From the NCBI RefSeq assembly GCF_014204895.1, contig NZ_JACHMF010000001.1:1736001-1800000 (forward strand): DNA of 64,000 nt. Direction: 5' to 3'. The notes beneath the pieces are model-generated. The model made no database searches. It had not been told where the DNA came from and saw only the letters and a list, made by a program, of their open reading frames with translations. The position numbers were made by a program, and so were the translations under genes. The DNA comes from Paractinoplanes abujensis. Lineage in GTDB: Bacteria; Actinomycetota; Actinomycetes; Mycobacteriales; Micromonosporaceae. Shown here one piece after another: positions 1 to 64,000 of this stretch (positions within the stretch are counted from its first letter, which is position 1; every line of letters starts with the position of its first letter).

Positions 1-675
1 ATCAACGACAAGTTCCCGGCCGACCCGGCGCCGTGGCAGCCCGGCAAGATCGAGTACATCACCGACGGCCTCCTGTTCGACATCGTGCACAACGGGCTCA
101 TCGAGAAGGACCCGCTCACGACGAACTGGGAGGGCTCCAAGCCGATGATCGCCACCGGCAAGGTCGCGACCATGCTGCTCGGCTCGTGGGCCGTGCCGCA
201 GATGAAGGCGGCCGCCACGGCGGCCGGCGCCGACCCGGACGACATCGCGTTCTGGCCGTTCCCGTATCAGACCGGCGGCACGTTCCACGCGCGCATCGAG
301 GGCGACTACAAGGCCGCCGTCTCGCGCAGTTCCGGCAACAAGGCGACCGCGCGGGCCTGGCTGGACTGGTTCGTCAACGAGTCGGGCTTCGCCGGCGACC
401 AGGAGGCGATCCCGCCCGCCGTCGGGCAGCCGCTGCCGGCCGGGCTGCAGGCTTTCCAGGACACCGGCGTCGAGCTGGTCGAACTGCCCGCCGCGACCAC
501 CAACGCGGGCAAGGAGGACGAGATCATCAAGGAGTCCGAGATCGACCTGGCCGGCCATATCTACCGCCAGAAGCTGGTCGACATCGCGCGCGGCGCGGCC
601 AAGGGCACCAAGGACTCGTACTTCGCCGACCTGAACAAGCGCTGGGGTGACGCACACTCGCGGGTCATGCGATGA
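1..675 (+). CDS. Sugar ABC transporter substrate-binding protein (3' part)
   Basis: This is the C-terminal 224 residues of an extracellular solute-binding protein; the 5' end lies outside the window and the frame is open from base 1. The visible part has the usual features of the MalE/UgpB-like family: a stretch around IATGKVATMLLGSWAVPQ (a hinge region), then AFWPFPY and a C-terminal helical region ending near KRWGDAHSRVMR. It would capture an oligosaccharide outside the membrane and deliver it to the two permeases that follow. The stop codon overlaps the next start as ATGA, so the genes are translationally coupled. The downstream beta-mannosidase and mannanase make manno-oligosaccharides the likely ligand; that substrate is inferred from context only. 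Confidence 0.9.
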   Translation: MNDKFPADPAPWQPGKIEYITDGLLFDIVHNGLIEKDPLTTNWEGSKPMIATGKVATMLLGSWAVPQMKAAATAAGADPDDIAFWPFPYQTGGTFHARIEGDYKAAVSRSSGNKATARAWLDWFVNESGFAGDQEAIPPAVGQPLPAGLQAFQDTGVELVELPAATTNAGKEDEIIKESEIDLAGHIYRQKLVDIARGAAKGTKDSYFADLNKRWGDAHSRVMR

Positions 676-1589
676 CGGCGCTGCTCTCGCCACCGCGGCC
701 CGAGGTCGCGACGAAACGACCCCCCAGGAAGAAGATTCCCGTCCACTGGTTCTACCTGGCGCCCGCGCTCATCCTGCTCATCACGTTCACCTACGTGCCG
801 GTGGGCAACATGGTCTGGTACAGCTTCCACAAGTGGGACGGGCTGAGCCCGGCCATGGACCCGGTGGGCTGGGACAACTACGTGCGGGTGTTCACCGACG
901 AGCGGTACTGGCGCGTGTTCCTGATCAGCTTGTACTACTTCGTCGCGTCGTTCGCGCAGATCGCCATCGCCCTGTACTTCGCGGTGATCCTGTCCTTCAG
1001 CACCCGGTTCCGCAATCTGTTCAAGGGCATTCTGTTCTTCCCGTATCTGCTCAACGGGGTCGCCGTCGGATTCGTCTTCCTGTACCTGTTCCAGCCCGGC
1101 GGCACCCTCGACAGCGTGCTGCGGCTGGCCGGGCTCGGGGAGCACGCGCGTTTGTGGCTGGGCGACCCGGACGTCGCGAACATCGCGCTCGCCGGCACGT
1201 CCGTGTGGCGGTTCACCGGGCTCAGTTTCGTGCTGTTCCTGGGCGCCATCCAGTCCATTCCGGGCGAGATCTACGAGGCGGCCGACCTGGACGGCGCGAA
1301 CCGCTGGCACCAGTTCCGCTACATCATCGCGCCGGGCATCCGCCGCATCATCAGCCTGAGCTTCATCCTGGCCATCTCGGGCAGCCTGGCCGTTTTCGAG
1401 ATCCCGTTCATCATGACCGGCGGCGCGAACGGCACCCGCACGTTCGTCATCCAGGCCTACGAGACGGCGTTCCAGTTCCGGCAGATCGGGCTGGCGTCGT
1501 CGATGGCCGTCGTCCTGCTCCTGCTGGTTCTGCTCATCACCTGGATCCAGCGCCGGCTCGTTCCCGACGACGAAGTGAGCCTGTCATGA
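672..1589 (+). CDS. Sugar ABC transporter permease (MalF/UgpA type)
   Basis: A 305-residue inner-membrane permease of the binding-protein-dependent carbohydrate uptake family. A basic N-terminus (RPPRKKIPVHW) precedes the first membrane helix at about residues 30-50, and about six hydrophobic segments follow. The cytoplasmic EAA loop that contacts the ATPase is visible as YEAADLDGANRWHQF. The ATG overlaps the previous stop by 4 bp and its own stop overlaps the next start by 4 bp. No ATPase gene is in the operon; actinomycete sugar importers often share an MsiK-type ATPase encoded elsewhere, which would explain its absence. Confidence 0.95.
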   Translation: MTALLSPPRPEVATKRPPRKKIPVHWFYLAPALILLITFTYVPVGNMVWYSFHKWDGLSPAMDPVGWDNYVRVFTDERYWRVFLISLYYFVASFAQIAIALYFAVILSFSTRFRNLFKGILFFPYLLNGVAVGFVFLYLFQPGGTLDSVLRLAGLGEHARLWLGDPDVANIALAGTSVWRFTGLSFVLFLGAIQSIPGEIYEAADLDGANRWHQFRYIIAPGIRRIISLSFILAISGSLAVFEIPFIMTGGANGTRTFVIQAYETAFQFRQIGLASSMAVVLLLLVLLITWIQRRLVPDDEVSLS

Positions 1590-2398
1590 CCCGATTCCTC
1601 AAGTACGTCTCCCTGGTCGGCGCCTCGGTGATCGTGCTCGGGCCGCTTGTCGTCGTCCTGTTCGCGGCGTTCAAAACGCACGCCGAATACGGCACGACGG
1701 GCCCACTGACACCGCCGCGGGACTGGTTCAATGTCGACAACTTCGCCACCGCCTGGTCGAAGGGGCACATGCTCCGGGGATTCTGGAACACCACCGTCAT
1801 CCTCGCGATCTCCCTGACCGGCACCGTTTTCGTGGGGACCCTGGCCGCGTACGCGATCAGCCGGTTCACCTTCGCCCTCAAGCGGCTGGTCCTGGGGTTG
1901 TTCCTGGTGGCCGCGCTCGTGCCCGGGGTGACCACCCAGGTGGCCACCTACCAGATCGTGAAGTCGATGGGCCTGGTCAACACCTCGGGGGCCGCGATCG
2001 TGCTGTTCCTGGGCACCGACATCGTCTCCGTCTACATCTTCCTCCAATTCATGTCGTCGATTCCGAGAAGCCTGGACGAGGCGGCGGTCATCGACGGTGC
2101 GAACCGGTTCACCGTCTATCGCAAAGTCATTCTGCCGCTGATGCGGCCGGCGATCGCGACGGTGGTGATCATCAAGGGAATCGCCATCTACAACGAGTTC
2201 TACATACCGTTTCTGTACATGCGCTCCCCGGAGCTCAATGTCATCTCGACCGCGCTGTTCCGCTTCAAGGGCCCGTACGGCGCGCAATGGGAGACCATCG
2301 CCGCCTGCACGATGATCGTCATCCTCCCGACGGTTGTCATCTTCCTGTTGCTGCAGCGCTTCATCTACAACGGCGTCACCGCGGGGGCCACGAAATGA
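1586..2398 (+). CDS. Sugar ABC transporter permease (MalG/UgpE type)
   Basis: A 270-residue inner-membrane permease, partner of the preceding MalF-like protein. It has an N-terminal helix (YVSLVGASVIVLGPLVVVLF), a periplasmic-side loop with WFNVDNFATAW, and the EAA loop DEAAVIDGANRFTVYRKV followed by PLMRPAIATV, all typical of MalG-type subunits. The ATG at 1586 overlaps the upstream stop by 4 bp, which decides the start over a longer in-frame opening that runs back through the previous gene. The pair should form the translocation channel for manno-oligosaccharides if the context is read correctly. Confidence 0.95.
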   Translation: MTRFLKYVSLVGASVIVLGPLVVVLFAAFKTHAEYGTTGPLTPPRDWFNVDNFATAWSKGHMLRGFWNTTVILAISLTGTVFVGTLAAYAISRFTFALKRLVLGLFLVAALVPGVTTQVATYQIVKSMGLVNTSGAAIVLFLGTDIVSVYIFLQFMSSIPRSLDEAAVIDGANRFTVYRKVILPLMRPAIATVVIIKGIAIYNEFYIPFLYMRSPELNVISTALFRFKGPYGAQWETIAACTMIVILPTVVIFLLLQRFIYNGVTAGATK

Positions 2399-4893
2399 GT
2401 GCGATGCGTACGACGGATCTGTCCGGCCCGTGGACCCTGAGCGGCCCGCCCGGTTCGCTCCCGGCGACGGTGCCCGGTTGTGTGCACACCGACCTGCTGA
2501 CCGCCGGCACCATTGTCGACCCGTTCCTGGGCGAGAACGAGAAGGCGGTGGACTGGGTCGGCCGCGCAAACTGGGTCTACGCGCGGGACGTCGCCTGGGA
2601 CGGGCCGCGCCCGGAACGGATCGACCTCGTTTTCGACGGGCTCGACACGGTGGCCGACATCGAGCTCGACGGTGTGGTGCTCGGGTCGGCGCGCAACATG
2701 CACCGCAGCTACCGGTTCGACGTGACCGAACTGGTCGGCGCGTCGGCGAGCCCGCTGCGTGTTCGGTTCACGTCCGCGTACGCGGAGGCTGAGCGTTTGC
2801 GCGCACAGCTGGGCGAGCGGCCGAACGCCTACCCGGAACCGTTCAACTTCGTGCGCAAGATGGCGTGCAGTTTCGGCTGGGACTGGGGTCCCACGCTGGT
2901 CACCGCGGGCATCTGGCGCGGCGTGCGGCTCGAGGGCTGGAGTGTCGCCCGCCTGAGCGAGGTCAAACCCTTGCTGACGTACGGATCCAGCCGCGGCCGG
3001 CTCGACCTGACCGTGGGCGTCGAGCGCGCATCATCGCGCACTTTGCGCATGCGCGTTCTGCTCGACGACCGGGTGCTGTTCGACGGCCCGTACGCGGAAA
3101 CGCTCACTTTCGACGTCGATGACGTGCAGCCGTGGCACCCGCGCGGCTACGGCCGGCCGCAGCTGTACGACCTGACCGTCGTGCTGCTCGACGGCGAGGC
3201 CGAACTGGACCGGTGGGAGCGGCGGACGGGCTTCCGCAGCGTCCACATCGATCAGACCGGTGGGCAGTTCGTGTTCCACGTCAACGGTGAAGCCGTACTC
3301 GTCAAGGGCGTCAACTGGATCCCCGACGACATCTTCCCGGCCCGGATGACCCGGGAGCGCTACGCCCTGCGGCTGGGCCAGGCGGCCGCGGCGGGCGTCA
3401 ACATGGTGCGCGTCTGGGGCGGCGGCCTCTACGAGAGCCGCGACTTCTACGAGGTGTGCGACGAACTCGGGCTGCTGGTGTGGCAGGACTTCCTGTTCGC
3501 GTGTGCCTGCTATCCGGAGGAGGAGCCGCTGCACTCCGAGGTCGTGGCCGAGGCGCGCGAGAACGTGGTCCGCCTGGCGCCGCACCCCAGCCTGGTCGCG
3601 TGGAACGGCAACAACGAGAACCTGTGGCTGCACGGGGCCGACAACTGGGACTCCCGGCCCGGCGGCGACCTGAGCTGGGGCGAGACCTACTACCTGAAGA
3701 CGCTGCCCGACATCGTGGCCGAGGCCGACCCGACACGGCCGTACATGGCCGGCAGCCCGTGGTCGGGCTCGTGGGAGCACGAACCGAACGACGTGGACCA
3801 CGGCACGTTCCACTCCTGGGATGTGTGGAACCGCGAGGACTACCTGCACTACCGCGACTCGGCGCCGCGTTTCGTGGCCGAGTTCGGCTGGCAGGCGCCC
3901 CCGGCCTGGCGCACGCTGCGCGAAGCGGTCACCGACGAGCCGATGCGCCCCGACTCGCCCGGCGTGCTGCACCACCAGAAGGCGATCGACGGCAACGGCA
4001 AACTCGCGCGCGGCCTGGACGCGCACTTCCCGGCGCCGAGCAGCACCGAGGCCTGGCACTACCTGACCCAGCTCAACCAGGTGCGTGCGGTCCGCACGGG
4101 AATCGCGCACTGGCGCTCCCATTGGCCGCACACCGCGGGCACCATCCTGTGGCAGCTCAACGACCTGTGGCCGGTCATCTCGTGGGCCGCCATCGACGGC
4201 GCGGGACGCCTCAAACCGCTCTACTTCGAGCTGGCTTCCCTGTACGCGCCGCGCACGGTGACGATCCAGCCGCGTGACGGCGAGTTGGTCGTCGCGCTCA
4301 TGAACGACGATGCGCAACCTTGGACGGACGTTGCGCACATTGCGCGTCCGGACCGTTCGGGTGCTGCGCACGACGTGCTCGAAGTGCCGTTCGAGGTCCC
4401 TCCGCGCTCGAACCTGCTCCTCCCTGTCCCGGCCGGTCCGGTCGCCGTGGAGTCGCGGGGTGCGTTCCCGGACGGGCGGAGCGTGCCGGGCTCGCCGGGC
4501 GGGAACCCCTCGGTTGTCCTCGTCGCGGAGGCGGGAGGCGTACGGGATCTGTGGTTCTTCTCCGACTTCGACCTGGCCGATCCCGGGTTGGGCGTGAGCG
4601 TGGTGGCCGTCGAGGGCGGGCTGGATGTGACCGTACGGGCGGACGGGCTCGCTCGGGACGTGCTGCTTCAGGCCGATCGGATGCATGCGCGGGCAACCGT
4701 CGACCGCGGGTTCGTGACGCTGCTTCCCGGCGAGTCGACCGTCTTCCACGTACGGGGCCCGGCCGCGCTCGACCCGGCCCTGGTCGAGGCGCCCTGGGTC
4801 CTGACCGACTTGTCCACGGTGCTGCGCGAACAGCACGCGCGTGCAGCTCCGGCCATCGATTCCGCGGACCCGCACCGGTCCCGCGGTGAGTGA
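2395..4893 (+). CDS. Beta-mannosidase, glycoside hydrolase family 2
   Basis: An 832-residue protein with no signal peptide, so it should act in the cytoplasm on imported manno-oligosaccharides, releasing mannose from the non-reducing end. The N-terminal sugar-binding domain carries the family signature VPGCVHTDLLTAG, and the GH2 TIM-barrel region has WIPDDIFPAR and VRVWGGGLYE. The acid/base Glu is E408 in WNGNNENLW and the nucleophile is E496 in VAEFGWQAP. The start ATG overlaps the permease stop by 4 bp. The length fits bacterial beta-mannosidases (about 820-860 residues). Together with the adjacent mannanase it completes a mannan degradation route. Confidence 0.95.
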   Translation: MSAMRTTDLSGPWTLSGPPGSLPATVPGCVHTDLLTAGTIVDPFLGENEKAVDWVGRANWVYARDVAWDGPRPERIDLVFDGLDTVADIELDGVVLGSARNMHRSYRFDVTELVGASASPLRVRFTSAYAEAERLRAQLGERPNAYPEPFNFVRKMACSFGWDWGPTLVTAGIWRGVRLEGWSVARLSEVKPLLTYGSSRGRLDLTVGVERASSRTLRMRVLLDDRVLFDGPYAETLTFDVDDVQPWHPRGYGRPQLYDLTVVLLDGEAELDRWERRTGFRSVHIDQTGGQFVFHVNGEAVLVKGVNWIPDDIFPARMTRERYALRLGQAAAAGVNMVRVWGGGLYESRDFYEVCDELGLLVWQDFLFACACYPEEEPLHSEVVAEARENVVRLAPHPSLVAWNGNNENLWLHGADNWDSRPGGDLSWGETYYLKTLPDIVAEADPTRPYMAGSPWSGSWEHEPNDVDHGTFHSWDVWNREDYLHYRDSAPRFVAEFGWQAPPAWRTLREAVTDEPMRPDSPGVLHHQKAIDGNGKLARGLDAHFPAPSSTEAWHYLTQLNQVRAVRTGIAHWRSHWPHTAGTILWQLNDLWPVISWAAIDGAGRLKPLYFELASLYAPRTVTIQPRDGELVVALMNDDAQPWTDVAHIARPDRSGAAHDVLEVPFEVPPRSNLLLPVPAGPVAVESRGAFPDGRSVPGSPGGNPSVVLVAEAGGVRDLWFFSDFDLADPGLGVSVVAVEGGLDVTVRADGLARDVLLQADRMHARATVDRGFVTLLPGESTVFHVRGPAALDPALVEAPWVLTDLSTVLREQHARAAPAIDSADPHRSRGE

Positions 4894-4926
4894 AAGTCCG
4901 TCCCCCAACGGAAAGGAATCCCCTCC

Positions 4927-5922
4927 ATGAGGAAGTACCGACCGGTCATGGCCGTCGGCGCCGTCACGGCGCTGCTCGGTGCGGGCATGGTCCATCAGGC
5001 GACGAGCGCTTCGGCGTTCGCGGCCACCCCGAAGTCGACGGTTATCAACTATCTGCGGTCGATCAGCGGGACCTCGATCGTGTCCGGGCAGCACAACAAG
5101 GAACCGGCCGCCGCTCCGGGTGCGTACACGCAGCAGGTGCACGACGTCACCGGGCAATGGCCGGGGCTGTGGGGCGGCGACATGATGTTCCGCTCCGACG
5201 ACGTGAACAACCGGCAGCGCGTGATCGATCAGGCCAAGACGGAATGGCGCAACGGATCCCTCGTCGCGCTCACCTGGCATGCGTGTTCGCCCACCGTCGG
5301 GCGGACGTGTGAGTTCGAGGGCGGCGTCAAGACGCGCATCTCGGACAGCCAGTTCCAGCAGGTCGTCACCGGTGGCACCGCGCTCAGTCAGACGTGGCGC
5401 AGCCGGATGGCCGAAGTGGTGCCCTACCTGCGCCAGCTCAAGGACGCCGGGGTGCCGGTGCTGTGGCGGCCGTTCCACGAGATGAACGAGACGTGGAACT
5501 GGTGGGGCGGCCGCCCCGGCGCCAACGGCGGCGCGAAGATCTTCCAGCAGATGAAGGACTACTTCGACAGCCAGGGCCTGGACAACCTGATCTGGGTCTG
5601 GAACGTGCAGGACAACCCGGCCGGCGGCTGGTCGCAGTACTACCCGGGCAGCGGCTACGCCGACGTGGTGTCGCTCGACGCCTGGTACAAGGCGTACCCG
5701 TCGGCGGCGGACTACCAGCAGATCCAGACGATCGCGGCCGGCAAGCCGATCGCGCTCGCCGAGCTGGGCAAGGTGCCCGACGCCAGGTTGCTGACGTCGC
5801 AGCCGCGGTGGGCGTACTTCATGGTGTGGTCCGAGCAGCTGCGCGGCAACAACTCGAACGCCGAGATCCAGGCCGGCTACTTCCATCCGCGAGTGCTCAA
5901 CCAGGGCGAGGTTCGTTTCTGA
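4927..5922 (+). CDS. Secreted beta-mannanase, glycoside hydrolase family 26
   Basis: A 331-residue exported enzyme that should cut beta-1,4-mannan backbones outside the cell and feed oligosaccharides to the adjacent ABC importer. The N-terminus is a signal peptide (MRKY, then a hydrophobic core, predicted cleavage near residue 32 after ASAFA). The GH26 features are ISGTSIVSGQHNKEP, the acid/base E185 in WRPFHEMNETWNWW and the likely nucleophile E279 in IALAELGK. The GGAAAGGA-like ribosome site lies about 10 bp before the ATG, 33 bp after the mannosidase stop. There is no carbohydrate-binding module. It is the last gene of the operon, followed by a strong terminator hairpin. Confidence 0.93.
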   Translation: MRKYRPVMAVGAVTALLGAGMVHQATSASAFAATPKSTVINYLRSISGTSIVSGQHNKEPAAAPGAYTQQVHDVTGQWPGLWGGDMMFRSDDVNNRQRVIDQAKTEWRNGSLVALTWHACSPTVGRTCEFEGGVKTRISDSQFQQVVTGGTALSQTWRSRMAEVVPYLRQLKDAGVPVLWRPFHEMNETWNWWGGRPGANGGAKIFQQMKDYFDSQGLDNLIWVWNVQDNPAGGWSQYYPGSGYADVVSLDAWYKAYPSAADYQQIQTIAAGKPIALAELGKVPDARLLTSQPRWAYFMVWSEQLRGNNSNAEIQAGYFHPRVLNQGEVRF

Positions 5923-5949
5923 GCGTGCGCCCGTGTGCGCCCGCGTTCG

Positions 5950-5980
5950 GCCGCGGAGGTGTTCCCCCCACCTCCGCGGC
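5950..5980 (+). terminator. Intrinsic terminator hairpin after the mannan operon
   Basis: A perfect 12-bp stem, GCCGCGGAGGTG (5950-5961) pairing with CACCTCCGCGGC (5969-5980), closes a 7-base loop of TTCCCCC. It lies 27 bp after the mannanase stop and ends 12 bp before the next gene. No U-tract follows, as is usual for actinobacterial hairpin terminators. Confidence 0.8.
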
Positions 5981-5992
5981 TAAGCTCGTACG

Positions 5993-6706
5993 GTGTTCTC
6001 GCCCCGAGGTCCGTCATTGCGCGAACTGACCGTGCAGGCGCTGTCGTCGGTCGAACGCGGCTACGACCTGCTCGCGCCCAAGTTCGACCACACCCCCTTC
6101 CGGACGCCGGACGGCATCATCGAGGCGACCGCCGAGGCGCTGGCCGAGCGGGGGCCGTTCGACGCGGGCCTCGACGTCTGCTGCGGCACCGGCGCGGGGC
6201 TGACGGTGCTGCGGGCGGTGTGTCAGGGACCGATCACCGGTGTCGACTTCAGCGCGGGCATGCTCGCTGAGGCCGGGAACCAGCATCCGGGCGCCACGCT
6301 CGTCCGTGCCGATGTGCGCGCGTTGCCGTTCGAGCCGAGCTTCGACCTGGCCGTCAGCTTCGGCGCGCTCGGCCATTTCCTGCCCGAGGAACGACCGGCC
6401 CTGTTCGAGGGTGTGCACCGGGCGCTCAAACCGGGCGGGTTGTTCGCCTTCGCGATCGGTGAGCCGCCGCCGATGACGTCAATCGCACACTGGGTGCTGC
6501 TCGGTTTCGACGGAGTGATGCGCGTGCGCAACGCCGTGTGGCGTCCGCCGTTCGTCATGTACTACCGCACGACGCCCCTGCCCGCGCTCCGCAAGGACCT
6601 GACCGCGGCCGGCTTCGCCGTCGAGATCGAGGCCCTGGAGACAATGGGCCGCCGCGGCGACGGCACCCCGCGCTGCTGGCTCGTGCTGGCCCGCCGGGCC
6701 GCCTGA
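5993..6706 (+). CDS. Class I SAM-dependent methyltransferase
   Basis: A 237-residue soluble protein with a Rossmann-type methyltransferase core. Motif I is GLDVCCGTGAG (about residues 56-66), followed by the acidic SAM-ribose position in TGVDFSAGML, then LVRADVRALPF (motif II/III) and LKPGGLFAFAIGEPPP. This arrangement matches the UbiE/Methyltransf_11 group. The substrate cannot be told. The GTG at 5993 is preceded by the terminator of the mannan operon, so transcription probably starts in the 12-bp gap or reads through. It converges with the flavoprotein gene on the other strand. Confidence 0.85.
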   Translation: MFSPRGPSLRELTVQALSSVERGYDLLAPKFDHTPFRTPDGIIEATAEALAERGPFDAGLDVCCGTGAGLTVLRAVCQGPITGVDFSAGMLAEAGNQHPGATLVRADVRALPFEPSFDLAVSFGALGHFLPEERPALFEGVHRALKPGGLFAFAIGEPPPMTSIAHWVLLGFDGVMRVRNAVWRPPFVMYYRTTPLPALRKDLTAAGFAVEIEALETMGRRGDGTPRCWLVLARRAA

Positions 6707-6739
6707 CGCCCGGCCGGCCTGCGGCGGCGCGATCCCGCC

Positions 6740-6831
6740 CGGCGGGCCGCCCGCTGCGGCCGGGTCGAGGCGGCCAGCTTCCCGGCGGCGGGCCGCCCGC
6801 TGCGGCCGGGTTCAGGCGGTCAGCTTCCCGG
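6740..6831. repeat. 46-bp tandem duplication covering a gene 3' end
   Basis: Bases 6740-6785 and 6786-6831 are two copies of the same 46-bp segment with about three differences (for example GTCGAGGCGGCC versus GTTCAGGCGGTC). The second copy contains the stop codon and last codons of the flavoprotein gene on the minus strand, so its 3' end has been duplicated into the spacer. The segment is very GC-rich and self-complementary. Confidence 0.8.
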
Positions 6832-8443
6832 CGGCGTGCCGGGCCGCCGTGTAGCCGAAGCTCAACCCCTGGCCGATGGTGGCGCCCGGCCCCGGATACA
6901 CCCGGCCGAAGGCGTTGCCGGCCGCGTTGCCCGTGGCGTACAGGCCCTCGATCACGCTGCCGTCGGGGCGCAACGCCCGGGCGAAACCGTCGGCCCGGAT
7001 CCCGCCGCACGTGCCGAGGTCGCCCGGCACCACCTGCACGGCGTAGAACGGGCCCCGGTCGATCGGGCCCAGGCACGGGTTGGGCCCGATCGTGGGGTCG
7101 CCGTAATACCGGTCGTAGGCGCTGTCGCCGCGGTGGAAGTCGTCGTCGCGACCCGCGGCGGCCTGCGCGTTGAAGCGTTCGACGGTGGCCGGCAGCTCGG
7201 TCAGCCCCAGTTGCGCGGCCAGGTCGTCGAGCGTCGGGGCCTGGGCCGCGAGCCCGCTGTCGTACCAGGCCCGGGGCAGCGGCTGCCGTGGGAAGACGCT
7301 GCCGGCGAAGACGTACCGGTTGCGGTAGCGCTGGTCGAAGATCATCCACACCGGCAGCTGCTGCTGGATCATGATCTGGCCCGCGCTCATGTAGTTGACG
7401 GCCTCGTTCATGAAGCGCCGTCCCTGCTGGTCCACGATGATCTGGCCGGGCAGGGACCGCTCGGCCAGCAGCGGGCCGGGCATGGGGCCGGGCACCGGCA
7501 CGGCCGGGAACCACCACGCCTCGTTCATGAAGGCCAGGTCGGCCCCGGCGGCCCGGGCGATCGGCAGCACGTCACCGGTGTTCTCGGGGTTGCCCAGGCA
7601 CCAGTCCGTGTCGAGCTGCGGCGACTGGTGCTCGTGGCGCAGCGCCCGGTTGCGGTCGAAACCGCCCGCCGACAGGAGCACCCCACGCGCCGCCCGTACG
7701 GTCTCGTCCTGGCCGTTTCTGGTCACCACCACGCCGCAGACCCGGCCGTCCTCGATCACCAGGTCCTTGAGCGGGGATTCGAACCAGACGGGGATCTTCG
7801 CGGCGCGCACCCCGGCGAACAGGCCCGCCGCCAGCGCGCTGCCACCGGCCACGTATTCGCGCCGGATCGCCAGGCCGCCCACCCCCAGGCCGAGCAGCCG
7901 GGCCGCGGTGACGATGCCGCGCGGGTGGCGGGCCACGAGGTTCAGCCACTTGTACGTGCGCCCGGTGACCGGCATCGGGAAGGGCGCGGCCAGCGCGGCC
8001 GGGCGCAAGCGGGCGCGGTCGGCGCCCAGCCGCCGTACGTCGAAAGGTTGGGGCTCCATCGCGCGGCCGGTCGCCGAGCCGCCGGGCAGCTCGGGGAAGT
8101 AGTCGGCGTAGCCGGTCATCCACTGGAAGCGCAGCGGAGTGCGGCGCCGCAGCAGGTCCACGGCGGCCGGGCCGTGCGCGAGGTGCGTCTGCCAGCGCTC
8201 CTCGGGGGTCTCGCCGGCCGTCACGTGACGCAGATATTCGCGGGCGCGCTCGCTGGAGTCGGCCACCCCGGCCTCGCGCAGCAACGCGTTGCCCGGCACC
8301 CAGAAACCACCGCCGGAAAGCGCGGTGGAACCGCCGAAATAGTGCGATTTCTCGACGATCAGCACGGACAGGCCGGCCTCGGCGGCCGCCAGCGCCGCCA
8401 TCATGCCCGTCCCCGAACCCACGACCACGAAGTCGACGTCCAT
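6812..8443 (-). CDS. FAD-dependent oxidoreductase, 3-ketosteroid dehydrogenase (KstD)-like
   Basis: A 543-residue flavoprotein of the fumarate reductase/3-oxosteroid-1-dehydrogenase superfamily. The N-terminal ADP-binding fold is VVVGSGTGMMAALAAAEAG (residues 6-24), followed by EKSHYFGGSTALSGGGFWVPGN, the FAD contact typical of KstD-type enzymes. The C-terminal FAD loop is YATGNAAGNAFGRVYPGPG with ATIGQGLSFGYTAA at the end. These features fit steroid or related cyclic-ketone dehydrogenation in the cytoplasm, though the real substrate is not shown. It is divergent from a TetR regulator with a palindrome between them, so that regulator probably controls it. Its 3' end is tandemly duplicated. 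Confidence 0.88.
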   Translation of the reverse strand: MDVDFVVVGSGTGMMAALAAAEAGLSVLIVEKSHYFGGSTALSGGGFWVPGNALLREAGVADSSERAREYLRHVTAGETPEERWQTHLAHGPAAVDLLRRRTPLRFQWMTGYADYFPELPGGSATGRAMEPQPFDVRRLGADRARLRPAALAAPFPMPVTGRTYKWLNLVARHPRGIVTAARLLGLGVGGLAIRREYVAGGSALAAGLFAGVRAAKIPVWFESPLKDLVIEDGRVCGVVVTRNGQDETVRAARGVLLSAGGFDRNRALRHEHQSPQLDTDWCLGNPENTGDVLPIARAAGADLAFMNEAWWFPAVPVPGPMPGPLLAERSLPGQIIVDQQGRRFMNEAVNYMSAGQIMIQQQLPVWMIFDQRYRNRYVFAGSVFPRQPLPRAWYDSGLAAQAPTLDDLAAQLGLTELPATVERFNAQAAAGRDDDFHRGDSAYDRYYGDPTIGPNPCLGPIDRGPFYAVQVVPGDLGTCGGIRADGFARALRPDGSVIEGLYATGNAAGNAFGRVYPGPGATIGQGLSFGYTAARHAAGKLTA

Positions 8444-8473
8444 GGTCCGACGCTAGGCGCGCCGCCCGCGAAA

Positions 8474-8490
8474 GGCAACGGTCTGTTGCC
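8474..8490. promoter_or_regulatory. Palindromic TetR operator candidate
   Basis: GGCAAC-GGTCT-GTTGCC is a perfect 6-bp inverted repeat with a 5-bp centre, placed in the 63-bp spacer between the divergent flavoprotein and TetR genes. Its position 17 bp before the TetR start fits autoregulation. It does not match the published KstR consensus as I know it. Confidence 0.6.
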
Positions 8491-8506
8491 ATTGCAGAAT
8501 GAGGGC

Positions 8507-9067
8507 ATGGACCAGCCCGTACGACGTACGCGTGGCGTGCAGCAGGGACCGCGCAGCGCGCAAGTGGTCGAAAGCGTGCGCGCGGCGACCCTGTCCGAAC
8601 TCGCGCGATCGGGGTTCGGCGGGCTGACGATCGACGGCGTGGCCAAAGCGGCCGGGGTCAACCGCACGACCATCTACCGCCGCTGGCCGACGAAAGCCGC
8701 GCTGCTCGCCGCGGTCGTCGAGCCACTGCTCGCGCAGTACGACACCGACCCCGGCACCGGCTCGCTGCGCGGTGACCTGCTCGCCCTGCTGCTCGCCCTC
8801 CGCGACAACGCGGCCCGGCCCGAGGGGCGCGCGATGATCGAAGCGGTCCGGGCCGGGGGAGCGGGCGAACTGTCCGAGCTCATGACGTCGTCCGCCGCGC
8901 GCGCCATCGCACCGTTCCGGCGGGTGCTCGAACGCGCCGACGTGCCCCGAGCGCCGACGATCGCGCATCTGGCGTTCTACGGCGTCGTGCTCTGGGACCA
9001 GACACACGGCGTCCCAGCCACCGACGAGGACTGCGCGAAACTGCTCGACCTGCTGCTGCCCCACTGA
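8507..9067 (+). CDS. TetR/AcrR family transcriptional regulator
   Basis: A 186-residue repressor. The N-terminal helix-turn-helix is clear: LSELARSGFGGLTIDGVAK then AAGVNRTTIYRRWPTKAALL, with the family RRW-x-K-xxL ending. The C-terminal ligand-binding part resembles the TetR_C_11-like group (LALRDNAARPEGRAMIEAVR). The ATG is chosen because it starts at the conserved MDQPVRRTRG segment and lies directly after the divergent spacer with the palindrome. It most likely represses itself and the flavoprotein. The end of the gene is duplicated downstream. Confidence 0.93.
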   Translation: MDQPVRRTRGVQQGPRSAQVVESVRAATLSELARSGFGGLTIDGVAKAAGVNRTTIYRRWPTKAALLAAVVEPLLAQYDTDPGTGSLRGDLLALLLALRDNAARPEGRAMIEAVRAGGAGELSELMTSSAARAIAPFRRVLERADVPRAPTIAHLAFYGVVLWDQTHGVPATDEDCAKLLDLLLPH

Positions 9068-9173
9068 CCGCCGCCCCGCGCCGGGGAGCCGACGGCCACA
9101 CTGACGGCAGCCCGCGCCCAGTGACCGCCGCCTGCGCCCGGAGCCGGCTGCCACACCGGCGGCAGTCCCGGCC
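9061..9173. repeat. Imperfect ~57-bp tandem duplication of the TetR gene end
   Basis: Bases 9061-9117 start with CCACTGACCGCCGCC, where TGA is the regulator's stop, and bases 9118-9173 start with CCAGTGACCGCCGCC and continue in parallel with roughly 80% identity. A third partial copy may follow. The unit also contains a CCCCG-CGC-CGGGG hairpin that could end transcription. Confidence 0.6.
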
Positions 9174-9445
9174 CTGAAGGCCGCAGCCCCGCGCCCGCAG
9201 TCGGTATGTCGAGCGGGTTTGACGTCGGGTCGGGGGCGCCGTCCGGCTGGGCCTGGGGTTGAGTCAGCGATCGGGTCGTCGTCGGGCACCGTCGCCGGCC
9301 GGCCGGGTCATCAGGCGATAGCGCTCGGGGTGGCTGGTGACGTAGCCGTGGATGTGTCCCCGGGCAGGTCGGTCCCTCCGCCGGGCTCGGGGGACATCCT
9401 GGCGGAGGGGTATGACAAGTTCCTGGAAGCCGATACGTTGCGACC
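9068..9445. other. Gene-free spacer between TetR and the cyclase-family gene
   Basis: These 378 bases hold the duplicated TetR tail, then GC-rich sequence in which no frame looks coding. Around 9353-9403, complementary ATGTGTCCCC and GGGGGACAT segments could pair. The promoter of the following gene should lie near its right end, but I see no convincing -10/-35 pair. Confidence 0.5.
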
Positions 9446-10231
9446 ATGTGTGTCGACAAAGTCACCCGCCGTTCACTGATCTTCGGCGCCGCCGCCACGG
9501 CGGCCGCGGTCGCCACGCCCGCACCCGCCCAGGCGGCACCCGGACGCTCCGGCCTGCAGGACCTCACCCACGTGGTGACCCCGTCGTTCCCGGCCTTCGA
9601 GCCGGGCGAGGAGCCGTCCCGTCGCACGGCCACGACAGTGGAGAAGGACGGGTACTACATGCAGGAATGGACGATTCTCGAGCATTTCGGCACTCACGTG
9701 GACGCGCCCGCGCACTTCACCGCCGGAGGCCGTACGTCGGAGGAACTCAGCCTCTCCGAGCTCATCACCCCAGCCGTGGTCATCGACATCGCCCGGCGGG
9801 CGGCCCGGGAGCCGGACACCACGGTGACCGTGGCGGACCTGGTGGCGTACGAGCGCAAACACGACCGGATCCCCCGGAACGCCGCCGTGCTGATGTTCAG
9901 CGGCTGGGCGGCCAAGGCGGGCGACGCGGCCGCCTACCGGGGCACCGACAGCGCGGGCAAGCTGCATTTCCCGGGGTTCAGTGTGGACGCCTGCGAGTGG
10001 CTGCTGACCAAGCGCGGGATCCGCAGCCTCGGGGTGGACACACTGAGCATCGATCCCGGCATCTCGGCGGGCTTCGAGACGCATCTGGCCCTGACCGGCG
10101 CCGACCGGTACGGGGTGGAGAACCTCGCCGGCCTCGACCGGATCCCGCGCCACGGGGCCACGCTGACCGTCGGCCTGATCCCGTATCTGGACGGTTCGGG
10201 TGGTCAGGCCCGGGTCTTCGCCAGGTGGTAG
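9446..10231 (+). CDS. Tat-exported cyclase family protein (kynurenine formamidase-like)
   Basis: A 261-residue hydrolase of the cyclase/kynurenine-formamidase metal-dependent family. The N-terminus is a twin-arginine signal (TRRSLIFGAA, then an alanine-rich core ending PAPAQAAP). The metal-binding motif HFGTHVDAPAHF (HxGTHxDxPxH) is intact, and GVDTLSIDPG and FETHLAL further on match the second conserved block. It probably hydrolyses a small amide, ester or lactone at the cell surface; substrate unknown. The ATG at 9446 is chosen because the Tat motif starts right behind it. It stands alone, with no obvious operon partner. Confidence 0.88.
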   Translation: MCVDKVTRRSLIFGAAATAAAVATPAPAQAAPGRSGLQDLTHVVTPSFPAFEPGEEPSRRTATTVEKDGYYMQEWTILEHFGTHVDAPAHFTAGGRTSEELSLSELITPAVVIDIARRAAREPDTTVTVADLVAYERKHDRIPRNAAVLMFSGWAAKAGDAAAYRGTDSAGKLHFPGFSVDACEWLLTKRGIRSLGVDTLSIDPGISAGFETHLALTGADRYGVENLAGLDRIPRHGATLTVGLIPYLDGSGGQARVFARW

Positions 10232-10337
10232 AAGCGGTGGCGCGGCCGGTTCAAAATGTTCCCGGAGGGGAAGACATCAGTGCCGCCGGGGAACTTTCGT
10301 GAAGATCTTTCGATCCGGGGGACAGTTCTCCGACGTA

Positions 10338-10357
10338 CAGTGCCTTCGGGAGCACTG
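10338..10357 (+). promoter_or_regulatory. 5' leader hairpin before the small membrane protein
   Basis: CAGTGC (10338-10343) and GCACTG (10352-10357) form a perfect 6-bp stem around CTTCGGGA, which can also fold with a C(UUCG)G tetraloop. It ends 7 bp before the AGGAGG ribosome site (10365-10370) of the next gene, so it could affect mRNA stability or translation. Confidence 0.45.
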
Positions 10358-10379
10358 CTCGACTAGGAGGTCGATCGGG

Positions 10380-10634
10380 ATGAGCACCGAGGACAAGCGC
10401 AGGGAGTTCGACGACATCGTCGCCCGCCTGACCACGGACTACCCCACGCTGAGCCGGGCGCCCTGGCCCCGCTGGCCCCGGCCGGTGCTGATCACCGTGC
10501 TCGTGGCCGCCGGGGTCGTCTGGGGCTTCCTCTCGGTGGCCATGGTCGCCTGGGGGGTGCGCGGCGTGCTGCTGACCTGCGCGGTCGTCACCGTCGCGGC
10601 GGTAGCAGCCGTACTGGACGCTCGAAAATCCTAG
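10380..10634 (+). CDS. Small two-helix membrane protein, DUF3040-like
   Basis: An 84-residue protein. A charged N-terminal segment (MSTEDKRREFDDIVARLTTDYPTL) resembles the start of actinobacterial DUF3040 proteins, and two hydrophobic helices follow (about residues 35-55 and 59-78) separated by WGVRG. It should sit in the cytoplasmic membrane with the charged part inside. A perfect AGGAGG lies 9 bp before the ATG, which fixes the start over a longer upstream opening. Its last 4 bases overlap the convergent PhoX-like gene. Function is unknown. Confidence 0.8.
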   Translation: MSTEDKRREFDDIVARLTTDYPTLSRAPWPRWPRPVLITVLVAAGVVWGFLSVAMVAWGVRGVLLTCAVVTVAAVAAVLDARKS

Positions 10635-11791
10635 CGAAACGGTCCCGTCACGCAGTACGTGATGCCGCCGGAGGACGCTCCGGAGGTGCCGCGCTGTGAC
10701 GAGAAGTAGAGCCGGTCGCCGGCCGGGGTGAAGGCCGGGCCGGTGATCTCCGATGCGCTCTGCCCGCTGATCCGCAGAAAGACCGACACGGTGGCGGACG
10801 ACGGCGTGATCAGGCAGATGTCCATGGTGCCGCCGTCCTCGGCCACGTAGAGGTCACCCGACGGCGAACCGGTGACGTTGTCGACCCCGGTCAGCGGAGC
10901 CGTGCCCGAAGTGACCAGATTGTCGTCGTAGGCCAGCTCGTACGTGCCGGTCGCGAGGTTGACCTGCCAGACCCGGTTGTCACCCTTGGTCGTGAACCAG
11001 ACCTTGTTGTCGGCGTAGTGGCAGCCCTCGCCGCCGTTGAACGATTTGGCCCCGGAGACCTGGTAGCGGGTCGCGGTCGGCGAGCCGTCCGGGTCGGGCA
11101 CGTCGGCCCAGGTGAACGAGCCCGAGGTGGCGGTGCCGGCCCGGAACACCTGCAGCGTGCCGGTGGCCAGGTTGCCCCACGAGGCCGGGATGTAGCGGTA
11201 GAACTTGCCGTCGGTCTCGTCCTCGGTCAGATAGACGACCTGCCGTACGGGGTCGGCCGCGGCCGCCTCGTGCTTGAACCGGCCCATCGCCGGGCGCACC
11301 ACTGCCGCGCCGCCCAGCGGGTACGTCTCCCAGACCCGGCCCAGGCTGACCTCTTCGCACGACAGCCAGGTGTTCCACGGCGTCTTGCCGCCCGCGCAGT
11401 TCTGGTTGGTGCCGCCGAGAATCCGCGACGCCCCGGTGACCTGCCCGGCCGCGTTGAAGACGAGCCGCGACGCCCCGCCCCCGGCCGACGAGGACACCTC
11501 CGAGTTGGAGACGTAGACCCAGCCGCTGCCGTTGGGGATGACCGCGCCGCCGTCGGGGGCGTCGTGCCACACGTAGGAGGTCCCCGGCACCGTCTGCCGT
11601 GAGCGTGCCACCACCTGGCTGGTGAACCCGGCGGGCAGCCGGATGCCGTTGGCGTCGGCCGCCTGCAAGGGCCCGTACGGCCCGGTGGCGTTCTGCGCGG
11701 GCGCCGCGTACGCCGCCGGCCAGGCGGTGAACGGCAGCGCGAGTCCACCGGCCCCGGCGACGGTGGCACGCAGCAGAGTGCGACGATCCAT
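10631..11791 (-). CDS. Tat-exported PhoX-family (DUF839) phosphatase-like protein
   Basis: A 386-residue secreted protein. The N-terminus MDRRTLLRATVAGAGG is a twin-arginine signal ending near YAAPAQ. The mature part has the PhoX/DUF839 landmarks: NGSGWVYVSNSEVSS, NCAGGKTPWNTWLSCEE, GRFKHEAAAADP and VYLTEDETDGKFYRYIP, which form the beta-propeller and its metal-binding acidic positions. PhoX-type enzymes release phosphate from organic esters, but smaller members like this one are less well characterised. A GGGAGGGTCAC ribosome site precedes the ATG at 11791, so I use it rather than the longer opening to 11857. I see no Pho-box (GTTCACC repeats) upstream. Confidence 0.88.
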   Translation of the reverse strand: MDRRTLLRATVAGAGGLALPFTAWPAAYAAPAQNATGPYGPLQAADANGIRLPAGFTSQVVARSRQTVPGTSYVWHDAPDGGAVIPNGSGWVYVSNSEVSSSAGGGASRLVFNAAGQVTGASRILGGTNQNCAGGKTPWNTWLSCEEVSLGRVWETYPLGGAAVVRPAMGRFKHEAAAADPVRQVVYLTEDETDGKFYRYIPASWGNLATGTLQVFRAGTATSGSFTWADVPDPDGSPTATRYQVSGAKSFNGGEGCHYADNKVWFTTKGDNRVWQVNLATGTYELAYDDNLVTSGTAPLTGVDNVTGSPSGDLYVAEDGGTMDICLITPSSATVSVFLRISGQSASEITGPAFTPAGDRLYFSSQRGTSGASSGGITYCVTGPFR

Positions 11792-11863
11792 GTGACCCTC
11801 CCGAAGAGACAACGATGCCGTCAGGGTTTCGGCTGTCGCCGTCCGCCGAGTGAGCAATCAATA

Positions 11864-11873
11864 GACAATTGTC
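11864..11873. promoter_or_regulatory. AT-rich promoter zone with GACAATTGTC palindrome
   Basis: Between the divergent PhoX-like and kinase-like genes the sequence turns AT-rich, a rarity here. It contains the perfect palindrome GACAATTGTC and a -10-like TATAGT at 11881-11886, 9 bp before the kinase-like start. A regulator site or promoter is likely, but its owner is unknown. Confidence 0.4.
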
Positions 11874-11894
11874 GAAGTCTTATAGTCGATCGCC

Positions 11895-12902
11895 ATGACG
11901 GCGGAGCGTTCACAGCGGCACGCGACGGTTTCGGAGCGGCTGGCCGGCCTCGACGACGCCCAGGTCGTAGCGCTGCTGGGGGCGGGCTCGGCCCCGGCCG
12001 CGGGCATCGGCGGCAGCACGACGACGATCCACGTCGGCGAGGTGCCGGTGTTCGTCAAACGGGTGCCGCTGACCGACCTCGAGCGTGCGCATCCCGGTTC
12101 CACGGCCAACCTCTTCGGGCTGCCCGCCTTCTACCAGTACGGTATCGGCTCGGCCGGTTTCGGCGTGTGGCGCGAGGTCGCGGCGCACACCATGACGACC
12201 GGATGGGTGCTGGACGGGCAGTACGACGGTTTCCCGCTGCTCCATCACTGGCGGGTGCTGCCCCAAACACCGTCCGGGCCCGGTGATCTGGAGAAGTGGG
12301 TGCGGCACTGGGACGGCAACGACGCCGTACGGGCTCGGCTCCAGGCGATCGGCAGCGCTTCCGCCTCGATCGTGCTCTTCCTCGAACACATCCCGTACAC
12401 GGTGGACACCTGGCTCCAGCGCCGGCCCGCGTACGCGATGGTCGACGACGAGGTGCGCCGCGGCACGGAGTTCCTGCGCTCGCAGGGCTTCGTCCACTTC
12501 GACGCGCACTTCCGCAACCTGCTCACCGATGGGCACCGTGTCTACTTCGCCGATTTCGGCCTGGCCACGCACACGGGGTTCAGCCACACCGCTGACGAGT
12601 CCGCCTTCCTGAACCGGCGCGTCGTCTACGACCGCGCCTACACGGCCATGCACCTGACCACCTGGCTGATCAGCAACCTGCTCGACGTGCCCTGGTGGGA
12701 CAGCCTGGCTCACCTGCGGGCCCGGACCGGCCGCCTGGCACTGCCGGAACCGGCCGCCGGCATCGTCGAGCGATACACCGAGGTCGCGCTGCTGATGCAC
12801 GGCTTCGCCCGCGAGGTCGAGCACACGAGCAAGCTGACGCCGTTCCCCGCCGCCGAGCTCGAGCAGGCTCTCAGCCGGTGCGCGCCGCCCCCGGGCACGT
12901 GA
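11895..12902 (+). CDS. Protein-kinase-fold protein
   Basis: A 335-residue soluble protein with a bacterial protein-kinase-like fold. The nucleotide-binding lysine is probably in VPVFVKRVPL. The catalytic loop FVHFDAHFRNLLT (HxDxxxxN, about residues 200-210) and the metal-binding FADFGLAT (DFG, about residue 220) are both intact, so phosphotransfer is plausible. There is no membrane helix or PASTA domain, so it is not a PknB-type receptor. It may be a small-molecule or protein kinase; the substrate cannot be told. The ATG follows an AT-rich promoter zone. Confidence 0.75.
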   Translation: MTAERSQRHATVSERLAGLDDAQVVALLGAGSAPAAGIGGSTTTIHVGEVPVFVKRVPLTDLERAHPGSTANLFGLPAFYQYGIGSAGFGVWREVAAHTMTTGWVLDGQYDGFPLLHHWRVLPQTPSGPGDLEKWVRHWDGNDAVRARLQAIGSASASIVLFLEHIPYTVDTWLQRRPAYAMVDDEVRRGTEFLRSQGFVHFDAHFRNLLTDGHRVYFADFGLATHTGFSHTADESAFLNRRVVYDRAYTAMHLTTWLISNLLDVPWWDSLAHLRARTGRLALPEPAAGIVERYTEVALLMHGFAREVEHTSKLTPFPAAELEQALSRCAPPPGT

Positions 12903-13373
12903 TCAGTCGTCGCCGCCGTGGTTGGCGTGCTCGCGGGCGCTGGGCACCCCGCCCGAGCAGGTGATCCTCAGGTCGACGTGACGTTCGGAGTTCTCGAAAC
13001 GGACATCGGCCTCGTCGTCCGGGCCCTCGTCGACGTCGCGCACCTCGTAGCCCGGGTCGGGCGACCAGCGCTCCAGGTACGCCAGGTTGCCCCGGCAGCC
13101 CGCGAGGGCCACGCCACCCGCGCTGCGGAAACTCGTCAGGGCCGGGGGCCGTGAAGAAGGCGCCGGCGCCGGGGTGGGGGAGGCCGGGGAGGCGGTCGCC
13201 GGGGCCGGGGTCGCGGCGGCCAGCGCGCGCGACACGTCCTCCTGGCTCAGCACGCCGCCGTTCGAGCCGGTCAGGCTGTCGCCGACCAGGCGGATACCGC
13301 CCAGCCCGGCGACGGTGGCGACCAGAGCGGCGGCCACCCAGCCGGCGCCGGCCACGAGGGAACGAGGAGCCAT
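12903..13373 (-). CDS. Membrane-anchored protein of unknown function
   Basis: A 156-residue protein with one N-terminal hydrophobic helix (LVAGAGWVAAALVATVAGLGGI), then LSQEDVSRAL, a Pro/Ala/Ser-rich spacer and a conserved-looking globular end with two cysteines (ALAGCRGNLAYLERWSPDPGYEV and DLRITCSGG) that could form a disulfide outside the membrane. I do not recognise the family. It is divergent from the two-component system, and the 104-bp spacer carries phased direct repeats, so it is a likely target of that system. ATG 13373 is preferred over a TTG at 13382. Confidence 0.65.
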   Translation of the reverse strand: MAPRSLVAGAGWVAAALVATVAGLGGIRLVGDSLTGSNGGVLSQEDVSRALAAATPAPATASPASPTPAPAPSSRPPALTSFRSAGGVALAGCRGNLAYLERWSPDPGYEVRDVDEGPDDEADVRFENSERHVDLRITCSGGVPSAREHANHGGDD

Positions 13374-13396
13374 GGACAGCAACTATGCCCGACCGA

Positions 13397-13440
13397 GGGC
13401 TAACACTGTCTCGTGACCGTGCTAAGAGAGGGTTAAGGGC
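13397..13440. promoter_or_regulatory. 11-bp-phased direct repeats, response-regulator box
   Basis: Units beginning GGGCTAAC (13397), GTGCTAAG (13419) and GGGTTAAG (13430) are spaced 22 and 11 bp apart, with a degenerate fourth unit at 13408. Direct repeats on one DNA face at 11-bp spacing are typical for OmpR/PhoB-type regulators. The array lies between the two-component operon and its divergent neighbour. Confidence 0.6.
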
Positions 13441-13477
13441 GCAGGTCACGGCGGCCGGGCCGACTACCCTCGGGGCA

Positions 13478-14158
13478 ATGGCCCGGCTGCTGCTGATCGA
13501 GGATGACGCGACCATCCGCACGCCCCTGATGCGTGCCCTCAAGGAGCGCGGCCACGCCGTCGCCTCCGTCGCGACCGCCATGGAGGGCGTGCAGTCCGCG
13601 CTCACCGACCGGCCCGACCTGGTCGTGCTCGACCTCGGGCTGCCCGACCTGGACGGGCGCGAGGTGCTGCGGATGCTGCGCGCGGTCAGCCAGGTGCCGG
13701 TGATCGTGGCCACCGCCCGCGACGACGAGACCGAGATCGTCCGGGTGCTCGACGCGGGCGCTGACGACTACGTGGTCAAGCCGTTCACCGCGGCGCAGAT
13801 GGAGTCGCGGATCCGCGCCGTGCTGCGCCGCGGCGCCACCCCGTCAGCCGACCCGGCGATCACCGTGGGTGAGCTGGTGATCGACCCCTCCGCCCGTACG
13901 GTGCGGCTGGCCGGTGAATCCGTCGAGCTCACGCCGCGCGAGTTCGACCTGCTGCACCACCTGGCCACGCGGGCCGGGCAGGTGGTGACCAAGCGTGAAC
14001 TGCTGACCGAGGTCTGGCAGATCCCGTACGGCGGGGCCGACAAGACGGTCGACGTGCACCTGTCGTGGCTGCGCCGCAAACTCGGTGAGAGCGCCACCGC
14101 GCCGCGCTACCTGCACACCGTACGGGGAGTCGGGGTTCGACTGGGCGCCCAGCCGTGA
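13478..14158 (+). CDS. OmpR/PhoB-type response regulator
   Basis: A 226-residue two-domain regulator. The receiver domain has LLIEDD at the N-terminus, the phospho-acceptor D52 in VVLDLGLPD, the switch Thr in IVATARDD and the conserved Lys in YVVKPF. The C-terminal winged helix carries ELTPREFDLLHHLA and VDVHLSWLRRKLGE then VRGVGVRLG. It should bind tandem direct repeats as a dimer, and such repeats are found just upstream and again before the PepSY gene. Its stop overlaps the kinase start (GTGA). Confidence 0.96.
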   Translation: MARLLLIEDDATIRTPLMRALKERGHAVASVATAMEGVQSALTDRPDLVVLDLGLPDLDGREVLRMLRAVSQVPVIVATARDDETEIVRVLDAGADDYVVKPFTAAQMESRIRAVLRRGATPSADPAITVGELVIDPSARTVRLAGESVELTPREFDLLHHLATRAGQVVTKRELLTEVWQIPYGGADKTVDVHLSWLRRKLGESATAPRYLHTVRGVGVRLGAQP

Positions 14159-15417
14159 GGGGTCAGCTCCGCCTGCTCGTGCTGGCCACGACGAGCCTCA
14201 TGATGATCGCGTTCCTGGTGCCGCTGGCCTTCCTCGTACGCCAGGTCGCGCAGGACCGGGCGACCGTGCGCGCGACCGCCGACGTGCAGAGCATCATCAC
14301 CGACGTCGGGCGGGCCGGCCCTGACGAGCTGCGCCTGACCGTGGAGCAGCTGGCCGCCACGTCGCGCCGCCCGATCACCGTCTACCTGAGCAACGGCACC
14401 GTGCTCGGCACCCAGCAGGCCGCCACCCCGGCCGTCGAACTGGCCCGGCGGGGCAGCCGCAGCCTCACCGTGTCCGACGGCGGCGCGCGCGAGATCGTGG
14501 TGTCGGTGCAGGGCCGCGACGGCACGGCGGTCATCCGTACGGTGGTCTCGGCAGCCGAAGGCAGCACCGGCGTCACCCGCTCCTGGATCGTGCTGTTCGG
14601 GCTGGGCGCGCTGCTCGTGGCGCTCGGCATGCTGGTCGCGGACCGGCTGGCCCGGACGATCACCCGCCCGATCACCGACCTGTCGGACGTGTCGCACCGG
14701 CTGGCCAACGCCGAACTGACCGCCCGCGCCGCGCCCGAGGGCCCGGCCGAGGTGCGCGAGGTGGCCGGCGCCCTGAACCACCTGGCCGGGCGGATCCAGG
14801 AGCTGCTGCGGGCCGAACGGGAACAGGTGGCCGACCTGTCGCACCGGCTGCGCACCCCGCTGACCGCGCTGCGGCTGGAGGCCGAAGGGCTGCGTGACCC
14901 CGAGGAGAGCGCCCGCCTCAGCGCGGCCGCGGACGCCCTCGAACGCGCGGTGAGCGGGCTGATCCAGCAGGCCCGGCGCCGCACCGACCCGGAGTCGGCC
15001 GAGCCCGCCCGCTGCGACGCGGCCGAGGTGGTGGCCGACCGGGCGGCGTTCTGGGCCGTGCTGGCCGAGGACACCGGGCGCGAGATGACAGTCGACCTGG
15101 TGGCCGGGCCGCAGCCGGTGGCGGTCTCGGCCGACGAGCTGGCGGCGGCGGTCGACGCGCTGCTGGGCAACGTCTTCGCCCACACGCCTGACGAGACCCC
15201 TTTCTCCGTACGGCTGTCGGCCGTACCGGCGGGGGTCGAGCTCACGATCGCGGACCGGGGGCCCGGCATGCCGGCCGGGGTGGCGCGGCGGGGAGTCAGC
15301 GGCGGGGACTCGACCGGGCTGGGGCTCGACATCGCCCGCCGGGCCGCCCGGGGACAGTTCGAGATCCACGGTGACGAGGGCGGATCCGTGGTCACGATGC
15401 TCTTAACCCGGCCTTAG
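14155..15417 (+). CDS. Sensor histidine kinase
   Basis: A 420-residue membrane kinase paired with the preceding regulator. Two membrane helices (about residues 7-28 and 143-163) flank an extracytoplasmic sensor of about 110 residues. A HAMP region (RLARTITRPITDLSDV) follows, then the H-box DLSHRLRTPLTAL with H230, N-box GNVFAHTPDE, and G-boxes IADRGPGMP and GLGLDI. The sensor domain resembles no family I can name. The GTG start overlaps the regulator stop by 4 bp. The stop codon lies within a pair of repeat units like those upstream of the operon. Confidence 0.95.
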   Translation: MRGQLRLLVLATTSLMMIAFLVPLAFLVRQVAQDRATVRATADVQSIITDVGRAGPDELRLTVEQLAATSRRPITVYLSNGTVLGTQQAATPAVELARRGSRSLTVSDGGAREIVVSVQGRDGTAVIRTVVSAAEGSTGVTRSWIVLFGLGALLVALGMLVADRLARTITRPITDLSDVSHRLANAELTARAAPEGPAEVREVAGALNHLAGRIQELLRAEREQVADLSHRLRTPLTALRLEAEGLRDPEESARLSAAADALERAVSGLIQQARRRTDPESAEPARCDAAEVVADRAAFWAVLAEDTGREMTVDLVAGPQPVAVSADELAAAVDALLGNVFAHTPDETPFSVRLSAVPAGVELTIADRGPGMPAGVARRGVSGGDSTGLGLDIARRAARGQFEIHGDEGGSVVTMLLTRP

Positions 15418-15420
15418 GGA
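15402..15420 (-). promoter_or_regulatory. Second pair of 11-bp-phased repeats before the PepSY gene
   Basis: Read on the minus strand, TCCCTAAG (15413-15420) and GGGTTAAG (15402-15409) repeat with an 11-bp step and match the units at 13397-13440. The pair overlaps the kinase stop codon and lies 74-92 bp before the PepSY protein start. Confidence 0.55.
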
Positions 15421-15493
15421 TCATGCAGCGCGGCGCTATCCATGTTCGCGGCAACCTTCTCCCTGTCAGCTACAACAACCGGGAGGAACCATC

Positions 15494-16195
15494 ATGAAGC
15501 GCTCATACGCTGTCGCCGCCGCCGTCGGGGCGGCCGCCGTTCTCGGGGTCACCGGGACGGCCCTGGCCGCGGGTGGGGACGACGCCGGCCCGTCGCCGTC
15601 GCCCTCGTCCTCGTCGTCCTCGGTGTCGCCGTCGCCCTCCGAGTCGTCTTCGCCGTTGCCGTTCGAGTCGTCTTCGCCGTTGCCGTTCGAGACGGTCGAG
15701 CCCGGCTCGGTCACCCCGGCTCCGCGCGGCAGCGGCAGCCCGTCGGCGACGACAGGCCTGGGCGACGCGGCCGGCCACGCCGCCCACGCCGTCTCGATCA
15801 CCCAGGCCAGGTCGAAGGCGCTGTCGGTCGTCGGCGGGGGCCGGGTGACCAAGGTGGAGGCCGAGACCGAGCACGGGCGGGCCGTGTGGGAGATCGAGGT
15901 CGTCTACAAGGGGGTCGAACACGACCTCGACATCGACCGCAGGACGGGCGCGGTCACCGACCACGACATCGACCGCGACGACCGGGTCCGCGACGACGAC
16001 CGGGGCCGCGACGACCGCGGCCGCGGCGGGGACGACCGCGGCCACGACGACCGGGTCCGCGGCGGCGACGACCGCGGTGGGGACGACCGGGGGCGCGGCG
16101 GGGACGACGACCGCAGCGGGCGGCACGGTGGCGACGACAAGGGCCGGCACGGCGACGACGACCGTGGTGGGCGGCACGGTGGCGACGACGACTGA
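15494..16195 (+). CDS. Exported PepSY-domain protein with long Asp/Arg/Gly tail
   Basis: A 233-residue exported protein. A signal peptide (MKRSYAVAAAVGAAAVLG, cleavage near ALAAG) leads to a Ser/Pro linker with two copies of an 8-residue unit ending SPLPFE. The single PepSY domain spans about residues 100-155 (ITQARSKAL, VEAETEHGRAVWEIEVV, DIDRRTGAV). The last 75 residues are almost only D, R, G and H, dominated by RGGDDRG-like units. PepSY domains bind or inhibit proteases and often accompany two-component systems, which fits its place behind the sensor kinase. GGGAGGAAC is the ribosome site. The mixed-charge tail is probably disordered; metal or cell-wall polymer binding is only a guess. 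Confidence 0.85.
   Translation: MKRSYAVAAAVGAAAVLGVTGTALAAGGDDAGPSPSPSSSSSSVSPSPSESSSPLPFESSSPLPFETVEPGSVTPAPRGSGSPSATTGLGDAAGHAAHAVSITQARSKALSVVGGGRVTKVEAETEHGRAVWEIEVVYKGVEHDLDIDRRTGAVTDHDIDRDDRVRDDDRGRDDRGRGGDDRGHDDRVRGGDDRGGDDRGRGGDDDRSGRHGGDDKGRHGDDDRGGRHGGDDD
15641..15688 (+). repeat. 24-bp in-frame tandem repeat
   Basis: Two identical 24-bp units (15641-15664 and 15665-15688, each starting GAGTCGTCTTCGCC) encode a repeated octapeptide ESSSPLPF in the linker of the PepSY protein. The unit length equals that of three other tandem repeats in this window. Confidence 0.9.
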
Positions 16196-16234
16196 CGGCT
16201 TCGTCGGTAGCACATTTCGCTGATCACTGCGCGG

Positions 16235-16352
16235 TCGTCCACAGTCCGGCGTTGTCCACAGGGGCCGTCCCAAGATCGGCCAAGGGGACGATAATGGGCA
16301 GTGGACGGTGGCCCCCGAGGAGGGTGGGCCAGGGGGGCACGGTGATCTTGGG
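16235..16352. repeat. DnaA-box-like pair and 9-bp inverted repeat in a 298-bp spacer
   Basis: The spacer 16196-16493 has no convincing gene. It contains TTGTCCACA (16252-16260), the consensus actinobacterial DnaA box, with a one-mismatch copy TCGTCCACA (16235-16243) 17 bp upstream. Next comes an 84-bp block bounded by CCCAAGATC (16269-16277) and its inverse GATCTTGGG (16344-16352). The bounded block looks like a small non-autonomous or intergenic repeat; it has no coding frame. Confidence 0.4.
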
Positions 16353-16426
16353 GGTGGTGGCGGCCCGGATGGCTGGGGCGCTGTTCACGCCGGCGCGACG
16401 GAAGCGATCTTGCGTTGGAGTCCGCT

Positions 16427-16445
16427 TTAGGTAAGGCTGACCTAA
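16427..16445. promoter_or_regulatory. Iron box (IdeR/DmdR/DtxR-type operator)
   Basis: TTAGGTAAGGCTGACCTAA is a 19-bp near-palindrome close to the known DtxR/IdeR consensus (TTAGGTTAGGCTAACCTAA). It ends 48 bp before the heme oxygenase start, so that gene should be repressed when iron is plentiful. Confidence 0.85.
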
Positions 16446-16493
16446 CGCCGCGTGCCGGTGTGCACCGACGCCGTACCCGAAAGGTCGTGTCTC

Positions 16494-17138
16494 ATGACCG
16501 AGTTCGCCGCCCGGATCCGCCGCGCCACCATGGCTGAGCATCGCGAGGCCGAGACCCGCAGCTTCATCTCGAGGCTGATGGCGGGCGAGGTCCCGTACGC
16601 GGGGTACGCCGTCCTGACCGCCCAATACCTGCACATCTACCGTGAGCTGGAGGCGGCGGCGGCTCGGATGCGCACCGACGAGGTGGCCGCCGGGTTCGCC
16701 GACCCGCTGCTCGACCGGGTGCCGTCGCTCGAGGCCGACGTGCAGTTCCTCGGCTCGGCCGACGTGCGCCCGCTCGAGGCGACCCGGCGGTACGTGGCCC
16801 GGCTGCGCGAGCAGTGCCACGACTCGGCGGCCCACTTCATCGCCCACCACTACGTGCGCTACCTGGGCGACCTCAGCGGCGGTCTGATGGTCGGCCGGTC
16901 CGTCGCCCGCACGTACGGTCTCGGTCCGGGCGGTGTCGCGTTCTACTCCTTCCTCGACATTCCGGACAGCAAGGCGTACAAAGCCGCCTACCGGGAACGT
17001 CTCGACTCGCTGCCCGCCGTGCTCGGGCCGGCCGGGCTCGACGCGCTGGTAGCCGAGTCCCAGCTCGCGTTCAAGCTCAACGCCGCGCTGTTCGTCGAGA
17101 TGGGCCGCCGGTTCGAGGACGTCGCTCCCGCGGCATAG
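16494..17138 (+). CDS. Biliverdin-producing heme oxygenase
   Basis: A 214-residue all-helical enzyme that opens heme to biliverdin, CO and Fe2+. The proximal heme ligand is H16 in MAEHREAE, and the distal-helix glycine motif is intact in VRYLGDLSGGLMVGR, with the C-terminal region FKLNAALFVEMGRRF as in HmuO/HO-1. ATG 16494 is chosen because it starts the conserved TEFAARIRRAT segment; a longer opening runs back to 16452 without support. The iron box upstream indicates use of heme as an iron source. No heme transporter genes are beside it. The following gene starts 11 bp after its stop. Confidence 0.95.
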   Translation: MTEFAARIRRATMAEHREAETRSFISRLMAGEVPYAGYAVLTAQYLHIYRELEAAAARMRTDEVAAGFADPLLDRVPSLEADVQFLGSADVRPLEATRRYVARLREQCHDSAAHFIAHHYVRYLGDLSGGLMVGRSVARTYGLGPGGVAFYSFLDIPDSKAYKAAYRERLDSLPAVLGPAGLDALVAESQLAFKLNAALFVEMGRRFEDVAPAA

Positions 17139-17148
17139 CCTCAAGACC

Positions 17149-17877
17149 ATGGTTTTCCCGTACGCCCCCACGCCCGGAAACGACGGCCCGGCCGGTGACA
17201 CGTACGCGGTCGCCCTCGTTCGCGCCGGGGACGCCGAGCCGGTCACCGCCGTGCTGCGCCGGCTGCGGTTCACCGGCTGGGCCGGCGCGCCGGAGAGCGG
17301 GTGGCTGCCGGTCATCGCCGCGGGCGGCACGGTCGCCGCGGGCCGGCGCGGCATCGTGGAGGTCGGCGCCGAACTGGCGGGCACCGTGCTGGTCGTCCGG
17401 GTCCTGCGCGACCGGCAGCTGGCCCTGGTGGCGTGGTCGGACGGCGAGGAGCTGGGCCGCTACGTGAGTGACCCGTCACGCGAGCCCGGCGCCGAGGACG
17501 ACGTGCTGGACGACCCGCTCGGCGTGCCCCACGCGGCCGCGTTCGCCCAGGTGGCCGGGCGTCCCGACCGTGCCGATGACCTGGCCGGGCTGCTCGGCGA
17601 CCGGCTCGACCCGGAACTGGTCAACGAGTCGGAGCGGCTGGCCGCGATACTGCGGCTGCTCGACCTGCCGACGTGGCTGGTCGCGGTGGCCACCCTGCCG
17701 CGCGACATCCCCACCGGCCCGCGGGCGCGGGAGCTCACGCGGTTCGGTTTCGGGCTTCCCGGCGTACGGGGGAAGGTTCTTGATCGTGCGGCGCGCCCGG
17801 TGCGCCGCCGGCGAACCCCGCCACCCGTCATCGCCGACCCGCCGAGCGGTGGCGGCATGGACCCGTGGCTGCTGTGA
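17149..17877 (+). CDS. Conserved actinobacterial protein of unknown function
   Basis: A 242-residue soluble protein that I do not recognise. It begins with YAPTPGNDGPAGDTYAVALVRAGD, has an alternating hydrophobic central part (GTVLVVRVLRDRQLALVAWSDGEELGRYVSD) that looks like a beta-sheet core, and a helical second half ending LDLPTWLVAVATLPRDI. The C-terminus is basic and proline-rich (RAARPVRRRRTPPP). It lies 11 bp behind heme oxygenase and could share its iron-controlled transcript, but nothing in the protein itself suggests a role in heme or iron use. Confidence 0.75.
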   Translation: MVFPYAPTPGNDGPAGDTYAVALVRAGDAEPVTAVLRRLRFTGWAGAPESGWLPVIAAGGTVAAGRRGIVEVGAELAGTVLVVRVLRDRQLALVAWSDGEELGRYVSDPSREPGAEDDVLDDPLGVPHAAAFAQVAGRPDRADDLAGLLGDRLDPELVNESERLAAILRLLDLPTWLVAVATLPRDIPTGPRARELTRFGFGLPGVRGKVLDRAARPVRRRRTPPPVIADPPSGGGMDPWLL

Positions 17878-17917
17878 TCGGAAAACCCGCGGCCGCGGCG
17901 CAGCGACACGACCCGCC

Positions 17918-20800
17918 CTAGGTGGCCGTCAGGAAAAGGCGGTCGCCGGGCTTGGTGCCGTTCGACCGGTGATACAGCAGAACCATTCCCCGAGCCGCCG
18001 TACGGGCCAGCTCTGCGATGTGGTGCGGTCGCTGTCCCTCTGTCCCGGCGGCGATGACCACGGCGCACCAGAACGCCCGGCTCGTCTCCTCCGCCGTGGG
18101 CGCACGCTCGCGCGACAGGGCCGGGGTCATCGCCTCCTGCAACAGATCGGCCAGTACCGCCTGGGCCGGCGCGCCCCTGCTCTTCAGGAAAGAGCGGAGC
18201 TCGTCGCAGGCGTCCGGCCAACCCGCCAGATCGACCACGGCCGGGTGGCCGGCCTCGGGCAGACCGGCGCGGATCAGGGCCGCCACCAACGCGGCCGCGT
18301 TCTCCGGCTGGGGTGGCGGAAACCGCGACGACTCCGATCCCGGCGGTTCCCCCGCCGGTTCGGGCGCGACGACTGCGGCCACGGCGTCACCGACCTGCAC
18401 GCTGACGAACCGGTGAAATCCGCCCTGGAACAGCTCGGGAGCGGGGTCGTCAAGAAACCCCCACGTATACGTGTGCGTCTGGTCGAGAACCCCGATCGGC
18501 GGGCGGGGCCGGGCCAGCCTGAGGTGACCCCACACGTACGGATGTGCGCGCACCGCGTCCAGCCGTCCGGCTGACGCACCGAGGGCCGATCGGCACGCGG
18601 TGGGTAGCCCGGCCACCTGCGCACTCAACCGCTTGACCTGCTCCTGCTGCACCTCGTTCCCGAAGTGCTTGACCAAGCCGAGGGTGTGGATCGGGGTGTC
18701 CTTCCGCAGGCCGTCGGCGACGAGATCGTAGGTGTCCAGCGCGCGGCGCAGGCAGATGCCGTACATCCGGGCCAGGTTGCCTTGATCGGCAGGCAGCGCC
18801 GCCAGCGCGTCACAGATGCCCATGGCGTGCAGACGGGTGAGCCGGCGCAGCAAGTCGTGCGCCGTGGCGGTGTCGTCGGTGGCGACACTCCAATCCGGGC
18901 CACCGACCGTGTTCGACGGAGCTCCGGCGTTCTGGAGCGCGCTCAAGTCGTCGGGGGTGGCGCCCGCGTAGCGGATGACGCCACCCAGCGCGTTGAGCCA
19001 GTTCACGAATGCGGCCGCATCGCCCGGCCACAATCCCTCGGCCGGGCGGCCGGGATCGGGCCTGTCCCACCGGCGGTCCGGCCGTGGATGCCCGGTGTCG
19101 TCGAGGAACAGCTGGTAGATGCGCTGCGAGACGGGACGGCGACCGACCCGCCGGTCGGCCCCGGCGGGCACCAGCGGGCCCAGTTCGCGATGAGCCAAGG
19201 ACTGGATGAGCAACCGGCGGTCGGTTGAGCCGGCGTCCCGCGCCAGCAGGTCCGCCACCGCCTGGTCCACCCGCTCGGCCAGCTCGGCCTCCCCGGTGGC
19301 GCACTCCAGGGCCAGGCTCAGCGCCGCTCCGCCACCCTGGTCGAGGCAGGCGCGCACGATCGGGTCCGGATCGGTGCCGGCGGCGTACAGGAGCAGGGTT
19401 TCCCGCCACCAGTCGTCAGCGACCCGGGCGGCCAGCTCGGCCTCCAGACCGTTGTCCGCGATGTGCCGGGCCGTCAAGTACTCCTGGATGCTGCGGTGCG
19501 CGAAGGCGTACGTGTGGCGGCGGGTCTCGATCAGCAGGCCGTTGGCGCCCGCGTCGGTCAGCAGGGCGCGGGCCTGATCGGGCATGTCGTACGACGGTTG
19601 TTCGTGCACGCCGGCCTCGGTCATGGCGTAGGCCAGGGCGGCCAGTGCGCGCTCCTTGGCGGCCGGGTCCAGGCCGGAACCCCAGCGTTCTGACAGGGCA
19701 CGGCGTTGCAGGACGCCCGCGCAGACCTCGGCGTACAGATCGGCCCGGTTGTCGGGAAGAGTGCCACCGGCCCGGTGGGTGAGCACGATCATCGTCAGCA
19801 GCAGCGGATTGGTGGCGAACTCGGCCAGCTCGGGCCGGGTGTGCAACCGGGTGATCAGATCCTCCGTGTCGCCGTGCGGCGGCGGCAGGGCACGGTGCAG
19901 GTTCTCGACGAAGGCGCGGATCTGCTCGTCGGTCAGGCCCCGCACCTCCAGCGTGGTGGCCGACCGGATCGGTGCGGACGCGTAGTCGTGCGGGCGGGAC
20001 GTGACGACGAAGTCGTTGCCGGGGTAGTTGCCGATCTGATCGGCGATCCAGTCGCGCACCCGGTCGTCGTCGGCGGGGGAGGGCACCTCGTCGAGCCCGT
20101 CGAGCAGCACGACACACCGGCCGCGCTCCAGCTTGCCGCGCAGCCAGTCCTTCGGTTCGCGCGCGGCCAGGTCACCCAGGCCGAGCCGCCAGATCTGCCA
20201 CAGCGGGGCTCGGGGGTCGGCGACGATGTCGGCCGCGTGCCGGCGAAGTTCCAGCAGCACCGGTACGCGGTCACGGTCGGGCAGGGCGCGAGCCAGGTGC
20301 CGCAGGAGCGTGCTCTTGCCGGTGCCGGGCCCACCGACCAGCGCCAGCACAGCGGGTTCCGGTCGCGCCACGAAATCCCAGATGGACTGCCGGTCCGGGC
20401 TTTCCGACGTCGTGGGCACGAGACCGGAAGCCACCTCACGGACCGGCCGGCGGGCCACGCTGACATCGACGTAGACCTCGTCCATCCGTACGGGGACCTC
20501 GGGCGGACTGACCAGGCCCCGCAGGTCGACCTCGCGGGTGACGGCCGCGACGTAGGCCCGGTAACGCCGCTCGAACAGGAACGCGGGCGTGAAATGGCCG
20601 CCCCGTCCCCTCCACCACCAGCCCACCAGCAGGGGCAGCAGAACCAGCGCGATCGCGACCGGTGCGAGTTCACCCTGGACGACGCCCGCGGTGCCGGCCT
20701 GGTCGTCGGCCGCATGGATCCGCAGGATGGACGCGACCGTGCCGCCGACGATCACCGCGACGCCGAGCAGGGCTCCCACATCGCGGCGGCCCAGACCCAT
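17918..20800 (-). CDS. Membrane-anchored NACHT NTPase with FGE-like region
   Basis: A 960-residue STAND-class NTPase. Two N-terminal membrane helices (about residues 8-26 and 47-63) anchor it. The NACHT domain has Walker A GGPGTGKST (K162), Walker B VVLLDGLDEV (D234, D237, E238) and the sensor VVTSRP (265-270). The conserved FAHRSIQEYLTARHI (433-447) is the usual end of NACHT winged-helix regions. Residues 553-605 (VSQRIYQLFLDDTGHP, then WPGDAAAFVNWLNAL) resemble the formylglycine-generating-enzyme/SUMF1 fold, but the rest of that domain is eroded. The remaining 300 residues are unrecognised. Bacterial NACHT proteins include anti-phage NLR-like sensors; this role is inferred from family and not shown. 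No effector gene is adjacent. Confidence 0.85.
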   Translation of the reverse strand: MGLGRRDVGALLGVAVIVGGTVASILRIHAADDQAGTAGVVQGELAPVAIALVLLPLLVGWWWRGRGGHFTPAFLFERRYRAYVAAVTREVDLRGLVSPPEVPVRMDEVYVDVSVARRPVREVASGLVPTTSESPDRQSIWDFVARPEPAVLALVGGPGTGKSTLLRHLARALPDRDRVPVLLELRRHAADIVADPRAPLWQIWRLGLGDLAAREPKDWLRGKLERGRCVVLLDGLDEVPSPADDDRVRDWIADQIGNYPGNDFVVTSRPHDYASAPIRSATTLEVRGLTDEQIRAFVENLHRALPPPHGDTEDLITRLHTRPELAEFATNPLLLTMIVLTHRAGGTLPDNRADLYAEVCAGVLQRRALSERWGSGLDPAAKERALAALAYAMTEAGVHEQPSYDMPDQARALLTDAGANGLLIETRRHTYAFAHRSIQEYLTARHIADNGLEAELAARVADDWWRETLLLYAAGTDPDPIVRACLDQGGGAALSLALECATGEAELAERVDQAVADLLARDAGSTDRRLLIQSLAHRELGPLVPAGADRRVGRRPVSQRIYQLFLDDTGHPRPDRRWDRPDPGRPAEGLWPGDAAAFVNWLNALGGVIRYAGATPDDLSALQNAGAPSNTVGGPDWSVATDDTATAHDLLRRLTRLHAMGICDALAALPADQGNLARMYGICLRRALDTYDLVADGLRKDTPIHTLGLVKHFGNEVQQEQVKRLSAQVAGLPTACRSALGASAGRLDAVRAHPYVWGHLRLARPRPPIGVLDQTHTYTWGFLDDPAPELFQGGFHRFVSVQVGDAVAAVVAPEPAGEPPGSESSRFPPPQPENAAALVAALIRAGLPEAGHPAVVDLAGWPDACDELRSFLKSRGAPAQAVLADLLQEAMTPALSRERAPTAEETSRAFWCAVVIAAGTEGQRPHHIAELARTAARGMVLLYHRSNGTKPGDRLFLTAT

Positions 20801-20824
20801 GGGCCACAGTGTGCCGGATCACCG

Positions 20825-22219
20825 CTACTTGTCCACGCTGGTGTCCGTCCGGGACGGGATCGCGTTGTCCGCGTTCGTGTCCGTCAAGGCCGGGATCGCG
20901 GAGAAGAGCAGGTCCGGGTCGTAGCGTCGCTTGAGGGCCAGCAGGCGTTCGAGGTTGGGGCCGAACGAGTCCCGGGCTCGCGCGTCCTCGTGCGGGCCGA
21001 GCAGGTTGGGGTAGCCGCCCGGAAGAGCGAGAGGGGTCAGGGCTGTCTCGACACCGTCGGCCCACGCGCGGTGCCGGTCGGGGGAGTCCTCCGGCAACCA
21101 CGACGCGATCACCTCGACGGGATGGTGCGGGCGACGCTGGGCGAAAGCGGTGGCGGACGGGTCGACCCGGGACGCGGCGCCGTGGAAGTGGTTGACGATC
21201 AGGGTCGAGTACGGGCCCATCTCGCGCGCGGCCGCGACCAGGACATCGGCCGCGCCGGGCTCCACGGCGGCCAGGGAACGGCTGCGCAGCAGATAATGGG
21301 CGCCCGGGGTCATGCTGGCGTCGAACATGCGCAACGCACCCCCGTACGGCATCGGCCGGACCTGGTCGACGACCGCGTGACCGAGGGTGCGCAGCCGGGT
21401 GATCACCCGATCGCCGGCGGCCAGATCGGAACTGCTCCAGAAGGGACAGAGAAAAGCCAGCGGCCCCTGCGGTCCGGGCAGGAAACCGGTCATCACGGTC
21501 AGGTCGTCGCGGGCCTCGGCCACGATCTCGGCGTAACCGTTGAGCACGGCTCGCCCCTCGGACGCCGGGAACATCAAGATGCCGGCGAGCAGGCTCGGCA
21601 CCTCGTGCAGCCGGAATCGCAGCGCGGTCACCACACCGAAGTTGCCGCCGCCCCCGCGCAAAGCCCACCACAGATCGGCGTCGCCCTCCGGGCCGGCCAC
21701 CACCGTCGTGCCGTCGGCCAGCACGACCTCCGCGCCGAGCAGGTTGTCCGCGGCCAGCCCGCACCGGCCGATCAGCGCTCCGTACCCGCCCGCCAGTGTC
21801 AAACCCGCAAGCCCGACACCGCCCACCACGCCGGTCGCCGCGACCATCCCGTACGGCGTGGCCGCCCCGATCAGATCGTCGGCGATCGCGCCGCCCTGCA
21901 CGGAGGCCGTCTTCGTAGCGCCGTCGATGGTGACCGCGCGCATGGGCGTCAGATCGAGGACAATGCCGCCCTTGCGCAGGGCCCGGCCGGCCCAGTCGTG
22001 ACCACCGGCCCGCACGGAGAGCGGAAGCCCGTGATCGCCGGCGATGCGAACCACTCCGCCGACGTCACGCGTGTCGGCACACCGCGCGATCATGGCGGGT
22101 CGGGTGGTGACGGCCGGGTTCCACACCTGTCGGGCGGCGGCAAAACCGTCCTGCTCACTGGTGATCAGCCGGTCCTCCAGGAGGGCGCGGAGCGCCTGCT
22201 TCGCATCGGCAACACTCAT
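20825..22219 (-). CDS. FAD-linked oxidase, berberine-bridge-enzyme type
   Basis: A 464-residue PCMH-type FAD oxidase. The FAD-binding half has VRAGGHDWAGRAL, where His is the expected 8-alpha-histidyl FAD attachment, then VQGGAIADDLIGAA, GGVGLAGLTLAGGYG and DNLLGAEVVLADG. The C-terminal BBE motif is RYDPDLLFSA (usually RYDPxxxF). The second, cysteinyl FAD link seen in bicovalent members appears missing, since the expected Cys position reads ATGVVGG. Such enzymes oxidise sugars or specialised metabolites using O2. GGGAGG precedes the ATG at 22219, which fixes the start. It lies 25 bp upstream of the NACHT gene's start region on the same strand but is transcribed after it. Confidence 0.9.
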   Translation of the reverse strand: MSVADAKQALRALLEDRLITSEQDGFAAARQVWNPAVTTRPAMIARCADTRDVGGVVRIAGDHGLPLSVRAGGHDWAGRALRKGGIVLDLTPMRAVTIDGATKTASVQGGAIADDLIGAATPYGMVAATGVVGGVGLAGLTLAGGYGALIGRCGLAADNLLGAEVVLADGTTVVAGPEGDADLWWALRGGGGNFGVVTALRFRLHEVPSLLAGILMFPASEGRAVLNGYAEIVAEARDDLTVMTGFLPGPQGPLAFLCPFWSSSDLAAGDRVITRLRTLGHAVVDQVRPMPYGGALRMFDASMTPGAHYLLRSRSLAAVEPGAADVLVAAAREMGPYSTLIVNHFHGAASRVDPSATAFAQRRPHHPVEVIASWLPEDSPDRHRAWADGVETALTPLALPGGYPNLLGPHEDARARDSFGPNLERLLALKRRYDPDLLFSAIPALTDTNADNAIPSRTDTSVDK

Positions 22220-23097
22220 CGTGCCTCCCGAGCCGGGTTGAACGGTTGCCGCGTACGGTAGCGGCCAGTCACGCAAAGCACCGTCATGAACACGACTCGT
22301 GACACCTCGCGTTGGCTCGCTTCGTCCGCGCCTTGCGCCCTCCCTTCGCCCTTCGCGGTTGGTATCGCCTTGTGCGGCTGCTCGTGCCTGCTGCGTCCCT
22401 GGCCGAGCTCACGCCGTGGCCCGCTCACCGCGTACTGGCCCGGCTTGCGTAACTTGACCCGCTCACCGCCTGTCGGCCTGGCTTGCGTAACTTGACCCGC
22501 TCACCGCCTGCGGGCCCGGCTTGCATAACTCGACCCGCTCACCGCCTGCGGGCCCGGCTTGCGCGACTTGGCCCGCCGTCCGCGTAACTTGCCTGTTCAG
22601 CACGACTTGATCAGCCCGTCGGACAGCCTCAGTTGTCGCCCGTCCCGAAGGAGCAACCAGCCTCCTAGGACGTTCTAGGGGTTGGCCGCTGAGCGGAGTC
22701 AAATGTCCAAGCCCTGTGCCAAGCGGTCCGCACAGTCGGGAATCGCTTGGCGCGGAAGCCGTCTCCTAACCGCCGCTGCCCCGGCCTGCCCCGCGTCGTG
22801 CTGACCCACCGCGCTGCCCCGACCGAGCGCCGCGTTCCCCTGGTTCCGCCGCGCCGTACCTAAGACAGCTCTGCGGCCGGCCGCTTCGGACCCACAAGTA
22901 ACCCAGCCTCCTAGGATGCTGTGGCCGACGTGACGGAGCGTGGGTGGGCCGGGTGCGACCGATGGTGAGCACCGGCGGAGGGGTTGTGCAGGTCGCGGCG
23001 TCGGACGCACGGTCAGCGCGTTGTTCGGTGCGGGAGGGCCGGCCGTGGCGGGCGCCACGTGCGCGATCATGAAGGTTGCGCTGAGGGGAGTGGTGTC
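22220..23097. other. 878-bp gene-free region with repeats
   Basis: No frame here looks coding. It holds four 38-bp tandem repeats (22418-22569). It also has two copies of CAGCCTCCTAGGA (22658-22670 and 22904-22916) about 246 bp apart, both within longer matches that start with AACC or ACCC. A region of lower third-base order between them could be a decayed gene, but I cannot assign one. The divergent promoters for the FAD oxidase and the PLP enzyme must lie near its two ends. Confidence 0.55.
22418..22569. repeat. Four tandem 38-bp repeats
   Basis: Units at 22418, 22456, 22494 and 22532 each read approximately GACCCGCTCACCGCCTG, then CGGGCCCGGCTTGCGTAACTT, with a few substitutions per unit. 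A broken fifth copy of the end (GCGTAACTT) follows at 22581-22589. The number of copies could vary between strains. Confidence 0.9.
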
Positions 23098-24123
23098 GTG
23101 CTGGAGACGCCGTACGTGGCTGTGGATGTTGATGTGCTCGATCGGAACGTGGCGGCGATGGCGGCCGCCGCGCGTGGGCGGGGGCTTGCGTTGCGACCGC
23201 ATGCCAAGACGCACAAGTGTCTGGAGATCGCTCGGCGGCAGGTCGACTACGGCGCCGCCGGGTTGACTGTGGCCACTGTTCGTGAGGCGGAAGTCTTCGC
23301 GGGTGGTGGCTTCGACGATCTGTTCCTCGCGTACCCGATCTGGCCGTCGCCGGGGCGGGCCGGGCGGCTGCGGAAACTGGCCGAGCGTGTCGCCCTGCGC
23401 GTCGGCGTGGACTCCGTGGAGAGCGCCGAGGCGTTGGCCCGGGCTGTGGGTCCGCTCGACGTGCTGGTCGAGCTGGACAGTGGGCATCATCGCAGCGGGG
23501 TGCAGCCGGGCGACGCCGCGCGGGTGGCTGAGGCGGCCGAGCGGGCGGGGCATCGCGTACGGGGAATCTTCACGTTCCCGGGGCACGGGTACGGGCCGGG
23601 GCTGCAGCAGCAGGCCGCCCTGGACGAGGCCGCGGCCCTGTCCGCGGCCGGCGCGGGGGCCGAGGTGCGCAGTGGTGGCTCGACCCCGACGGCGGCGCTT
23701 GCCGAGACCGGGCCGTTGACCGAGATCCGGCCGGGCGTCTACGTCTTCGGGGACGCCCAGCAGGTCGAGCTGGGCACCTGCGGCTGGGACGACGTGGCGC
23801 TCACGGTGGTGGCGACGGTTGTCAGCCGTACGGGGAATCGGGTGATCGTGGATGCCGGGTCCAAGGTGCTCGGGGCCGATCGGCTGGCCTGGGCCACCGG
23901 GTTCGGGCGCCTGCCGGAGCACCCGGAGGCGCGGATCGTCGCCCTCTCCGAGCATCACGCCACTGTCGAGTTCCCCGACGAGCCCCCGGCCCGCGGCGAC
24001 GTGCTGCGGGTGGCTCCGAATCATGTCTGCACCGTGGTGAACCTGGCCGACGAGCTGGTCGTCGTGCGGGGCGGGGCCGAGGTCGACCGCTGGCGGGTGG
24101 CTGCCCGTGGCGCGAACACCTGA
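23098..24123 (+). CDS. PLP enzyme, D-serine dehydratase/D-threonine aldolase-like
   Basis: A 341-residue protein of the fold-type III (alanine-racemase-like) group. The PLP lysine is in LRPHAKTHKCLE; the barrel continues with LDVLVELDSGHHRSG and GIFTFPGHGYG. The C-terminal APNHVCTVVNL supplies the His-x-Cys metal ligands known from eukaryotic D-serine dehydratase and D-threonine aldolase. It probably acts on a D-3-hydroxyamino acid. The GTG at 23098 is chosen because GAGGGGAG sits 7 bp before it and the domain begins immediately (LETPYVAVDVD). A GNAT gene follows after 37 bp. Confidence 0.88.
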   Translation: MLETPYVAVDVDVLDRNVAAMAAAARGRGLALRPHAKTHKCLEIARRQVDYGAAGLTVATVREAEVFAGGGFDDLFLAYPIWPSPGRAGRLRKLAERVALRVGVDSVESAEALARAVGPLDVLVELDSGHHRSGVQPGDAARVAEAAERAGHRVRGIFTFPGHGYGPGLQQQAALDEAAALSAAGAGAEVRSGGSTPTAALAETGPLTEIRPGVYVFGDAQQVELGTCGWDDVALTVVATVVSRTGNRVIVDAGSKVLGADRLAWATGFGRLPEHPEARIVALSEHHATVEFPDEPPARGDVLRVAPNHVCTVVNLADELVVVRGGAEVDRWRVAARGANT

Positions 24124-24160
24124 CGGCGGCGGCCGTGCCGGGCCGCTATAACGTGGCCTG

Positions 24161-24883
24161 GTGACATCGCCGTATCGTTCCGAGATCCGCCTGCGCCTCG
24201 ACGACGCCGCTGCCCAGCGTGATGTGATCGCGCTCGGTTATCGCCGGGAGGGTATCGCGCGTGGCGCGGGGCCGGACCGTGAGGACATGGTCGTGTGGGC
24301 GCGGCTCGAGGACGACCCGGAGGGTCCGGCGCCGCGGGTGCTGCCCGACCTGCCGGGCGGGGAGCTGACCGACGGCGTGATCCGGGTCCGGCCGTTGCAC
24401 CCGGACGACCTGGCGGGCTGGATCGAGTTGCGCAGCCTGCCCGAGGTGGTGGCGACGTCGGTGCCGCCGGCCGCCCCGCCGCGGGAGGAGGTCGAGCGCC
24501 ATTTCGCGTACGCGGAAAGTCGTTGGCTGGCCGGGGAGATGGCCGCCATGAGCATTCTGGACGCGCGCAGCGGCCGGTTCGCGGGGCAGATCGCGCTGTA
24601 CTACTTCCAGCCGCACCTGCGGGAGGGCATGCTCGGTTACGGCGTGTTGCCGGCGTTCCGGGGGCGGGGCTACGCGCGGCGGGCGGTTCAGCTGGTCACG
24701 AAGTGGGCGTTCAACGAGGCCCGGTTGCAGCGGGTGGTGGCCGGCTCGGCGGTCGACAATCTGGCGTCGCAGAAGACGTTGCAGGCGGCCGGGTTCGAGA
24801 TCGAGGGCAAGCAGCTGGGCATCCTGCCCGGTCCCAACGGGGGACGCATCGACGCGGTGCTATATGTCAGACGGCGGCTCTAG
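24161..24883 (+). CDS. GNAT-family N-acetyltransferase (RimJ/RimL-like)
   Basis: A 240-residue acetyltransferase. The catalytic domain occupies about residues 73-240: it begins IRVRPLHPDDLAGW, has the acetyl-CoA loop GVLPAFRGRGYARRAV (R/QxxGxG/A motif) and ends with SAVDNLASQKTLQAAGFEIEG, typical of RimJ-type transferases. The first 70 residues (EIRLRLDDAAAQRDVIALGYRREG) look like a fragment of a second GNAT-like half. The acceptor is unknown. It starts with GTG 37 bp after the PLP enzyme and is followed by a hydrolase gene 9 bp later, so the three may share a transcript. Confidence 0.88.
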   Translation: MTSPYRSEIRLRLDDAAAQRDVIALGYRREGIARGAGPDREDMVVWARLEDDPEGPAPRVLPDLPGGELTDGVIRVRPLHPDDLAGWIELRSLPEVVATSVPPAAPPREEVERHFAYAESRWLAGEMAAMSILDARSGRFAGQIALYYFQPHLREGMLGYGVLPAFRGRGYARRAVQLVTKWAFNEARLQRVVAGSAVDNLASQKTLQAAGFEIEGKQLGILPGPNGGRIDAVLYVRRRL

Positions 24884-24892
24884 TCTGACGGC

Positions 24893-26149
24893 ATGATTGC
24901 TCACCCGGGGGTTCGTTTCGCCGACCACACCGTCACCGTGCCGCTCGACCATCGGGATCCGGGCGGTGAGACGATCGAGGTGTTCGCGCGCGAGGTCGTC
25001 GCAGCCGATCGGGCCGGGGAGGATTTGCCCTGGTTGTTGTTCCTGCAGGGTGGGCCGGGAGGCAAGTCGCCGCGGCCGTTGCGGGCCGAGAGCTGGATCG
25101 GCCGGGCCGTGCGCACTCATCGGGTGTTACTGCTCGACCAGCGCGGCACGGGCCGCAGCACGCCGCTCAATGCGAACACGGTCGGCGGGCGTTCGGCCGA
25201 GGAGCTGGCCGACTATGTGAAGTTGTTCCGCGCCGACAGCATTGTGGGCGACGCCGAGGTCCTGCGGGAGCGGGTGGCCGGCGGCGCCCGGTGGGACACG
25301 CTCGGCCAGAGCTACGGCGGCTTCGTGACGATGAGCTATTTGTCGTTCGCGCCGCAGGGCTTGCGCACGTGTTACGTCACCGGCGGGCTGCCCGGGCTGA
25401 CCGCGACGGCCGACGAGGTCTACGCGCGGACATATCCCCGGGTGGCCGCCAAGAACGCCGAGTTCTGCCGCGACTTCCCGCAGGATCGCGCGGCCGTGCG
25501 GCGCATAGCCGATCACCTTGCGTCGGCCGACGTCCGGCTGCCCGACGGGGACCGGCTGACGCCCGAGCGCTTCCGCACGCTCGGTGAGAGCTTCGGCATG
25601 AGTTACGGCTACTCGTACGTGCATTGGCTGCTCGACGAGGCCTGGCACGGCGACCAGCTTTCCGCCACTTTCCTGTACGAGGTGATGGCACACACCGGGT
25701 TCGTGGACAAGCCGCTTTTCGCGTTGCAGGAATACTGTTGCGGCCAGGGCGGGGCCACCGGCTGGGCCGCCGCCCGGGCACTGGCGGAGCGGCCCGAGTT
25801 CGCCGCCGACGCCGATCCTCTGCTGTTCACCGGCGAGATGATGTTCCCCTGGATGTTCGAGCAGATCGCCGCGTTGCGGCCGTTCGCCGGGGCGGCCGGC
25901 ATCCTGGCCGACACCGGCGACTGGCCGGCGCTCTACGACCGGCAGCGGCTGGCGTCCAATGAGGTGCCGGTGGTGGCGGCGGTCTACGCCGACGACATGT
26001 ATGTCGACGCCGGGCTGTCGCTGGAGACCGCGGCCGCCGTGGGCAACGTGCGCACGTGGGTCACCAACGAGCACGAGCACGACGGCCTGCGGACGTCGGG
26101 GGACGCCGTGCTCGGTCACCTCTTCGAGATGGCTTCAGGGTTGCGCTGA
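24893..26149 (+). CDS. Alpha/beta hydrolase, proline iminopeptidase-like
   Basis: A 418-residue cytoplasmic serine peptidase of the S33 family. The oxyanion motif reads LFLQGGPGGKSPRP (usually HGGPG), LLLDQRGTGRST follows, and the nucleophile elbow is LGQSYGGF (GxSxGG). A helical cap lies between about residues 170 and 330. The catalytic His is probably in TNEHEHDG near the C-terminus. Members release N-terminal proline or other residues from peptides. It overlaps the convergent regulator gene by 15 bp. Confidence 0.9.
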   Translation: MIAHPGVRFADHTVTVPLDHRDPGGETIEVFAREVVAADRAGEDLPWLLFLQGGPGGKSPRPLRAESWIGRAVRTHRVLLLDQRGTGRSTPLNANTVGGRSAEELADYVKLFRADSIVGDAEVLRERVAGGARWDTLGQSYGGFVTMSYLSFAPQGLRTCYVTGGLPGLTATADEVYARTYPRVAAKNAEFCRDFPQDRAAVRRIADHLASADVRLPDGDRLTPERFRTLGESFGMSYGYSYVHWLLDEAWHGDQLSATFLYEVMAHTGFVDKPLFALQEYCCGQGGATGWAAARALAERPEFAADADPLLFTGEMMFPWMFEQIAALRPFAGAAGILADTGDWPALYDRQRLASNEVPVVAAVYADDMYVDAGLSLETAAAVGNVRTWVTNEHEHDGLRTSGDAVLGHLFEMASGLR

Positions 26150-26461
26150 CTCGGGGATGACGGCGAGGCCGGAGCGGGCCACGATCTGCTGCAGGGCGGC
26201 GATGTGGCCGGCGAAGGCCTGCTGCCCGTGCGGGCTGAGCCGGACGGAGGTGCGGGCTCGTTTGCCGATGAAAGCCTTGCGGATGTCGACGTAGCCGGCC
26301 TCTTCGAGCGTCGTGAGCTGTTTCGACAGGGCCGAGTCGGTGAGCCCGACCTGGTCGCGCAGAAACTTGAACTCGGCCCACTCGGTGGCGGTCAGCAGGC
26401 TGACGATGGACAGCCGGGTGGGTGCGTGGATGAGGTCGTCGAAGCGCGGCTCGACGCTCAT
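26135..26461 (-). CDS. Small winged-helix transcriptional regulator (HTH_34/MarR-like)
   Basis: A 108-residue DNA-binding protein made almost entirely of a winged helix: FDDLIHAPTRLSIVSLLTATE, then DSALSKQLTTLEEAGYVDIRK as recognition helix and wing, ending VRLSPHGQQAFAGHIAALQQIV. This matches one-domain regulators of the PF13601 type, which are usually paired with a membrane protein. Its ATG overlaps the stop of the upstream membrane protein gene by 4 bp, so the two form one operon. A perfect 20-bp inverted repeat before the operon is the likely binding site. The 3' end overlaps the convergent hydrolase by 15 bp. Confidence 0.9.
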   Translation of the reverse strand: MSVEPRFDDLIHAPTRLSIVSLLTATEWAEFKFLRDQVGLTDSALSKQLTTLEEAGYVDIRKAFIGKRARTSVRLSPHGQQAFAGHIAALQQIVARSGLAVIPESAQP

Positions 26462-26952
26462 CGCGGCCCGGCCAGGGGGCGGCCGGGCGGCCCGGCCAGG
26501 GGGCGGCCGAGCATGACCCGGCGCAGGTAGGCCATCAGGGCCGGACCGCCGAAGGCCAGCCCGGCCGCGACGGGAACGCAGGCCAGGGTGGCGGGGGCGG
26601 GCACGCCCAGGGCGTCCAGCGACAGGCCCAGCCCGATCCCGAGGCCGACCAGGGCCAGCGTGAAGACGGCGATGGCGGCCGCACCGTGCGCGCCGATCAG
26701 GGTGTTGCGGACCTGCACGCGGGAGCGGCGCAGCAGCGCGACGATCAGGCCGGCCAGGCCGAGCGAGTAGGCGACCGAGCCGGTGGCGACGAGCCACGGG
26801 CGGCCGGTTTCGACGGCGGCCACGAACAACAGCATCAGCGCGCCGATGGAGGGCCAGAACCAGCCGGGGACCAGGTTGGCGTCGACCACTTGGGCGCGGC
26901 GGGCCCGGACTTCGGCCAGGGCCAGTTCCGCGTCGATCGGTGGAATCTCCAT
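26458..26952 (-). CDS. Membrane protein paired with winged-helix regulator
   Basis: A 164-residue protein with a cytoplasmic start (IPPIDAELALAEVRARRAQVVD) and four hydrophobic segments (about residues 31-48, 53-72, 88-110 and 120-140). The last 16 residues are a duplicated GRPLAGP-type octapeptide produced by a 24-bp tandem repeat. The family is unknown to me, but similar proteins commonly precede PF13601 regulators and may act as a sensor or anti-regulator. GAGGGGGA is the ribosome site. The promoter TTGCCT-17 bp-CATACT lies inside the large inverted repeat. Confidence 0.8.
   Translation of the reverse strand: MEIPPIDAELALAEVRARRAQVVDANLVPGWFWPSIGALMLLFVAAVETGRPWLVATGSVAYSLGLAGLIVALLRRSRVQVRNTLIGAHGAAAIAVFTLALVGLGIGLGLSLDALGVPAPATLACVPVAAGLAFGGPALMAYLRRVMLGRPLAGPPGRPLAGPR
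26463..26510. repeat. 24-bp tandem duplication at a gene 3' end
   Basis: 26463-26486 and 26487-26510 differ only in the last base; each starts GCGGCCCGGCCAGGGGGCGG. The repeat encodes the last residues of the membrane protein and runs up to the overlapping regulator start. Confidence 0.9.
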
Positions 26953-26972
26953 GTACTTCCCCCTCGGGCCTG

Positions 26973-27021
26973 CACTTGCCTGTCAGGAAAGTATGCCGCT
27001 CACTTTCCTGACAGGCAAGTG
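26973..27021. promoter_or_regulatory. Perfect 20-bp inverted repeat, twin operator over promoter
   Basis: CACTTGCCTGTCAGGAAAGT (26973-26992) and its exact inverse (27002-27021) are separated by 9 bp. Each arm contains the smaller palindrome CCTGTCAGG, so there are probably two binding sites. On the minus strand, TTGCCT and CATACT form a 17-bp-spaced promoter for the membrane protein/regulator operon, overlapping both arms. The structure could also act as a terminator for the deformylase gene, which ends 14 bp away. Confidence 0.75.
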
Positions 27022-27034
27022 GTTTCCCAACGGT

Positions 27035-27568
27035 TCAGTGCGGGCTGGTCTTGAAGGTGGCGTCGGCCCACGCGGCCTCGCTCAAGGTGGCCAGGAGGCG
27101 TTCCTGACCCGCCTCGTCCTGCCGGTCGATGAACAGCACGCCGTCGAGGTGGTCGGTCTCGTGCTGGATGCACCGCGCGAGCAGCCCGGCCCCGACGATC
27201 TGGACCGGGTCGCCGTGCTTGGTCAGGCCGCGGGCGACCACGTTCATCCGCCGCTTGGTGTCCAGGTAGATGCCCGGGATCGACAGGCAGCCCTCCGGGC
27301 CGTACTGATCGTCGTCGTCGGGGAACTCCAGACCCGGGTTGATCAGGTGATCGAGGCGGGTGTCGTTGCCCGGCAGGTCGGGATTGATCGCGAACAGGCG
27401 CAGGCTCACCCCGATCTGCGGGGCGGCCAGCCCGGCGCCGCGCGACTGCTCCAGGGTCTGGCTCAGGTCGCCGACCAGTTTGTGCAACTCGGCATCAAAA
27501 ACGGTCACCGGCTCGGCCACGCGGCGCAGCACCGGGTCGCCGACCTTCCGGATGTCCAACACAGTCAT
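27035..27568 (-). CDS. def: Peptide deformylase
   Basis: A 177-residue Fe2+-dependent enzyme that removes the N-formyl group from nascent proteins. All three motifs are intact: GAGLAAPQIG (motif 1), EGCLSIPG (motif 2, with the Cys metal ligand) and QHETDHLDG (motif 3, HExxH type with both His ligands and the catalytic Glu). The ATG at 27568 is chosen because the conserved VLDIRKVGDPVLR follows directly; the frame stays open upstream but without support. No formyltransferase gene is next to it, so this may be one of several deformylases in the genome. Confidence 0.95.
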   Translation of the reverse strand: MTVLDIRKVGDPVLRRVAEPVTVFDAELHKLVGDLSQTLEQSRGAGLAAPQIGVSLRLFAINPDLPGNDTRLDHLINPGLEFPDDDDQYGPEGCLSIPGIYLDTKRRMNVVARGLTKHGDPVQIVGAGLLARCIQHETDHLDGVLFIDRQDEAGQERLLATLSEAAWADATFKTSPH

Positions 27569-27978
27569 GCCCCGGACGGTACTCGCGTCCAGCCACTGGG
27601 ATCGGGCGTCGCGGGCGGCGCGTTTGGCGATCAAATGGCGCTCTGCCTTCCGCCGCCCGACGACAGGTGCCGCATGCCGCACGGGAACGACCACGCCTGG
27701 CCGGCGCGCACCGCGCCGGGCGCCGCCGGTCACCGCCGTCTCCGCCCGGCGGCGCCGCGCCTCCGCGTCTGCCCGGCCCCGCTGCGCCGCCGCCACGGGT
27801 CCCGGCTCGCCACGCGCCGTTCCCCGCGCTGCCGGGAAGCCGCCCTGCGTCTGTTCCTGCGCGAGCCCGCCCGCTAGACAGGGCGGCGGCCGCCCGCACC
27901 CGACTACCCCGCTGCGCAGACGTGTGTGGTGCCGTTGGTGCCGGTCCAGGATGTATGCGAATCGCATATAGTTGTGCC
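27569..27978. other. 410-bp spacer, extremely GC-rich
   Basis: This stretch between deformylase and the SnoaL-like gene is about 80% G+C. One plus-strand frame (27634-27877, 80 codons, basic and proline-rich) is open, but its second codon positions are as GC-rich as the rest and it has no ribosome site, so I do not call it a gene. The right end holds the palindromic operator at 27954. Confidence 0.5.
27954..27968. promoter_or_regulatory. Palindromic operator TATGCGA-A-TCGCATA
   Basis: A perfect 7-bp inverted repeat around a single base lies 10 bp before the SnoaL-like start, in an AT-richer patch that continues ATAGTT. It is a likely site for the MarR-type protein encoded second in this two-gene unit. 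Confidence 0.6.
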
Positions 27979-28329
27979 ATGGAGGCGCAGGCAGCGATCG
28001 ATGAATGGCATGCGAGTGTGAACTCCGGTGACCTCGCCCGGGCGGCGCAAGCGGTCACCGACCCGGTCGTCGTCCAGGGCCCGCAGGGTGCTGCCGAGCT
28101 CACTCCGGCCCAGTTCGCCGGGTGGGTCGAGCGCTCCGGCATCCGCCTCGAACCCCGCGCGTGGCATCCGATCGGCGCCGGCGTGCTGGTCGTCGAGCAG
28201 GACGCGACCTGGCCGGGCAGCACCGGCCCGGCCCGCGTGGCGACCGTCTTCCGGGTGCGCGACGGCAAGGTGGCCGCGGCGCTGCGCTGTCCCGACCTGC
28301 GGACCGCCCTCGATCAGGCCGCCGCGTGA
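27979..28329 (+). CDS. Small SnoaL/NTF2-like protein
   Basis: A 116-residue protein with the alpha+beta cone fold pattern of SnoaL-like/NTF2-like proteins: AAIDEWHASVNSGDLARAAQAV, TPAQFAGWVERSG, VLVVEQDATWP and ATVFRVRDGKVAAAL. Such proteins can be small hydrolases or isomerases or only ligand binders; no catalytic residue set stands out. Its stop overlaps the start of the MarR gene (GTGA), so the two are co-translated. Start at ATG 27979, right after the operator. Confidence 0.8.
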   Translation: MEAQAAIDEWHASVNSGDLARAAQAVTDPVVVQGPQGAAELTPAQFAGWVERSGIRLEPRAWHPIGAGVLVVEQDATWPGSTGPARVATVFRVRDGKVAAALRCPDLRTALDQAAA

Positions 28330-28895
28330 CCGGGCCGGGGCAGGTCCTGTTCGCGTTCGTGCGGCACTGGTCCCGCCGGACCGGCCCGCCGGAGCAAAAC
28401 CGGGCCGGCCCGTCGGAGCAGAGCCGGGGCGGCCCGTCGGAGCAGAGCCGGGGCGAGCCGCCGGAGCCGCTGGGGCAGGCGCAGGGGCCCCTGGGGCAGG
28501 CGCAGGGGCAGGGACGGGGCGGGCAGGCCGGGCAGGCCGAGCAGGGGCGGCTGGTTCTGGTCACCGAGGCCGTGCTCGCTCTGCGGCAGCGGGGCCGGGC
28601 GGCCACCGTCAACGCCGTCGCCGACGAGATCGGGATCGACCAGAGCGGCGCCTCCCGCCTGATCAGGAGTGCGATCGAAGCCGGTCATCTGGGCCCGGCC
28701 GCCGACGGTGGTGGGGACGGGCGGCGGCGGCCGGTCACGGTCACCGCGGCCGGGCACGAGATGCTCGCGCACGCCCACGAGTGGCAGGAGCGGGTGTTCG
28801 ACCGGCTCACCGAGGGCTGGCCGGCCCGGCGCCGGCGGGACTTTCAGCAGGCCATGAGCGAGTTGATGGAACGCTCGCACACGGTCAGAGGGTGA
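28326..28895 (+). CDS. MarR-family regulator with repeat-expanded linker
   Basis: A 189-residue protein. The winged helix is at about residues 75-140 (LVTEAVLALRQRGRAATVNAVADEIGIDQSGASRLIRSAIEAG, wing near DGRRRPVTVTAAG), followed by a dimerisation helix. MarR proteins normally have a short first helix before it. Here FVRHWSRR is separated from the DNA-binding part by about 45 low-complexity residues made of GPSEQSRG-type and PLGQAQG units. These come from 24-bp and 21-bp DNA repeats. It starts with GTG overlapping the SnoaL-like stop and ends overlapping the convergent gene by 11 bp. Confidence 0.82.
   Translation: MTGPGQVLFAFVRHWSRRTGPPEQNRAGPSEQSRGGPSEQSRGEPPEPLGQAQGPLGQAQGQGRGGQAGQAEQGRLVLVTEAVLALRQRGRAATVNAVADEIGIDQSGASRLIRSAIEAGHLGPAADGGGDGRRRPVTVTAAGHEMLAHAHEWQERVFDRLTEGWPARRRRDFQQAMSELMERSHTVRG
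28383..28511 (+). repeat. Nested tandem repeats: 3 x 24 bp and 2 x 21 bp
   Basis: 28383-28406, 28407-28430 and 28431-28454 are 24-bp units starting GGCCCG(C/T)CGGAGCA; the last two are identical. After a short gap, 28470-28490 and 28491-28511 are two 21-bp units starting CTGGGGCAGGCGCAGGGG. All keep the reading frame of the MarR gene. Confidence 0.9.
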
Positions 28896-29601
28896 GCTGC
28901 CGGCACGCGTGCTCGTAGCGCCAGGCCCAGTCGTCCACCGTGTCGGTGGCCATGCGGAAGAGCAGTGCGCGGGCGACCGCGGGCACGCTCACGCCGGCGT
29001 CGCGCAGCAGCGTGCCGGGCGCGTCGTGCCAGGCCAGGGCGTCGGCGACGACAACCCCTTCCGCGTACGAGGGTGGCCGCCAGTAGGGCGAGACGTCGAT
29101 GATCGCCGGGGGCAGCCCGTCGGCCACGAGCACGTTGCGGGTCAGGTCACAGTGGACGATCTGAGACGCTCCGAGCGGTTCCAGCGCGGCCGTCAGGCGG
29201 GCGGCGATCGGGGCGAAGGCGGGCAGCCAGCGCGGCGGCCGCTCGCCCCACGCGATCCGGTCGGCGACCGCCCAGCGGTCGGTGCGGGCCGCCCACGACG
29301 GCTGCCGGGGCAGGTGCGCGACGGCCCGGTGGAACGCGCGCCCGGCCTCGATCACGGCCACGAAATCGGACGTCTCGGCGCCTTCCAGCCAGCGGGTCGC
29401 CGACCACCCGCCGTGCGCGCCGCACGACCGGGCCAGCCGGAAGCCGGCTGGGACCACGTCGCGCAGCCAGTCACCGGGCGGCGGTTCGGGCTTGAGCACC
29501 AGGTCGCCCGCCCGCCACGACGTGCCCTGCCCGCCTTCGAGCGGCGTCACCGGGCCGCCCGCCACACCGAACGCGCGCAGCACGGGCGCGGGCGGCCTCA
29601 C
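28885..29601 (-). CDS. Aminoglycoside-phosphotransferase-fold protein, TIGR02569-like
   Basis: A 238-residue kinase-fold protein resembling an actinobacterial family of unknown role. It begins RPPAPVLRAFGVAGG with TPLEGGQGTSWRAGDLVLKP, a degenerate glycine-rich loop and the ATP-binding lysine. The catalytic loop is IVHCDLTRNVLV (HxDxxxxN) and the metal-binding Asp is in AIIDVSPYWRP. The GTG at 29601 overlaps the end of the upstream gene by 4 bp, so it is coupled to a PRTase-like partner. The 3' end overlaps the convergent MarR gene by 11 bp. Confidence 0.82.
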   Translation of the reverse strand: MRPPAPVLRAFGVAGGPVTPLEGGQGTSWRAGDLVLKPEPPPGDWLRDVVPAGFRLARSCGAHGGWSATRWLEGAETSDFVAVIEAGRAFHRAVAHLPRQPSWAARTDRWAVADRIAWGERPPRWLPAFAPIAARLTAALEPLGASQIVHCDLTRNVLVADGLPPAIIDVSPYWRPPSYAEGVVVADALAWHDAPGTLLRDAGVSVPAVARALLFRMATDTVDDWAWRYEHACRQLTL

Positions 29602-30374
29602 GGGCGGGCGGCGTTGCGGGCGCGGGCCAACGCCTGCCGTCCCTGCTTGTTGCGCCCGTACGCCACCAGCGCCACCGCCTCGGCCAGCGCCTGCCGGGTC
29701 TCTTCGTCGTGGCGGGGCCCGTCGGGCTCGGACAGCCACTGCTCGGGACGGAACGTACGGGTCAGCTTCACCTGCACGTCGCCGAAGTAGTGCCAGACCG
29801 TGCGGCTCAGCGACACGTTGAGCACCGACCGCGACGGCAGCTCGCGGGGCCACGTCACGTCCTGCTGCCACCGGTACGCGTTCGGGCTGGGTTTGCGCTC
29901 CGCGGTGACCCCGACGAAGCGCAGCTTGCGCCGGATCACCGGCCACGGCTCGCGCTCCTCGTCGACCCAGTCGCGCAGCAGCTCGTACAGCTGGGTGAAC
30001 GTCGAACCCTCGTGCACCACGTCGACGAACGTGATCGGCCGGTCGCGGCGCGCCAGCCTGCGCGGGGTGACCCCGGCCGCCGCCAGCAGCTCGCGGGCCG
30101 CGGCCGTCTCGGCGTGGGTGAGCCGGCGCCGGCCCCGCCGGAACGACAGCGGCAACCGGTGCAGCCCGCCGTCGAGTGCCCCGCCGAGCAGGTCGAACAT
30201 CGAGTCGAGGGAACGCCCGACGAACACCAGGTCACCGCCGCCGGAACGGGCCAGCACCGTGCCGGCGCACTCCACGAGCTGGTCGAGGAAGAACAGGGCC
30301 GGCCGCCGGGTGCCGCCCAGCAGCGACCCGAGCTGGTCGGGCGTCACGAGGTCCCACCGGTAGGGCGCGGTCAC
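29598..30374 (-). CDS. Putative phosphoribosyltransferase-fold protein
   Basis: A 258-residue soluble protein. ITFVDVVHEGSTFTQLYELL resembles the PRPP-binding loop of phosphoribosyltransferases (hydrophobic strand, acidic residue, then G-S/T-T), and the earlier GGDLVFVGRSLDSMFDLL fits the preceding strand-loop of the same fold. It is therefore a candidate nucleobase- or nucleotide-handling protein, but the acidic pair typical of true PRTases is incomplete. The GTG at 30374 starts TAPYRWDLVTPDQLG; the frame remains open to 30449 but that part overlaps the divergent promoter region. Its product is coupled to the kinase-fold protein downstream. Confidence 0.65.
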   Translation of the reverse strand: MTAPYRWDLVTPDQLGSLLGGTRRPALFFLDQLVECAGTVLARSGGGDLVFVGRSLDSMFDLLGGALDGGLHRLPLSFRRGRRRLTHAETAAARELLAAAGVTPRRLARRDRPITFVDVVHEGSTFTQLYELLRDWVDEEREPWPVIRRKLRFVGVTAERKPSPNAYRWQQDVTWPRELPSRSVLNVSLSRTVWHYFGDVQVKLTRTFRPEQWLSEPDGPRHDEETRQALAEAVALVAYGRNKQGRQALARARNAARP

Positions 30375-30451
30375 GGCGGAAAGCGTGCCAGCCGGTGCCG
30401 CCCGGCACAATCGAGATACGCCGGCCCACCGGCGGCGGGTGATGGGCAATC

Positions 30452-31822
30452 ATGGGGGACATGCAGAGTTTCGACGTGGTGGTGGTGGGCGCCGGGCCCG
30501 GTGGCGAGGTCGCGGCGGGGCGGCTGGCCGAGGCGGGCCTCAGCGTGGCGGTCGTGGAAGGTGACCATGTCGGCGGGGAGTGCTCGTTCTATGCGTGCAT
30601 CCCGTCCAAGGCCCTCCTGCGCCCCGGTGAGCTGCTGGAGGAGGCGCGGCACGTGCCCGGCGTGGCCGAGGCCGTGACCGGTTCGCTCGACGTGGCGGCG
30701 GTGCTGCGCCGGCGCGACGAGCTGATCAACAACGAGGACGACAGCGGCCAGGTGCCGTGGCTGCTCGAGCGCGGCATCACGCTGGTGCGCGGCTGGGGCC
30801 GGCTGACGGGGGAGAAGCAGGTCACGGTGGGCGACGAGGTCCTCCAGGCCCGCCGGGCGGTCGTGCTGGCCGGTGGCACCCGGGCCGCCCTGCCCGACGT
30901 GGAGGGCCTGGCCGCGGCCGACCCGTGGACCAACCGGGAGGCGACCACGGCCAAGGACATCCCGGCGTCGCTGGTCGTCATCGGCGCGGGTGTGGTCGGC
31001 TCCGAGATGGCCCAGGCGTACGTGTCGCTGGGCGCGCGCGTCACGCTGATCGCCGGGCGTGGGGTGCTGACCCGCGAGGAGGACTTCGCCGGCGAGCAGG
31101 TGGCCGCGCGGCTGACCGAGCAGGGCGTCGACGTACGGGTGGGGCAGCGGCCCCAGGCCGTGCGGCGCGACGCGGACGGCGTGACGGTGACCCTGACCGA
31201 CGGCAGCACCGTGACCGCCGACGAGATCCTGGTCGCCACCGGCCGTACGCCGCAATCGGTTGACCTCGGTCTGGACGCCGTCGGCGTCAAGGCGGACGGC
31301 TACGTCGAGGTCGACCAGCACATGCGGGTGCCCGGGCAGGACTGGCTGTACGTGATCGGCGACCTCAACGGGCGGGCCCCGTTCACGCACATGGCCAAAT
31401 ACCAGGCGGCCATCGCGTCCGGCGAGATCCTCGGCAAGCCCATGGTGATCGACCACCTGGCCGACGGTCCCGGCGCGCCCCGCGTCATCTTCACGTCGCC
31501 GCAGGTCGCCGCGGTCGGGCACACCACCGCCAGCGCGCGGGCGGCCGGGCTGAACGTCCGCGTGATCGACGTGCCCACCGACGGCAACGCGGGCGGCTCC
31601 TACTCCGGCGGCGTGGTCGGGACCACCCGTTTCCTGGTCGACGAGGACCGCGGCGTGCTGGTCGGCGTCACGGTCACCGGCACCCAGGTGGCCGACTTCC
31701 TGCAGGCCGCGACCATCGCCATCGTCGGCGAGGTGCCGATCAGCCGCCTGCGCCACGCGATCCCGTCGTTCCCCACGCGTTCGGAGATCTGGCTCTACTT
31801 CTTCAACAACCTCGGCATCTGA
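30452..31822 (+). CDS. Pyridine nucleotide-disulfide oxidoreductase, class I
   Basis: A 456-residue FAD/NAD(P) flavoprotein of the dihydrolipoamide dehydrogenase/mercuric reductase group. It has VVVGAGPGGEVAAGRLAEAG at the N-terminus, the redox-active disulfide in GGECSFYACIPSK (Cys-x4-Cys), the NAD-binding VVIGAGVVGSEMAQAY and the FAD motif WLYVIGDLNG. The C-terminal dimerisation domain has RHAIPSFPTRSE, close to the usual HAHPTxxE. The natural electron acceptor is not evident, and no E2 or organomercurial genes are nearby. It could be a soluble transhydrogenase-like or stress reductase. ATG 30452 is used; an ATG three codons later is possible. Confidence 0.9.
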   Translation: MGDMQSFDVVVVGAGPGGEVAAGRLAEAGLSVAVVEGDHVGGECSFYACIPSKALLRPGELLEEARHVPGVAEAVTGSLDVAAVLRRRDELINNEDDSGQVPWLLERGITLVRGWGRLTGEKQVTVGDEVLQARRAVVLAGGTRAALPDVEGLAAADPWTNREATTAKDIPASLVVIGAGVVGSEMAQAYVSLGARVTLIAGRGVLTREEDFAGEQVAARLTEQGVDVRVGQRPQAVRRDADGVTVTLTDGSTVTADEILVATGRTPQSVDLGLDAVGVKADGYVEVDQHMRVPGQDWLYVIGDLNGRAPFTHMAKYQAAIASGEILGKPMVIDHLADGPGAPRVIFTSPQVAAVGHTTASARAAGLNVRVIDVPTDGNAGGSYSGGVVGTTRFLVDEDRGVLVGVTVTGTQVADFLQAATIAIVGEVPISRLRHAIPSFPTRSEIWLYFFNNLGI

Positions 31823-31834
31823 GCCGTAGATGAG

Positions 31835-32569
31835 TCAGTACTGCCCGGACGGTCCTCGGTAGAGTTCGCCGTCCGGGTAGGGCCACGGGTTCTGCGTGCA
31901 CCCGTGCAGGCCCAAGGTCTGCTGCAGCATGACGGGGCCCCTCTCGCCCTTGCCGGGGCACAGTTCGTGGCCGTGGCCGAGCCGGTGCCCCACCTCATGG
32001 TTGACCATGTATTGCCGGTAACCGCGCAGATTGTTCCGGTAACCCGGCACCCCACCGGCCCAGCGCGCCACGTTGAGCACGACCTTGGCCCCGTTACGGC
32101 ACGACGTGTACCCGTCCGACGCATCCGCGCACAACTCGCCGCGCGTCCCCGGGGTGGCGAGGTAGAGGGTGAAGTCGTATCTGTCGCCCGGCCCGACCCG
32201 CCGGAACCGCCAGTCGCCGCCGCCGGTCCACCCGCGCGGGTCGGCCAGGGTCGCCCCGGCCGCCGCCGCGAACCCGGCCACCGACACGCCCCTGATCTCG
32301 CGTTCCACTACCACGCGGTAACGCATCAGCCGCCCCCGCGTGCCCACGATCTCCGCGGAGGCGGCCGCGGTGACCCACCGCCCGCTCCCACGCCGCGGAA
32401 ACGTGATCTTCGTGGGGCGCGGCTTGACCGGCGGGCTGCTGACCACGAGGGCGGGCCCGCCGGTGACCGGCGGCGGCGCCGGCGCCGGGGTGGCCGCGGT
32501 GGTGCCGCACCCGGCCAGTAACCCGCCCAGGAGCGCCGCCGCCATCCACCCGTACGTTCGCATCGTCAT
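31835..32569 (-). CDS. DUF3152 lipoprotein with metzincin-like zinc motif
   Basis: A 244-residue exported protein. The signal ends in a lipobox, GGLLAGCG, with Cys21 as the lipid anchor, followed by a proline-rich linker. The DUF3152 domain contains VNHEVGHRLGHGHELC, which matches the metzincin pattern HExxHxxGxxH, so a zinc peptidase on the outer membrane face is plausible. Four further cysteines (ELCADASDGYTSC, ELCPG, LHGCTQ) could form disulfides. It converges with the flavoprotein gene 12 bp away and is followed upstream by the ABC-F gene on the same strand. Confidence 0.88.
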   Translation of the reverse strand: MTMRTYGWMAAALLGGLLAGCGTTAATPAPAPPPVTGGPALVVSSPPVKPRPTKITFPRRGSGRWVTAAASAEIVGTRGRLMRYRVVVEREIRGVSVAGFAAAAGATLADPRGWTGGGDWRFRRVGPGDRYDFTLYLATPGTRGELCADASDGYTSCRNGAKVVLNVARWAGGVPGYRNNLRGYRQYMVNHEVGHRLGHGHELCPGKGERGPVMLQQTLGLHGCTQNPWPYPDGELYRGPSGQY

Positions 32570-32657
32570 GCCATCCCTCCGAACGACATGACGTGCCGAC
32601 CGGTAACCCCCCGTTGCGTCGTGCCAGAAACGTCACACCTCGACGGCCGAGGTGGGC

Positions 32658-34142
32658 TCAGGCGCGGCGGCCTCCGTCGAGGACCAGCCGGGGCCAGGCT
32701 GACAGGTCCGCCAGCATCTGGCGGTCGTGGGTGGCGATCACGACGGCGGCCGGGGTGGTGGCCAGGGACGCGGTCAGGTCGTCGACCAGGCCGGCCGACA
32801 AGTGGTTGGTCGGTTCGTCGAGCAGGAGCACGTCGGGCCGGCCGTCGAGGACCTCCTCCAGGTGGTGGCGCCGGTGCTGGCCGGGGGACATGCGGGCGGC
32901 CGCCGTGAAGACCTCCTGGGCCAGGTAGCCGACCGTCGCCCCGGAGAGTCGCCGCACCGAGCCCGTCGCCGGTGTCAGCGTGCCCGCCAGGACGGCCAGG
33001 AACGTGGATTTGCCGGCGCCGTTGGGGCCGGTCACCAGCAGGCGGTCGCCGCCGGTCAGACGCAGCCCGTACGGGGTCGGCAGGCGGCCGGTGACGGTGA
33101 TGTCCTGCGCGTCCAGCAGCGGCACACCGGGACGGGTGTCGCTGTCGGGCCACCGCAGCGGGCGCGGCGGCTTCGGCACCGTGATCCGGTGCGCTGCCAA
33201 GGCCTCCTGGCGGCGTTTGACGGCCTGCACGATGCCGGGCGCCCGGCTTTGCCGCTTGTGCCGGCCGGTGCCCTTGTCGGGGCGCCAGCTCGTGCTCAAC
33301 CGCCCGCGGGCTTCCTCGGCCGCGCCGGTCAGCCGCTGATGTTCGGCCACCTGGTTGTCGTACTCCTGCTGCCACTGCTGCCGTTCCCGCCGTTTGGCCT
33401 GCTGCCAGCGGGCATAGCCACCCGCGTACAGGCGGGGCCGGCCGTCGGGGGTGGGGTCGAGGTCGAGGAACTCGGCGGCCACGTCGCGCAGCAGCGCCCG
33501 GTCGTGCGTGACGACCAGGACGCCGCCGGGGTGGTGCCGCAGCCGCTCGGTCAGGAACGTGAGCCCGGCCGCGTCGAGGTGGTTGGTCGGCTCGTCCAGC
33601 AGCAGCAGGTCGTGGTGCGCGCCGAGCACACAGGCCAGCCGTACGCGGTAACGCTGGCCCACCGACAGCGTGTCCAGCCGCCGGGCCCGGTCGGTGCACG
33701 CGTCGAGCGCTTCCAGGGCCACGTCGACGCGCCGCTGCGCGTCCCACGCGTCCAGCCGGGTGGCCGTGTCGAGTGCCTTCTCGTACGAGCCGGGGTCTTC
33801 TTCGATCGTCGCCAGTGCCGCGTCGAGGCCGGCCAGGGCGTGCAGCGAGGGCTGGAGGGCCTGGTCGACGAGGGTGCCGACGGTCTCGCCGGCTTCGGCG
33901 GGCAGGGCCTGCTCGGCCACGCCGATCGTGCCCGCGCGGTGCACGCGGCCCTCATCGGGTGGGGCCAGCCCGGCCAGCACCCGCAGCAGGGTCGTCTTGC
34001 CGCTGCCGTTGCGGCCGACCACGGCCAGGCGGGAGCGGGCCGACACGGTGACGTCGACGCCGTCGAGGACGACGCGGTCGCCCCGCACGACGCGCACGGC
34101 CTCAGCCCGTACGTGGGAATGGGTGTTCTCGAGAATGGTCAC
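32658..34142 (-). CDS. ABC-F family ATPase, antibiotic resistance (ribosome protection) type
   Basis: A 494-residue protein with two ABC domains and no membrane helices. Domain 1 has Walker [11 protein letters not shown], signature LSVGQRYRV and Walker [13 protein letters not shown]; domain 2 has [20 protein letters not shown] and [11 protein letters not shown]. The linker between them ([20 protein letters not shown] to [18 protein letters not shown]) is the long helical hairpin that reaches the ribosomal peptidyl-transferase centre in ARE-ABC-F proteins. It probably dislodges macrolide, lincosamide or similar drugs. GTG 34142 ([15 protein letters not shown]) is preferred; GTG 34190 would add 16 residues. 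A leader ORF with MRLR lies upstream. Confidence 0.88.
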
Positions 34143-34154
34143 GGGTCTGCTCTC

Positions 34155-34258
34155 GGCTCGTCTGGTGAGCCGGGCAGCGCTGATCGGCACCGCCCGGACA
34201 GGAACGCCAGGACGGCGGTGCAGAAGCTGTGGACAGAAAGTGAGCTCCAGCCGCCGTC
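34155..34258 (-). promoter_or_regulatory. Candidate attenuator between leader peptide and ABC-F gene
   Basis: On the minus strand, GACGGCGG (34251-34258, overlapping the leader stop) can pair perfectly with CCGCCGTC (34211-34218). Next, CCGGGC (34192-34197 side) pairs with GCCCGG (34170-34175), and GGCTC (34167-34171) with GAGCC (34155-34159). The last two stems share bases 34170-34171 and so exclude each other. This is the layout expected for drug-controlled attenuation. Confidence 0.5.
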
Positions 34259-34301
34259 AGCGGCCGGAACGCAACCTCATCGAGGCGATGCCGGTGAACA
34301 T
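34257..34301 (-). CDS. Leader peptide MFTGIASMRLRSGR with macrolide-arrest motif
   Basis: A 14-codon ORF located 115 bp before the ABC-F gene on the same strand. Residues 8-11 are MRLR (34280-34269), the same arrest motif found in the ErmDL leader (MTHSMRLR) that stalls the ribosome when a macrolide is bound. A GATAAT -10 element lies about 40 bp upstream. A stalled ribosome would cover the first arm of the hairpin at 34251-34258. The ribosome site is weak. The assignment is inferred from motif and position. Confidence 0.5.
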   Translation of the reverse strand: MFTGIASMRLRSGR

Positions 34302-34340
34302 GGCGGCAAGGTTAGCCGACAGCCCGCGGCGGCGCCGGTG

Positions 34341-34346
34341 ATTATC
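34341..34346 (-). promoter_or_regulatory. -10 element for leader/ABC-F transcript
   Basis: GATAAT (ATTATC on the plus strand) matches the -10 consensus in five of six positions and would start transcription near 34334, about 33 bp before the leader ATG. A clear -35 is not visible; it would fall at about 34364-34369, just upstream of the divergent hydrolase gene. Confidence 0.4.
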
Positions 34347-34416
34347 CGGCGGGCCGGTTGTGAAGACCTCGCGCAGATCCCGGTCGATCGACGGCGGTGA
34401 CGATACGGTCCGGGGC

Positions 34417-35826
34417 GTGAGATTCGCCCGGCGGTGGTTGCCGTCCCTGCTCGCGCTGATCGCTGTGACCGTCGGCGGCCTGCTGCTGAGCCGTTTCCCG
34501 GACGCCGAGCACGTGGTGGTCGACGGGGTGCCGCTCGAGGTGATGCGGCCCGGCGGTTCCCCGTCCGGGCCCGGTGTGGTGGTGGCGCACGGGTTCGCAG
34601 GCTCGGCCCGGTTGATGCGGCAGTTCGGCGACACCCTGGTCGCGCGCGGCTACACCGTGGTCCTGCCCGACTTCGACGGTCACGGCGCGAGCACCCGCGA
34701 ACCGGTCGACCTGCAGCACGACCTGGACGTGGCGGTGACCTACCTGCGGTCGCTGCCGGGTGTCGACGCGTCGCGGATCGCGCTGGTGGGGCATTCGATG
34801 GGCGCGACCGCGGTGACGGCCTACGCCGTCGCCCACCCCGAGATCACCGCCACCGTGGCCCTTTCCCTGCCCGGCGCCGGCCAGGTGACGCCGGCCCGGC
34901 CGGCCCGCCTGCTCCTGCTGGTGGGGCAGCTCGAGTTCCCCGGCTTCCACCGGAGCGTCACGCAGGCCATGCGGGGCGCGGGCAGTGACCGGCGGTCCGC
35001 CAGCGTCGCCGCCACCGAGCACATCTCGATCCTGTACGCGGCCCGGGCGCACCGGCTGACCGCGGACTGGATCGACGCCGCGTTCGGGCGTGCCGCCGCC
35101 GCGACCGAGCCACCGTCCCCGCTGCGCCGGCTGGCCTCGGCCGGCCTGCTGATGCTGGGCCTGCTGGCCGGGTTCCCCGCCGTCGTCCGGCTGCTGCTGG
35201 GCCGGCCGAGCCGGTTGCCGCCCCACCCCGCCGCCGCTCCGGGCCGCGCCGCCGTAGTCGTCGTGGCCGCTGCGATACCGGCGGTGTTCGTCGCGCCGCT
35301 GCTCCCGACGAACCGCCTGGAACTCGGCGGCTACGCGGGCGGCTTCGCCGCGCTGATGGGCGTCGCGATCCTGGCCTGCCTGCGCCGCGTCCGCTCCCCG
35401 GGCGGTGGGTCGCGCCCGCTGCTCGTGGCACTGCTGGTGATCCCGTACGCCGCGGCTGCGATCGCCGTGCCGCTGCAGCTCGGCTTCACCCAGGCCGTCC
35501 CGGTCGGCCCCCGCTGGTGGCTGCTGCTCGTCGTGTGGCTCGGTTTCGCCCTGCTGGCCTACGCCACCGGCCTGCTGTCGGGCCGCTTGCGGGGCGACCT
35601 GCTCGTGGCCGTGGTAGCGGTGTGCGCCCTGACCGCGGGCTCCGTGGCCGGGCTGGCCTCCGGCTTCCTGGTGCTGGTGGTGCCGCTGCTGGCCGTGCTG
35701 ATGGTGATCCAGGCCGGGCTGTCGGCGGCGCTGCGGTGCGGCGGCGCGCCGCAGTGGCTGGTCGCCCTGACCGGCTCGATCCTGGTGGCCTGGCCGATCG
35801 CGACGACGCTGCCGATCGCCGTCTGA
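34417..35826 (+). CDS. Alpha/beta hydrolase fused to a polytopic membrane domain
   Basis: About 469 residues. An N-terminal helix (RRWLPSLLALIAVTVGGLLL) anchors an extracytoplasmic or membrane-facing alpha/beta hydrolase: VVVAHGFAGSARLM, VVLPDFDGHGAST and nucleophile LVGHSMGATAV (GxSxG), with the His probably in VAATEHISILY. From about residue 230 six or seven hydrophobic helices follow, with no family I recognise. The fusion suggests a membrane ester or lipid substrate. GTG 34417 is preferred because VRFARRW begins there and TACGGT sits 7 bp before it as in a leaderless transcript; ATG 34360 is an in-frame alternative. Confidence 0.8.
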   Translation: MRFARRWLPSLLALIAVTVGGLLLSRFPDAEHVVVDGVPLEVMRPGGSPSGPGVVVAHGFAGSARLMRQFGDTLVARGYTVVLPDFDGHGASTREPVDLQHDLDVAVTYLRSLPGVDASRIALVGHSMGATAVTAYAVAHPEITATVALSLPGAGQVTPARPARLLLLVGQLEFPGFHRSVTQAMRGAGSDRRSASVAATEHISILYAARAHRLTADWIDAAFGRAAAATEPPSPLRRLASAGLLMLGLLAGFPAVVRLLLGRPSRLPPHPAAAPGRAAVVVVAAAIPAVFVAPLLPTNRLELGGYAGGFAALMGVAILACLRRVRSPGGGSRPLLVALLVIPYAAAAIAVPLQLGFTQAVPVGPRWWLLLVVWLGFALLAYATGLLSGRLRGDLLVAVVAVCALTAGSVAGLASGFLVLVVPLLAVLMVIQAGLSAALRCGGAPQWLVALTGSILVAWPIATTLPIAV

Positions 35827-35880
35827 CCGTGCCGCCGCGGCCGGCATGCGTGCCATCGATGACATGCGTACGCTGCGGCG

Positions 35881-36978
35881 GTGCCCGATGTCGCGGTTGA
35901 CCGCCTGTACACCAAGAGAACGCTCGTCGTGGCGTCGCACGCCATCGAGCAGGCGGCGCTGGCTGCCGCCGAGGACGGCCCGCTGGTCGTGATCGCGCTG
36001 TTCCAGCGGATGCCCTATTTCGACCGGGAACGCGCGGTCTATGAACGCATCGCCGGGCTGGCCGCGGTCACGGTGGTGGGCGTGGTCGCCGACCAGCCGC
36101 CGGAGCTGCCGGCGCGGGCCCATCCGGTGCTGCTCGACGACAAGGAGGAACTCGCGCGGGAGTGGACGGTCGTCGTCCTGACGCCGCGCTTCGGGGCCCT
36201 CCTGGTCGCGCACGACCAGGAGCAGATCGACGGTACGGCCGGCACCATCGAAAGTGGCCGTCTGTTCAGCGGCCGGGTCGACCACCGGCGCGATGCGGCT
36301 TTGCACGAGGTGCTGCGTCTGCGGACCCAATTGGCGGACCGGCTGCCGGCCGGCGCGGTCAGCGCGCTCGATGCCGTGGTAGCGCGCGTCCGGGAGCTGC
36401 CGGCCACGCCCGGCGAGGCCCGCACGGACGCCCTGTTGCGGGCGCTGCTCGCGCAGTCGGCCCGCGACAACGATCGGCTCAACGCCCGGCGACTGCAGGC
36501 GCGGACCGCCCGGCCGGGAGCCGGCGACGATCCGCTGACCTCCCCGCAGGAGACGCAACGATGGTCCGGCGGGTCCGGCGTGACCGCGCCGGGGGTGCTG
36601 GCGGTGGCACTGCTGGCGGTGCGGATCGGCAATCCCACCGGCACCGCCGGCACGGTCGGGCGCACGGCCGCGCGGCATGACGAAACGGTGATCAACCTGC
36701 TGGTCTCGAGGCTGCGGCCGGCCGACCGGGCGAGCCGGGTCGGGCAGGGCGAGTTCCTGCTGTATCTGCCGGCCCTCACCTACGACGAGGCGGTCGCGTT
36801 CGCTTATCGGATCGGCGCGGACTTCGCCGAGGCCTCGCAGCGCAACGCCTTTCTCTCGGCCGCGGTGCACGTGGCGCTGACGGTGACCCGGCACCGGCCG
36901 CTGCCGGTCGACAAGGTCCGGGAGGCCCTGCAATGGGCGGTCACCGAAGGCGTGCCGGTCGCCACCATCGACGGCTGA
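35881..36978 (+). CDS. DICT sensory domain protein with degenerate GGDEF-like C-terminus
   Basis: A 365-residue soluble protein. Residues 1-120 fit the DICT domain (TKRTLVVASHAIEQAAL, LVVIALFQRMPYFDRERAVYERIA, LAREWTVVVLTPRFGALLVA), a small sensory module often linked to diguanylate cyclases and two-component proteins. The C-terminal part (VLAVALLAVRIGN, HDETVINLLVSRLRPADRASRVGQGEFLLYLP) follows the strand-helix layout of GGDEF domains. It reads VGQGEF where GGDEF is expected, so it cannot be an active cyclase. It could bind GTP, c-di-GMP or a partner. GTG 35881 starts 55 bp after the hydrolase gene. Confidence 0.8.
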   Translation: MPDVAVDRLYTKRTLVVASHAIEQAALAAAEDGPLVVIALFQRMPYFDRERAVYERIAGLAAVTVVGVVADQPPELPARAHPVLLDDKEELAREWTVVVLTPRFGALLVAHDQEQIDGTAGTIESGRLFSGRVDHRRDAALHEVLRLRTQLADRLPAGAVSALDAVVARVRELPATPGEARTDALLRALLAQSARDNDRLNARRLQARTARPGAGDDPLTSPQETQRWSGGSGVTAPGVLAVALLAVRIGNPTGTAGTVGRTAARHDETVINLLVSRLRPADRASRVGQGEFLLYLPALTYDEAVAFAYRIGADFAEASQRNAFLSAAVHVALTVTRHRPLPVDKVREALQWAVTEGVPVATIDG

Positions 36979-37005
36979 TGCCGCCGGGTCCGCAGCCGGT
37001 GGGCG

Positions 37006-37611
37006 TCAGGACGCCTGGAGCAGGGACCAGTCGGCGCGGGTGGTGAAGCCGAGCCGCTCGAAGAACGGCACCGTCTCGTGGGCGGCGTGCAGATACGCCG
37101 TGTGCGCGCCGGCCAGCGCGCCGCGCCGCAGGATCGTCTCGGTGAGCACGCGCGCGTACCCCTGCCGCCGGAACGCCGGGATCGTCGCGACGTTGGCGAT
37201 GCCGAGATGTCCGTCGGTGAGCAGGCCGACGCCGGCTGCGACGGCCGTGCCGTTGTGGGTCTCGGCCACGTAGGCCCCGATCCGGGGGTTGGCGAGGACC
37301 TCGGCGGTGTAGAGAGCGGCCACGGCGGCAGGGGCGACGTCGAACGCGCGGCCCGTGATGTCGGCGAACGTTTCGTACTCGTCGCTGGCCAGGCGGCGTA
37401 CGAGGGCCAGGTCGGCCGGCACCGAACCGGTCGAGTGGCGCCCGTCGAGGCCGGCGACCATGAAGATCTGCTGCTCGGTGCAGCCCAGCCCGGTGGCGGC
37501 GGAGCGCTGGCGGGGACGGCTGCGCAAGTGGGAGCGGCGGCGTGAAGAAGTGAGCATTTCCACGGCGGCCTGGTGGGCGCGCGCCGAGGATCGGGTCGTG
37601 TCGCGGTGCAT
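37006..37611 (-). CDS. GNAT acetyltransferase with doubtful N-terminus
   Basis: A 201-residue frame. Residues 110-201 form a recognisable GNAT half: RIGAYVAETHNGTAVAAGVG, then the acetyl-CoA loop ATIPAFRRQGYARVLTETIL and HAAHETVPFFERLGFTTR. Residues 40-110 (GLGCTEQQIFMVAGLDGRHS) look like an inner part of a longer protein. The first 40 residues are Arg/Ser-rich and lack any family likeness. The gene may therefore be a 5'-truncated remnant or may start later, at the internal ATG of MVAGLDG. It stands alone between convergent and divergent neighbours. Confidence 0.6.
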   Translation of the reverse strand: MHRDTTRSSARAHQAAVEMLTSSRRRSHLRSRPRQRSAATGLGCTEQQIFMVAGLDGRHSTGSVPADLALVRRLASDEYETFADITGRAFDVAPAAVAALYTAEVLANPRIGAYVAETHNGTAVAAGVGLLTDGHLGIANVATIPAFRRQGYARVLTETILRRGALAGAHTAYLHAAHETVPFFERLGFTTRADWSLLQAS

Positions 37612-37848
37612 GGGGGACCTTCAAAGGGATCGAACAGCGTCTTACATCTCGGGAAGGTTATCTCGCGTCCGGGATTTTGCCCCGTCCGTGTTGCCGGTTC
37701 TTTGCGAGCTCACGTGACGATCGCCACGCTCCGGTAAGTCGCACACCGTGTCCGTATCGATGTGCCTAACTCCTTCGGGTAGGCGACAGAACGCCGCCCA
37801 GCGGCGAGTGTGGAGGGTAACTCGCTGACTACTTGGAGTGAGGTGCCC

Positions 37849-39732
37849 GTGAGCGTCACGGAGGAGACGGTCCTTCCGGAACTACGCAATGCCTGGTGGG
37901 AGCACGGGTATCGACGCCGCGCGGAGACAGGCGTATTCGGTGTCTTCGCGGAGCTGCCCCAGTTCGTGCGGCAGGCGGTGGCCGTCGCGTGGCGGGCCGA
38001 CAAGGTGCGCACGTCGCTGGTCGGGCTGGCCACCGTCGCGGCCGGGGCGATGGCCACGTTCGGGCTGCTCTCGACCCAGCGGGTGCTGGTCGAGCTGTTC
38101 GGGGCCGGGCCCACACCGGAGCGGGTCGAGGCCGCGCTGCCCGCGCTGGCCGTGCTGGCGGCGGTCACTGCCGTACGCGGCGGGCTGGGCATCGCCACCG
38201 GCTACGCCCAGAACGGGCTGACACCACGCGTCAACCAGGAAGCCGAGCGCCGGTTGTTCGAGACGACCACCGCCGTACGGCTGGACGCCTTCGACGCCGA
38301 CGCCTTCGCGGACGACATGGAACGGGCCACGCGGGGCAGCGACGCCGCCAACGGGCTGGTGTCGGACACCACCAACCTGCTGGCCGGGGCCGTGGGCCTG
38401 ATCGCGGTGGCCGTGGCTGTCGTCGTGATCAACCCGTTGCTGCTGCTCGCACTGCTCGTCGCCACCTTGCCCAACGGCTACGCGGCCCTGCGCGCGGGTC
38501 ACCTGCGGTACGCGAACTTCCTGGCCGGGTCCGTGCGCCGCCGGCGGTTGTTCGTGCTCCAGCGGCAGATGGCCGAACGGGAATCAGCGCCGGAGCTCAG
38601 GACGTACGGGCTCCGGCGTTTCCTCCTCGGACAGTACGACATGGTCATGGACGCGCAGACCGCCACCGAACTGACGCTGGCCCGGCGGGTCACGACGACG
38701 ATGAGCGTGGGCGCGGTGATCAGCGGGATCGGGCTGGGCGGGGTGTGGGTGCTGCTCGGGGTGCTGCTCGCGGGCGGGCACATCCCGCTGTCGGCCGCGG
38801 TCACCTGCGTCGTGGCGGTGCAGGCGGCCCAGCGTTCGCTCACGACGGTCACCATGCAGCTCGACCACATGTTCACCGACGGGCAGTTCTTCAAGGAGTA
38901 CGTGGGCTTCCTCGAACGGGCCCGGCAGTACATCCCGGACGACGAGCCCGACGGGCAGCCCGCCCCGCCGCCGCTGCGCCGCCTGGACATCACCGGTGTC
39001 AGCCTGCGCTACCCGGACCGGGACTCGCCGGCCGTCGACGACGTCACGATCAGCATCGAGGCCGGGCAGACGGTCGCGTTCGTCGGCGAGAACGGCTCAG
39101 GCAAGTCGACGCTGGCCGCGATGATCGCCGCGCTGCGGTCGCCGAGCGAAGGCGCGATCGAGTGGAACGGCCGGCCGCTGCCCGAGTGGGACCGCGACGG
39201 GCTGCGCGGGCGGATCGCGGTCGTCCTGCAGGAACATCACAAGTGGCCCTACACCGCGGCCACCAACATCGCGATGGGCGACCTGGACACCGACGTCGAA
39301 CAGGCCCGTATCGAGACCGCCGCGCGCAAGGCGGCCGCGCACGAGACGATCCTGTCGCTGCCCCACGGCTACCGCACACTGCTCGACCGTACGTTCAAGG
39401 AAGGCCACGACCTCTCCGGCGGCCAGTGGCAGCGGATCACCGCCGCGCGTGGCTTCTACCGCGACGCCGACCTGCTCATCATGGACGAGCCGTCGTCGGC
39501 GCTCGACCCCCGCGCCGAGGACGCCCTGTTCCAGGCGATCCGCGGCCGCCACGGCCGGCACACCACGATCCTGATCACGCACCGGCTGGCCAACGTCATC
39601 CACGCCGACCAGATCTTCGTGCTGCACGAGGGTGAACTGGTCGAGCGGGGCAGCCACGCCGACCTGATGGCGGCCGGCGGCCGGTACGCGGAGCTGTTCC
39701 GCATCCAGGCCGCCGGCTACCGATCGGAGTGA
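37849..39732 (+). CDS. ABC exporter (fused membrane and ATPase domains)
   Basis: About 627 residues. The first 330 residues hold the membrane domain with six predicted helices (for example LATVAAGAMATFGLL, AGAVGLIAVAVAVVVI and IGLGGVWVLLGVLLAGG). The ATPase has Walker A VGENGSGKST, Q-loop VVLQEHHKWPY, signature LSGGQWQRI, Walker B LLIMDEPSSALD and H-loop LITHRL. This is the layout of ABCB/ABCC-like exporters; the DLSGGQW signature is often seen in peptide or lanthipeptide exporters, but no precursor gene is nearby. The start is between GTG 37843 and 37849; GGAGTGAGG serves either. The cargo is unknown. Confidence 0.92.
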   Translation: MSVTEETVLPELRNAWWEHGYRRRAETGVFGVFAELPQFVRQAVAVAWRADKVRTSLVGLATVAAGAMATFGLLSTQRVLVELFGAGPTPERVEAALPALAVLAAVTAVRGGLGIATGYAQNGLTPRVNQEAERRLFETTTAVRLDAFDADAFADDMERATRGSDAANGLVSDTTNLLAGAVGLIAVAVAVVVINPLLLLALLVATLPNGYAALRAGHLRYANFLAGSVRRRRLFVLQRQMAERESAPELRTYGLRRFLLGQYDMVMDAQTATELTLARRVTTTMSVGAVISGIGLGGVWVLLGVLLAGGHIPLSAAVTCVVAVQAAQRSLTTVTMQLDHMFTDGQFFKEYVGFLERARQYIPDDEPDGQPAPPPLRRLDITGVSLRYPDRDSPAVDDVTISIEAGQTVAFVGENGSGKSTLAAMIAALRSPSEGAIEWNGRPLPEWDRDGLRGRIAVVLQEHHKWPYTAATNIAMGDLDTDVEQARIETAARKAAAHETILSLPHGYRTLLDRTFKEGHDLSGGQWQRITAARGFYRDADLLIMDEPSSALDPRAEDALFQAIRGRHGRHTTILITHRLANVIHADQIFVLHEGELVERGSHADLMAAGGRYAELFRIQAAGYRSE

Positions 39733-39745
39733 GATCAGCCCCGGG

Positions 39746-39925
39746 TCACTGCTGGCTGTCGCCCGCGCCCGTGCGCTTCTGCGCCTCGTCCTGGGCCCGG
39801 TCGACCTGTGACGTGTACTTGTCACCGGTGCGCTGGTCGACCTGGTCGCCCGCCTTCTCGATACCCTGGTCGACCTGCTCGTCGTGCTTGTCGGCGAAGT
39901 CCTTGGCCTTGTCCATGAAGCCCAT
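39746..39925 (-). CDS. MT0933/Rv0909-type small protein (antitoxin-like)
   Basis: A 59-residue, highly charged helical protein: MGFMDKAKDFADKHDEQVDQ, then GIEKAGDQVDQRTGDKYTSQ. It matches the MT0933-like family, which includes the proposed antitoxin Rv0909 of M. tuberculosis. The usual partner (an SRPBCC-fold toxin such as Rv0910) is not adjacent, so here it is an orphan; many actinobacteria carry several such orphans and a stress role is also possible. ATG 39925 is chosen as the conserved start; GAGGGAGGC precedes it. It converges with the ABC exporter 13 bp away. Confidence 0.8.
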   Translation of the reverse strand: MGFMDKAKDFADKHDEQVDQGIEKAGDQVDQRTGDKYTSQVDRAQDEAQKRTGAGDSQQ

Positions 39926-39987
39926 GACGTGCCTCCCTCTCGCTGTCTCGCTGTCTCGCTGTGGAACCAACACGTATTGGCTTCCCG

Positions 39988-40329
39988 CTACGAACCGGGG
40001 GAAACACTTTGTGGTGCCAGCGGGTACAGGGCCAGCGGCACGTGGTGCTGGCCCGCGTGGATGTCACGGTCGCGCAGGCTGCCCTGGGGGACCGGACGGG
40101 GGAACGAGATCTTGACGACGTTCAGCGACGGGATGCGGAAGATCTGGATCGTGCCGGCCGGTACGCCGTACAGGCGCGCGATCACCGCCGCGTCCAGGTA
40201 GCCGGGGTCGGCCACCACGGCGTAGCCGTCGGCGTCGCGCATGAACAACTCCATGGTCACCCAGAACGGGCCGGCGTTCTTGGAGCGGACCTCGAGGGCG
40301 AGGTCGGCGATCGTACGGGGATCAGGCAT
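39988..40329 (-). CDS. DUF4387 protein, probable small subunit of the AtuA-like enzyme
   Basis: A 113-residue protein matching DUF4387: TIADLALEVRSKNAGPFWVTMELFM, YLDAAVIARLYGVPAGTIQIF and NVVKISFPRP. These proteins are found beside, or fused to, AtuA/DUF1446 proteins and are thought to be their small subunit; the reaction is not known. Its ATG lies within the last 8 bp of the AtuA gene, so the two are translationally coupled. It is the last gene of the catabolic operon. Confidence 0.88.
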   Translation of the reverse strand: MPDPRTIADLALEVRSKNAGPFWVTMELFMRDADGYAVVADPGYLDAAVIARLYGVPAGTIQIFRIPSLNVVKISFPRPVPQGSLRDRDIHAGQHHVPLALYPLAPQSVSPGS

Positions 40330-41683
40330 CCTCGGCCTCCGGCAGGGTGACACGGAACAGGCTGGTGGGGGAGTCGACCTCGACGACGTGGTGGAGCGCG
40401 AACTCGTAGACGGGGCCGCGCTCGGTCTCGGCCGGTGACGTGGCGAAGGCCAGGCTGGGCAAGTAGTCCATGTCGGGCGTGGGCAGGTGCAGCAGCAGCG
40501 GGTTGGCCACCTTGGCCACCGCGGTGGCCGTCCGCTGGTCGGCCGCGTGCACGAGCAGCATCACGCCCACCTCGCGGGGCGGGCCCCGGTCGGGCTCGAT
40601 CTCGTCGAGGATCGCGTTGTGGCCGTACAGGCGCAGGTCGAACTCGTAGTCGCCGTCGCCCAGGCCCAGCGTGCGGCCGACCCACTCGCCGATCATCTTG
40701 CGCATCAGCGCGGCCCAGGTGTCGATCTGGCCCAGGATGTGCGGGTCGCGGATCGCGGTGAACGACATCGTCTCGTACCCGGTGATCCGCGCACCCTCGA
40801 GCTTGATCGTGTGCTGCTCGGCGGGCTCGAAGCGGGAACCCTCCACCCGTACGCGCCGGTGGTCGAGCGCCCGGTAGGTCGCGTCGGACACCACGATCGT
40901 GCCCGCGGGCTCGCGCATCGTGAACGGGTTGACCGTCTCGTACAGCATGTGCGCGGCAACGGACGTGGGTGTGCAGGCGTTGTCCGGGTCGAGCGGTTCG
41001 ATCGTGAAACCGTCGTGGTCGATCGTCGCCAGCACCCCGCCCGCCCGCGGGTTCGTCGTGCACTGCCCGCCGCACTCGACGATCTTCGCGGCGTGCCAGA
41101 TCGGGCCGGCCGGCAGACCCTTCATCATCGGATAGGCGGCGGCGATCGCGGTGTCCGTGGCCCGGCCGGCCAGCACCACGTCGGCCCCCGCCTCGAGCGC
41201 GGCCACGATCGGCTCGTGGCCCATCATGCCGACGATGTGGGTGCAGCTGTCCAGCACCGGCGGGTCGAGCTCACCGGCGGGCGGCAACGGACGGATACGG
41301 CCGATTTGCTGGCGCAGAACTGCCGGTTGTTGTTCGCTGTAAACGGTCGCGACGCGCAGGTTCAACCCCTCCGCGGCCCGGATCTCGCGGACGATCCCGG
41401 CCACCCAGTCGACGCCGGAATCGGTGCCGCTGGTGCCGCACGAGCCCACGATCAGCGGGATCCGGGCCTCGGCGGCCGCCCGCAGCAACAACCGCAGATC
41501 GGCCGCCACGGCCGCCGCCGCGGTCTTGGCCGTGCCCGAGCCCAGGTAGTACGGCCCGGAGTCGGTCGACCCGCCGTCGACGGCGATGACGTCGGCGCCC
41601 AGTTCGATGCCGCGGGCGACTGTCGCGGCCGGGAAACCGGCGCCCAGCATGCCGACCGGCGCGAGAATGCGTACCTCGTTCAT
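40322..41683 (-). CDS. AtuA/DUF1446-family acyclic terpene utilisation-like protein
   Basis: A 453-residue soluble protein. The family start MNEVRILAPVGMLGAGF is followed by DVIAVDGGSTDSGPYYLGSG, LIVGSCGTSGTDSGVDW and GADVVLAGRATDTAIAAAY, all characteristic of the AtuA/DUF1446 domain. AtuA belongs to citronellol/geraniol degradation in Pseudomonas, but the wider family occurs in many carboxylic-acid clusters, where its reaction is unsettled. Here it is paired with DUF4387 and preceded by a flavoprotein and a D-2-hydroxyacid dehydrogenase, which points to a hydroxy- or keto-acid substrate more than to terpenes. ATG 41683 follows a GAGGACAACC site. Confidence 0.9.
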   Translation of the reverse strand: MNEVRILAPVGMLGAGFPAATVARGIELGADVIAVDGGSTDSGPYYLGSGTAKTAAAAVAADLRLLLRAAAEARIPLIVGSCGTSGTDSGVDWVAGIVREIRAAEGLNLRVATVYSEQQPAVLRQQIGRIRPLPPAGELDPPVLDSCTHIVGMMGHEPIVAALEAGADVVLAGRATDTAIAAAYPMMKGLPAGPIWHAAKIVECGGQCTTNPRAGGVLATIDHDGFTIEPLDPDNACTPTSVAAHMLYETVNPFTMREPAGTIVVSDATYRALDHRRVRVEGSRFEPAEQHTIKLEGARITGYETMSFTAIRDPHILGQIDTWAALMRKMIGEWVGRTLGLGDGDYEFDLRLYGHNAILDEIEPDRGPPREVGVMLLVHAADQRTATAVAKVANPLLLHLPTPDMDYLPSLAFATSPAETERGPVYEFALHHVVEVDSPTSLFRVTLPEAEDA

Positions 41684-41699
41684 GGTTGTCCTCGATTCC

Positions 41700-43316
41700 T
41701 CAGAGCTGAGCGTTGACGCCGCGCGCGGCCTGGCGGCCGGAGAACAGGCAACCGCCCAGGAACGTGCCTTCCAGCGCGCGGTAGCCGTGCATGCCGCCGC
41801 CCCCGAACCCTGCCGCCTCACCCGCGGCGTACAGGCCCGGGACCGGCGCCCCGGCGGCGTCCAGCACCCGCCCGTCCAGGTCGGTGTGCAGGCCGCCCAG
41901 CGATTTGCGGGTCAGCACGTGCAGCCGGACGGCGATCAACGGGCCCGCGGCCGGGTCGAGCAGGCGATGGGGTGCGGCCGTACGCATCAGCCGGTCGCCG
42001 CGATAGGCCCGGAGCCCGCGGATCGCGGCCAGCTGCAGATCCTTGCCGAAGGCGTTGTCCAGTTCGCGGTCGCGGCCCTCGACCGTGCGGCGGATCGCCA
42101 CCGGGTCCAGCAGCGGCGCCGGGGTCAGCGCGTTCATGCCCTCGACCAACTCGTCCAGGTCGCCCGCGACCACGAAGTCGGCCCCGTTGTGCTTGAACGC
42201 CTCCACCGGCGCGGGCGCCCCGCCGCGGACCCGGCCCAGCACCCGGCGCACGCTGCGGCCGGTCAGGTCGGGGTTCTGCTCCGAGCCGGACAGCGCGAAC
42301 TCCTTCTCGATGATCCGCTGGGTCAGTACGAACCAGCTGTGGTCGTGCCCGGTGGTCCGCAGATGCGCGAGCGCGCCCAGCGTGTCGAAACCCGGGTAGA
42401 GCGGCGCCGGCAGCCGGCGGCCCAGCGCGTCCAGCCACAGCGACGACGGCCCCGGCAGGATCCGGATGCCGTGCCGATCCCAGATCGGGTCCCAGTTCTG
42501 GATGCCCTCGACGTAATGCCACATCCGGTCCGGGTTGATCACCGAGCCGCCGGCCGCCGTGGCGATCCCCAGCATCCGGCCGTCCACGTGTGCGGGCACG
42601 CCGCTGATCAGGTGGGCCGGGGGCGTGCCGAGACTCGCGGGCCAGTTCTCCCGTACGAGGTCATGGTTGCCCCCGATGCCGCCCGAGGTCACCACCACCG
42701 CCTGCGCCTCGATGGTGAAGTCCCCGGTCTCCTCGCGGGAACTCGCCTCACCCCGGGCCACGTCGCTCGGGGCCAGCACCCGCCCGGCCGCACCGGTGAC
42801 CGTGCCACCGGTCTTGACCAGGGCGTCCACCCGATGCCGGAACAGGATCCGGACGCGCCCCGACGAGACCGCGGCCGCGATGAACGGCTCGAGCACCCCC
42901 GGCCCCGTCCCCCACGTGATGTGGAACCGCGGCACCGAGTTGCCGGCCCGCTCGGCCCAGCCCACGATCGGGAAGAGCTTGATGCCCTTCTCCCGCAGCC
43001 AGGCCCGTTTCCCGCCGGCCGCCCAGTCCACGTAAGCCTTCGCCCACCGCCGCGGCCACTCGTCCTCGGCCCGGTCGAACCCGGCGTTGTCCTGCCAGTC
43101 CTGCCAGGCCAACTCGGGCGAATCCCGGATGCCCATCCGCCGCTGCTCGGGCGACCCGACCAGGAACAGCCCCCCGAACGACCAGAACGCCTGCCCGCCG
43201 AGACTCTGCGCGGGTTCCTGCTCGACCAGGATCACCGACCGCCCGGCCGCGGCCAGCTCCGCGGTGGCCACGAGGCCGGCCAGCCCGGCCCCGACCACAA
43301 CGACATCCGCCTTCAT
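41700..43316 (-). CDS. FAD-binding dehydrogenase (flavocytochrome c/KstD superfamily)
   Basis: A 538-residue flavoprotein. The nucleotide-binding start is VVVGAGLAGLVATAELAAAG with VEQEPAQSLGGQAFWSFGGLFLVG. The middle contains VVTSGGIGGNHDLVR, and the C-terminal FAD loop is LYAAGEAAGFGGGGMHGYRALEGTFLGGCLFSG. This matches a conserved actinobacterial FAD-binding dehydrogenase of the fumarate-reductase superfamily. It probably introduces or reduces a double bond next to a carboxylate. Its start overlaps the stop of the upstream dehydrogenase gene by 4 bp (ATGA), and the AtuA gene starts 17 bp after its stop. Confidence 0.9.
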   Translation of the reverse strand: MKADVVVVGAGLAGLVATAELAAAGRSVILVEQEPAQSLGGQAFWSFGGLFLVGSPEQRRMGIRDSPELAWQDWQDNAGFDRAEDEWPRRWAKAYVDWAAGGKRAWLREKGIKLFPIVGWAERAGNSVPRFHITWGTGPGVLEPFIAAAVSSGRVRILFRHRVDALVKTGGTVTGAAGRVLAPSDVARGEASSREETGDFTIEAQAVVVTSGGIGGNHDLVRENWPASLGTPPAHLISGVPAHVDGRMLGIATAAGGSVINPDRMWHYVEGIQNWDPIWDRHGIRILPGPSSLWLDALGRRLPAPLYPGFDTLGALAHLRTTGHDHSWFVLTQRIIEKEFALSGSEQNPDLTGRSVRRVLGRVRGGAPAPVEAFKHNGADFVVAGDLDELVEGMNALTPAPLLDPVAIRRTVEGRDRELDNAFGKDLQLAAIRGLRAYRGDRLMRTAAPHRLLDPAAGPLIAVRLHVLTRKSLGGLHTDLDGRVLDAAGAPVPGLYAAGEAAGFGGGGMHGYRALEGTFLGGCLFSGRQAARGVNAQL

Positions 43317-44230
43317 GCGTTCTCCTCGACGTGTTCGTTGATGCGGTGAAGCGGCTTCCCGGCCAGCGCAGCCACCAGTTCGCGCGCGCCGAGCAGACCG
43401 GCGTCGCGGCGCGCCTCGGCGGTCTGGCCGGCCATGTGCGAATAGACCGTGATGCCGTCCACGCCGCGCAACGGGCTGTCCGCGGGCAGCGGCTCGACGT
43501 CCACGACGTCCAGGGCGGCCCCCGCGATCTGCCCCGACCGGACGGCCGCCACCAGCGCCGCCGAGTCGACGATGGGGCCGCGCGCGGTGTTGATCAGGTG
43601 GGCCGACGGTTTCATCGTGGCCAAGGCGGCAGCATCGATCAGGTGGCGTGTTCGTTCATTGAGCGCCGTGTGCACGGACACGAAGTCGGATTCGCGCAGC
43701 ACCGTGTCCAGGTCGCCGTCCACGACGGTCATCCCGAACGCCTCGGCCAGCGGGCGCACCCGTTGCGCCACCGCGCCCCGCCCGATGATGCCCAGGGTCT
43801 TGCCGCGCAGCTCGAACCCGTCGCGCCGCGGCCAGCCCCCGGCGGCGACGCCCGCGGCCATGCCCACCAGGTCCCGCGCCTGCGCGAGCAGGAGCGCGAT
43901 CGTGTACTCGGCCACCGCGTTGGCGTTGATGCCGGGCAGATTGCTCACGCTGATGCCCAGCTTGCCGGCGGCCGCGACGTCCACCGAGTCATAACCCACG
44001 CCCGTACGCACGACCGCGCGCAACGAACGCGCACGCTCGAGCACCTGAGCGCTCAACGGCTCGTTTGCGATCAGTGCCCCCTCGACCCCGTCCAGCAAAG
44101 CCACGAGCTCGCCCGCGCTGCGCGAGCCGCGCAAGGGGGAGTGGCGCGTGGTGAAGCCCAGCCCGGTCAGGTAGACATCCACCTCGTCCCCCGGCGACAA
44201 GTAGTCGGTCGTGATCAGAATGGTCGGCAT
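43313..44230 (-). CDS. D-2-hydroxyacid dehydrogenase (NAD-dependent)
   Basis: A 305-residue enzyme of the phosphoglycerate-dehydrogenase-like family. The substrate domain has VVRTGVGYDSVDVAAAGKLG, the NAD fold is LGIIGRGAVAQRVRPLAEAFG, the catalytic Arg is in LINTARGPIVDSAAL, the Glu in VDVVDVEPLP and the His in ITVYSHMAGQT. It should oxidise a D-2-hydroxyacid or reduce a 2-ketoacid. ATG 44230 follows AAGGGGT; the longer open frame upstream has no similarity. It is the first gene of the operon that ends with DUF4387. Confidence 0.93.
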   Translation of the reverse strand: MPTILITTDYLSPGDEVDVYLTGLGFTTRHSPLRGSRSAGELVALLDGVEGALIANEPLSAQVLERARSLRAVVRTGVGYDSVDVAAAGKLGISVSNLPGINANAVAEYTIALLLAQARDLVGMAAGVAAGGWPRRDGFELRGKTLGIIGRGAVAQRVRPLAEAFGMTVVDGDLDTVLRESDFVSVHTALNERTRHLIDAAALATMKPSAHLINTARGPIVDSAALVAAVRSGQIAGAALDVVDVEPLPADSPLRGVDGITVYSHMAGQTAEARRDAGLLGARELVAALAGKPLHRINEHVEENA

Positions 44231-44545
44231 CGGACCCCTTCGTTCAGTCGGAAGCATCAAGGCGCCGGATGACTGCGCCCGGTGCTGCGTGGGCCAGTGC
44301 TCACTCAAGCCCGCGTGACACCTGCTCATTCGTGCGCAGGGACTGCGCATGTTGCGTGCAGGTGTTCGTTCGGCTCCGCCCGGACGAGGCCATCAGGCCG
44401 GCCCCGCGCCCACCGGCCCGGCTGGCCCCTGACCGACCACGCCGGAGAGCGGCCGAGGCCGCGCAAGCGGGTCGCGGGAACGAGGGGCCGGCTGCGGATC
44501 CCGGGGCGGATCGGCGGGTGCAGCGCATGGGGTGGCGGAGGGCGG
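44231..44545. other. 315-bp spacer inside the catabolic locus
   Basis: The spacer between the MFS transporter and the D-2-hydroxyacid dehydrogenase shows no coding frame and no copy of the GntR palindrome. It carries GC-rich inverted segments near 44400-44500. It may contain a separate promoter for the operon to its left, but none is clear by eye. Confidence 0.4.
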
Positions 44546-45784
44546 TCATTTGAGGATCGGGGTGGTGGCCCGGCGCTGGAGGCGGCCCAGCCGGGCCACC
44601 ACGAGGATGGCCAGGGCGGCCAGGACGGCGATGTGCAGCAGCATGAGCTTCCAGCCGGTCAGGTCGACCAGGCCGCCGACGAGGGCCGGCCCGCCGAAAC
44701 CGCCCAGGTACCACGTGACGGCGTACAGGCCGGTGTACGTGCCGAGTACCTGGCTGGAGGGGGCCAGGTTCCACAGGGCCACGGCGGCGTTGATCAGGAA
44801 GCCGGCGGCGCCCACGGCGGCTACGCAGAAGACGATGACGGTGGCGGTGGCGGTCTGCACCACGGCGCCGGCGGCCATGGCGGCGGCGAAGACCGCCATA
44901 CCCAGGGCCATCGTCTTGAGGCGGCCGTAGCGTTCGGCCAGTAAGGCGGCGGGGTAGGCGGCCGCCACGTAGGCGATGCCGCTGGGCAGGGTCAGGCCGC
45001 CTGCCTCGCCGCGGGTCAAACCCAGAGCTTCCATGCCGTACGGGGTGATCAGGGACCGCGAGGCGAACCAGGCGCCGCCGAAGAGCATGACGGTGAGCAG
45101 CAGGAGCAGGCGGCGGCGGTCGGGGTCGGTCAGGAGGTCGGTGACGACCGAGCGGAACGGGACGCGGGGGGCTTCGGCGGCGTCGCGGTAGCCGGGGGAT
45201 TCGTTGTCGCGCACCTTCCCCACGACGACGGCCGTGACGAGCAGCAGGATCACTGACGGGACGGCGAACGCCGCGTGGGGGTGGTCGTCCACCAGGAGCA
45301 GGCTGATCAGGGAGGCGACGATGATGGTCAGCGCGGCCGCGATCTTGACGATGGCATTGGCCCGGCTGCGGCGCGCGGGCGGGATGAAGTCGGGGACCAG
45401 CGACTCCGCCAGGGGGCGCATGGTGTTGGCGACCAGCGCGTAGCCGACCATCACGGCGATCAGCACGGCGGCCGACGTGGTCCAGGGCAGGAACACGAAC
45501 AGCACTGCCGCCACCGGCATGCCCACGGCGAGGTACGGGATGCGGCGGCCCCAGCGGGTGCGGGTGTTGTCGGACCGGTTGCCGATCCAGGGCTGGATGA
45601 AGATCCCGAGCAGGTTGTCCATGCCCATCAGCGCGCCGACCAGGGCCGCGCTGGCGACGTGTTCGCGCAGCAGGACGGGCACCTGGTTGTCGTAGAAGTT
45701 CCAGGTCGACTCCTGCGCGAACAGCGTCAGGGCGATGAAGAAGGTGATTTTGCGGTAGGAGGGGTGCAGTGGTGTTTCGGTCAT
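44546..45784 (-). CDS. MFS transporter, sugar/acid symporter-like
   Basis: A 412-residue membrane protein with about 12 hydrophobic helices. The loop after helix 2 reads GNRSDNTRTRWGRRIPYL, typical of the GPH/SUC-type sugar-cation symporter branch, and QESTWNFYDNQVPVLL in helix 1 is conserved there. It probably imports the substrate of the neighbouring catabolic enzymes. It is transcribed away from the GntR gene, with the 16-bp palindrome 29 bp before its ATG, so GntR likely represses it. Confidence 0.9.
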   Translation of the reverse strand: MTETPLHPSYRKITFFIALTLFAQESTWNFYDNQVPVLLREHVASAALVGALMGMDNLLGIFIQPWIGNRSDNTRTRWGRRIPYLAVGMPVAAVLFVFLPWTTSAAVLIAVMVGYALVANTMRPLAESLVPDFIPPARRSRANAIVKIAAALTIIVASLISLLLVDDHPHAAFAVPSVILLLVTAVVVGKVRDNESPGYRDAAEAPRVPFRSVVTDLLTDPDRRRLLLLLTVMLFGGAWFASRSLITPYGMEALGLTRGEAGGLTLPSGIAYVAAAYPAALLAERYGRLKTMALGMAVFAAAMAAGAVVQTATATVIVFCVAAVGAAGFLINAAVALWNLAPSSQVLGTYTGLYAVTWYLGGFGGPALVGGLVDLTGWKLMLLHIAVLAALAILVVARLGRLQRRATTPILK

Positions 45785-45812
45785 GTCGCCTCCCTGTGTC
45801 CGCCGTCACGCT

Positions 45813-45828
45813 ATTTTGCTATAGCAAA
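45813..45828. promoter_or_regulatory. Perfect 16-bp palindrome, GntR operator
   Basis: TTTTGCTATAGCAAAA reads the same on both strands. It lies between the divergent MFS and GntR starts, in the only AT-rich patch of the region, and fits FCD-type GntR operators in size and symmetry. Confidence 0.75.
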
Positions 45829-45880
45829 AGAGTCAACAGTGGCATCGGCGTTTCCAAACAGCATGCGTTACAGTGCCGAC

Positions 45881-46597
45881 ATGCCGAGCGAAGAAACCGA
45901 GACGCTCGCCGATCAGGCGTACCGTCATGTCCGCACCGCCATCGCCAGCGGCGAGCTCGCCCCGGGGCAGAAGGTCACCGAGCGCGGCATGGCCGAGCGC
46001 CTCGCGATCAGCCCCACCCCGGTCCGTGAGGCTCTGCGCCGACTCGAGCTGGACGGGCTGATCGAGCGCATCGGCCCCCGTACGGTGCTGGTCGCCGCGA
46101 TCCGCGACGCCGCCATCGACGACTTGGCCGAGGTCGAGGTCGGCCTGCGCGGCCTGGTCGCCCGGTTCGCCGCCCGGCACGCCACCGCGGCTCAGCTCGA
46201 CGCGCTCGACACCGTCCTGGACCGCGCCGACGACCTGCTGATCCTGGCCAAGGAGCGGCGCCGGCAGGGCCAGCCGGCCGACCGGCACCTGGCCGATCTG
46301 CTTGACACCATGCAGGAGTTCAACGACACCGTGAACGCCTGCGCGCACAACCCGGTGCTCGTGCGCATGCTCGAACAGAGCCGCGTCTTCAGCCGCCCCC
46401 ACCGCCGCGAGCTCGTGCTGCGCAAGGTGGCCGAGGACGACACGTTCGGCCTGGAGAGGTACACCAGCCACCGCGCCCTGGTCCGCGCCCTGCGCGCCGG
46501 TGACTCCGCGACCGCCGAACGTCTCGCGCTCGAAGACGCGCAGGGCGGGCTCGCCGCGCTCAGAGAGACGCCGAGGGCAGGCGGGGACACGCCGTGA
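45881..46597 (+). CDS. GntR-family regulator, FCD subfamily
   Basis: A 238-residue regulator. The winged helix is TLADQAYRHVRTAIASGELAPGQKVTERGMAERLAISPTPVREAL in sequence, followed by RRLELDGLIER. The C-terminal FCD effector domain has IDDLAEVEVGLRGLVARFAA, a metal-binding Asp/His set around EFNDTVNACAHNPVL, and RPHRREL with SHRALVRALRAGD. FCD regulators sense carboxylic acids, which suits this locus. ATG 45881 is used; ATG 45863 lies upstream in frame. Its stop is 17 bp before the dehydrogenase GTG. Confidence 0.94.
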   Translation: MPSEETETLADQAYRHVRTAIASGELAPGQKVTERGMAERLAISPTPVREALRRLELDGLIERIGPRTVLVAAIRDAAIDDLAEVEVGLRGLVARFAARHATAAQLDALDTVLDRADDLLILAKERRRQGQPADRHLADLLDTMQEFNDTVNACAHNPVLVRMLEQSRVFSRPHRRELVLRKVAEDDTFGLERYTSHRALVRALRAGDSATAERLALEDAQGGLAALRETPRAGGDTP

Positions 46598-46614
46598 GCA
46601 AGCAGGGAGGCGGA

Positions 46615-47697
46615 GTGACCGCACATCGCATCGCCGTCGTTCCCGGTGACGGCATCGGCCTCGAGGTCGTGCCGGCCGGGGTCGACGCCCTCCGCGCGAC
46701 CGCCGACCGGTTCGGCCTCACGCTCGAGTTCGACGTCTTCGACTTCGCCAGCGCCGCGCACTGGCAGCGCCACGGCACGATGCTGCCGCCCGACTGGGAG
46801 GAGACCCTGCGCCGGTACGACGCCATCTACTTCGGCGCCGTCGGCTGGCCCGAGGTGGTGCCCGACCACATCTCGCTGTGGGGCAGCCTGTTGCAGATCC
46901 GCCGCACCTTCGACCAGTACGTCAACCTGCGCCCGTGCCGGCTCATGCCCGGTGTCCGCAGCCCTCTCGCGGGTCGCGAGCCGGGCGACATCGACTTCGT
47001 CGTCGTGCGCGAGAACACCGAGGGCGAGTACTCAAGCATCGGCGGCCGCATCTTCGAGGGCACCGACCGGGAGACCGTGCTGCATGAGACGGTGATGACC
47101 CGCGTCGGCGTCGACCGGGTGCTGCGGTTCGCCTTCGAGCAGGCCGCCCGCCGCCCCGAGCAGCATCTGACCTCGGCCACCAAGAGCAACGGCATCTCGA
47201 TCTCCATGCCGTACTGGGACGAGCGCGTGGCCGCGATGAAGGAGCAGTTCCCCGCCGTACGGGTGGACAAGTTCCACATCGACGCCCTGGCCGCGCAGTT
47301 CGTGCTGCACCCGGAGCGGTTCGACGTCGTGGTGGCCAGCAACCTGTTCGGCGACATCCTGTCCGATCTGGGCCCGGCCTGCACCGGCACGCTCGGCATC
47401 GCCCCGAGCGCCAACATCAACCCTGATCGCGCCCATCCCAGCCTGTTCGAGCCGGTGCACGGTTCCGCCCCCGACATCGCGGGCCGGGGCATCGCCAACC
47501 CGGTCGGCCAGATCTGGTGCGGCTCGATGATGCTCGACCACCTGGGCCACCCCGAGGCGGCCGCGCATCTGCTGGGAGCCGTCGAGGACGTGCTGGCGCT
47601 GGGCCCGGCCGAGGCCCCGCTCACCCCCGACCTGCATGGCAAGGGCACCACGGCCGAGCTGGGCGAGGCGATCACCACCCGCGTCCGCGAGCGCTGA
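46615..47697 (+). CDS. Tartrate/isopropylmalate-type dehydrogenase
   Basis: A 360-residue NAD(P)- and metal-dependent beta-decarboxylating dehydrogenase. It begins HRIAVVPGDGIGLEVVPAG, and has the substrate region LLQIRRTFDQYVNLRPCRL, VRENTEGEYSSIGG, KSNGISISMPYWDE and the cofactor/metal block VVASNLFGDILSDLGPA then FEPVHGSAPDIAGRG. These match tartrate dehydrogenase/D-malate dehydrogenase (TtuC-like). GTG 46615 is chosen for its GGGAGGCGGA ribosome site; GTG 46594, overlapping the GntR stop, is the alternative. It should feed the hydroxyacid pathway of the divergent operon. Its 3' end is triplicated as a 24-bp repeat. Confidence 0.92.
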   Translation: MTAHRIAVVPGDGIGLEVVPAGVDALRATADRFGLTLEFDVFDFASAAHWQRHGTMLPPDWEETLRRYDAIYFGAVGWPEVVPDHISLWGSLLQIRRTFDQYVNLRPCRLMPGVRSPLAGREPGDIDFVVVRENTEGEYSSIGGRIFEGTDRETVLHETVMTRVGVDRVLRFAFEQAARRPEQHLTSATKSNGISISMPYWDERVAAMKEQFPAVRVDKFHIDALAAQFVLHPERFDVVVASNLFGDILSDLGPACTGTLGIAPSANINPDRAHPSLFEPVHGSAPDIAGRGIANPVGQIWCGSMMLDHLGHPEAAAHLLGAVEDVLALGPAEAPLTPDLHGKGTTAELGEAITTRVRER

Positions 47698-48333
47698 GCC
47701 GCCGCGCGGGGCGAGCGCTGAGCCGCCGGCAGTGGCGAGCGCGGAGCCGCCGGAGTGCGACGAGGCCTCGGCCACCACCCCGATCGACAGCCCCACCACC
47801 ACCAGGATCAGCGCGAGCAGGATCCGCTCGAAGAGCCCCCCGTACGGCAACAGCCCCGTGAGGTGCGAGGCCCCGAACGCGAGGCCGGCCGCCACCGTGG
47901 CCAGCCCCGCGGTGCGCAGGCGCCGGGCCCGGGGCGTCGGGGCCAGCCGGGCCAGCAGCAGCGCGACCACCGGGGGCAGGATCGCCATGACGGCGGCGCT
48001 GTAGCGGTGCACGACGGCCGGGACATCGGGTTCGGTGCCGGGCAGGTTCGTCGGGAAGAACGCCACCAGCACCAGCGCCACGCTCCACACCGACAACAGC
48101 GCGGTCAGCACCCAAGTACGGGGCAGGGCCCGCCGGGTGCCCGCCAGCAACCCGAGCCCGGCCGTGGCCAGCCCGCACGTCGCCACCGTGAGCAGGAACG
48201 CCCCCGGTCCGGTGCGGATCGCATTGCTGACCATCTCGTGCAACGGGTCCACGTCGCCGATGACCAGCAGGCCGGCCCCGGCGACGGCGGACACCGCCAG
48301 GGCCGGCCGTGCGACGCCGAGCCCGCCGCTCAC
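47032..48333 (-). CDS. DUF998-like membrane protein whose frame lacks a normal stop
   Basis: The first 205 residues from GTG 48333 form a plausible six-helix membrane protein (AVSAVAGAGLLVIGDVDPLHE, LLTVATCGLATAGLGLLAG, VLTALLSVWSVALVLVAFF and others) like DUF998 proteins. Instead of stopping after AEASSH, the frame passes through the 24-bp repeats (GGSALA- and GGSALAP-type units). It then stays open to 47032, antisense to the whole second half of the tartrate-type dehydrogenase gene, giving 433 codons. The tail beyond about 47690 has no protein-like features. The repeat expansion probably removed the stop. The start overlaps the glycosyltransferase stop by 4 bp. Confidence 0.6.
   Translation of the reverse strand: MSGGLGVARPALAVSAVAGAGLLVIGDVDPLHEMVSNAIRTGPGAFLLTVATCGLATAGLGLLAGTRRALPRTWVLTALLSVWSVALVLVAFFPTNLPGTEPDVPAVVHRYSAAVMAILPPVVALLLARLAPTPRARRLRTAGLATVAAGLAFGASHLTGLLPYGGLFERILLALILVVVGLSIGVVAEASSHSGGSALATAGGSALAPRGGSALADAGGDRLAQLGRGALAMQVGGERGLGRAQRQHVLDGSQQMRGRLGVAQVVEHHRAAPDLADRVGDAPARDVGGGTVHRLEQAGMGAIRVDVGARGDAERAGAGRAQIGQDVAEQVAGHHDVEPLRVQHELRGQGVDVELVHPYGGELLLHRGHALVPVRHGDRDAVALGGRGQMLLGAAGGLLEGEPQHPVDADAGHHRLMQHGLPVGALEDAAADA
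47687..47758. repeat. Three 24-bp tandem repeats at a convergent gene junction
   Basis: Units 47687-47710, 47711-47734 and 47735-47758 each begin GCGAGCGC(T/G)GAGCCGCCG. The first contains the dehydrogenase's last codons and stop, so the end of that gene has been copied twice into the spacer, where the convergent membrane-protein frame runs through it. Confidence 0.9.
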
Positions 48334-49517
48334 ACCGCGACCATTTCCCCGGCGGGCGCCGGACGGATCGCGTACAGCTGCTCGAACGCCGCCACCGTGC
48401 GCACCTCGTCGTGCTGTTCGGCCACGGCCCGGGCCCGGCGTCCCAGACGTGCAGCCAGCCCGGGGTCGCCCAGCAGCCGGACCAGCCGATCGGCCAGCGC
48501 GTCGTCGTCGCCGGGCGGGAACAGGTAGCCGGTCTCGTCGTTCAGCACCAGGTGCGGCAGGGCCGCGGCGTCGGCCCCCACCACCGGGCGGCCGCTGGCC
48601 ATGGCCTCCAGGGTGACCAGGCTCTGCAGCTCGGCGGTGCCCGCGTTGACGAAGACCGTCGTGGCCGCGTACGCGGACGGAAGGTCCGCATCGGCGACGA
48701 AGCCGGTGAACGTCACGTGCTCGCTGACGCCACGCTCGGCGGCCAGCAGGGTGAGCGCACGCCGTTCGGCGCCCGCCCCGACGATCAGCAGGTGCGCGTC
48801 GAGGCCGCGGCGCACGGCGGCGAAGGCGCGGATCACGACGTCGAGGTTCTTCTCGGCGTCGAGGCGTCCCACGTACGTGACGGTGGGTTTGTCCGGGACG
48901 CCGTAGCGCAGCCGGAACTCGCCCGCCGTGGCCTGCTCGCGGAACCGGTTCAGGTCGATGCCGTTGGACAGCGGGAGCACCGGGCCGGGCACGCCGGCCA
49001 CCGTGGCCAAAGCGGCCGCGTACGGGGTGGGGGCGGTGACGACGTCGGCCCGGGTGAACACGCGGGCCGCGTCGCGCCACGCCCACTCGTGCACCGCGGT
49101 CCGGCCGCCGCGGCCGATCGGCAGGTAGTGCGTCAGGTTCTCGGGCATGAAGTGGTTGGTCGCGATGACCAGGACCCCCCGCTCGCCGGCGGCGTCGATC
49201 AGCGCCCGGCACAGCGGGAAGTGGCTCTGCACGTGCACCACGTCCGGCTTGACCTCGTCGAGGATGCGCCGGGCCGCGGCCCGCAACCCGACCGGCGGGC
49301 AGAACCGGAAGCCGGGGTGGCCGGGCACCGCCAGCGACCGGACCCGGTGCTCGACGATGCCCTCGCGGGTCATGCCGGTGAAGCTGCGCGACCGCGTCGA
49401 CGGCGCGGCGACGTGCACCTCGTGCCGGGCGCTGAGGGCCACGGCCAGGCGCTGGGCGAAGTACGACGCCCCGTTGACGTGGGGCGCGTAGGTGTCGGCG
49501 CCGATGAGGATGCGCAT
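48330..49517 (-). CDS. Family 4 glycosyltransferase
   Basis: A 395-residue GT-B enzyme. The N-terminal domain begins MRILIGADTYAPHVNGASYF with VDVVHVQSHFPL-like text (DVVHVQSHFPLCRALI) for the acceptor side. The C-terminal domain has LSNGIDLNRF, VTYVGRLDAEKNLDVVI, LLIVGAGAERRAL and the retaining-enzyme motif ELQSLVTLEAMASGRPVV (Glu-x7-Glu). The layout resembles PimB/MgtA-type mannosyl- or glucosyltransferases of actinobacteria, acting on a lipid acceptor at the membrane. ATG 49517 matches the conserved start; it overlaps the downstream membrane protein by 4 bp. Confidence 0.92.
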   Translation of the reverse strand: MRILIGADTYAPHVNGASYFAQRLAVALSARHEVHVAAPSTRSRSFTGMTREGIVEHRVRSLAVPGHPGFRFCPPVGLRAAARRILDEVKPDVVHVQSHFPLCRALIDAAGERGVLVIATNHFMPENLTHYLPIGRGGRTAVHEWAWRDAARVFTRADVVTAPTPYAAALATVAGVPGPVLPLSNGIDLNRFREQATAGEFRLRYGVPDKPTVTYVGRLDAEKNLDVVIRAFAAVRRGLDAHLLIVGAGAERRALTLLAAERGVSEHVTFTGFVADADLPSAYAATTVFVNAGTAELQSLVTLEAMASGRPVVGADAAALPHLVLNDETGYLFPPGDDDALADRLVRLLGDPGLAARLGRRARAVAEQHDEVRTVAAFEQLYAIRPAPAGEMVAV

Positions 49518-49540
49518 GGTGTGCTGCCTTCCGTCAGGTG

Positions 49541-49559
49541 GTTCTCCGTTGCCGAGAAC
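49541..49559. promoter_or_regulatory. Inverted repeat GTTCTC-7-GAGAAC in divergent spacer
   Basis: A perfect 6-bp inverted repeat with a 7-bp centre lies 24 bp before the glycosyltransferase ATG, in the 166-bp spacer shared with the histidine kinase. It may be an operator or a 5' hairpin; there is no further support. Confidence 0.3.
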
Positions 49560-49683
49560 GATCCGGGGCAGGTCCCTCACGTGGCGTCCGTCCGCGGAGC
49601 GGTTCGCTGTAGCTCCGTGGTAGGGGGTGGGATGGCTCGCGGGCGGGACGCCACTGGCAAGATCACATAGGTACGGTCGCGGT

Positions 49684-50880
49684 GTGGACGTGACGCGGGC
49701 GGAACCGGTGCGGCGGGTGTGGGTGCTCGTCGTGGGCGCCGTCGCCGGTTTCCTGCTGGTCGTCACGTCGCTGCTGATGACGTCGATCTACGACGTGCCG
49801 TTGCTGGTCTCGTACGCCGCGGCCACCGCCCAGTGCGTGGCCCTGCCGCTCGCCCTGCGCCAGACCTGGCCCGCCCTCACGCTGCAGCTGGCCGGCGTCG
49901 GTTTGTTCGCCTGGGTGCAGCCGCCCGGCACCGGGCTGTGGCCGCTGCCGCTGCCGGTGATGCTGCTGCTGATCGCGCACATCGCCGTGATCGGCGTGAC
50001 CCGGCCCTGGCGCGACGCCGTGCTGGCCTGGTGGGCCAGTGCGCTGAGCTGCATCGCGCTGACGCTGGCCGACCCCCGCGGCCGCGAGCTCGAGGACGGC
50101 GATGCCTCCTTGACCCTGTACGCCACCACGTCGGTGCTGGTGGTCTTCGGCATGATCGCGTGGAGCCAGCGCGAGGCCGCGCGCCGCCAGCTGGCCGAGG
50201 CGCAGCGCGACGTCGAGCTCGAGCAGGCTCAGCGGGCTCTCGTCGAGGAGCGCAACCGGATCGCCCGCGAGCTGCACGACGTGGTCGCGCACAGCATGTC
50301 GGTCATCCACATGCAGGCCACCTCGGCGGCGTACCGGATCGAGAACCTGGATCAGGAGTCGCGCGAGGAGTTCGGCCGGATCGCCGCGGGCACCCGTGGT
50401 GCGCTGCGCGAGATGCGGCAGCTGCTGGCCCTGCTGCGCGACGAGGACGCCGAACGGGAACTGCGCCCGATGCCCGACCTGGAACACCTCGAAGCGCTGG
50501 CCGGCTCGGCCCGGCGCGGGGGCGTCCCGGTCGAGCTCGACGTGGCGGGCGACCTGAGATCGGTGGACCTGCCCGATACGGTGGGACTGGCTGCGTACCG
50601 GATCGTGCAGGAGTCCCTGAGCAATGTCGTGCGGCACGCCCCGGGAGCGCCGGCCCGGGTGACCGTGACGGTCGGCGACGGCACGCTCAAGGTCGTGGTC
50701 GAGAACGACCTGCCCACCCAGGTGCCGCGGCCGATCGAGGACGGTCACGCGCCCGGCCACGGCCTGGTCGGCATGCGGGAGCGGGCCCGGCTGGCCGGCG
50801 GCTCGGTGACGACCGGCGCGCGTCCCGAAGGCGGCTACCTGGTGGTCGCCCAGTTCCCCCTCGAGGAAGGCACGTCATGA
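49684..50880 (+). CDS. NarL-type sensor histidine kinase (HisKA_3)
   Basis: A 398-residue membrane kinase. About five hydrophobic helices fill the first 150 residues, with almost no extracellular loop, so it senses within or at the membrane. A coiled segment (REAARRQLAEAQRDVELEQAQRA) leads to the HisKA_3 H-box RIARELHDVVAHSMSV with H198. The ATPase has RIVQESLSNVVRHAP and GHGLVGMRERARLAGG. GTG 49684 is used because the preceding residues have no helix or similarity. Its stop overlaps the regulator start (ATGA). Confidence 0.93.
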   Translation: MDVTRAEPVRRVWVLVVGAVAGFLLVVTSLLMTSIYDVPLLVSYAAATAQCVALPLALRQTWPALTLQLAGVGLFAWVQPPGTGLWPLPLPVMLLLIAHIAVIGVTRPWRDAVLAWWASALSCIALTLADPRGRELEDGDASLTLYATTSVLVVFGMIAWSQREAARRQLAEAQRDVELEQAQRALVEERNRIARELHDVVAHSMSVIHMQATSAAYRIENLDQESREEFGRIAAGTRGALREMRQLLALLRDEDAERELRPMPDLEHLEALAGSARRGGVPVELDVAGDLRSVDLPDTVGLAAYRIVQESLSNVVRHAPGAPARVTVTVGDGTLKVVVENDLPTQVPRPIEDGHAPGHGLVGMRERARLAGGSVTTGARPEGGYLVVAQFPLEEGTS

Positions 50881-51533
50881 TCCGGGTTCTCGTCGTCGAC
50901 GACCAGCCGATGATCCGCGCGGGGATCCACGCGATCCTCGACTCGCAGCCCGACCTGTCGGTGGTCGGCGAGGCCGAGAACGGGCGGGTGGCGGTCGAGC
51001 GCACCCGTAGCCTGCGGCCCGACGTGGTGCTGATGGACGTGCGCATGCCCGAGCTGGACGGGCTGGCCGCGACCCGCGAGATCCTCGGCGCGGGCGGCGC
51101 CACCCCCAAGGTGCTGATGCTGACCACGTTCGACATCGACGACTACGTCTACGAGGCGTTGCGGTCGGGCGCCAGCGGGTTCCTGCTCAAGGACAGCGAA
51201 CCCGAGGAGCTGATGCGCGCCGTACGGGTCGTGGCCGACAGTGAGGCCCTGCTGTCCCCGCGGATCACCCGCCGCCTGATCGAGAACTTCGTGGACACCC
51301 AGCCCACCGCCCCCTCGACCGCGCTCAACGCGCTGACCGACCGGGAACGCGAGGTGCTGCGGCACGTGGCGATGGGCATGTCCAACGCCGAGATCGCCAA
51401 GGAGCTGTTCATCGCCGAGCAGACCATCAAGACCCACGTGAGCCGGATCCTGCACAAGCTCAAGCTGCGCGACCGGGTGCACGCGGTGGTCTTCGGCTAC
51501 GAGAACGGCCTGGTCAGCCCGGGCCGCCGTTGA
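50877..51533 (+). CDS. NarL/LuxR-type response regulator
   Basis: A 218-residue regulator, partner of the preceding kinase. The receiver domain has RVLVVDDQPMIR, the phospho-acceptor D54 in VVLMDVRMPELDG, LMLTTFD and GASGFLLKD. The LuxR helix-turn-helix is LTDREREVLRHVAMGMSNAEIAKELFI with TIKTHVSRILHKL. Targets are unknown; the glycosyltransferase operon is divergent and is a candidate. The 3' end overlaps a convergent gene by 20 bp. Confidence 0.96.
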   Translation: MIRVLVVDDQPMIRAGIHAILDSQPDLSVVGEAENGRVAVERTRSLRPDVVLMDVRMPELDGLAATREILGAGGATPKVLMLTTFDIDDYVYEALRSGASGFLLKDSEPEELMRAVRVVADSEALLSPRITRRLIENFVDTQPTAPSTALNALTDREREVLRHVAMGMSNAEIAKELFIAEQTIKTHVSRILHKLKLRDRVHAVVFGYENGLVSPGRR

Positions 51534-52062
51534 CCGGCTGGGCGATGCAGTGGGCGTCGGCCCGGTCGACCACCATGTCCTCGGGCGACGGGTAGCGCCG
51601 GTGCAGTGCCGCCAAGGCGTGCTCGTACGCCAGCGGGCTGTACGGCGTGTCCCGCATGCGCGTCACCGACGCCCGCACGGCCGCCGCGAACTCCTCCGGC
51701 CAGCGCACCCGGTGCAGCGCCTTGACGATGTTGGTGTCCCGGTCGACCAGCACGATCTGCACCACCGCGTCGTCGTCGACGCTGGGCAGGCCCTCGTCCG
51801 GCTCGAACAGATGCGGGGTGTAGGTGGCCTCGGACCACGACAGCACCGGGCCCAGCCGATAGAGCAGCACGCCCGCGTGCTCACTGTCGACCCACGCGAA
51901 CTGTGTCGGCGCGGCCGTGACGGCCTGCACCTCCAGTTCGTGCGGCCTGCTCAGGAAGAGCATCAGCTGCACGGGCTCACCGGCGAACATGGTCAGCGCG
52001 GCCCCTTCGGGCCACGCCACCTCCGGATCGAGCTGGCTGCCCACCTCGACGATCAAGTGCAC
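51514..52062 (-). CDS. Conserved protein of unknown function, 182 residues
   Basis: I do not recognise the family. The protein is soluble and rich in beta-type alternation (MHLIVEVGSQLDPE, VQLMLFLSRPHELEVQAV, AGVLLYRLGPVLSWSEATYTPHLF, VVQIVLVDRDTNIVKALHRVRW) with a helical end (VRASVTRMRDTPYSPLAYEHALAALH). It carries no signal peptide or obvious catalytic motif. The codon pattern (strong third-position G/C) and the start at a GTG after the divergent spacer support it as real. Its end overlaps the response regulator by 20 bp. Confidence 0.75.
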   Translation of the reverse strand: MHLIVEVGSQLDPEVAWPEGAALTMFAGEPVQLMLFLSRPHELEVQAVTAAPTQFAWVDSEHAGVLLYRLGPVLSWSEATYTPHLFEPDEGLPSVDDDAVVQIVLVDRDTNIVKALHRVRWPEEFAAAVRASVTRMRDTPYSPLAYEHALAALHRRYPSPEDMVVDRADAHCIAQPVNGGPG

Positions 52063-52207
52063 GTGGTCAGACTATCCGCGAACCGGGCATTCGGGGCGCT
52101 GTTGGCGAGGGCATCGATCTTTAAGTTTTCCTCAGAAAAGGTGCGGTCCGGGGCAGGGAAGAGCAGAGTTCCTCGCGGCGTTCCCACCGGCGCGCTGATT
52201 TCGATCG

Positions 52208-53011
52208 ATGAGGACCCCACCCTTGCGTACGCGTCACCGCAGGCCTGTCCGTACCCGCTCGCTTGTTCTGGCCACCGTTGCCCTCGGTGTGCTCGGGGCG
52301 GGTGCCGCCGGGATCGCCTCGGCCCAGACCACCAAGAGCAGCCCCCACCGGCCCCAGGCGGCCCCCACCCGTTCGGTGGACCCGGCGGCGGCTCTGGGCC
52401 GGGCGACCCGGCTGGCCGACGGCTACGAACAGCAGGCGCGCCGCACCCGGCCGACCCGCACCCCGACGACGGCGCCGCCCACCACCACCGCGCCGAAGCC
52501 GACGCCGACGCCGACCGTGGTCCCCACGACCGCGGTGCCGCCGACGACCGCCCCGCCGGCGACCGTGGCCCCGACGACCCCACCGGCCGGTGACTCCGTG
52601 ATCGAGCAGGCGCTGGCCCACATCAACGCCGCCCGCAGCGCGAGCAACCTGACCCCGTACGTGCTGGACGCCGGCCTGACCCGGGCGGCCGTGGCGCACA
52701 CCGCGCTCATGGCCGGCGGCTGCGGCCTCTCGCACCAGTGCCCGGGCGAGGCCGGACTGGGCGAGCGCTTCACCGCGGCCGGCGTCAACTGGAGGTCGGC
52801 CGGGGAGAACGTCGGGCAGGGCAACGCCTCGAACAACGCGGCCTCGATCCTGGCCGCCGCGAACGGGCTGACCGACCTGATGCTGGCCGAGACGCCACCC
52901 AACGACGGCCACCGCAAGAACCTGCTCAACCCGGGCTTCACCCGGATCGGGCTGGCCGTCACCCGCGGCGCCGACGGCCGGGTCTGGCTGACCCACGACT
53001 TCGCGAACTGA
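52208..53011 (+). CDS. Secreted CAP (SCP/PR-1) domain protein
   Basis: A 267-residue exported protein. A basic N-terminus (RTRHRRPVRTRS) precedes the signal helix, with cleavage near IASAQTT. A Thr/Pro-rich linker of about 60 residues with repeated TTAPP and PTPT units follows, likely glycosylated. The CAP domain (about residues 130-267) has IEQALAHINAARSASNL, AVAHTALMAGGCGLSHQCPGE, the GENVGQGN signature and DGHRKNLLNPGFTRIGLAV. Bacterial CAP proteins are extracellular and of mostly unknown function. TTAAGTTTTCCTC in the 145-bp upstream region is the local AT-rich promoter candidate. Confidence 0.92.
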   Translation: MRTPPLRTRHRRPVRTRSLVLATVALGVLGAGAAGIASAQTTKSSPHRPQAAPTRSVDPAAALGRATRLADGYEQQARRTRPTRTPTTAPPTTTAPKPTPTPTVVPTTAVPPTTAPPATVAPTTPPAGDSVIEQALAHINAARSASNLTPYVLDAGLTRAAVAHTALMAGGCGLSHQCPGEAGLGERFTAAGVNWRSAGENVGQGNASNNAASILAAANGLTDLMLAETPPNDGHRKNLLNPGFTRIGLAVTRGADGRVWLTHDFAN

Positions 53012-53012
53012 G

Positions 53013-53038
53013 GGCGCGGCCCGGGCGCGGCCCGCGCC
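53013..53038. terminator. Bidirectional hairpin between convergent genes
   Basis: GGCGCGG (53013-53019) pairs with CCGCGCC (53032-53038), and inner GC-rich bases can extend the stem. It lies between the ends of the CAP gene and the convergent GGDEF-EAL gene. The 12-bp CGCGAACTGAGG occurs at both gene ends (53002 and 53052), 50 bp apart. Confidence 0.55.
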
Positions 53039-53042
53039 GGTT

Positions 53043-55247
53043 TCAGGGCTGCGCGAACTGAGGCCGGAGCGCGGCTGCGGGCGCAGGGCGGCCGATGTGG
53101 TAGCCCTGCGCCTGGTCGCAGCCCCACTCGCGCAGCGTGTGCAGGGTCTGCGCGTCCTCCACGCCCTCGGCCACCACCGTGATGCCCAGGTTGTGCGCGA
53201 GGTCGATGGTCGAGCGCACGATGGCCGCCGACCGGGGCGCGGTCAGCATGTCGGCGATGAACGACCGATCCAGCTTGAGCTCGGCCGCGGTGTGCAGCCG
53301 CCGCAGGTACGACAGGGTCGAGTGGTGGGTGCCGTAGTCGTCGATCGACACCCGGACGCCCATCGAGGTGAGCCGGTCGAGCACCCGGTCGGTGGTGGCC
53401 CAGTCGCTCAGCATCATCGTCTCGGTGATCTCGATGGTGAGCGCCTTGGCCGGCAGCCCGTGCTCGTCCAGCAGGTCCAGGATCTGCTGCGGGAAGCACT
53501 CGAACCGCAGGTCGGTGGCTGACGCGTTGACCGCGACGGAGACCCGGCGGCCCTCGGCGTGCCAGCGGGCGCACTCGCGGATCGCCTGCGTCAGCACGTT
53601 GTGGGTGAGCGCCGACATCAGGCCGTTCTGCTCGGCCACGGGCAGGAAGACGTCGGGCATGAGCAGCCCCCGCTCGGCGTGCTGCCAGCGCACCAGCGCC
53701 TCGAAACCCCTGACCGTCCCCGTGCGCAGGTCGAGCTTGGGCTGGTAGTGCAGGATCATCGCCGCGGTGGTGACGTCGCGGCGGAGCGCGGTGGTCAGTT
53801 CGAGGCGCAGCCGCGACTCCTGGTCGTCGTTGCGCTGATAGACGACGTGCCCGCCGCCGGCCCGCTTGGCGTTGTACATGGCGATGTCGGCGTGCTGGAA
53901 CAGCGAGTCCGCGTCCTCCCCGACCTCGTGCGCGATGCCGATGCTGACGTCGATGGTGATCTGCACGCCGTCGATCAGGAACGGCTTGAGCAGCTCGGCC
54001 CGGATCCGGCCGGCCAGCCGGGTGGCCTCGTCCGGGGTCAGGGTCTCGCTCGACATGACCAGCACGAACTCGTCGCCGCCGAGCCGGCCCAGCAGGTCGG
54101 TGTGCCGGGTCACCTGCTGGAGCCGGGCCGAGGCGAGCTGCAGCAACTGGTCGCCCGCGGGATGCCCGTACGAGTCGTTGACCTCCTTGAACTTGTCGAG
54201 GTCGAGCAGGAGCACGGCGATCGGGCGGCGCGCCGTACGGGCAAGCAGTTGATCGATGTATTCGTGCACCGCCCGGCGGTTGGCCAGCCCGGTCAGCGGG
54301 TCCCGGCGGGCCTCGCTGTGCCGTTCCCGGCCGACCGACTCGAGCTCGCGCAACGCCACGAAGACACGCGCCACGACCAGCACGAGCGTCATCCCGGCCA
54401 GGGCCACGGTGACCGCCGACAGCCGGACGCGGGTGGCCACGGTCAGCAGCACCAGCGCGCCGACCGCGAACGAGATCGGCACGGCCATCCGAGGCGCCGC
54501 GGCTCGTACGGGGGCCGAGGTGCCGGCCCCGTTCCACGCGGCCATGCCGATCAGCGTGAGCCCGGCCAGGTAGAGCACGTTGACGGGCCCGCCGGAGGTG
54601 TAAAGGCCCTGGGCCGAGAGCACCACGTAGCCGGTGTCGGCCAGCACGAACAGGGCGATGCCGGCGATCAGCGCCGGATTGCGCCGTGCGGCCGCCTGCC
54701 CCGCCGTCACCTGGCAGACCAGGGTGCCCAGCAGCAACGAATCGCCGAGCGGGTAACTCAGCGTCACGACTTGGGCCAGTCCCTGCCCGCTGGAGCTGCC
54801 GAGCAGGACGTCGACCACCACGACCGAGAACAGCGCGGCGCCGCCCAGCCCGGCGATCGCCCCGTCCAGCACGAGCCGTCGCGACGGCCACCGGCGGCCG
54901 AAGAACCCGAGGATCCCGCAGTACGCGAGGGGGTAGAAGCTCAGCCAGGCCAGATCGGCCGGCGACGGGTAGGGCAGTTGGCCGCCCCGCCACTGCACCG
55001 CCCACGTGTACGCCGTGCCGGCCGAGTAGCAGCACAACCCGGCCCCGATCAGCGCCCAGGCGACGCGGTGCGACCGCACGAGGATCGCGCGCGCGACCAC
55101 GAGGCCGGTCGCGCTCAGGTAGACGCCGTTGAGCGTCACGGCGGACATCCACAGCGGCTCGCCCGTGAGCATGTGCGTGCCCGCGAAGAGCACGGTGAGA
55201 ACGATCGCGGCTCCCGAGATCACCCGAGGTGCCGCCCCGATCCGCAT
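53043..55247 (-). CDS. Membrane GGDEF-EAL protein for cyclic di-GMP turnover
   Basis: A 734-residue protein. About nine hydrophobic helices in the first 310 residues form a membrane sensor of the kind found in actinobacterial c-di-GMP proteins. The GGDEF domain has RRDPLTGLANRRA and the intact active loop GGDEF at 390-394; the EAL domain has the intact motif EAL at 516-518 in GFEALVRW, plus IEITETMM, IDDYGTHHSTLSYL and VVAEGVED. Both synthesis and breakdown of c-di-GMP are therefore possible. ATG 55247 is chosen as the start of the first helix; the frame is open further upstream, antisense to the esterase gene. Confidence 0.94.
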   Translation of the reverse strand: MRIGAAPRVISGAAIVLTVLFAGTHMLTGEPLWMSAVTLNGVYLSATGLVVARAILVRSHRVAWALIGAGLCCYSAGTAYTWAVQWRGGQLPYPSPADLAWLSFYPLAYCGILGFFGRRWPSRRLVLDGAIAGLGGAALFSVVVVDVLLGSSSGQGLAQVVTLSYPLGDSLLLGTLVCQVTAGQAAARRNPALIAGIALFVLADTGYVVLSAQGLYTSGGPVNVLYLAGLTLIGMAAWNGAGTSAPVRAAAPRMAVPISFAVGALVLLTVATRVRLSAVTVALAGMTLVLVVARVFVALRELESVGRERHSEARRDPLTGLANRRAVHEYIDQLLARTARRPIAVLLLDLDKFKEVNDSYGHPAGDQLLQLASARLQQVTRHTDLLGRLGGDEFVLVMSSETLTPDEATRLAGRIRAELLKPFLIDGVQITIDVSIGIAHEVGEDADSLFQHADIAMYNAKRAGGGHVVYQRNDDQESRLRLELTTALRRDVTTAAMILHYQPKLDLRTGTVRGFEALVRWQHAERGLLMPDVFLPVAEQNGLMSALTHNVLTQAIRECARWHAEGRRVSVAVNASATDLRFECFPQQILDLLDEHGLPAKALTIEITETMMLSDWATTDRVLDRLTSMGVRVSIDDYGTHHSTLSYLRRLHTAAELKLDRSFIADMLTAPRSAAIVRSTIDLAHNLGITVVAEGVEDAQTLHTLREWGCDQAQGYHIGRPAPAAALRPQFAQP

Positions 55248-55294
55248 GCCAGCCTTGTCGGCCGGATCCGGCGATTCCTGAGCAGCGCTGAGTT

Positions 55295-56020
55295 TCAGCA
55301 GAAGCGAGGAAGGTGCTTGATCAGCTGGGCCCGCCAGGAGGGCCAGTCGTGCGGCGTGTCCACGCCCCACATGTCGAGTTCGTGCGGGATACCCTTGTCG
55401 CGCAGCAGCCGGGCCAGGTGCGGGGTGGAGGCCAGCGCGCCGGTGGTGTCCTCCCAGCGGCCCTGGCCGCAGACCAGCAGGATCGACAACTGTGCGCGCA
55501 GCCAGTCGAGGTGGTCGCCGTGCAGGTGCGCCACGTAGTCGGTGGGGTTGTTGAAGTAGACGGCGTTGCCCCGTTCGCCCCACGCGTTCCACGTGCCGGG
55601 GTCGTAGTTGCCCGAGAAGCACAGCGCCAGCGGGAAGAGGTCGGCGCGGCGGAACGCGACGTTGAGCGCGTGGTAGGCGCCGAGCGAGCAGCCGGCCGTC
55701 GCGATCTCGGCCTCGTGGCCGCTGTCCTCGCGGATGTGCGGCACGACCCGGTCGAGGATCCAGGACTCGTACGCCTCGTGGTTGCGCGCCCGTTCCTCCA
55801 GCGGCAGGTGGTGGGCCGACCAGGTGCCCGCGTCGAACGAGTCGACGCAGTACAGCTTCACCCGGCCGGCCTCGATCAGGCTGTCGACCTCGGCCACCAT
55901 CCCGTTCCGGGCCCACTCCCAGGCGTCACCCTTCTCGGTGGGGAAGACCAGCAGCGGCCTTCCCCAATGCCCGTAGACGGCGACAGTTCCGTGGTCGAGG
56001 TGAACCGAGTAGTGGCGCAT
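55295..56020 (-). CDS. Esterase-family alpha/beta hydrolase
   Basis: A 241-residue soluble protein related to esterase D-type and antigen-85-like putative esterases. It starts RHYSVHLDHGTVAVYGHWGRPLLVFPTEKG. The nucleophile elbow is TAGCSLGAYHALN (GxSxG with Ser), and the His is probably in GVDTPHDWPSWR. CFSGNYDPGTWNAWG is conserved in this group. The substrate is unknown. No signal peptide is seen, so it is likely intracellular. It lies between the cellulase and the GGDEF-EAL gene on the same strand, 31 bp after the cellulase stop. Confidence 0.88.
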   Translation of the reverse strand: MRHYSVHLDHGTVAVYGHWGRPLLVFPTEKGDAWEWARNGMVAEVDSLIEAGRVKLYCVDSFDAGTWSAHHLPLEERARNHEAYESWILDRVVPHIREDSGHEAEIATAGCSLGAYHALNVAFRRADLFPLALCFSGNYDPGTWNAWGERGNAVYFNNPTDYVAHLHGDHLDWLRAQLSILLVCGQGRWEDTTGALASTPHLARLLRDKGIPHELDMWGVDTPHDWPSWRAQLIKHLPRFC

Positions 56021-56051
56021 GAACGATCAGTCTGCCGTCATCCGGGTCCGT

Positions 56052-57431
56052 TCAGAAGTCGTCGGGGGTGCGGATCCGGTCGCGGATCCAGACCCCGGCC
56101 TCCTTCAGCCGGGCCGTGCCCGAGTAGGCGCCTGCGTTGCAGGTGCCCGGGGTGAAGACGGCGCCGGTGCGCATGTCGTCGGAGTAGTTCCAGTTGACCC
56201 AGCTGACCTTGTGCTGCTGCATGAGGTCGAGGTAGCGCTGGGCCATGGCGAAGTTGTTGCCGCCGTCGCCGGACGCCTGCTGGGTGCCGAACTCGGTCAC
56301 GAACATCGGCAGCTTGGCGATCGCGTCCCGGAACGTGTTCAGGTAGTAGTCGTCGTGCGAGGCCGCGTAGAAGTGGAACGTGTACATGATGTTCGCGGCG
56401 TTGACCGGGGCGGCCTGGATGCGGGCCACGCCCTGACCGTCGCCCGAGGCGCCCAGCGACGACCAGTCCTCGGTACCGACCAGCACCACGCCGTCCGGGT
56501 CCTGCGCGCGGATGACCGGGATGATCTGGTCCGCGTACGACTTGATGGCCGACCAGGGGACGTCGCTGGGCTCGTTGGCGATCTCGTACAGGATGTTGGT
56601 CTTGTCCTTGTGCCGCGCGGCCACGGCGGTGAAGAACGTCCGGGCCCGGGCCAGGTTGTAGTTGGGGTCGCCCGGCGAGAGCATGTGCCAGTCGACGATC
56701 GCGTACAGGCCGCGGGCGGTGGCCTTCTCGATCAGGTCGTTGACCTTGGCGGTGTAGCCGGCCGGATCGGTCTCGTAGCCGCCCTCCTGGATGTACATCG
56801 AGATCCGCAGGACGTCGGCGTTCCACTCGCCGGCCAGCACGTTCAACGAGGCGTCGTTGACGCAGTTCGCGTACCACTGCAGGCCGTGGGTGCTCATGCC
56901 GCGCAGCTGGACGGCCTTGCCCTGCGCGTTGCAGAGCTGCCGGCCGCACACCCTGAGCAGGCCGTTCTTGGCGGCCGGGGTCGTGCCGGCCGGGGGCGCT
57001 GTGGTGGTGGGGGGTGTGGTCGGCGGGGTCACCGTTCCAGTACACGCCACGCCGTTGAGCAGACACCCCGCCGGGGCGCCCGAGCCTGTGCCGACGAAGC
57101 CGAACTTCACCGACTGGCCGCCCGCGATGCGGCCGTTGTACTCGCGGTTGGTGAACGTGTAACGCTGCCCGCTCGTGGTGAGCAGCGCGTCCCAGTACGA
57201 GCCGACGCTCGTGCCGGGCGGCATCGTGAACTCGAGTTTCCAACCGGTCAGGGCGGCGCCGGCGCCGTTCGTGATCGTGAATTCGCCCTGCCAGCCCGAT
57301 CCCCAGTCGGAGACCTTGGCGAACGTGGCGGTGGTGGCGGCGGCGCCGGCCGGGCTGACGCCGTAGAGGGCCAGGCCCGCGGCAACGACCGCGGTGGCGG
57401 CGGACAGGAACAGTTTGCGGGAGCGGCGCAT
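56052..57431 (-). CDS. Secreted endoglucanase: CBM2 plus GH5 catalytic domain
   Basis: A 459-residue exported cellulase. A signal peptide (MRRSRKLFLSAATAVVAAG, cleavage near PAGAA) leads to an N-terminal CBM2 cellulose-binding module (SDWGSGWQGEFTITN, LTGWKLEFTMPPG, YTFTNREYNG). A Thr/Pro linker and a GH5 barrel follow: RGMSTHGLQWYA, VLRISMYIQEGGYE, acid/base E287 in YEIANEPSD, YTFHFYAASH and nucleophile E380 in FVTEFGTQQ. It should cut internal beta-1,4-glucan bonds. A TTAGT/ACTA inverted motif about 42 bp upstream may be its operator. No CebR-type palindrome is seen. Confidence 0.95.
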   Translation of the reverse strand: MRRSRKLFLSAATAVVAAGLALYGVSPAGAAATTATFAKVSDWGSGWQGEFTITNGAGAALTGWKLEFTMPPGTSVGSYWDALLTTSGQRYTFTNREYNGRIAGGQSVKFGFVGTGSGAPAGCLLNGVACTGTVTPPTTPPTTTAPPAGTTPAAKNGLLRVCGRQLCNAQGKAVQLRGMSTHGLQWYANCVNDASLNVLAGEWNADVLRISMYIQEGGYETDPAGYTAKVNDLIEKATARGLYAIVDWHMLSPGDPNYNLARARTFFTAVAARHKDKTNILYEIANEPSDVPWSAIKSYADQIIPVIRAQDPDGVVLVGTEDWSSLGASGDGQGVARIQAAPVNAANIMYTFHFYAASHDDYYLNTFRDAIAKLPMFVTEFGTQQASGDGGNNFAMAQRYLDLMQQHKVSWVNWNYSDDMRTGAVFTPGTCNAGAYSGTARLKEAGVWIRDRIRTPDDF

Positions 57432-57472
57432 TGACGTCCTCCACTGGGGATATCGGGGGAGGACGATTATTA

Positions 57473-57487
57473 GTTAGTTTTACTATC
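57473..57487. promoter_or_regulatory. GTTAG...CTATC motif before the cellulase gene
   Basis: GTTAGTTTTACTATC matches the operator-like GTTAGTCGGACTAAC at 59236-59250 in 11 of 15 positions, including both half-site cores. It lies 42-56 bp before the cellulase ATG. Control by the nearby MarR protein is only an inference. Confidence 0.35.
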
Positions 57488-57616
57488 CGTGTCCAGTGTT
57501 GATGGCCATCAATGTGGCCGGGATTCGGAAGGGCAGGTTGATCAGCAGGCGGAGCGGCATCGCGGCGGGCAGATCACAGCGGCCGAGGGCGACGACGGCG
57601 ACGCCGCCGCCTACCG

Positions 57617-57775
57617 ATGCATGGCGTGCAACGGCTCCTTGGCCGCGAAGTCGTGGCCGCGCTGGAAGGCACGTTCGCCCCGACCCGAGCGGCTTTCGAG
57701 CACATCCGTACGGTGGGGGAGTCCGACGCCGGGCCGCGTTCGACCTGGGGCGTGACCACGAACGGACCGAGGTGA
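57617..57775 (+). pseudogene. Short ORF, possible remnant of a decayed gene
   Basis: A 52-codon frame starting MHGVQRLLGREVVAAL and ending RSTWGVTTNGPR. About 85% of third positions are G or C, as in real genes here. Upstream, the coding-like signal moves to another frame (AEGDDGDAAAYR), suggesting a frameshift in an older gene. I do not recognise the family. It converges with the SIS-domain gene. Confidence 0.3.
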
Positions 57776-57783
57776 TCGCCCGG

Positions 57784-58695
57784 TTAGTCCGGCCACAACT
57801 CCGAATCGGCCCACGCACCCGTGATGGCGACGTCGGCGTCCTGGCCGCGCAGCCGGGCGAAGCGCAGGGCCAGCCGCTGCAGCCGTACGGTCATCGGGAT
57901 CTGGTCCAGCAGCGGCGACCCGGTCTCGACCGTGCTGGTCCACGTGGTCACCGCCATCCGTTCGAGCCGGGCGGCGTGCCGGAGACCGCTGGTGAGCTCG
58001 TCCGGTTGCAGGACGAGCAGGGTGTCAGCCGGCGTGTAGGGAACGGCGCCGCCGTGCAGCAACCGATCGGGATCGAAGCCCTCGCACAGGATCCGCGCCC
58101 CCTCGCGGATCTTCAGCGCCCCCTCCCGGGCCGTCACCGACCACGACCCGGGCCCGACGATCGCCATCGCCCGGGCCGGCATCGGAACGTCGTCGTCCTC
58201 CGGCTCCAAGGCCGCGGCGACCGCCCGGATCGACGCCGTCGTGGCCCCGGCCAGCCCGGCCAGCACGACGAGCGCGGTTGTGTAACTGACCGTGTAGGTC
58301 TCCGAGACCTCGGCCACCGGCGTCCGTACGGCCTCCGGCCAGTCCACCTCGGGTCCGGTGATCGACACCAGGGGGACGCCGGCCTCCAGGAGCAGGGCAC
58401 GACTGCGCCGCGCGTACGCGGTGTGACCGGTGTGAGTGATCACGACGGCCGCGTCACCGTCGCGCAGCAACTCCCGGTCGAACGCGTTGGCTGCGATCCA
58501 CCGGGCGTCGATGCCCTTGCGGGTCAGTTCCGCGGCCCCCAGTTCCGCCGCGTGCAGGCTCGTGCCCGTGCCGATCAGCCAGACCCGCCGCGCCCCGGCC
58601 AGCCGTGCTCGCGCCTCCACGGCCGCCTCCGACGCGGCCAGCTGCGCGATCGCCCCGGACTGAGCGGCGATCATCCGCTCGAGCTGCGCAGTCAC
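57784..58695 (-). CDS. SIS-domain sugar isomerase-like protein
   Basis: A 303-residue protein with two SIS domains, like the isomerase half of glucosamine-6-phosphate synthase (AgaS/GlmS-C type). Domain 1 has RVWLIGTGTSLHAAELGAAEL and VVITHTGHTAYARR; domain 2 has MAIVGPGSWSVTAREGALKIREGARILCEGF, where the Glu and Lys cluster matches the ketose-aldose isomerase site. It could isomerise or deaminate an amino-sugar phosphate. No glutaminase domain is present. It starts with GTG 58695; a MarR gene ends 80 bp upstream on the same strand. Confidence 0.88.
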   Translation of the reverse strand: MTAQLERMIAAQSGAIAQLAASEAAVEARARLAGARRVWLIGTGTSLHAAELGAAELTRKGIDARWIAANAFDRELLRDGDAAVVITHTGHTAYARRSRALLLEAGVPLVSITGPEVDWPEAVRTPVAEVSETYTVSYTTALVVLAGLAGATTASIRAVAAALEPEDDDVPMPARAMAIVGPGSWSVTAREGALKIREGARILCEGFDPDRLLHGGAVPYTPADTLLVLQPDELTSGLRHAARLERMAVTTWTSTVETGSPLLDQIPMTVRLQRLALRFARLRGQDADVAITGAWADSELWPD

Positions 58696-58774
58696 GGGAT
58701 CGCCGGCGCGGACGGGGCCGGCATCGAGTTGTTCACGTCGTCACGGTACGGCTTGCCGCGCCCGGAAGGGAGCC

Positions 58775-59215
58775 TCAAGACGCTGGTGGGTCCAGCATGA
58801 GCGTCAGCAACCGGGACAGCTGTTCCCGCTGCTCCGGGCTGAGCGGGGCGAACACCTCGTCGTCGACTGCGGCCAGGATCGTGTCGAGGTGGTGCAGCTG
58901 GTGGCGGCCGGTCGGAGTGAGCTCGATCAGGTTGCGGCGGCGGTCGGCCGGGTCTGGGGCGCGGGAGACCTGCTCGCGCTCGGTGAGCTCGGTGATGACG
59001 GCGACCAGGTCGCTGCGGTAGATGCCGGTGCGGTCGCTGAGCTGGGCCTGGCTGGCCGGGCCGGACTCGTCGAGCGCGGCCAGGACCGCGTAGTGCCATT
59101 TGCGGGCACCGGCCCGGGCCAGTTCCTCGTTGACCCGGCGGTCCGAGCGCACCGCGGCCATCGACAGCAGCCGGGTGCGCAGCGTGCGCAGGCGCTCGGC
59201 CCCGATGTTCTCCAC
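58775..59215 (-). CDS. MarR-family transcriptional regulator
   Basis: A 146-residue winged-helix regulator. RKWHYAVLAALDESGPASQAQLSDRT and GIYRSDLVAVITELTEREQVSRAPDPADRRRNLIELTPTGRHQ give the helix-turn-helix and wing with the DxRR signature. It is divergent from another small MarR-like gene, and the 71-bp spacer carries two operator-like palindromes 23 bp apart. The GTG at 59215 is the only suitable start. It probably represses itself and its divergent neighbour, and possibly the cellulase. Confidence 0.92.
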   Translation of the reverse strand: MENIGAERLRTLRTRLLSMAAVRSDRRVNEELARAGARKWHYAVLAALDESGPASQAQLSDRTGIYRSDLVAVITELTEREQVSRAPDPADRRRNLIELTPTGRHQLHHLDTILAAVDDEVFAPLSPEQREQLSRLLTLMLDPPAS

Positions 59216-59235
59216 CTCGGCACCCTACCACTTGC

Positions 59236-59273
59236 GTTAGTCGGACTAACTATTTAGCGTTAGTGCCACTAAT
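59236..59273. promoter_or_regulatory. Two MarR operators in the divergent spacer
   Basis: GTTAGTC-G-GACTAAC (59236-59250) is a perfect 7-bp inverted repeat. TTAGTG-C-CACTAA (59260-59272) is a second, with the same half-site TTAGT. Their centres are 23 bp apart, about two helical turns, so two dimers could bind one DNA face. The second site runs up to the ribosome site of the plus-strand gene. Confidence 0.75.
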
Positions 59274-59286
59274 GATGAGGAGAGAC

Positions 59287-59712
59287 ATGACCACGATCCC
59301 GTTCGGGCCGCAGCTCATCGGCCGCACCGAGAAGGCCCTCAACGCCCTGCTCGACCGCGAACTGGCCGGCACCGGCCTGACCGAGCCGCAATGGGTCACC
59401 CTGACCCTGACCGTGCTGGCCGAGGGGACGCTCTCGCCGGCCGCGCTGGCCGTCCGCGTCGCCGAGGCCTTGCGGGTGGCCGAGCCGGTGGCCCGCGAGC
59501 ATCTCGTCGCCCTGGCCGCGGCCGGCCTTGTCGTCACCACCGCCGGCCTCACGGTGGCGCCGACCGATCGCGGCCTCGAGGTGTGGCGGTCGGTGCGGGC
59601 CGCCACAAGCCGCATCACCGACTCGCTGTGGGGCGACCTGCCCGCTCCCGACCGGGAGACGGCGGCCCGGGTGCTCAACGTCGTGCTGACCCGGGCCGGC
59701 GCAGCCCTCTAG
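59287..59712 (+). CDS. Small MarR-like winged-helix protein
   Basis: A 141-residue protein. It begins TTIPFGPQLIGRTEKALNALLDRELAGTGLTEPQWVTL, like the first MarR helices. The following region (LSPAALAVRVAEALRVAEPVAREHLVALAAAGLVV) replaces the usual HTH with a related winged helix, and a helical end follows (LNVVLTRAGAAL). The DxRR wing is missing, so it may bind DNA differently or act as a partner of the divergent MarR. GAGGAGA is the ribosome site. Confidence 0.75.
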   Translation: MTTIPFGPQLIGRTEKALNALLDRELAGTGLTEPQWVTLTLTVLAEGTLSPAALAVRVAEALRVAEPVAREHLVALAAAGLVVTTAGLTVAPTDRGLEVWRSVRAATSRITDSLWGDLPAPDRETAARVLNVVLTRAGAAL

Positions 59713-59715
59713 CAC

Positions 59716-60645
59716 CTAGAACCAGGACATGCTGCGGCCGTGTCCCTCGGTCCAGGCCAAGGGGCGGCCGTCCAGGCTCAGCACGTTCTTGTGCAGGCCG
59801 TCGGCGGGGCGGCCGGGGTGACCGGTGACCTCCGGGTCCTCGGCGGCCAGCCAGTGGCCGGGCAGGGTCACGGTCAGCGCGATGAACGCCGCGCGGCGGT
59901 CGGCCGGCACCTGATAGAGCACCGACGTGTGAAAGACGACCAGCGTGGCGTCGGCGGGGGCCTCGGCGGCCAGGGCGGGCAGGTCGTCGACGAGGTCGCC
60001 GCGGACCAGCCGGGGTGGGTCGGCCGCGGCGATCTCGGCGGCGGCCCGCAGCCGGTCGCGGCGGTGGTCGTGCTCGGGCCAGATCAGGGCCTCCAGCCAC
60101 GCCCGGTCGTCCGCATCGGTGATGTCGAGCGGGTTGAGATCCAGGCCGGCCCGCCAGGTGACCGTCGGCAGCGCGGTGGGCGGCGTACGGCCGGTGAGGT
60201 GGCACGGGAGCACCGGGCCCGAGGTGCCGAGCCGGACGCCGTCGTAGTCGTACGAGTAGCGGTCCAGGTAGAGGTTGAGACCGGCCGACGCGCCCACTTC
60301 GAGCAGGGCCAGGGGCTGCGGAAGCTCGGCCAGCACGGGCAGCAGCAGCGCGGAGCGGCCGATCTCGTTGGTCTGGGTGGCCCGGCGGCGCAGTTCGGTT
60401 GCGACAGCCGCCCAGCGCGTGACGACGTACGAGCGGAACGCCGGGTGGTTCTCGACCGGGCCGCCCAGCAGGCGCACGACGGCGAGCAGCAGGTTGGGCT
60501 GGCGTTTGGGCTCGGGCACCGTGTCGAGCAGGGCGAGCAGTTCGTCGTCGCGGGCGATCTCGCGGGTGAGGCGCTCGTAGGTGGGGGAGCTGCCCCGGGC
60601 CTGACGGTCGGCGAAGTCGACGTACCAATCGGCGGTGGTGGTCAT
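59716..60645 (-). CDS. DUF2332 family protein
   Basis: A 309-residue soluble protein of the DUF2332 family. It starts TTTADWYVDFADRQARGSSPTYERL, has the family blocks ENHPAFRSYVVTRW, NEIGRSALLLPVLAEL, LALLEVGASAGLNLYLDRYSYDYD and LVVFHTSVLYQVPADRRAAF. The GASAGLNL segment resembles the SAM-binding glycine loop of methyltransferases, so a methyltransferase-like fold is possible. ATG 60645 fits the family start. It is divergent from a MarR gene and converges with the small MarR-like gene 3 bp away. Confidence 0.9.
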   Translation of the reverse strand: MTTTADWYVDFADRQARGSSPTYERLTREIARDDELLALLDTVPEPKRQPNLLLAVVRLLGGPVENHPAFRSYVVTRWAAVATELRRRATQTNEIGRSALLLPVLAELPQPLALLEVGASAGLNLYLDRYSYDYDGVRLGTSGPVLPCHLTGRTPPTALPTVTWRAGLDLNPLDITDADDRAWLEALIWPEHDHRRDRLRAAAEIAAADPPRLVRGDLVDDLPALAAEAPADATLVVFHTSVLYQVPADRRAAFIALTVTLPGHWLAAEDPEVTGHPGRPADGLHKNVLSLDGRPLAWTEGHGRSMSWF

Positions 60646-60664
60646 CCGGGCATGATCGCACCAG

Positions 60665-60692
60665 GGGCAAAGTGCCCACCGGGCAAAGTTGC
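60665..60692. promoter_or_regulatory. Twin palindromes in a DUF2332/MarR divergent spacer
   Basis: GGGCA-AAG-TGCCC (60665-60677) and GCAA-AG-TTGC (60683-60692) both contain the direct repeat GGGCAAAGT, 16 bp apart. They lie 20 bp from the DUF2332 start and about 60 bp from the MarR start, where an operator would be expected. Confidence 0.5.
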
Positions 60693-60752
60693 TCACTGAG
60701 AAGATTTCATGGATGCTTGAGCCACCCAACCGCCGGATAAGGGCAGGCATCG

Positions 60753-61214
60753 ATGGAAGACGTTCTGGCGGCCCAGCTCCTGGAGCTGTCCCAGGTCGTC
60801 CGCAAGGCGCGGCAGCAGTGGCTGCGAGAGCGGCCCGACGTGCCGATCGGCACGGTCAGCATCCTCAAGCTGATCGACGAGATCGGCACGGGCGACGACC
60901 GTTGCTGCCACGCCAAGGATCTGGCCGGGCGCTCCGGGCTCGACCCGTCCACGGTCAGCCGGGCGGTCGCCGCCGCGGTCGGGCAGGGCCTGGTCGAACG
61001 CCGCACCGACAGCTCCGACCGGCGGGCCTCGGCGCTGGCGCTGACCCCGGCCGGGCGTGACCTGCTCGCCGCGGCCCGCGCCTGGTTCGGCACCCTGCTC
61101 GGCCACGCCCTCGCCGAGTGGGAACCGCTCGAGGTGCAGCGGCTCAGCCTGGGACTCGGCACCTTCATCGTCGCGCTCGCGGGCGCACTCGAACCACAGG
61201 AAGCCGCGCGATGA
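60753..61214 (+). CDS. MarR-family transcriptional regulator
   Basis: A 153-residue winged-helix regulator: VPIGTVSILKLIDEIGTG, then CCHAKDLAGRSGLDPSTVSRAVAAAVGQGLVERRTDSSDRRASALALTPAG as helix-turn-helix and wing, including the DRR signature. The two adjacent cysteines in DDRCCHAK just before the recognition helix are unusual and could serve redox or metal sensing. Its likely targets are itself and the divergent DUF2332 gene. Confidence 0.92.
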   Translation: MEDVLAAQLLELSQVVRKARQQWLRERPDVPIGTVSILKLIDEIGTGDDRCCHAKDLAGRSGLDPSTVSRAVAAAVGQGLVERRTDSSDRRASALALTPAGRDLLAAARAWFGTLLGHALAEWEPLEVQRLSLGLGTFIVALAGALEPQEAAR

Positions 61215-61339
61215 GCCCGCGACGAGTACGCCGATCACCGGTCAGCGAGTTCGAACGCTGGGTGGCCGGCAGTGTCCTGGCGTCGTGACCCGGGTCTGGC
61301 CGAGCAGCGCGAAACGGTGACGCGGGCACACTGGTCATC

Positions 61340-61969
61340 GTGATCGTCGTGGTGACCGGTCCGAGTGCCGCCGGGAAGACCACGTGGTGCCGGCGTCACC
61401 ATGCCGACCATCTGGTACCCGAAGACGCGGCGGTCGTCGACGAAGCGGCCGGCGCGGACGACCAGGCGGCGTACTGGTGCGAGGTGAACTGCCGGCGATG
61501 GCAGGCCGCGACCGAGCGCGAGCGCGCCTCGGGCCTGGCCGTCTGTGACGACGATCCGATGAAGTTGCACTACACGTGGTCCCTGCTCCGGATCGGCGAG
61601 GCGGACCCGGCGGCCTGGGAACGCGAGCTCGTGGCGAACCGGGCCGCGATCGCGAGCGGCCGCCTCGGCTTCGCCGACCTGGTGCTGGTGTCGCTGCCGC
61701 CGGCGGGTGAACTGCGGGCCCGGCGGGACGCCGACCGGACCCGGCGTCGTCGCAACTTCGAGCTGCACGCCCGCTTGGCCGAGCCTCTGCGCGAGTGGTA
61801 TCAGGCGTGGGAGCGCGTGTCCCCGGGCCGAGTGCGGTGGAGCCTGCCGCCGGACGGTCTGCCCGCCGGACGGCCCGCGCCCCGCGCCGGCCGATACGAC
61901 CCGGCGACGCTCGATGCGCTTGTTGCGGCGCTGCCGCCGGTCAGCCGGTCGGGTTGTGGGGGTGGCTGA
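61340..61969 (+). CDS. P-loop NTPase/kinase-like protein
   Basis: A 209-residue soluble protein. MIVVVTGPSAAGKTTWCRR is a Walker A loop (GxxxxGKT), and LAVCDDDPMKLHYTWSLL may hold the acidic metal-binding position. The central part (FADLVLVSLPPAGELRARRDADRTRRRRNFELHARL) resembles the basic lid region of small-molecule kinases such as shikimate or gluconate kinases. The substrate is unknown. Its C-terminal 29 bp overlap the end of the convergent MBL hydrolase. Confidence 0.8.
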   Translation: MIVVVTGPSAAGKTTWCRRHHADHLVPEDAAVVDEAAGADDQAAYWCEVNCRRWQAATERERASGLAVCDDDPMKLHYTWSLLRIGEADPAAWERELVANRAAIASGRLGFADLVLVSLPPAGELRARRDADRTRRRRNFELHARLAEPLREWYQAWERVSPGRVRWSLPPDGLPAGRPAPRAGRYDPATLDALVAALPPVSRSGCGGG

Positions 61970-62771
61970 TGCCGGTCACACCGGGGCGCAGGGGCAGGTC
62001 GATGGTGCCGCCGCGTTCGATCGGGGTGATGCCGGTCAGGCCCTGCCGCTCGGCTCGGGTCGTGAAGTCGGACAGCGGGGACTTCATGACCTTGTAGTCG
62101 TCGTAGTGGATCGGGATCGTCAGGGCCGGCCGGATCAGGTGGGCCAGGTCGGTGCCCTGCCGGCCGTCCATGGTCAGCAGCAGCCCGGCCAGCCGGGTGC
62201 CGCCGAGGTGGATGAGCATGGCGTCGATCTCACCGAACCGGCGCGGGATCTCCGCCAGCATGTCGTCGAGCAGGGTGTCGCCGGTGATGTAGAGGCGGGT
62301 GGCCGGGCGGCCGTCCACTTCGAGGTCGACGACCGACCCCATCACGTCGGGCAGCAGGCTGCTGACCACGCCCGGACCGTGCCGGCCGGGCACCGCCGTC
62401 ACCCGCAGGCGCTGGCGGTCGCGCGTCCATTCGTGACATTCCCAGGGCGGCAGGCCGCGCGGGGCCAGGTACCGTTTGCGGCGCAGTTTGCGGGCGGCCT
62501 GCGGGGTCGTGAGGATCGGCAGGGCCGGCTCCACCCACCGGCGGGCCGCGCTGTCGAAGTGGTCGCCGTGCAGGTGCGACAGCACGACGGCGTCGACCTT
62601 CACCCCGCTCAGCACGTCCAGGGCGGGATCCCGTACGCGTTTGGTCCACGCCCCGTAGCCCAGGTACACGCGGCTGCCCGCCGGCCCGAAAGCGGGGTCG
62701 GTGAGCAGCGTGAAATGGCCCAGCCGGAGCAGGGTGGTGGCGTTGCCGACGAACGTGACACTGGCTTGCAT
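61941..62771 (-). CDS. Metallo-beta-lactamase-fold hydrolase (UlaG/YtnP-like)
   Basis: A 276-residue protein. SVTFVGNATTLLRLGHFTLLTDPAFGPAG opens the beta-sandwich. The di-metal motif is LSHLHGDHFD (HxHxDH), with further ligands in PGRHGPG, LYITGDTLLDD and IPIHYDDYKVMKSP. Members of this branch include lactonases, N-acyl-phosphatidylethanolamine hydrolase-like enzymes and UlaG. No signal peptide. It lies 9 bp after the HDO-type gene on the same strand, so the two may be co-transcribed. Confidence 0.92.
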   Translation of the reverse strand: MQASVTFVGNATTLLRLGHFTLLTDPAFGPAGSRVYLGYGAWTKRVRDPALDVLSGVKVDAVVLSHLHGDHFDSAARRWVEPALPILTTPQAARKLRRKRYLAPRGLPPWECHEWTRDRQRLRVTAVPGRHGPGVVSSLLPDVMGSVVDLEVDGRPATRLYITGDTLLDDMLAEIPRRFGEIDAMLIHLGGTRLAGLLLTMDGRQGTDLAHLIRPALTIPIHYDDYKVMKSPLSDFTTRAERQGLTGITPIERGGTIDLPLRPGVTGISHPHNPTG

Positions 62772-62780
62772 CGCGAGTGA

Positions 62781-63776
62781 CTACCCCGCCAGCCCGGCCG
62801 CAATCGTCGAACCACGCAGCGAGGACCGGCCCTGCTCGAACGCGTCCAGCACGCCGGTGGCCCACCACGCGTCCACGGCCAGCGCGCACCGGGCCCCGAA
62901 GAGCACGTCGCCCGCGAGGGCGGGTTCGGCAGTCGCGAACGACCCGCACATGTCGTGCGCGGCGATCTGCTCGTGCACCGCGTCCGCCTCCACGTGCTCG
63001 TCGTAGAACGCGGTCGCGTCGGCGTCACCGCCGAGCCGGCGCAAGCCGTTCCCGTACGCCCGGTTGGGCAGCGACGAGGTCATCTCGTAGGCGGCCAGGT
63101 GCCCGAGGATCGCGCCGCGGCGGGCCCGGTGCAGCCCGAACAACGACATCACGTTGTTGACGGCCAGTGTCCGCGCCCCCACCGTGTCGACGTAGGCCCC
63201 GTACGTCAGGTCGAGGTCGAACCACCGCATGGTCTGCTTGAACAGTTCCTGGTGCATCCGCGGCTCGCTGCCACCGCCGTACTCGTCGGCCTGGATCTCG
63301 ACGAGGGCCGCCTTGGCCCGCCCGCCCAGCCGGGGAATGGCGAACGTGTGCGGGTCGGCTTCGCGCAGGTGGTAGATCGAGCGGTGGGTCACGAACTCCT
63401 GGAACTGCTCGTGGGTGGCCCGCCCGCGCAGGTATTTCGACAGCGCCGGACCGTCGTCGGCCTCGACGATCTCGGCCAGCCGGGCCGGCACCGACGCCGG
63501 GTCCACGCCCGTCTCGGGCGGCCCCACCCACTCGCACAGGTCGTGCAGGAACCGCTGCTCGGCGGCCGCGCGCAGGCGCAGCATGCCCGGGTCCCACTCC
63601 CAGCGGTCGTCGACGCCGTCCCAGCCGCGGTAGGCCAGCTCGTAGCAGACGAACAGGGTCAGGTGCAGATCTTCGTCGCCGTCGAAGCGGGCGAACGCCG
63701 GAAGCTTGGCGGCCCGGCCGCCCAGCACGTCGATGAGCGCGGCGGAGACCCGGCCGCGGGCCGCTGGAAGGTGCAT
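62781..63776 (-). CDS. Iron-containing redox enzyme (heme-oxygenase-like diiron oxidase, HDO type)
   Basis: A 331-residue, mostly helical protein matching the iron-containing redox enzyme family (PF14518-like). Likely metal ligands are the Glu in LTLFVCYELAYRG, EIQADEYGGG and the Glu/His set in FYDEHVEADAVHEQIAAHDM. HDO proteins use a dinuclear iron site and O2 for oxidations such as C-C cleavage or N-oxygenation; the substrate here is unknown. It is divergent from a CDGSH iron-sulfur gene, a partnership seen repeatedly in actinobacteria, and an MBL hydrolase follows after 9 bp. Confidence 0.88.
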   Translation of the reverse strand: MHLPAARGRVSAALIDVLGGRAAKLPAFARFDGDEDLHLTLFVCYELAYRGWDGVDDRWEWDPGMLRLRAAAEQRFLHDLCEWVGPPETGVDPASVPARLAEIVEADDGPALSKYLRGRATHEQFQEFVTHRSIYHLREADPHTFAIPRLGGRAKAALVEIQADEYGGGSEPRMHQELFKQTMRWFDLDLTYGAYVDTVGARTLAVNNVMSLFGLHRARRGAILGHLAAYEMTSSLPNRAYGNGLRRLGGDADATAFYDEHVEADAVHEQIAAHDMCGSFATAEPALAGDVLFGARCALAVDAWWATGVLDAFEQGRSSLRGSTIAAGLAG

Positions 63777-63851
63777 GGCAGCGCGATTTCCCCACCGCCC
63801 GCTCGGTAAACGATCTGTTTCGACCGCAGCTCACCGGGCATTCGCGCGGTC

Positions 63852-64000
63852 ATGTCCTCGACGATCGTTCCCTATCCCGACGGTCCGCTCATCGTGCGCG
63901 GCGACTTCGAGCTGCAGACCCCCGACGGCGAGCCGATCGACCCCGGCCGCGGCACCATCGCGCTGTGCCGGTGCGGCAAGTCGGCCACCAAGCCGTTCTG
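63852..64000 (+). CDS. CDGSH iron-sulfur domain protein (5' part)
   Basis: The first 49 codons of a small protein that continues beyond the window. It begins MSSTIVPYPDGPLIVRGDFE and reaches IALCRCGKSATKPF, the start of the CDGSH [2Fe-2S] motif (usually CRCGxSxxKPFCDGSH); the remaining Cys and His ligands would be just outside. It could donate or accept electrons for the divergent diiron protein, 75 bp away. ATG 63852 fits the family start. Confidence 0.85.
   Translation, partial: MSSTIVPYPDGPLIVRGDFELQTPDGEPIDPGRGTIALCRCGKSATKPF

Follow-up and report, generated by a model that had tools for sequence, protein, structure and literature searches.

A conserved leader with an ErmDL-like arrest motif upstream of an ABC-F gene in Paractinoplanes abujensis: a probable leaderless attenuator of the macrolide type

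The locus and its features

The window analysed in this study (the whole stretch of DNA, 64,000 nucleotides) belongs to an Actinoplanes-type genome of 9.33 Mb which consists of one contig. Its minus strand carries an ABC-F gene (34142-32658) that is preceded by a short leader open reading frame (uORF, 34301-34257). This 14-codon uORF containing MRLR, already described in a first-pass annotation, is indeed present and reads MFTGIASMRLRSGR up to its stop codon, from which 114 nt lead to the GTG of the ABC-F gene at 34142. The leader is real and conserved across orthologous loci, where it occurs in two classes, A and B. The features of the locus are:

34341..34346, minus strand: AT-rich box GATAAT, probably of the WblC/WhiB7 type, at the AT peak of class A and class B promoters
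34332..34337, minus strand: -35 position CGGCGC, a poor match, 3 bp after the AT-rich box and with a 17-bp spacer to the -10
34309..34314, minus strand: -10 hexamer TAACCT (TANNNT), 7 nt before the leader ATG
34301..34302, minus strand: predicted transcription start, from the spacing of WblC promoters
34257..34301, minus strand: leader uORF MFTGIASMRLRSGR with its stop codon (translation of the window)
34269..34280, minus strand: MRLR codons ATG AGG TTG CGT
34269..34274, minus strand: predicted P site TTG (34274-34272) and predicted A site CGT (34271-34269), from the geometry of the motif
34260..34267, minus strand: segment 1, 5′ arm of the stop-codon hairpin, pairing with 34254-34247
34247..34254, minus strand: 3′ arm of the stop-codon hairpin, pairing with segment 1
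34251..34258, minus strand: segment 2, GACGGCGG, predicted as the first nucleotides that a ribosome stalled at MRLR leaves free
34211..34218, minus strand: segment 3, CCGCCGTC, complement of segment 2
34188..34199, minus strand: segment 4, GTCCGGGCGGTG, pairing with segment 5
34172..34179, minus strand: segment 5, CGCTGCCC, pairing with segment 4
34167..34171, minus strand: segment 6, GGCTC, pairing with segment 7
34154..34159, minus strand: segment 7, GAGCCG, pairing with segment 6 and adjoining the ribosome-binding site
34150..34154, minus strand: putative Shine-Dalgarno sequence (SD) GAGAG, 7 nt before the GTG
32658..34142, minus strand: ABC-F ATPase gene, GTG start, 494 aa, ABC_tran match

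The curated cut-offs for resistance ABC-F proteins are not reached by the product: the best NCBIfam model (NF000355, ribo_prot_ABC_F) gave 284.7 bits at a cut-off of 380, and the TlrC/CarA/OleB/SrmB model gave 284.1 bits at a cut-off of 800. The relatives P0060, P0035 and L144, the latter with a class B leader, likewise stay below the cut-offs of both models. We infer that the product is a resistance factor which guards ribosomes. Among the named protein relatives (best 120 of 2308), Actinoplanes and Paractinoplanes come first, followed by Micromonospora, Plantactinospora, Streptomyces and others. Relative to P0060, some 45 residues are missing from the second ABC domain of the protein, in the stretch from the Q-loop region to the signature, and several ABC-F relatives from the genus are about equally short (481-493 aa). 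A gene for a DUF3152 protein (31835-32569, minus strand) follows on the same strand, 88 bp after the ABC-F gene.

Occurrence of the leader in orthologous loci

An ABC-F ortholog (E <= 1e-120) was found in 38 of 60 genomes of the genus. The genus loci comprise 30 from a first search, seven that were fetched later and one (L184) that was found through a match of an RNA model; L112, with the gene at the contig start, and L010, with its upstream region cut off, were left out of leader scoring. All 37 genus loci with upstream sequence carry a uORF of the leaderless type, 26 of class A and 11 of class B, one of the latter (MAYQIYL-stop) being assigned by eye. The working set for most analyses combined genus loci, loci from wider searches and L009, without L184 and the seven later-fetched loci. 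It amounts to 75 scanned and 73 distinct loci (L126 equals L128 and L124 equals L137); for L103 and L114, whose match starts within the gene, the scan was shifted upstream. A short uORF starting 6-7 nt after a TANNNT hexamer is present in 72 of the 73 distinct loci (74 of 75 scanned), and these 72 leaders split into 39 of class A and 33 of class B. The sole exception is L130, in which a TATCGT hexamer lies six nt before the apparent start of the ABC-F gene itself. Any uORF with such a start was seen in only 0.84% of 7500 dinucleotide shuffles, which rules out a chance origin. The class A pattern appeared in 0.013% and the class B pattern in 0% of these shuffles, both patterns having been written after viewing the same loci. 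As a held-out check, all seven later-fetched loci contained one such uORF, six strictly of class B and the seventh reading MAYQIYL-stop.

A scan of named genomes gave 80 loci, and the upstream regions of 14 of them were inspected. Only L009 (Nesterenkonia) carries a class A leader, and by inspection the other 13 upstream regions contain neither leader class. A search of the 60 genus genomes with the RNA model R1, run with strict filters that lose weak matches, yielded 27 strong matches (E <= 2.8e-15), 25 of which are the genus loci that formed part of the basis of the model. The two new ones, in G005 and G055, also lie before an ABC-F gene (judged by eye in G005). Of 13 weak matches 12 were inspected, and one of them, before a kinase gene, looks real. 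Other very short uORFs behind -10-like hexamers (MKS-stop, MKL-stop and MFTLR-stop) were noticed by eye at the distant ABC-F genes L014 (Arthrobacter), L016 (Catellatospora) and L017 (Corynebacterium).

Promoter and leaderless start

WblC promoters of Streptomyces coelicolor are composed of a GAAAWY box, 3 bp, the -35, a spacer of 16-19 bp and TANNNT, with most transcription starts 7 or 8 bp after the -10 (PMC7157823). The promoter in the window has the same layout (3 bp, 17 bp and TANNNT) and differs in its box, which is GATAAT. This GATAAT had been taken for the -10 in the first-pass annotation; as it precedes the -35 position by 3 bp, like the boxes of WblC promoters, it is more likely an AT-rich box, and the conserved -10 is TAACCT at 34314-34309. 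Across the promoters the AT fraction peaks at -32 to -28 from the -10, with 0.69-0.82 in class A (n = 39) and 0.48-0.73 in class B (n = 33), compared to 0.05-0.51 and 0.03-0.64, respectively, at the other positions from -60 to -1. A strict AAWW within -36 to -20 is contained in only 34 of the 72 promoters. Judged by its layout, the promoter is probably activated by WblC/WhiB7. Six genes of the WhiB family are present in the host genome, of which one (L179) encodes GVWGG and a tail, KRPRGRPRK, that resembles an AT hook and may therefore encode WhiB7/WblC.

Between the -10 and the leader start lie 7 nt in 34 class A loci and 6 nt in the other five; in class B, 27 loci have 6 nt and six have 7 nt. 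With the spacing of WblC promoters, transcription would be expected to start at 34302 or 34301, directly at the leader ATG. A uORF beginning 6-7 nt after TANNNT therefore suggests that the leader is probably translated from a leaderless transcript.

Leader classes and the arrest motif

All 39 class A leaders, which are 11-19 residues long, end with [RK]-X-[R/W], exactly three further residues and a stop codon that is TGA throughout, while their N-termini vary. Across the ortholog upstream regions, whose comparison had been proposed for examining the MRLR motif, the distance from the motif to the stop codon is fixed in class A. It had been considered unusual to find MRLR in front of an actinobacterial ABC-F gene, but within this orthologous group one clade regularly carries it or a +X(+/W) variant (39 of 72 leaders). 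Including the preceding residue, the motif is MRLR in 13 leaders, QKVR in six, and LKPW, MKPW and MRIR in two each; the 14 singletons are MRLW, LRLR, VRIR, MRTR, MRMR, QRIR, MRPW, RKLW, QKIR, MKPR, MRPR, PRLR, AKPW and RRLR. Strictly +X(+) are 31 leaders, and eight have Trp at the A site. Inverse toeprinting with erythromycin defined the arrest classes +X(+), XP(X), +X(W) and XP(W), of which +X(W) is known from the screen of an in vitro library (PMC6238534). Compared by class and not by a score for each triplet, all 39 class A leaders fall within +X(+) or +X(W), some of them also within XP(X) or XP(W). The 33 class B leaders (e.g., MHLYFL-stop and MQYLYFL-stop) are short, hydrophobic and MsrDL-like.

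For ErmDL, the +X+ motif is essential for arrest with telithromycin, which is abolished by any change except to Lys and relieved by Trp at position 8, while with erythromycin positions 6 and 8 tolerate almost any residue and Ser4 matters, only Ser, Ala or Gly being allowed there (PMC8298421). At the place equivalent to Ser4, class A leaders contain Ser in 18, Ala in two and Phe in 14 of 39 cases; the leader in the window has Ser. As 31 leaders keep the +X+ that is needed for telithromycin but not for erythromycin, a ketolide-like inducer appears as likely as erythromycin.

A second related attenuator was noticed in the same genome (G000:C1:4331854-4331983, minus strand; L181/L194). Its uORF MGCFACMQIRSAA (TATGGT, 6 nt, ATG), with three codons from Arg to the TGACGGCGG stop, precedes a gene for a 566-aa kinase with a weak APH(6) match and AAA_33. 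Its 73% relative in G033 (L196) has the uORF MGCFACMQIRFTA. As Gln stands in place of the basic residue, the kinase-gene uORF is not of the +X(+) type. Upstream of 12 scanned out of 29 places, such a uORF was present in two (G000 and G033) and absent in ten.

RNA segments, covariation and folding

The RNA segments were compared in an alignment of 38 class A attenuators (A1), from which L009, with no segment 7 found, was left out. A stem at the leader stop and mutually exclusive pairings downstream of it, both proposed earlier, were found again (34267-34260 pairs with 34254-34247), and the stems are conserved. GACGGCG, which starts inside the leader stop codon and belongs to segment 2, is invariant (38/38), and CGCCGTC in segment 3 occurs in 36 of 38 sequences; the two others, L100 and L155, retain a G-U pair, such that the seven standard pairs between segments 2 and 3 are kept in 38/38. 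Segments 6 and 7 pair in 37-38 of 38 sequences per base pair. Together, helices 2:3 and 6:7 reach 99.0% paired cells in the 38 sequences versus 30.8-52.9% for slid versions. The evidence from covariation is overall modest. Segments 2, 3, 4 and 5 are nearly invariant; helix 6:7 shows one compensatory change from C-G to T-A (L132), and both sides are changed in 6 and 15 sequences for the RNAalifold extension pairs 26-58 and 27-57, respectively. In L132-L134, hairpin 1:2 is preserved in a different register and formed by other bases. In one register it is only 75% paired (85.6% for 1:2 and 4:5 together), and for hairpins 1:2 and 4:5 in A1 a +1 slide yields as many changes on both sides (27 vs 24).

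The front edge of the ribosomal footprint was taken as P site +15, here 34259. Constrained folding of the 38 related sequences was used to model the accessibility of six bases beside the SD, starting one base after segment 7. Their mean unpaired probability is 0.219 in the free RNA, 0.423 with a ribosome stalled at the motif and 0.212 with a ribosome at the stop codon; in counts uncorrected for kinship, the stalled state is more accessible than the free one in 34 of 38 sequences and than the stop state in 37 of 38. Among 15 ribosome positions (-6 to +8 codons) the maximum lies at the motif; at the codon before it the value is 0.409, at the first codon after it 0.309 and at the second 0.218. 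In class B, for which an SD could be assigned in 31 of 33 cases, a stall at the stop codon lifts the mean from 0.084 to 0.312 in the folding, with an increase in 28 of 31. In silico, a stall would thus free the ribosome-binding site through mutually exclusive stems. It had also been proposed that a stalled ribosome blocks the hairpin at 34251-34258. A ribosome stalled at the motif would cover the 5′ arm of the stop-codon hairpin and leave 34258-34251 itself free to pair with 34218-34211. The helix of the OFF state is diffuse, with best pairs at about 0.2-0.3 in several registers and no single conserved pairing. The idea that hairpin 6:7 by itself locks the SD is weakened, as the SD lies beside the hairpin and the OFF pairing is diffuse.

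With the same sensor, the output could also be premature transcription termination at hairpin 4:5 or 6:7, either without a U-run or through Rho. Several ABC-F leaders and, based on a transcription reporter in which tiaA was constitutive, Streptomyces are5sc have been reported as transcriptional attenuators (PMC12421871), and hairpin 4:5 is predicted in all three folding states. Yet, precisely because it is predicted with and without a stall, 4:5 does not seem to switch, whereas the region beside the SD is altered by a stall in the folding. Moreover, a scan of 33900-34700 revealed no terminator-like site (0 sites) and hence no intrinsic terminator with a U-run before the ABC-F gene. Termination is therefore an unlikely output, and control is more likely translational. 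Rfam yielded no family for the leader; the only match in 33900-34700 is below threshold (E 0.38) and lies elsewhere.

Codon usage at the motif

Rare codons stand directly before the arrest codon (34277-34272 in the window). The first basic codon of class A leaders is AGG in 24, AAG in 14 and CGC in one of 39 cases, although AGG makes up 1.9% of the Arg codons in class A ABC-F genes, and TTG is used at 15 of 18 Leu codons at X versus 5.1% in these genes. Both preferences would fit a leader that senses charged Arg/Trp-tRNA or slow translation, pausing at rare AGG and TTG without contact to a drug. This appears improbable, as the A-site codon is CGN or TGG and never AGG, the first basic residue can be either Arg or Lys, and the related class B has neither motif, but an MsrDL-like hydrophobic end. 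Over the last ten codons the third position shows no excess of differences (3148, 2953 and 2187 at positions 1, 2 and 3), and much third-base variation within the arrest motif is confined to the X and A-site codons. The missing excess and the near invariance of segments 2 to 5 could point to a structured RNA or protein-binding element with an untranslated uORF, but this is the least probable explanation, given a start codon that both classes hold 6-7 nt after the -10, a constant frame and three-codon spacing despite variable N-termini, the use of CGC, CGT, CGG and CGA for Arg at the A site, and a different peptide at the same position in class B.

Proposed mechanism

The motif or a close variant of it, its distance to the stop codon and the hairpins are all kept in relatives, which makes a macrolide switch probable. 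The preferred reading, to which we assign a probability of roughly 0.8, is a probably leaderless and probably WblC-driven translational attenuator of the macrolide type that controls the ABC-F gene. The leader would switch on a gene of the ribosome-protection type when a macrolide-type antibiotic jams the ribosome, as also supposed in the first-pass annotation and supported by conservation and folding. The uORF would be translated from the first nucleotide of a transcript whose promoter is probably activated by WblC/WhiB7. Without drug, either the ribosome would reach the TGA and cover both segment 1 and segment 2, or hairpin 1:2 at the stop codon would re-form; segment 3, being free, would then pair near the ribosome-binding site of the ABC-F gene and hide it. 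A drug of the macrolide type in the exit tunnel would arrest the ribosome when Leu10 occupies the P site and Arg11 the A site, so that the front edge of the ribosome comes to lie at the T of the leader stop codon and segment 1 is covered. The exposed segment 2 (GACGGCGG) could then pair with segment 3 (CCGCCGTC) and open the ribosome-binding site. The ABC-F factor would be made and protect ribosomes.

If drug stalling is true, the class A leaders represent a large natural series of macrolide-arrest peptides, restricted to R/K-X-R/W and varied by evolution instead of by a library. One short promoter-leader would join activation of the WblC type, leaderless translation and ribosome stalling. It would also allow the change of a drug sensor to be studied in a resistance gene and draw attention to leaderless uORFs as possible attenuators.

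Evolution of the two classes

A quick tree of 72 ABC-F proteins and three outgroup rows places class A in one clade (SH-aLRT 100). On the best tree this clade is nested in class B, which is thereby paraphyletic, and as class B surrounds class A the tree suggests that A arose from B. However, the branch that unites class A with part of class B has a support of 82, and the well-supported branches are compatible with class B as a single sister group. Arg and Trp at the A site require six changes by parsimony on the ABC-F tree. Proline at X is found in six of eight Trp leaders versus two of 31 Arg leaders, an association for which five supported independent pairs gave a median p of 0.25 in a sign test. 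As Trp at position 8 of ErmDL relieves the arrest by telithromycin while the arrest by erythromycin is tolerant there, Trp leaders might miss ketolide-type drugs. A tentative joint reading, whose chances we rate below even, is that the sensor changed once, probably from an MsrDL-like block of release to an ErmDL-like +X(+/W) block of elongation, with the leaderless WblC-type promoter being kept, and that Trp leaders are blind to ketolides while Arg leaders are broad sensors which respond to ketolides as well. If this holds true, the leader peptide records which macrolides each species meets.

Comparison with known systems

With ErmDL, the leader of ermD, the window leader shares the RLR arrest motif, in which X occupies the P site and Arg the A site, and even SMRLR (MTHSM followed by RLR, according to the primer names in PMC8298421). 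As in attenuators of the ErmDL type, +X(+) is in frame and its position relative to the switching stems is fixed. The window leader differs in that it is predicted to be leaderless, has hairpins of its own and precedes an ABC-F gene instead of an Erm methyltransferase gene, and in that the natural variants of class A extend to KPW and RLW. As the downstream gene encodes an ABC-F protein, the leader would act in the manner of ErmDL without being an erm attenuator.

MsrDL (MYLIFM-stop), the leader of msrD, is likewise a macrolide-responsive leader of a macrolide ABC-F gene, and class B leaders such as MHLYFL-stop and MQYLYFL-stop resemble it by sequence and also end at the stop codon. MsrDL, however, acts through a Rho-independent terminator (PMC10314930), and the arrest motif of class A is a different one. 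For Streptomyces are5sc and tiaA and for Clostridium cplR, uORFs are also tied to ABC-F attenuation, but their leaders are MLV, MVGDDDISG and MRI (PMC12421871, PMC10201436).

In the open-access literature searched, a body that mostly excludes subscription papers, none of six leader peptides occurred. Likewise, the matches listed for open literature on ABC-F proteins, leader peptides, leaderless mRNA, WblC, macrolides and Actinoplanes, screened by title and the start of the abstract, contained no report of these leaders. The pikR and tlrC leaders of macrolide producers may be relatives. In our judgement, the attenuator belongs to a known kind, the macrolide leader attenuators, of which it represents a new, probably leaderless and probably WblC-driven form.
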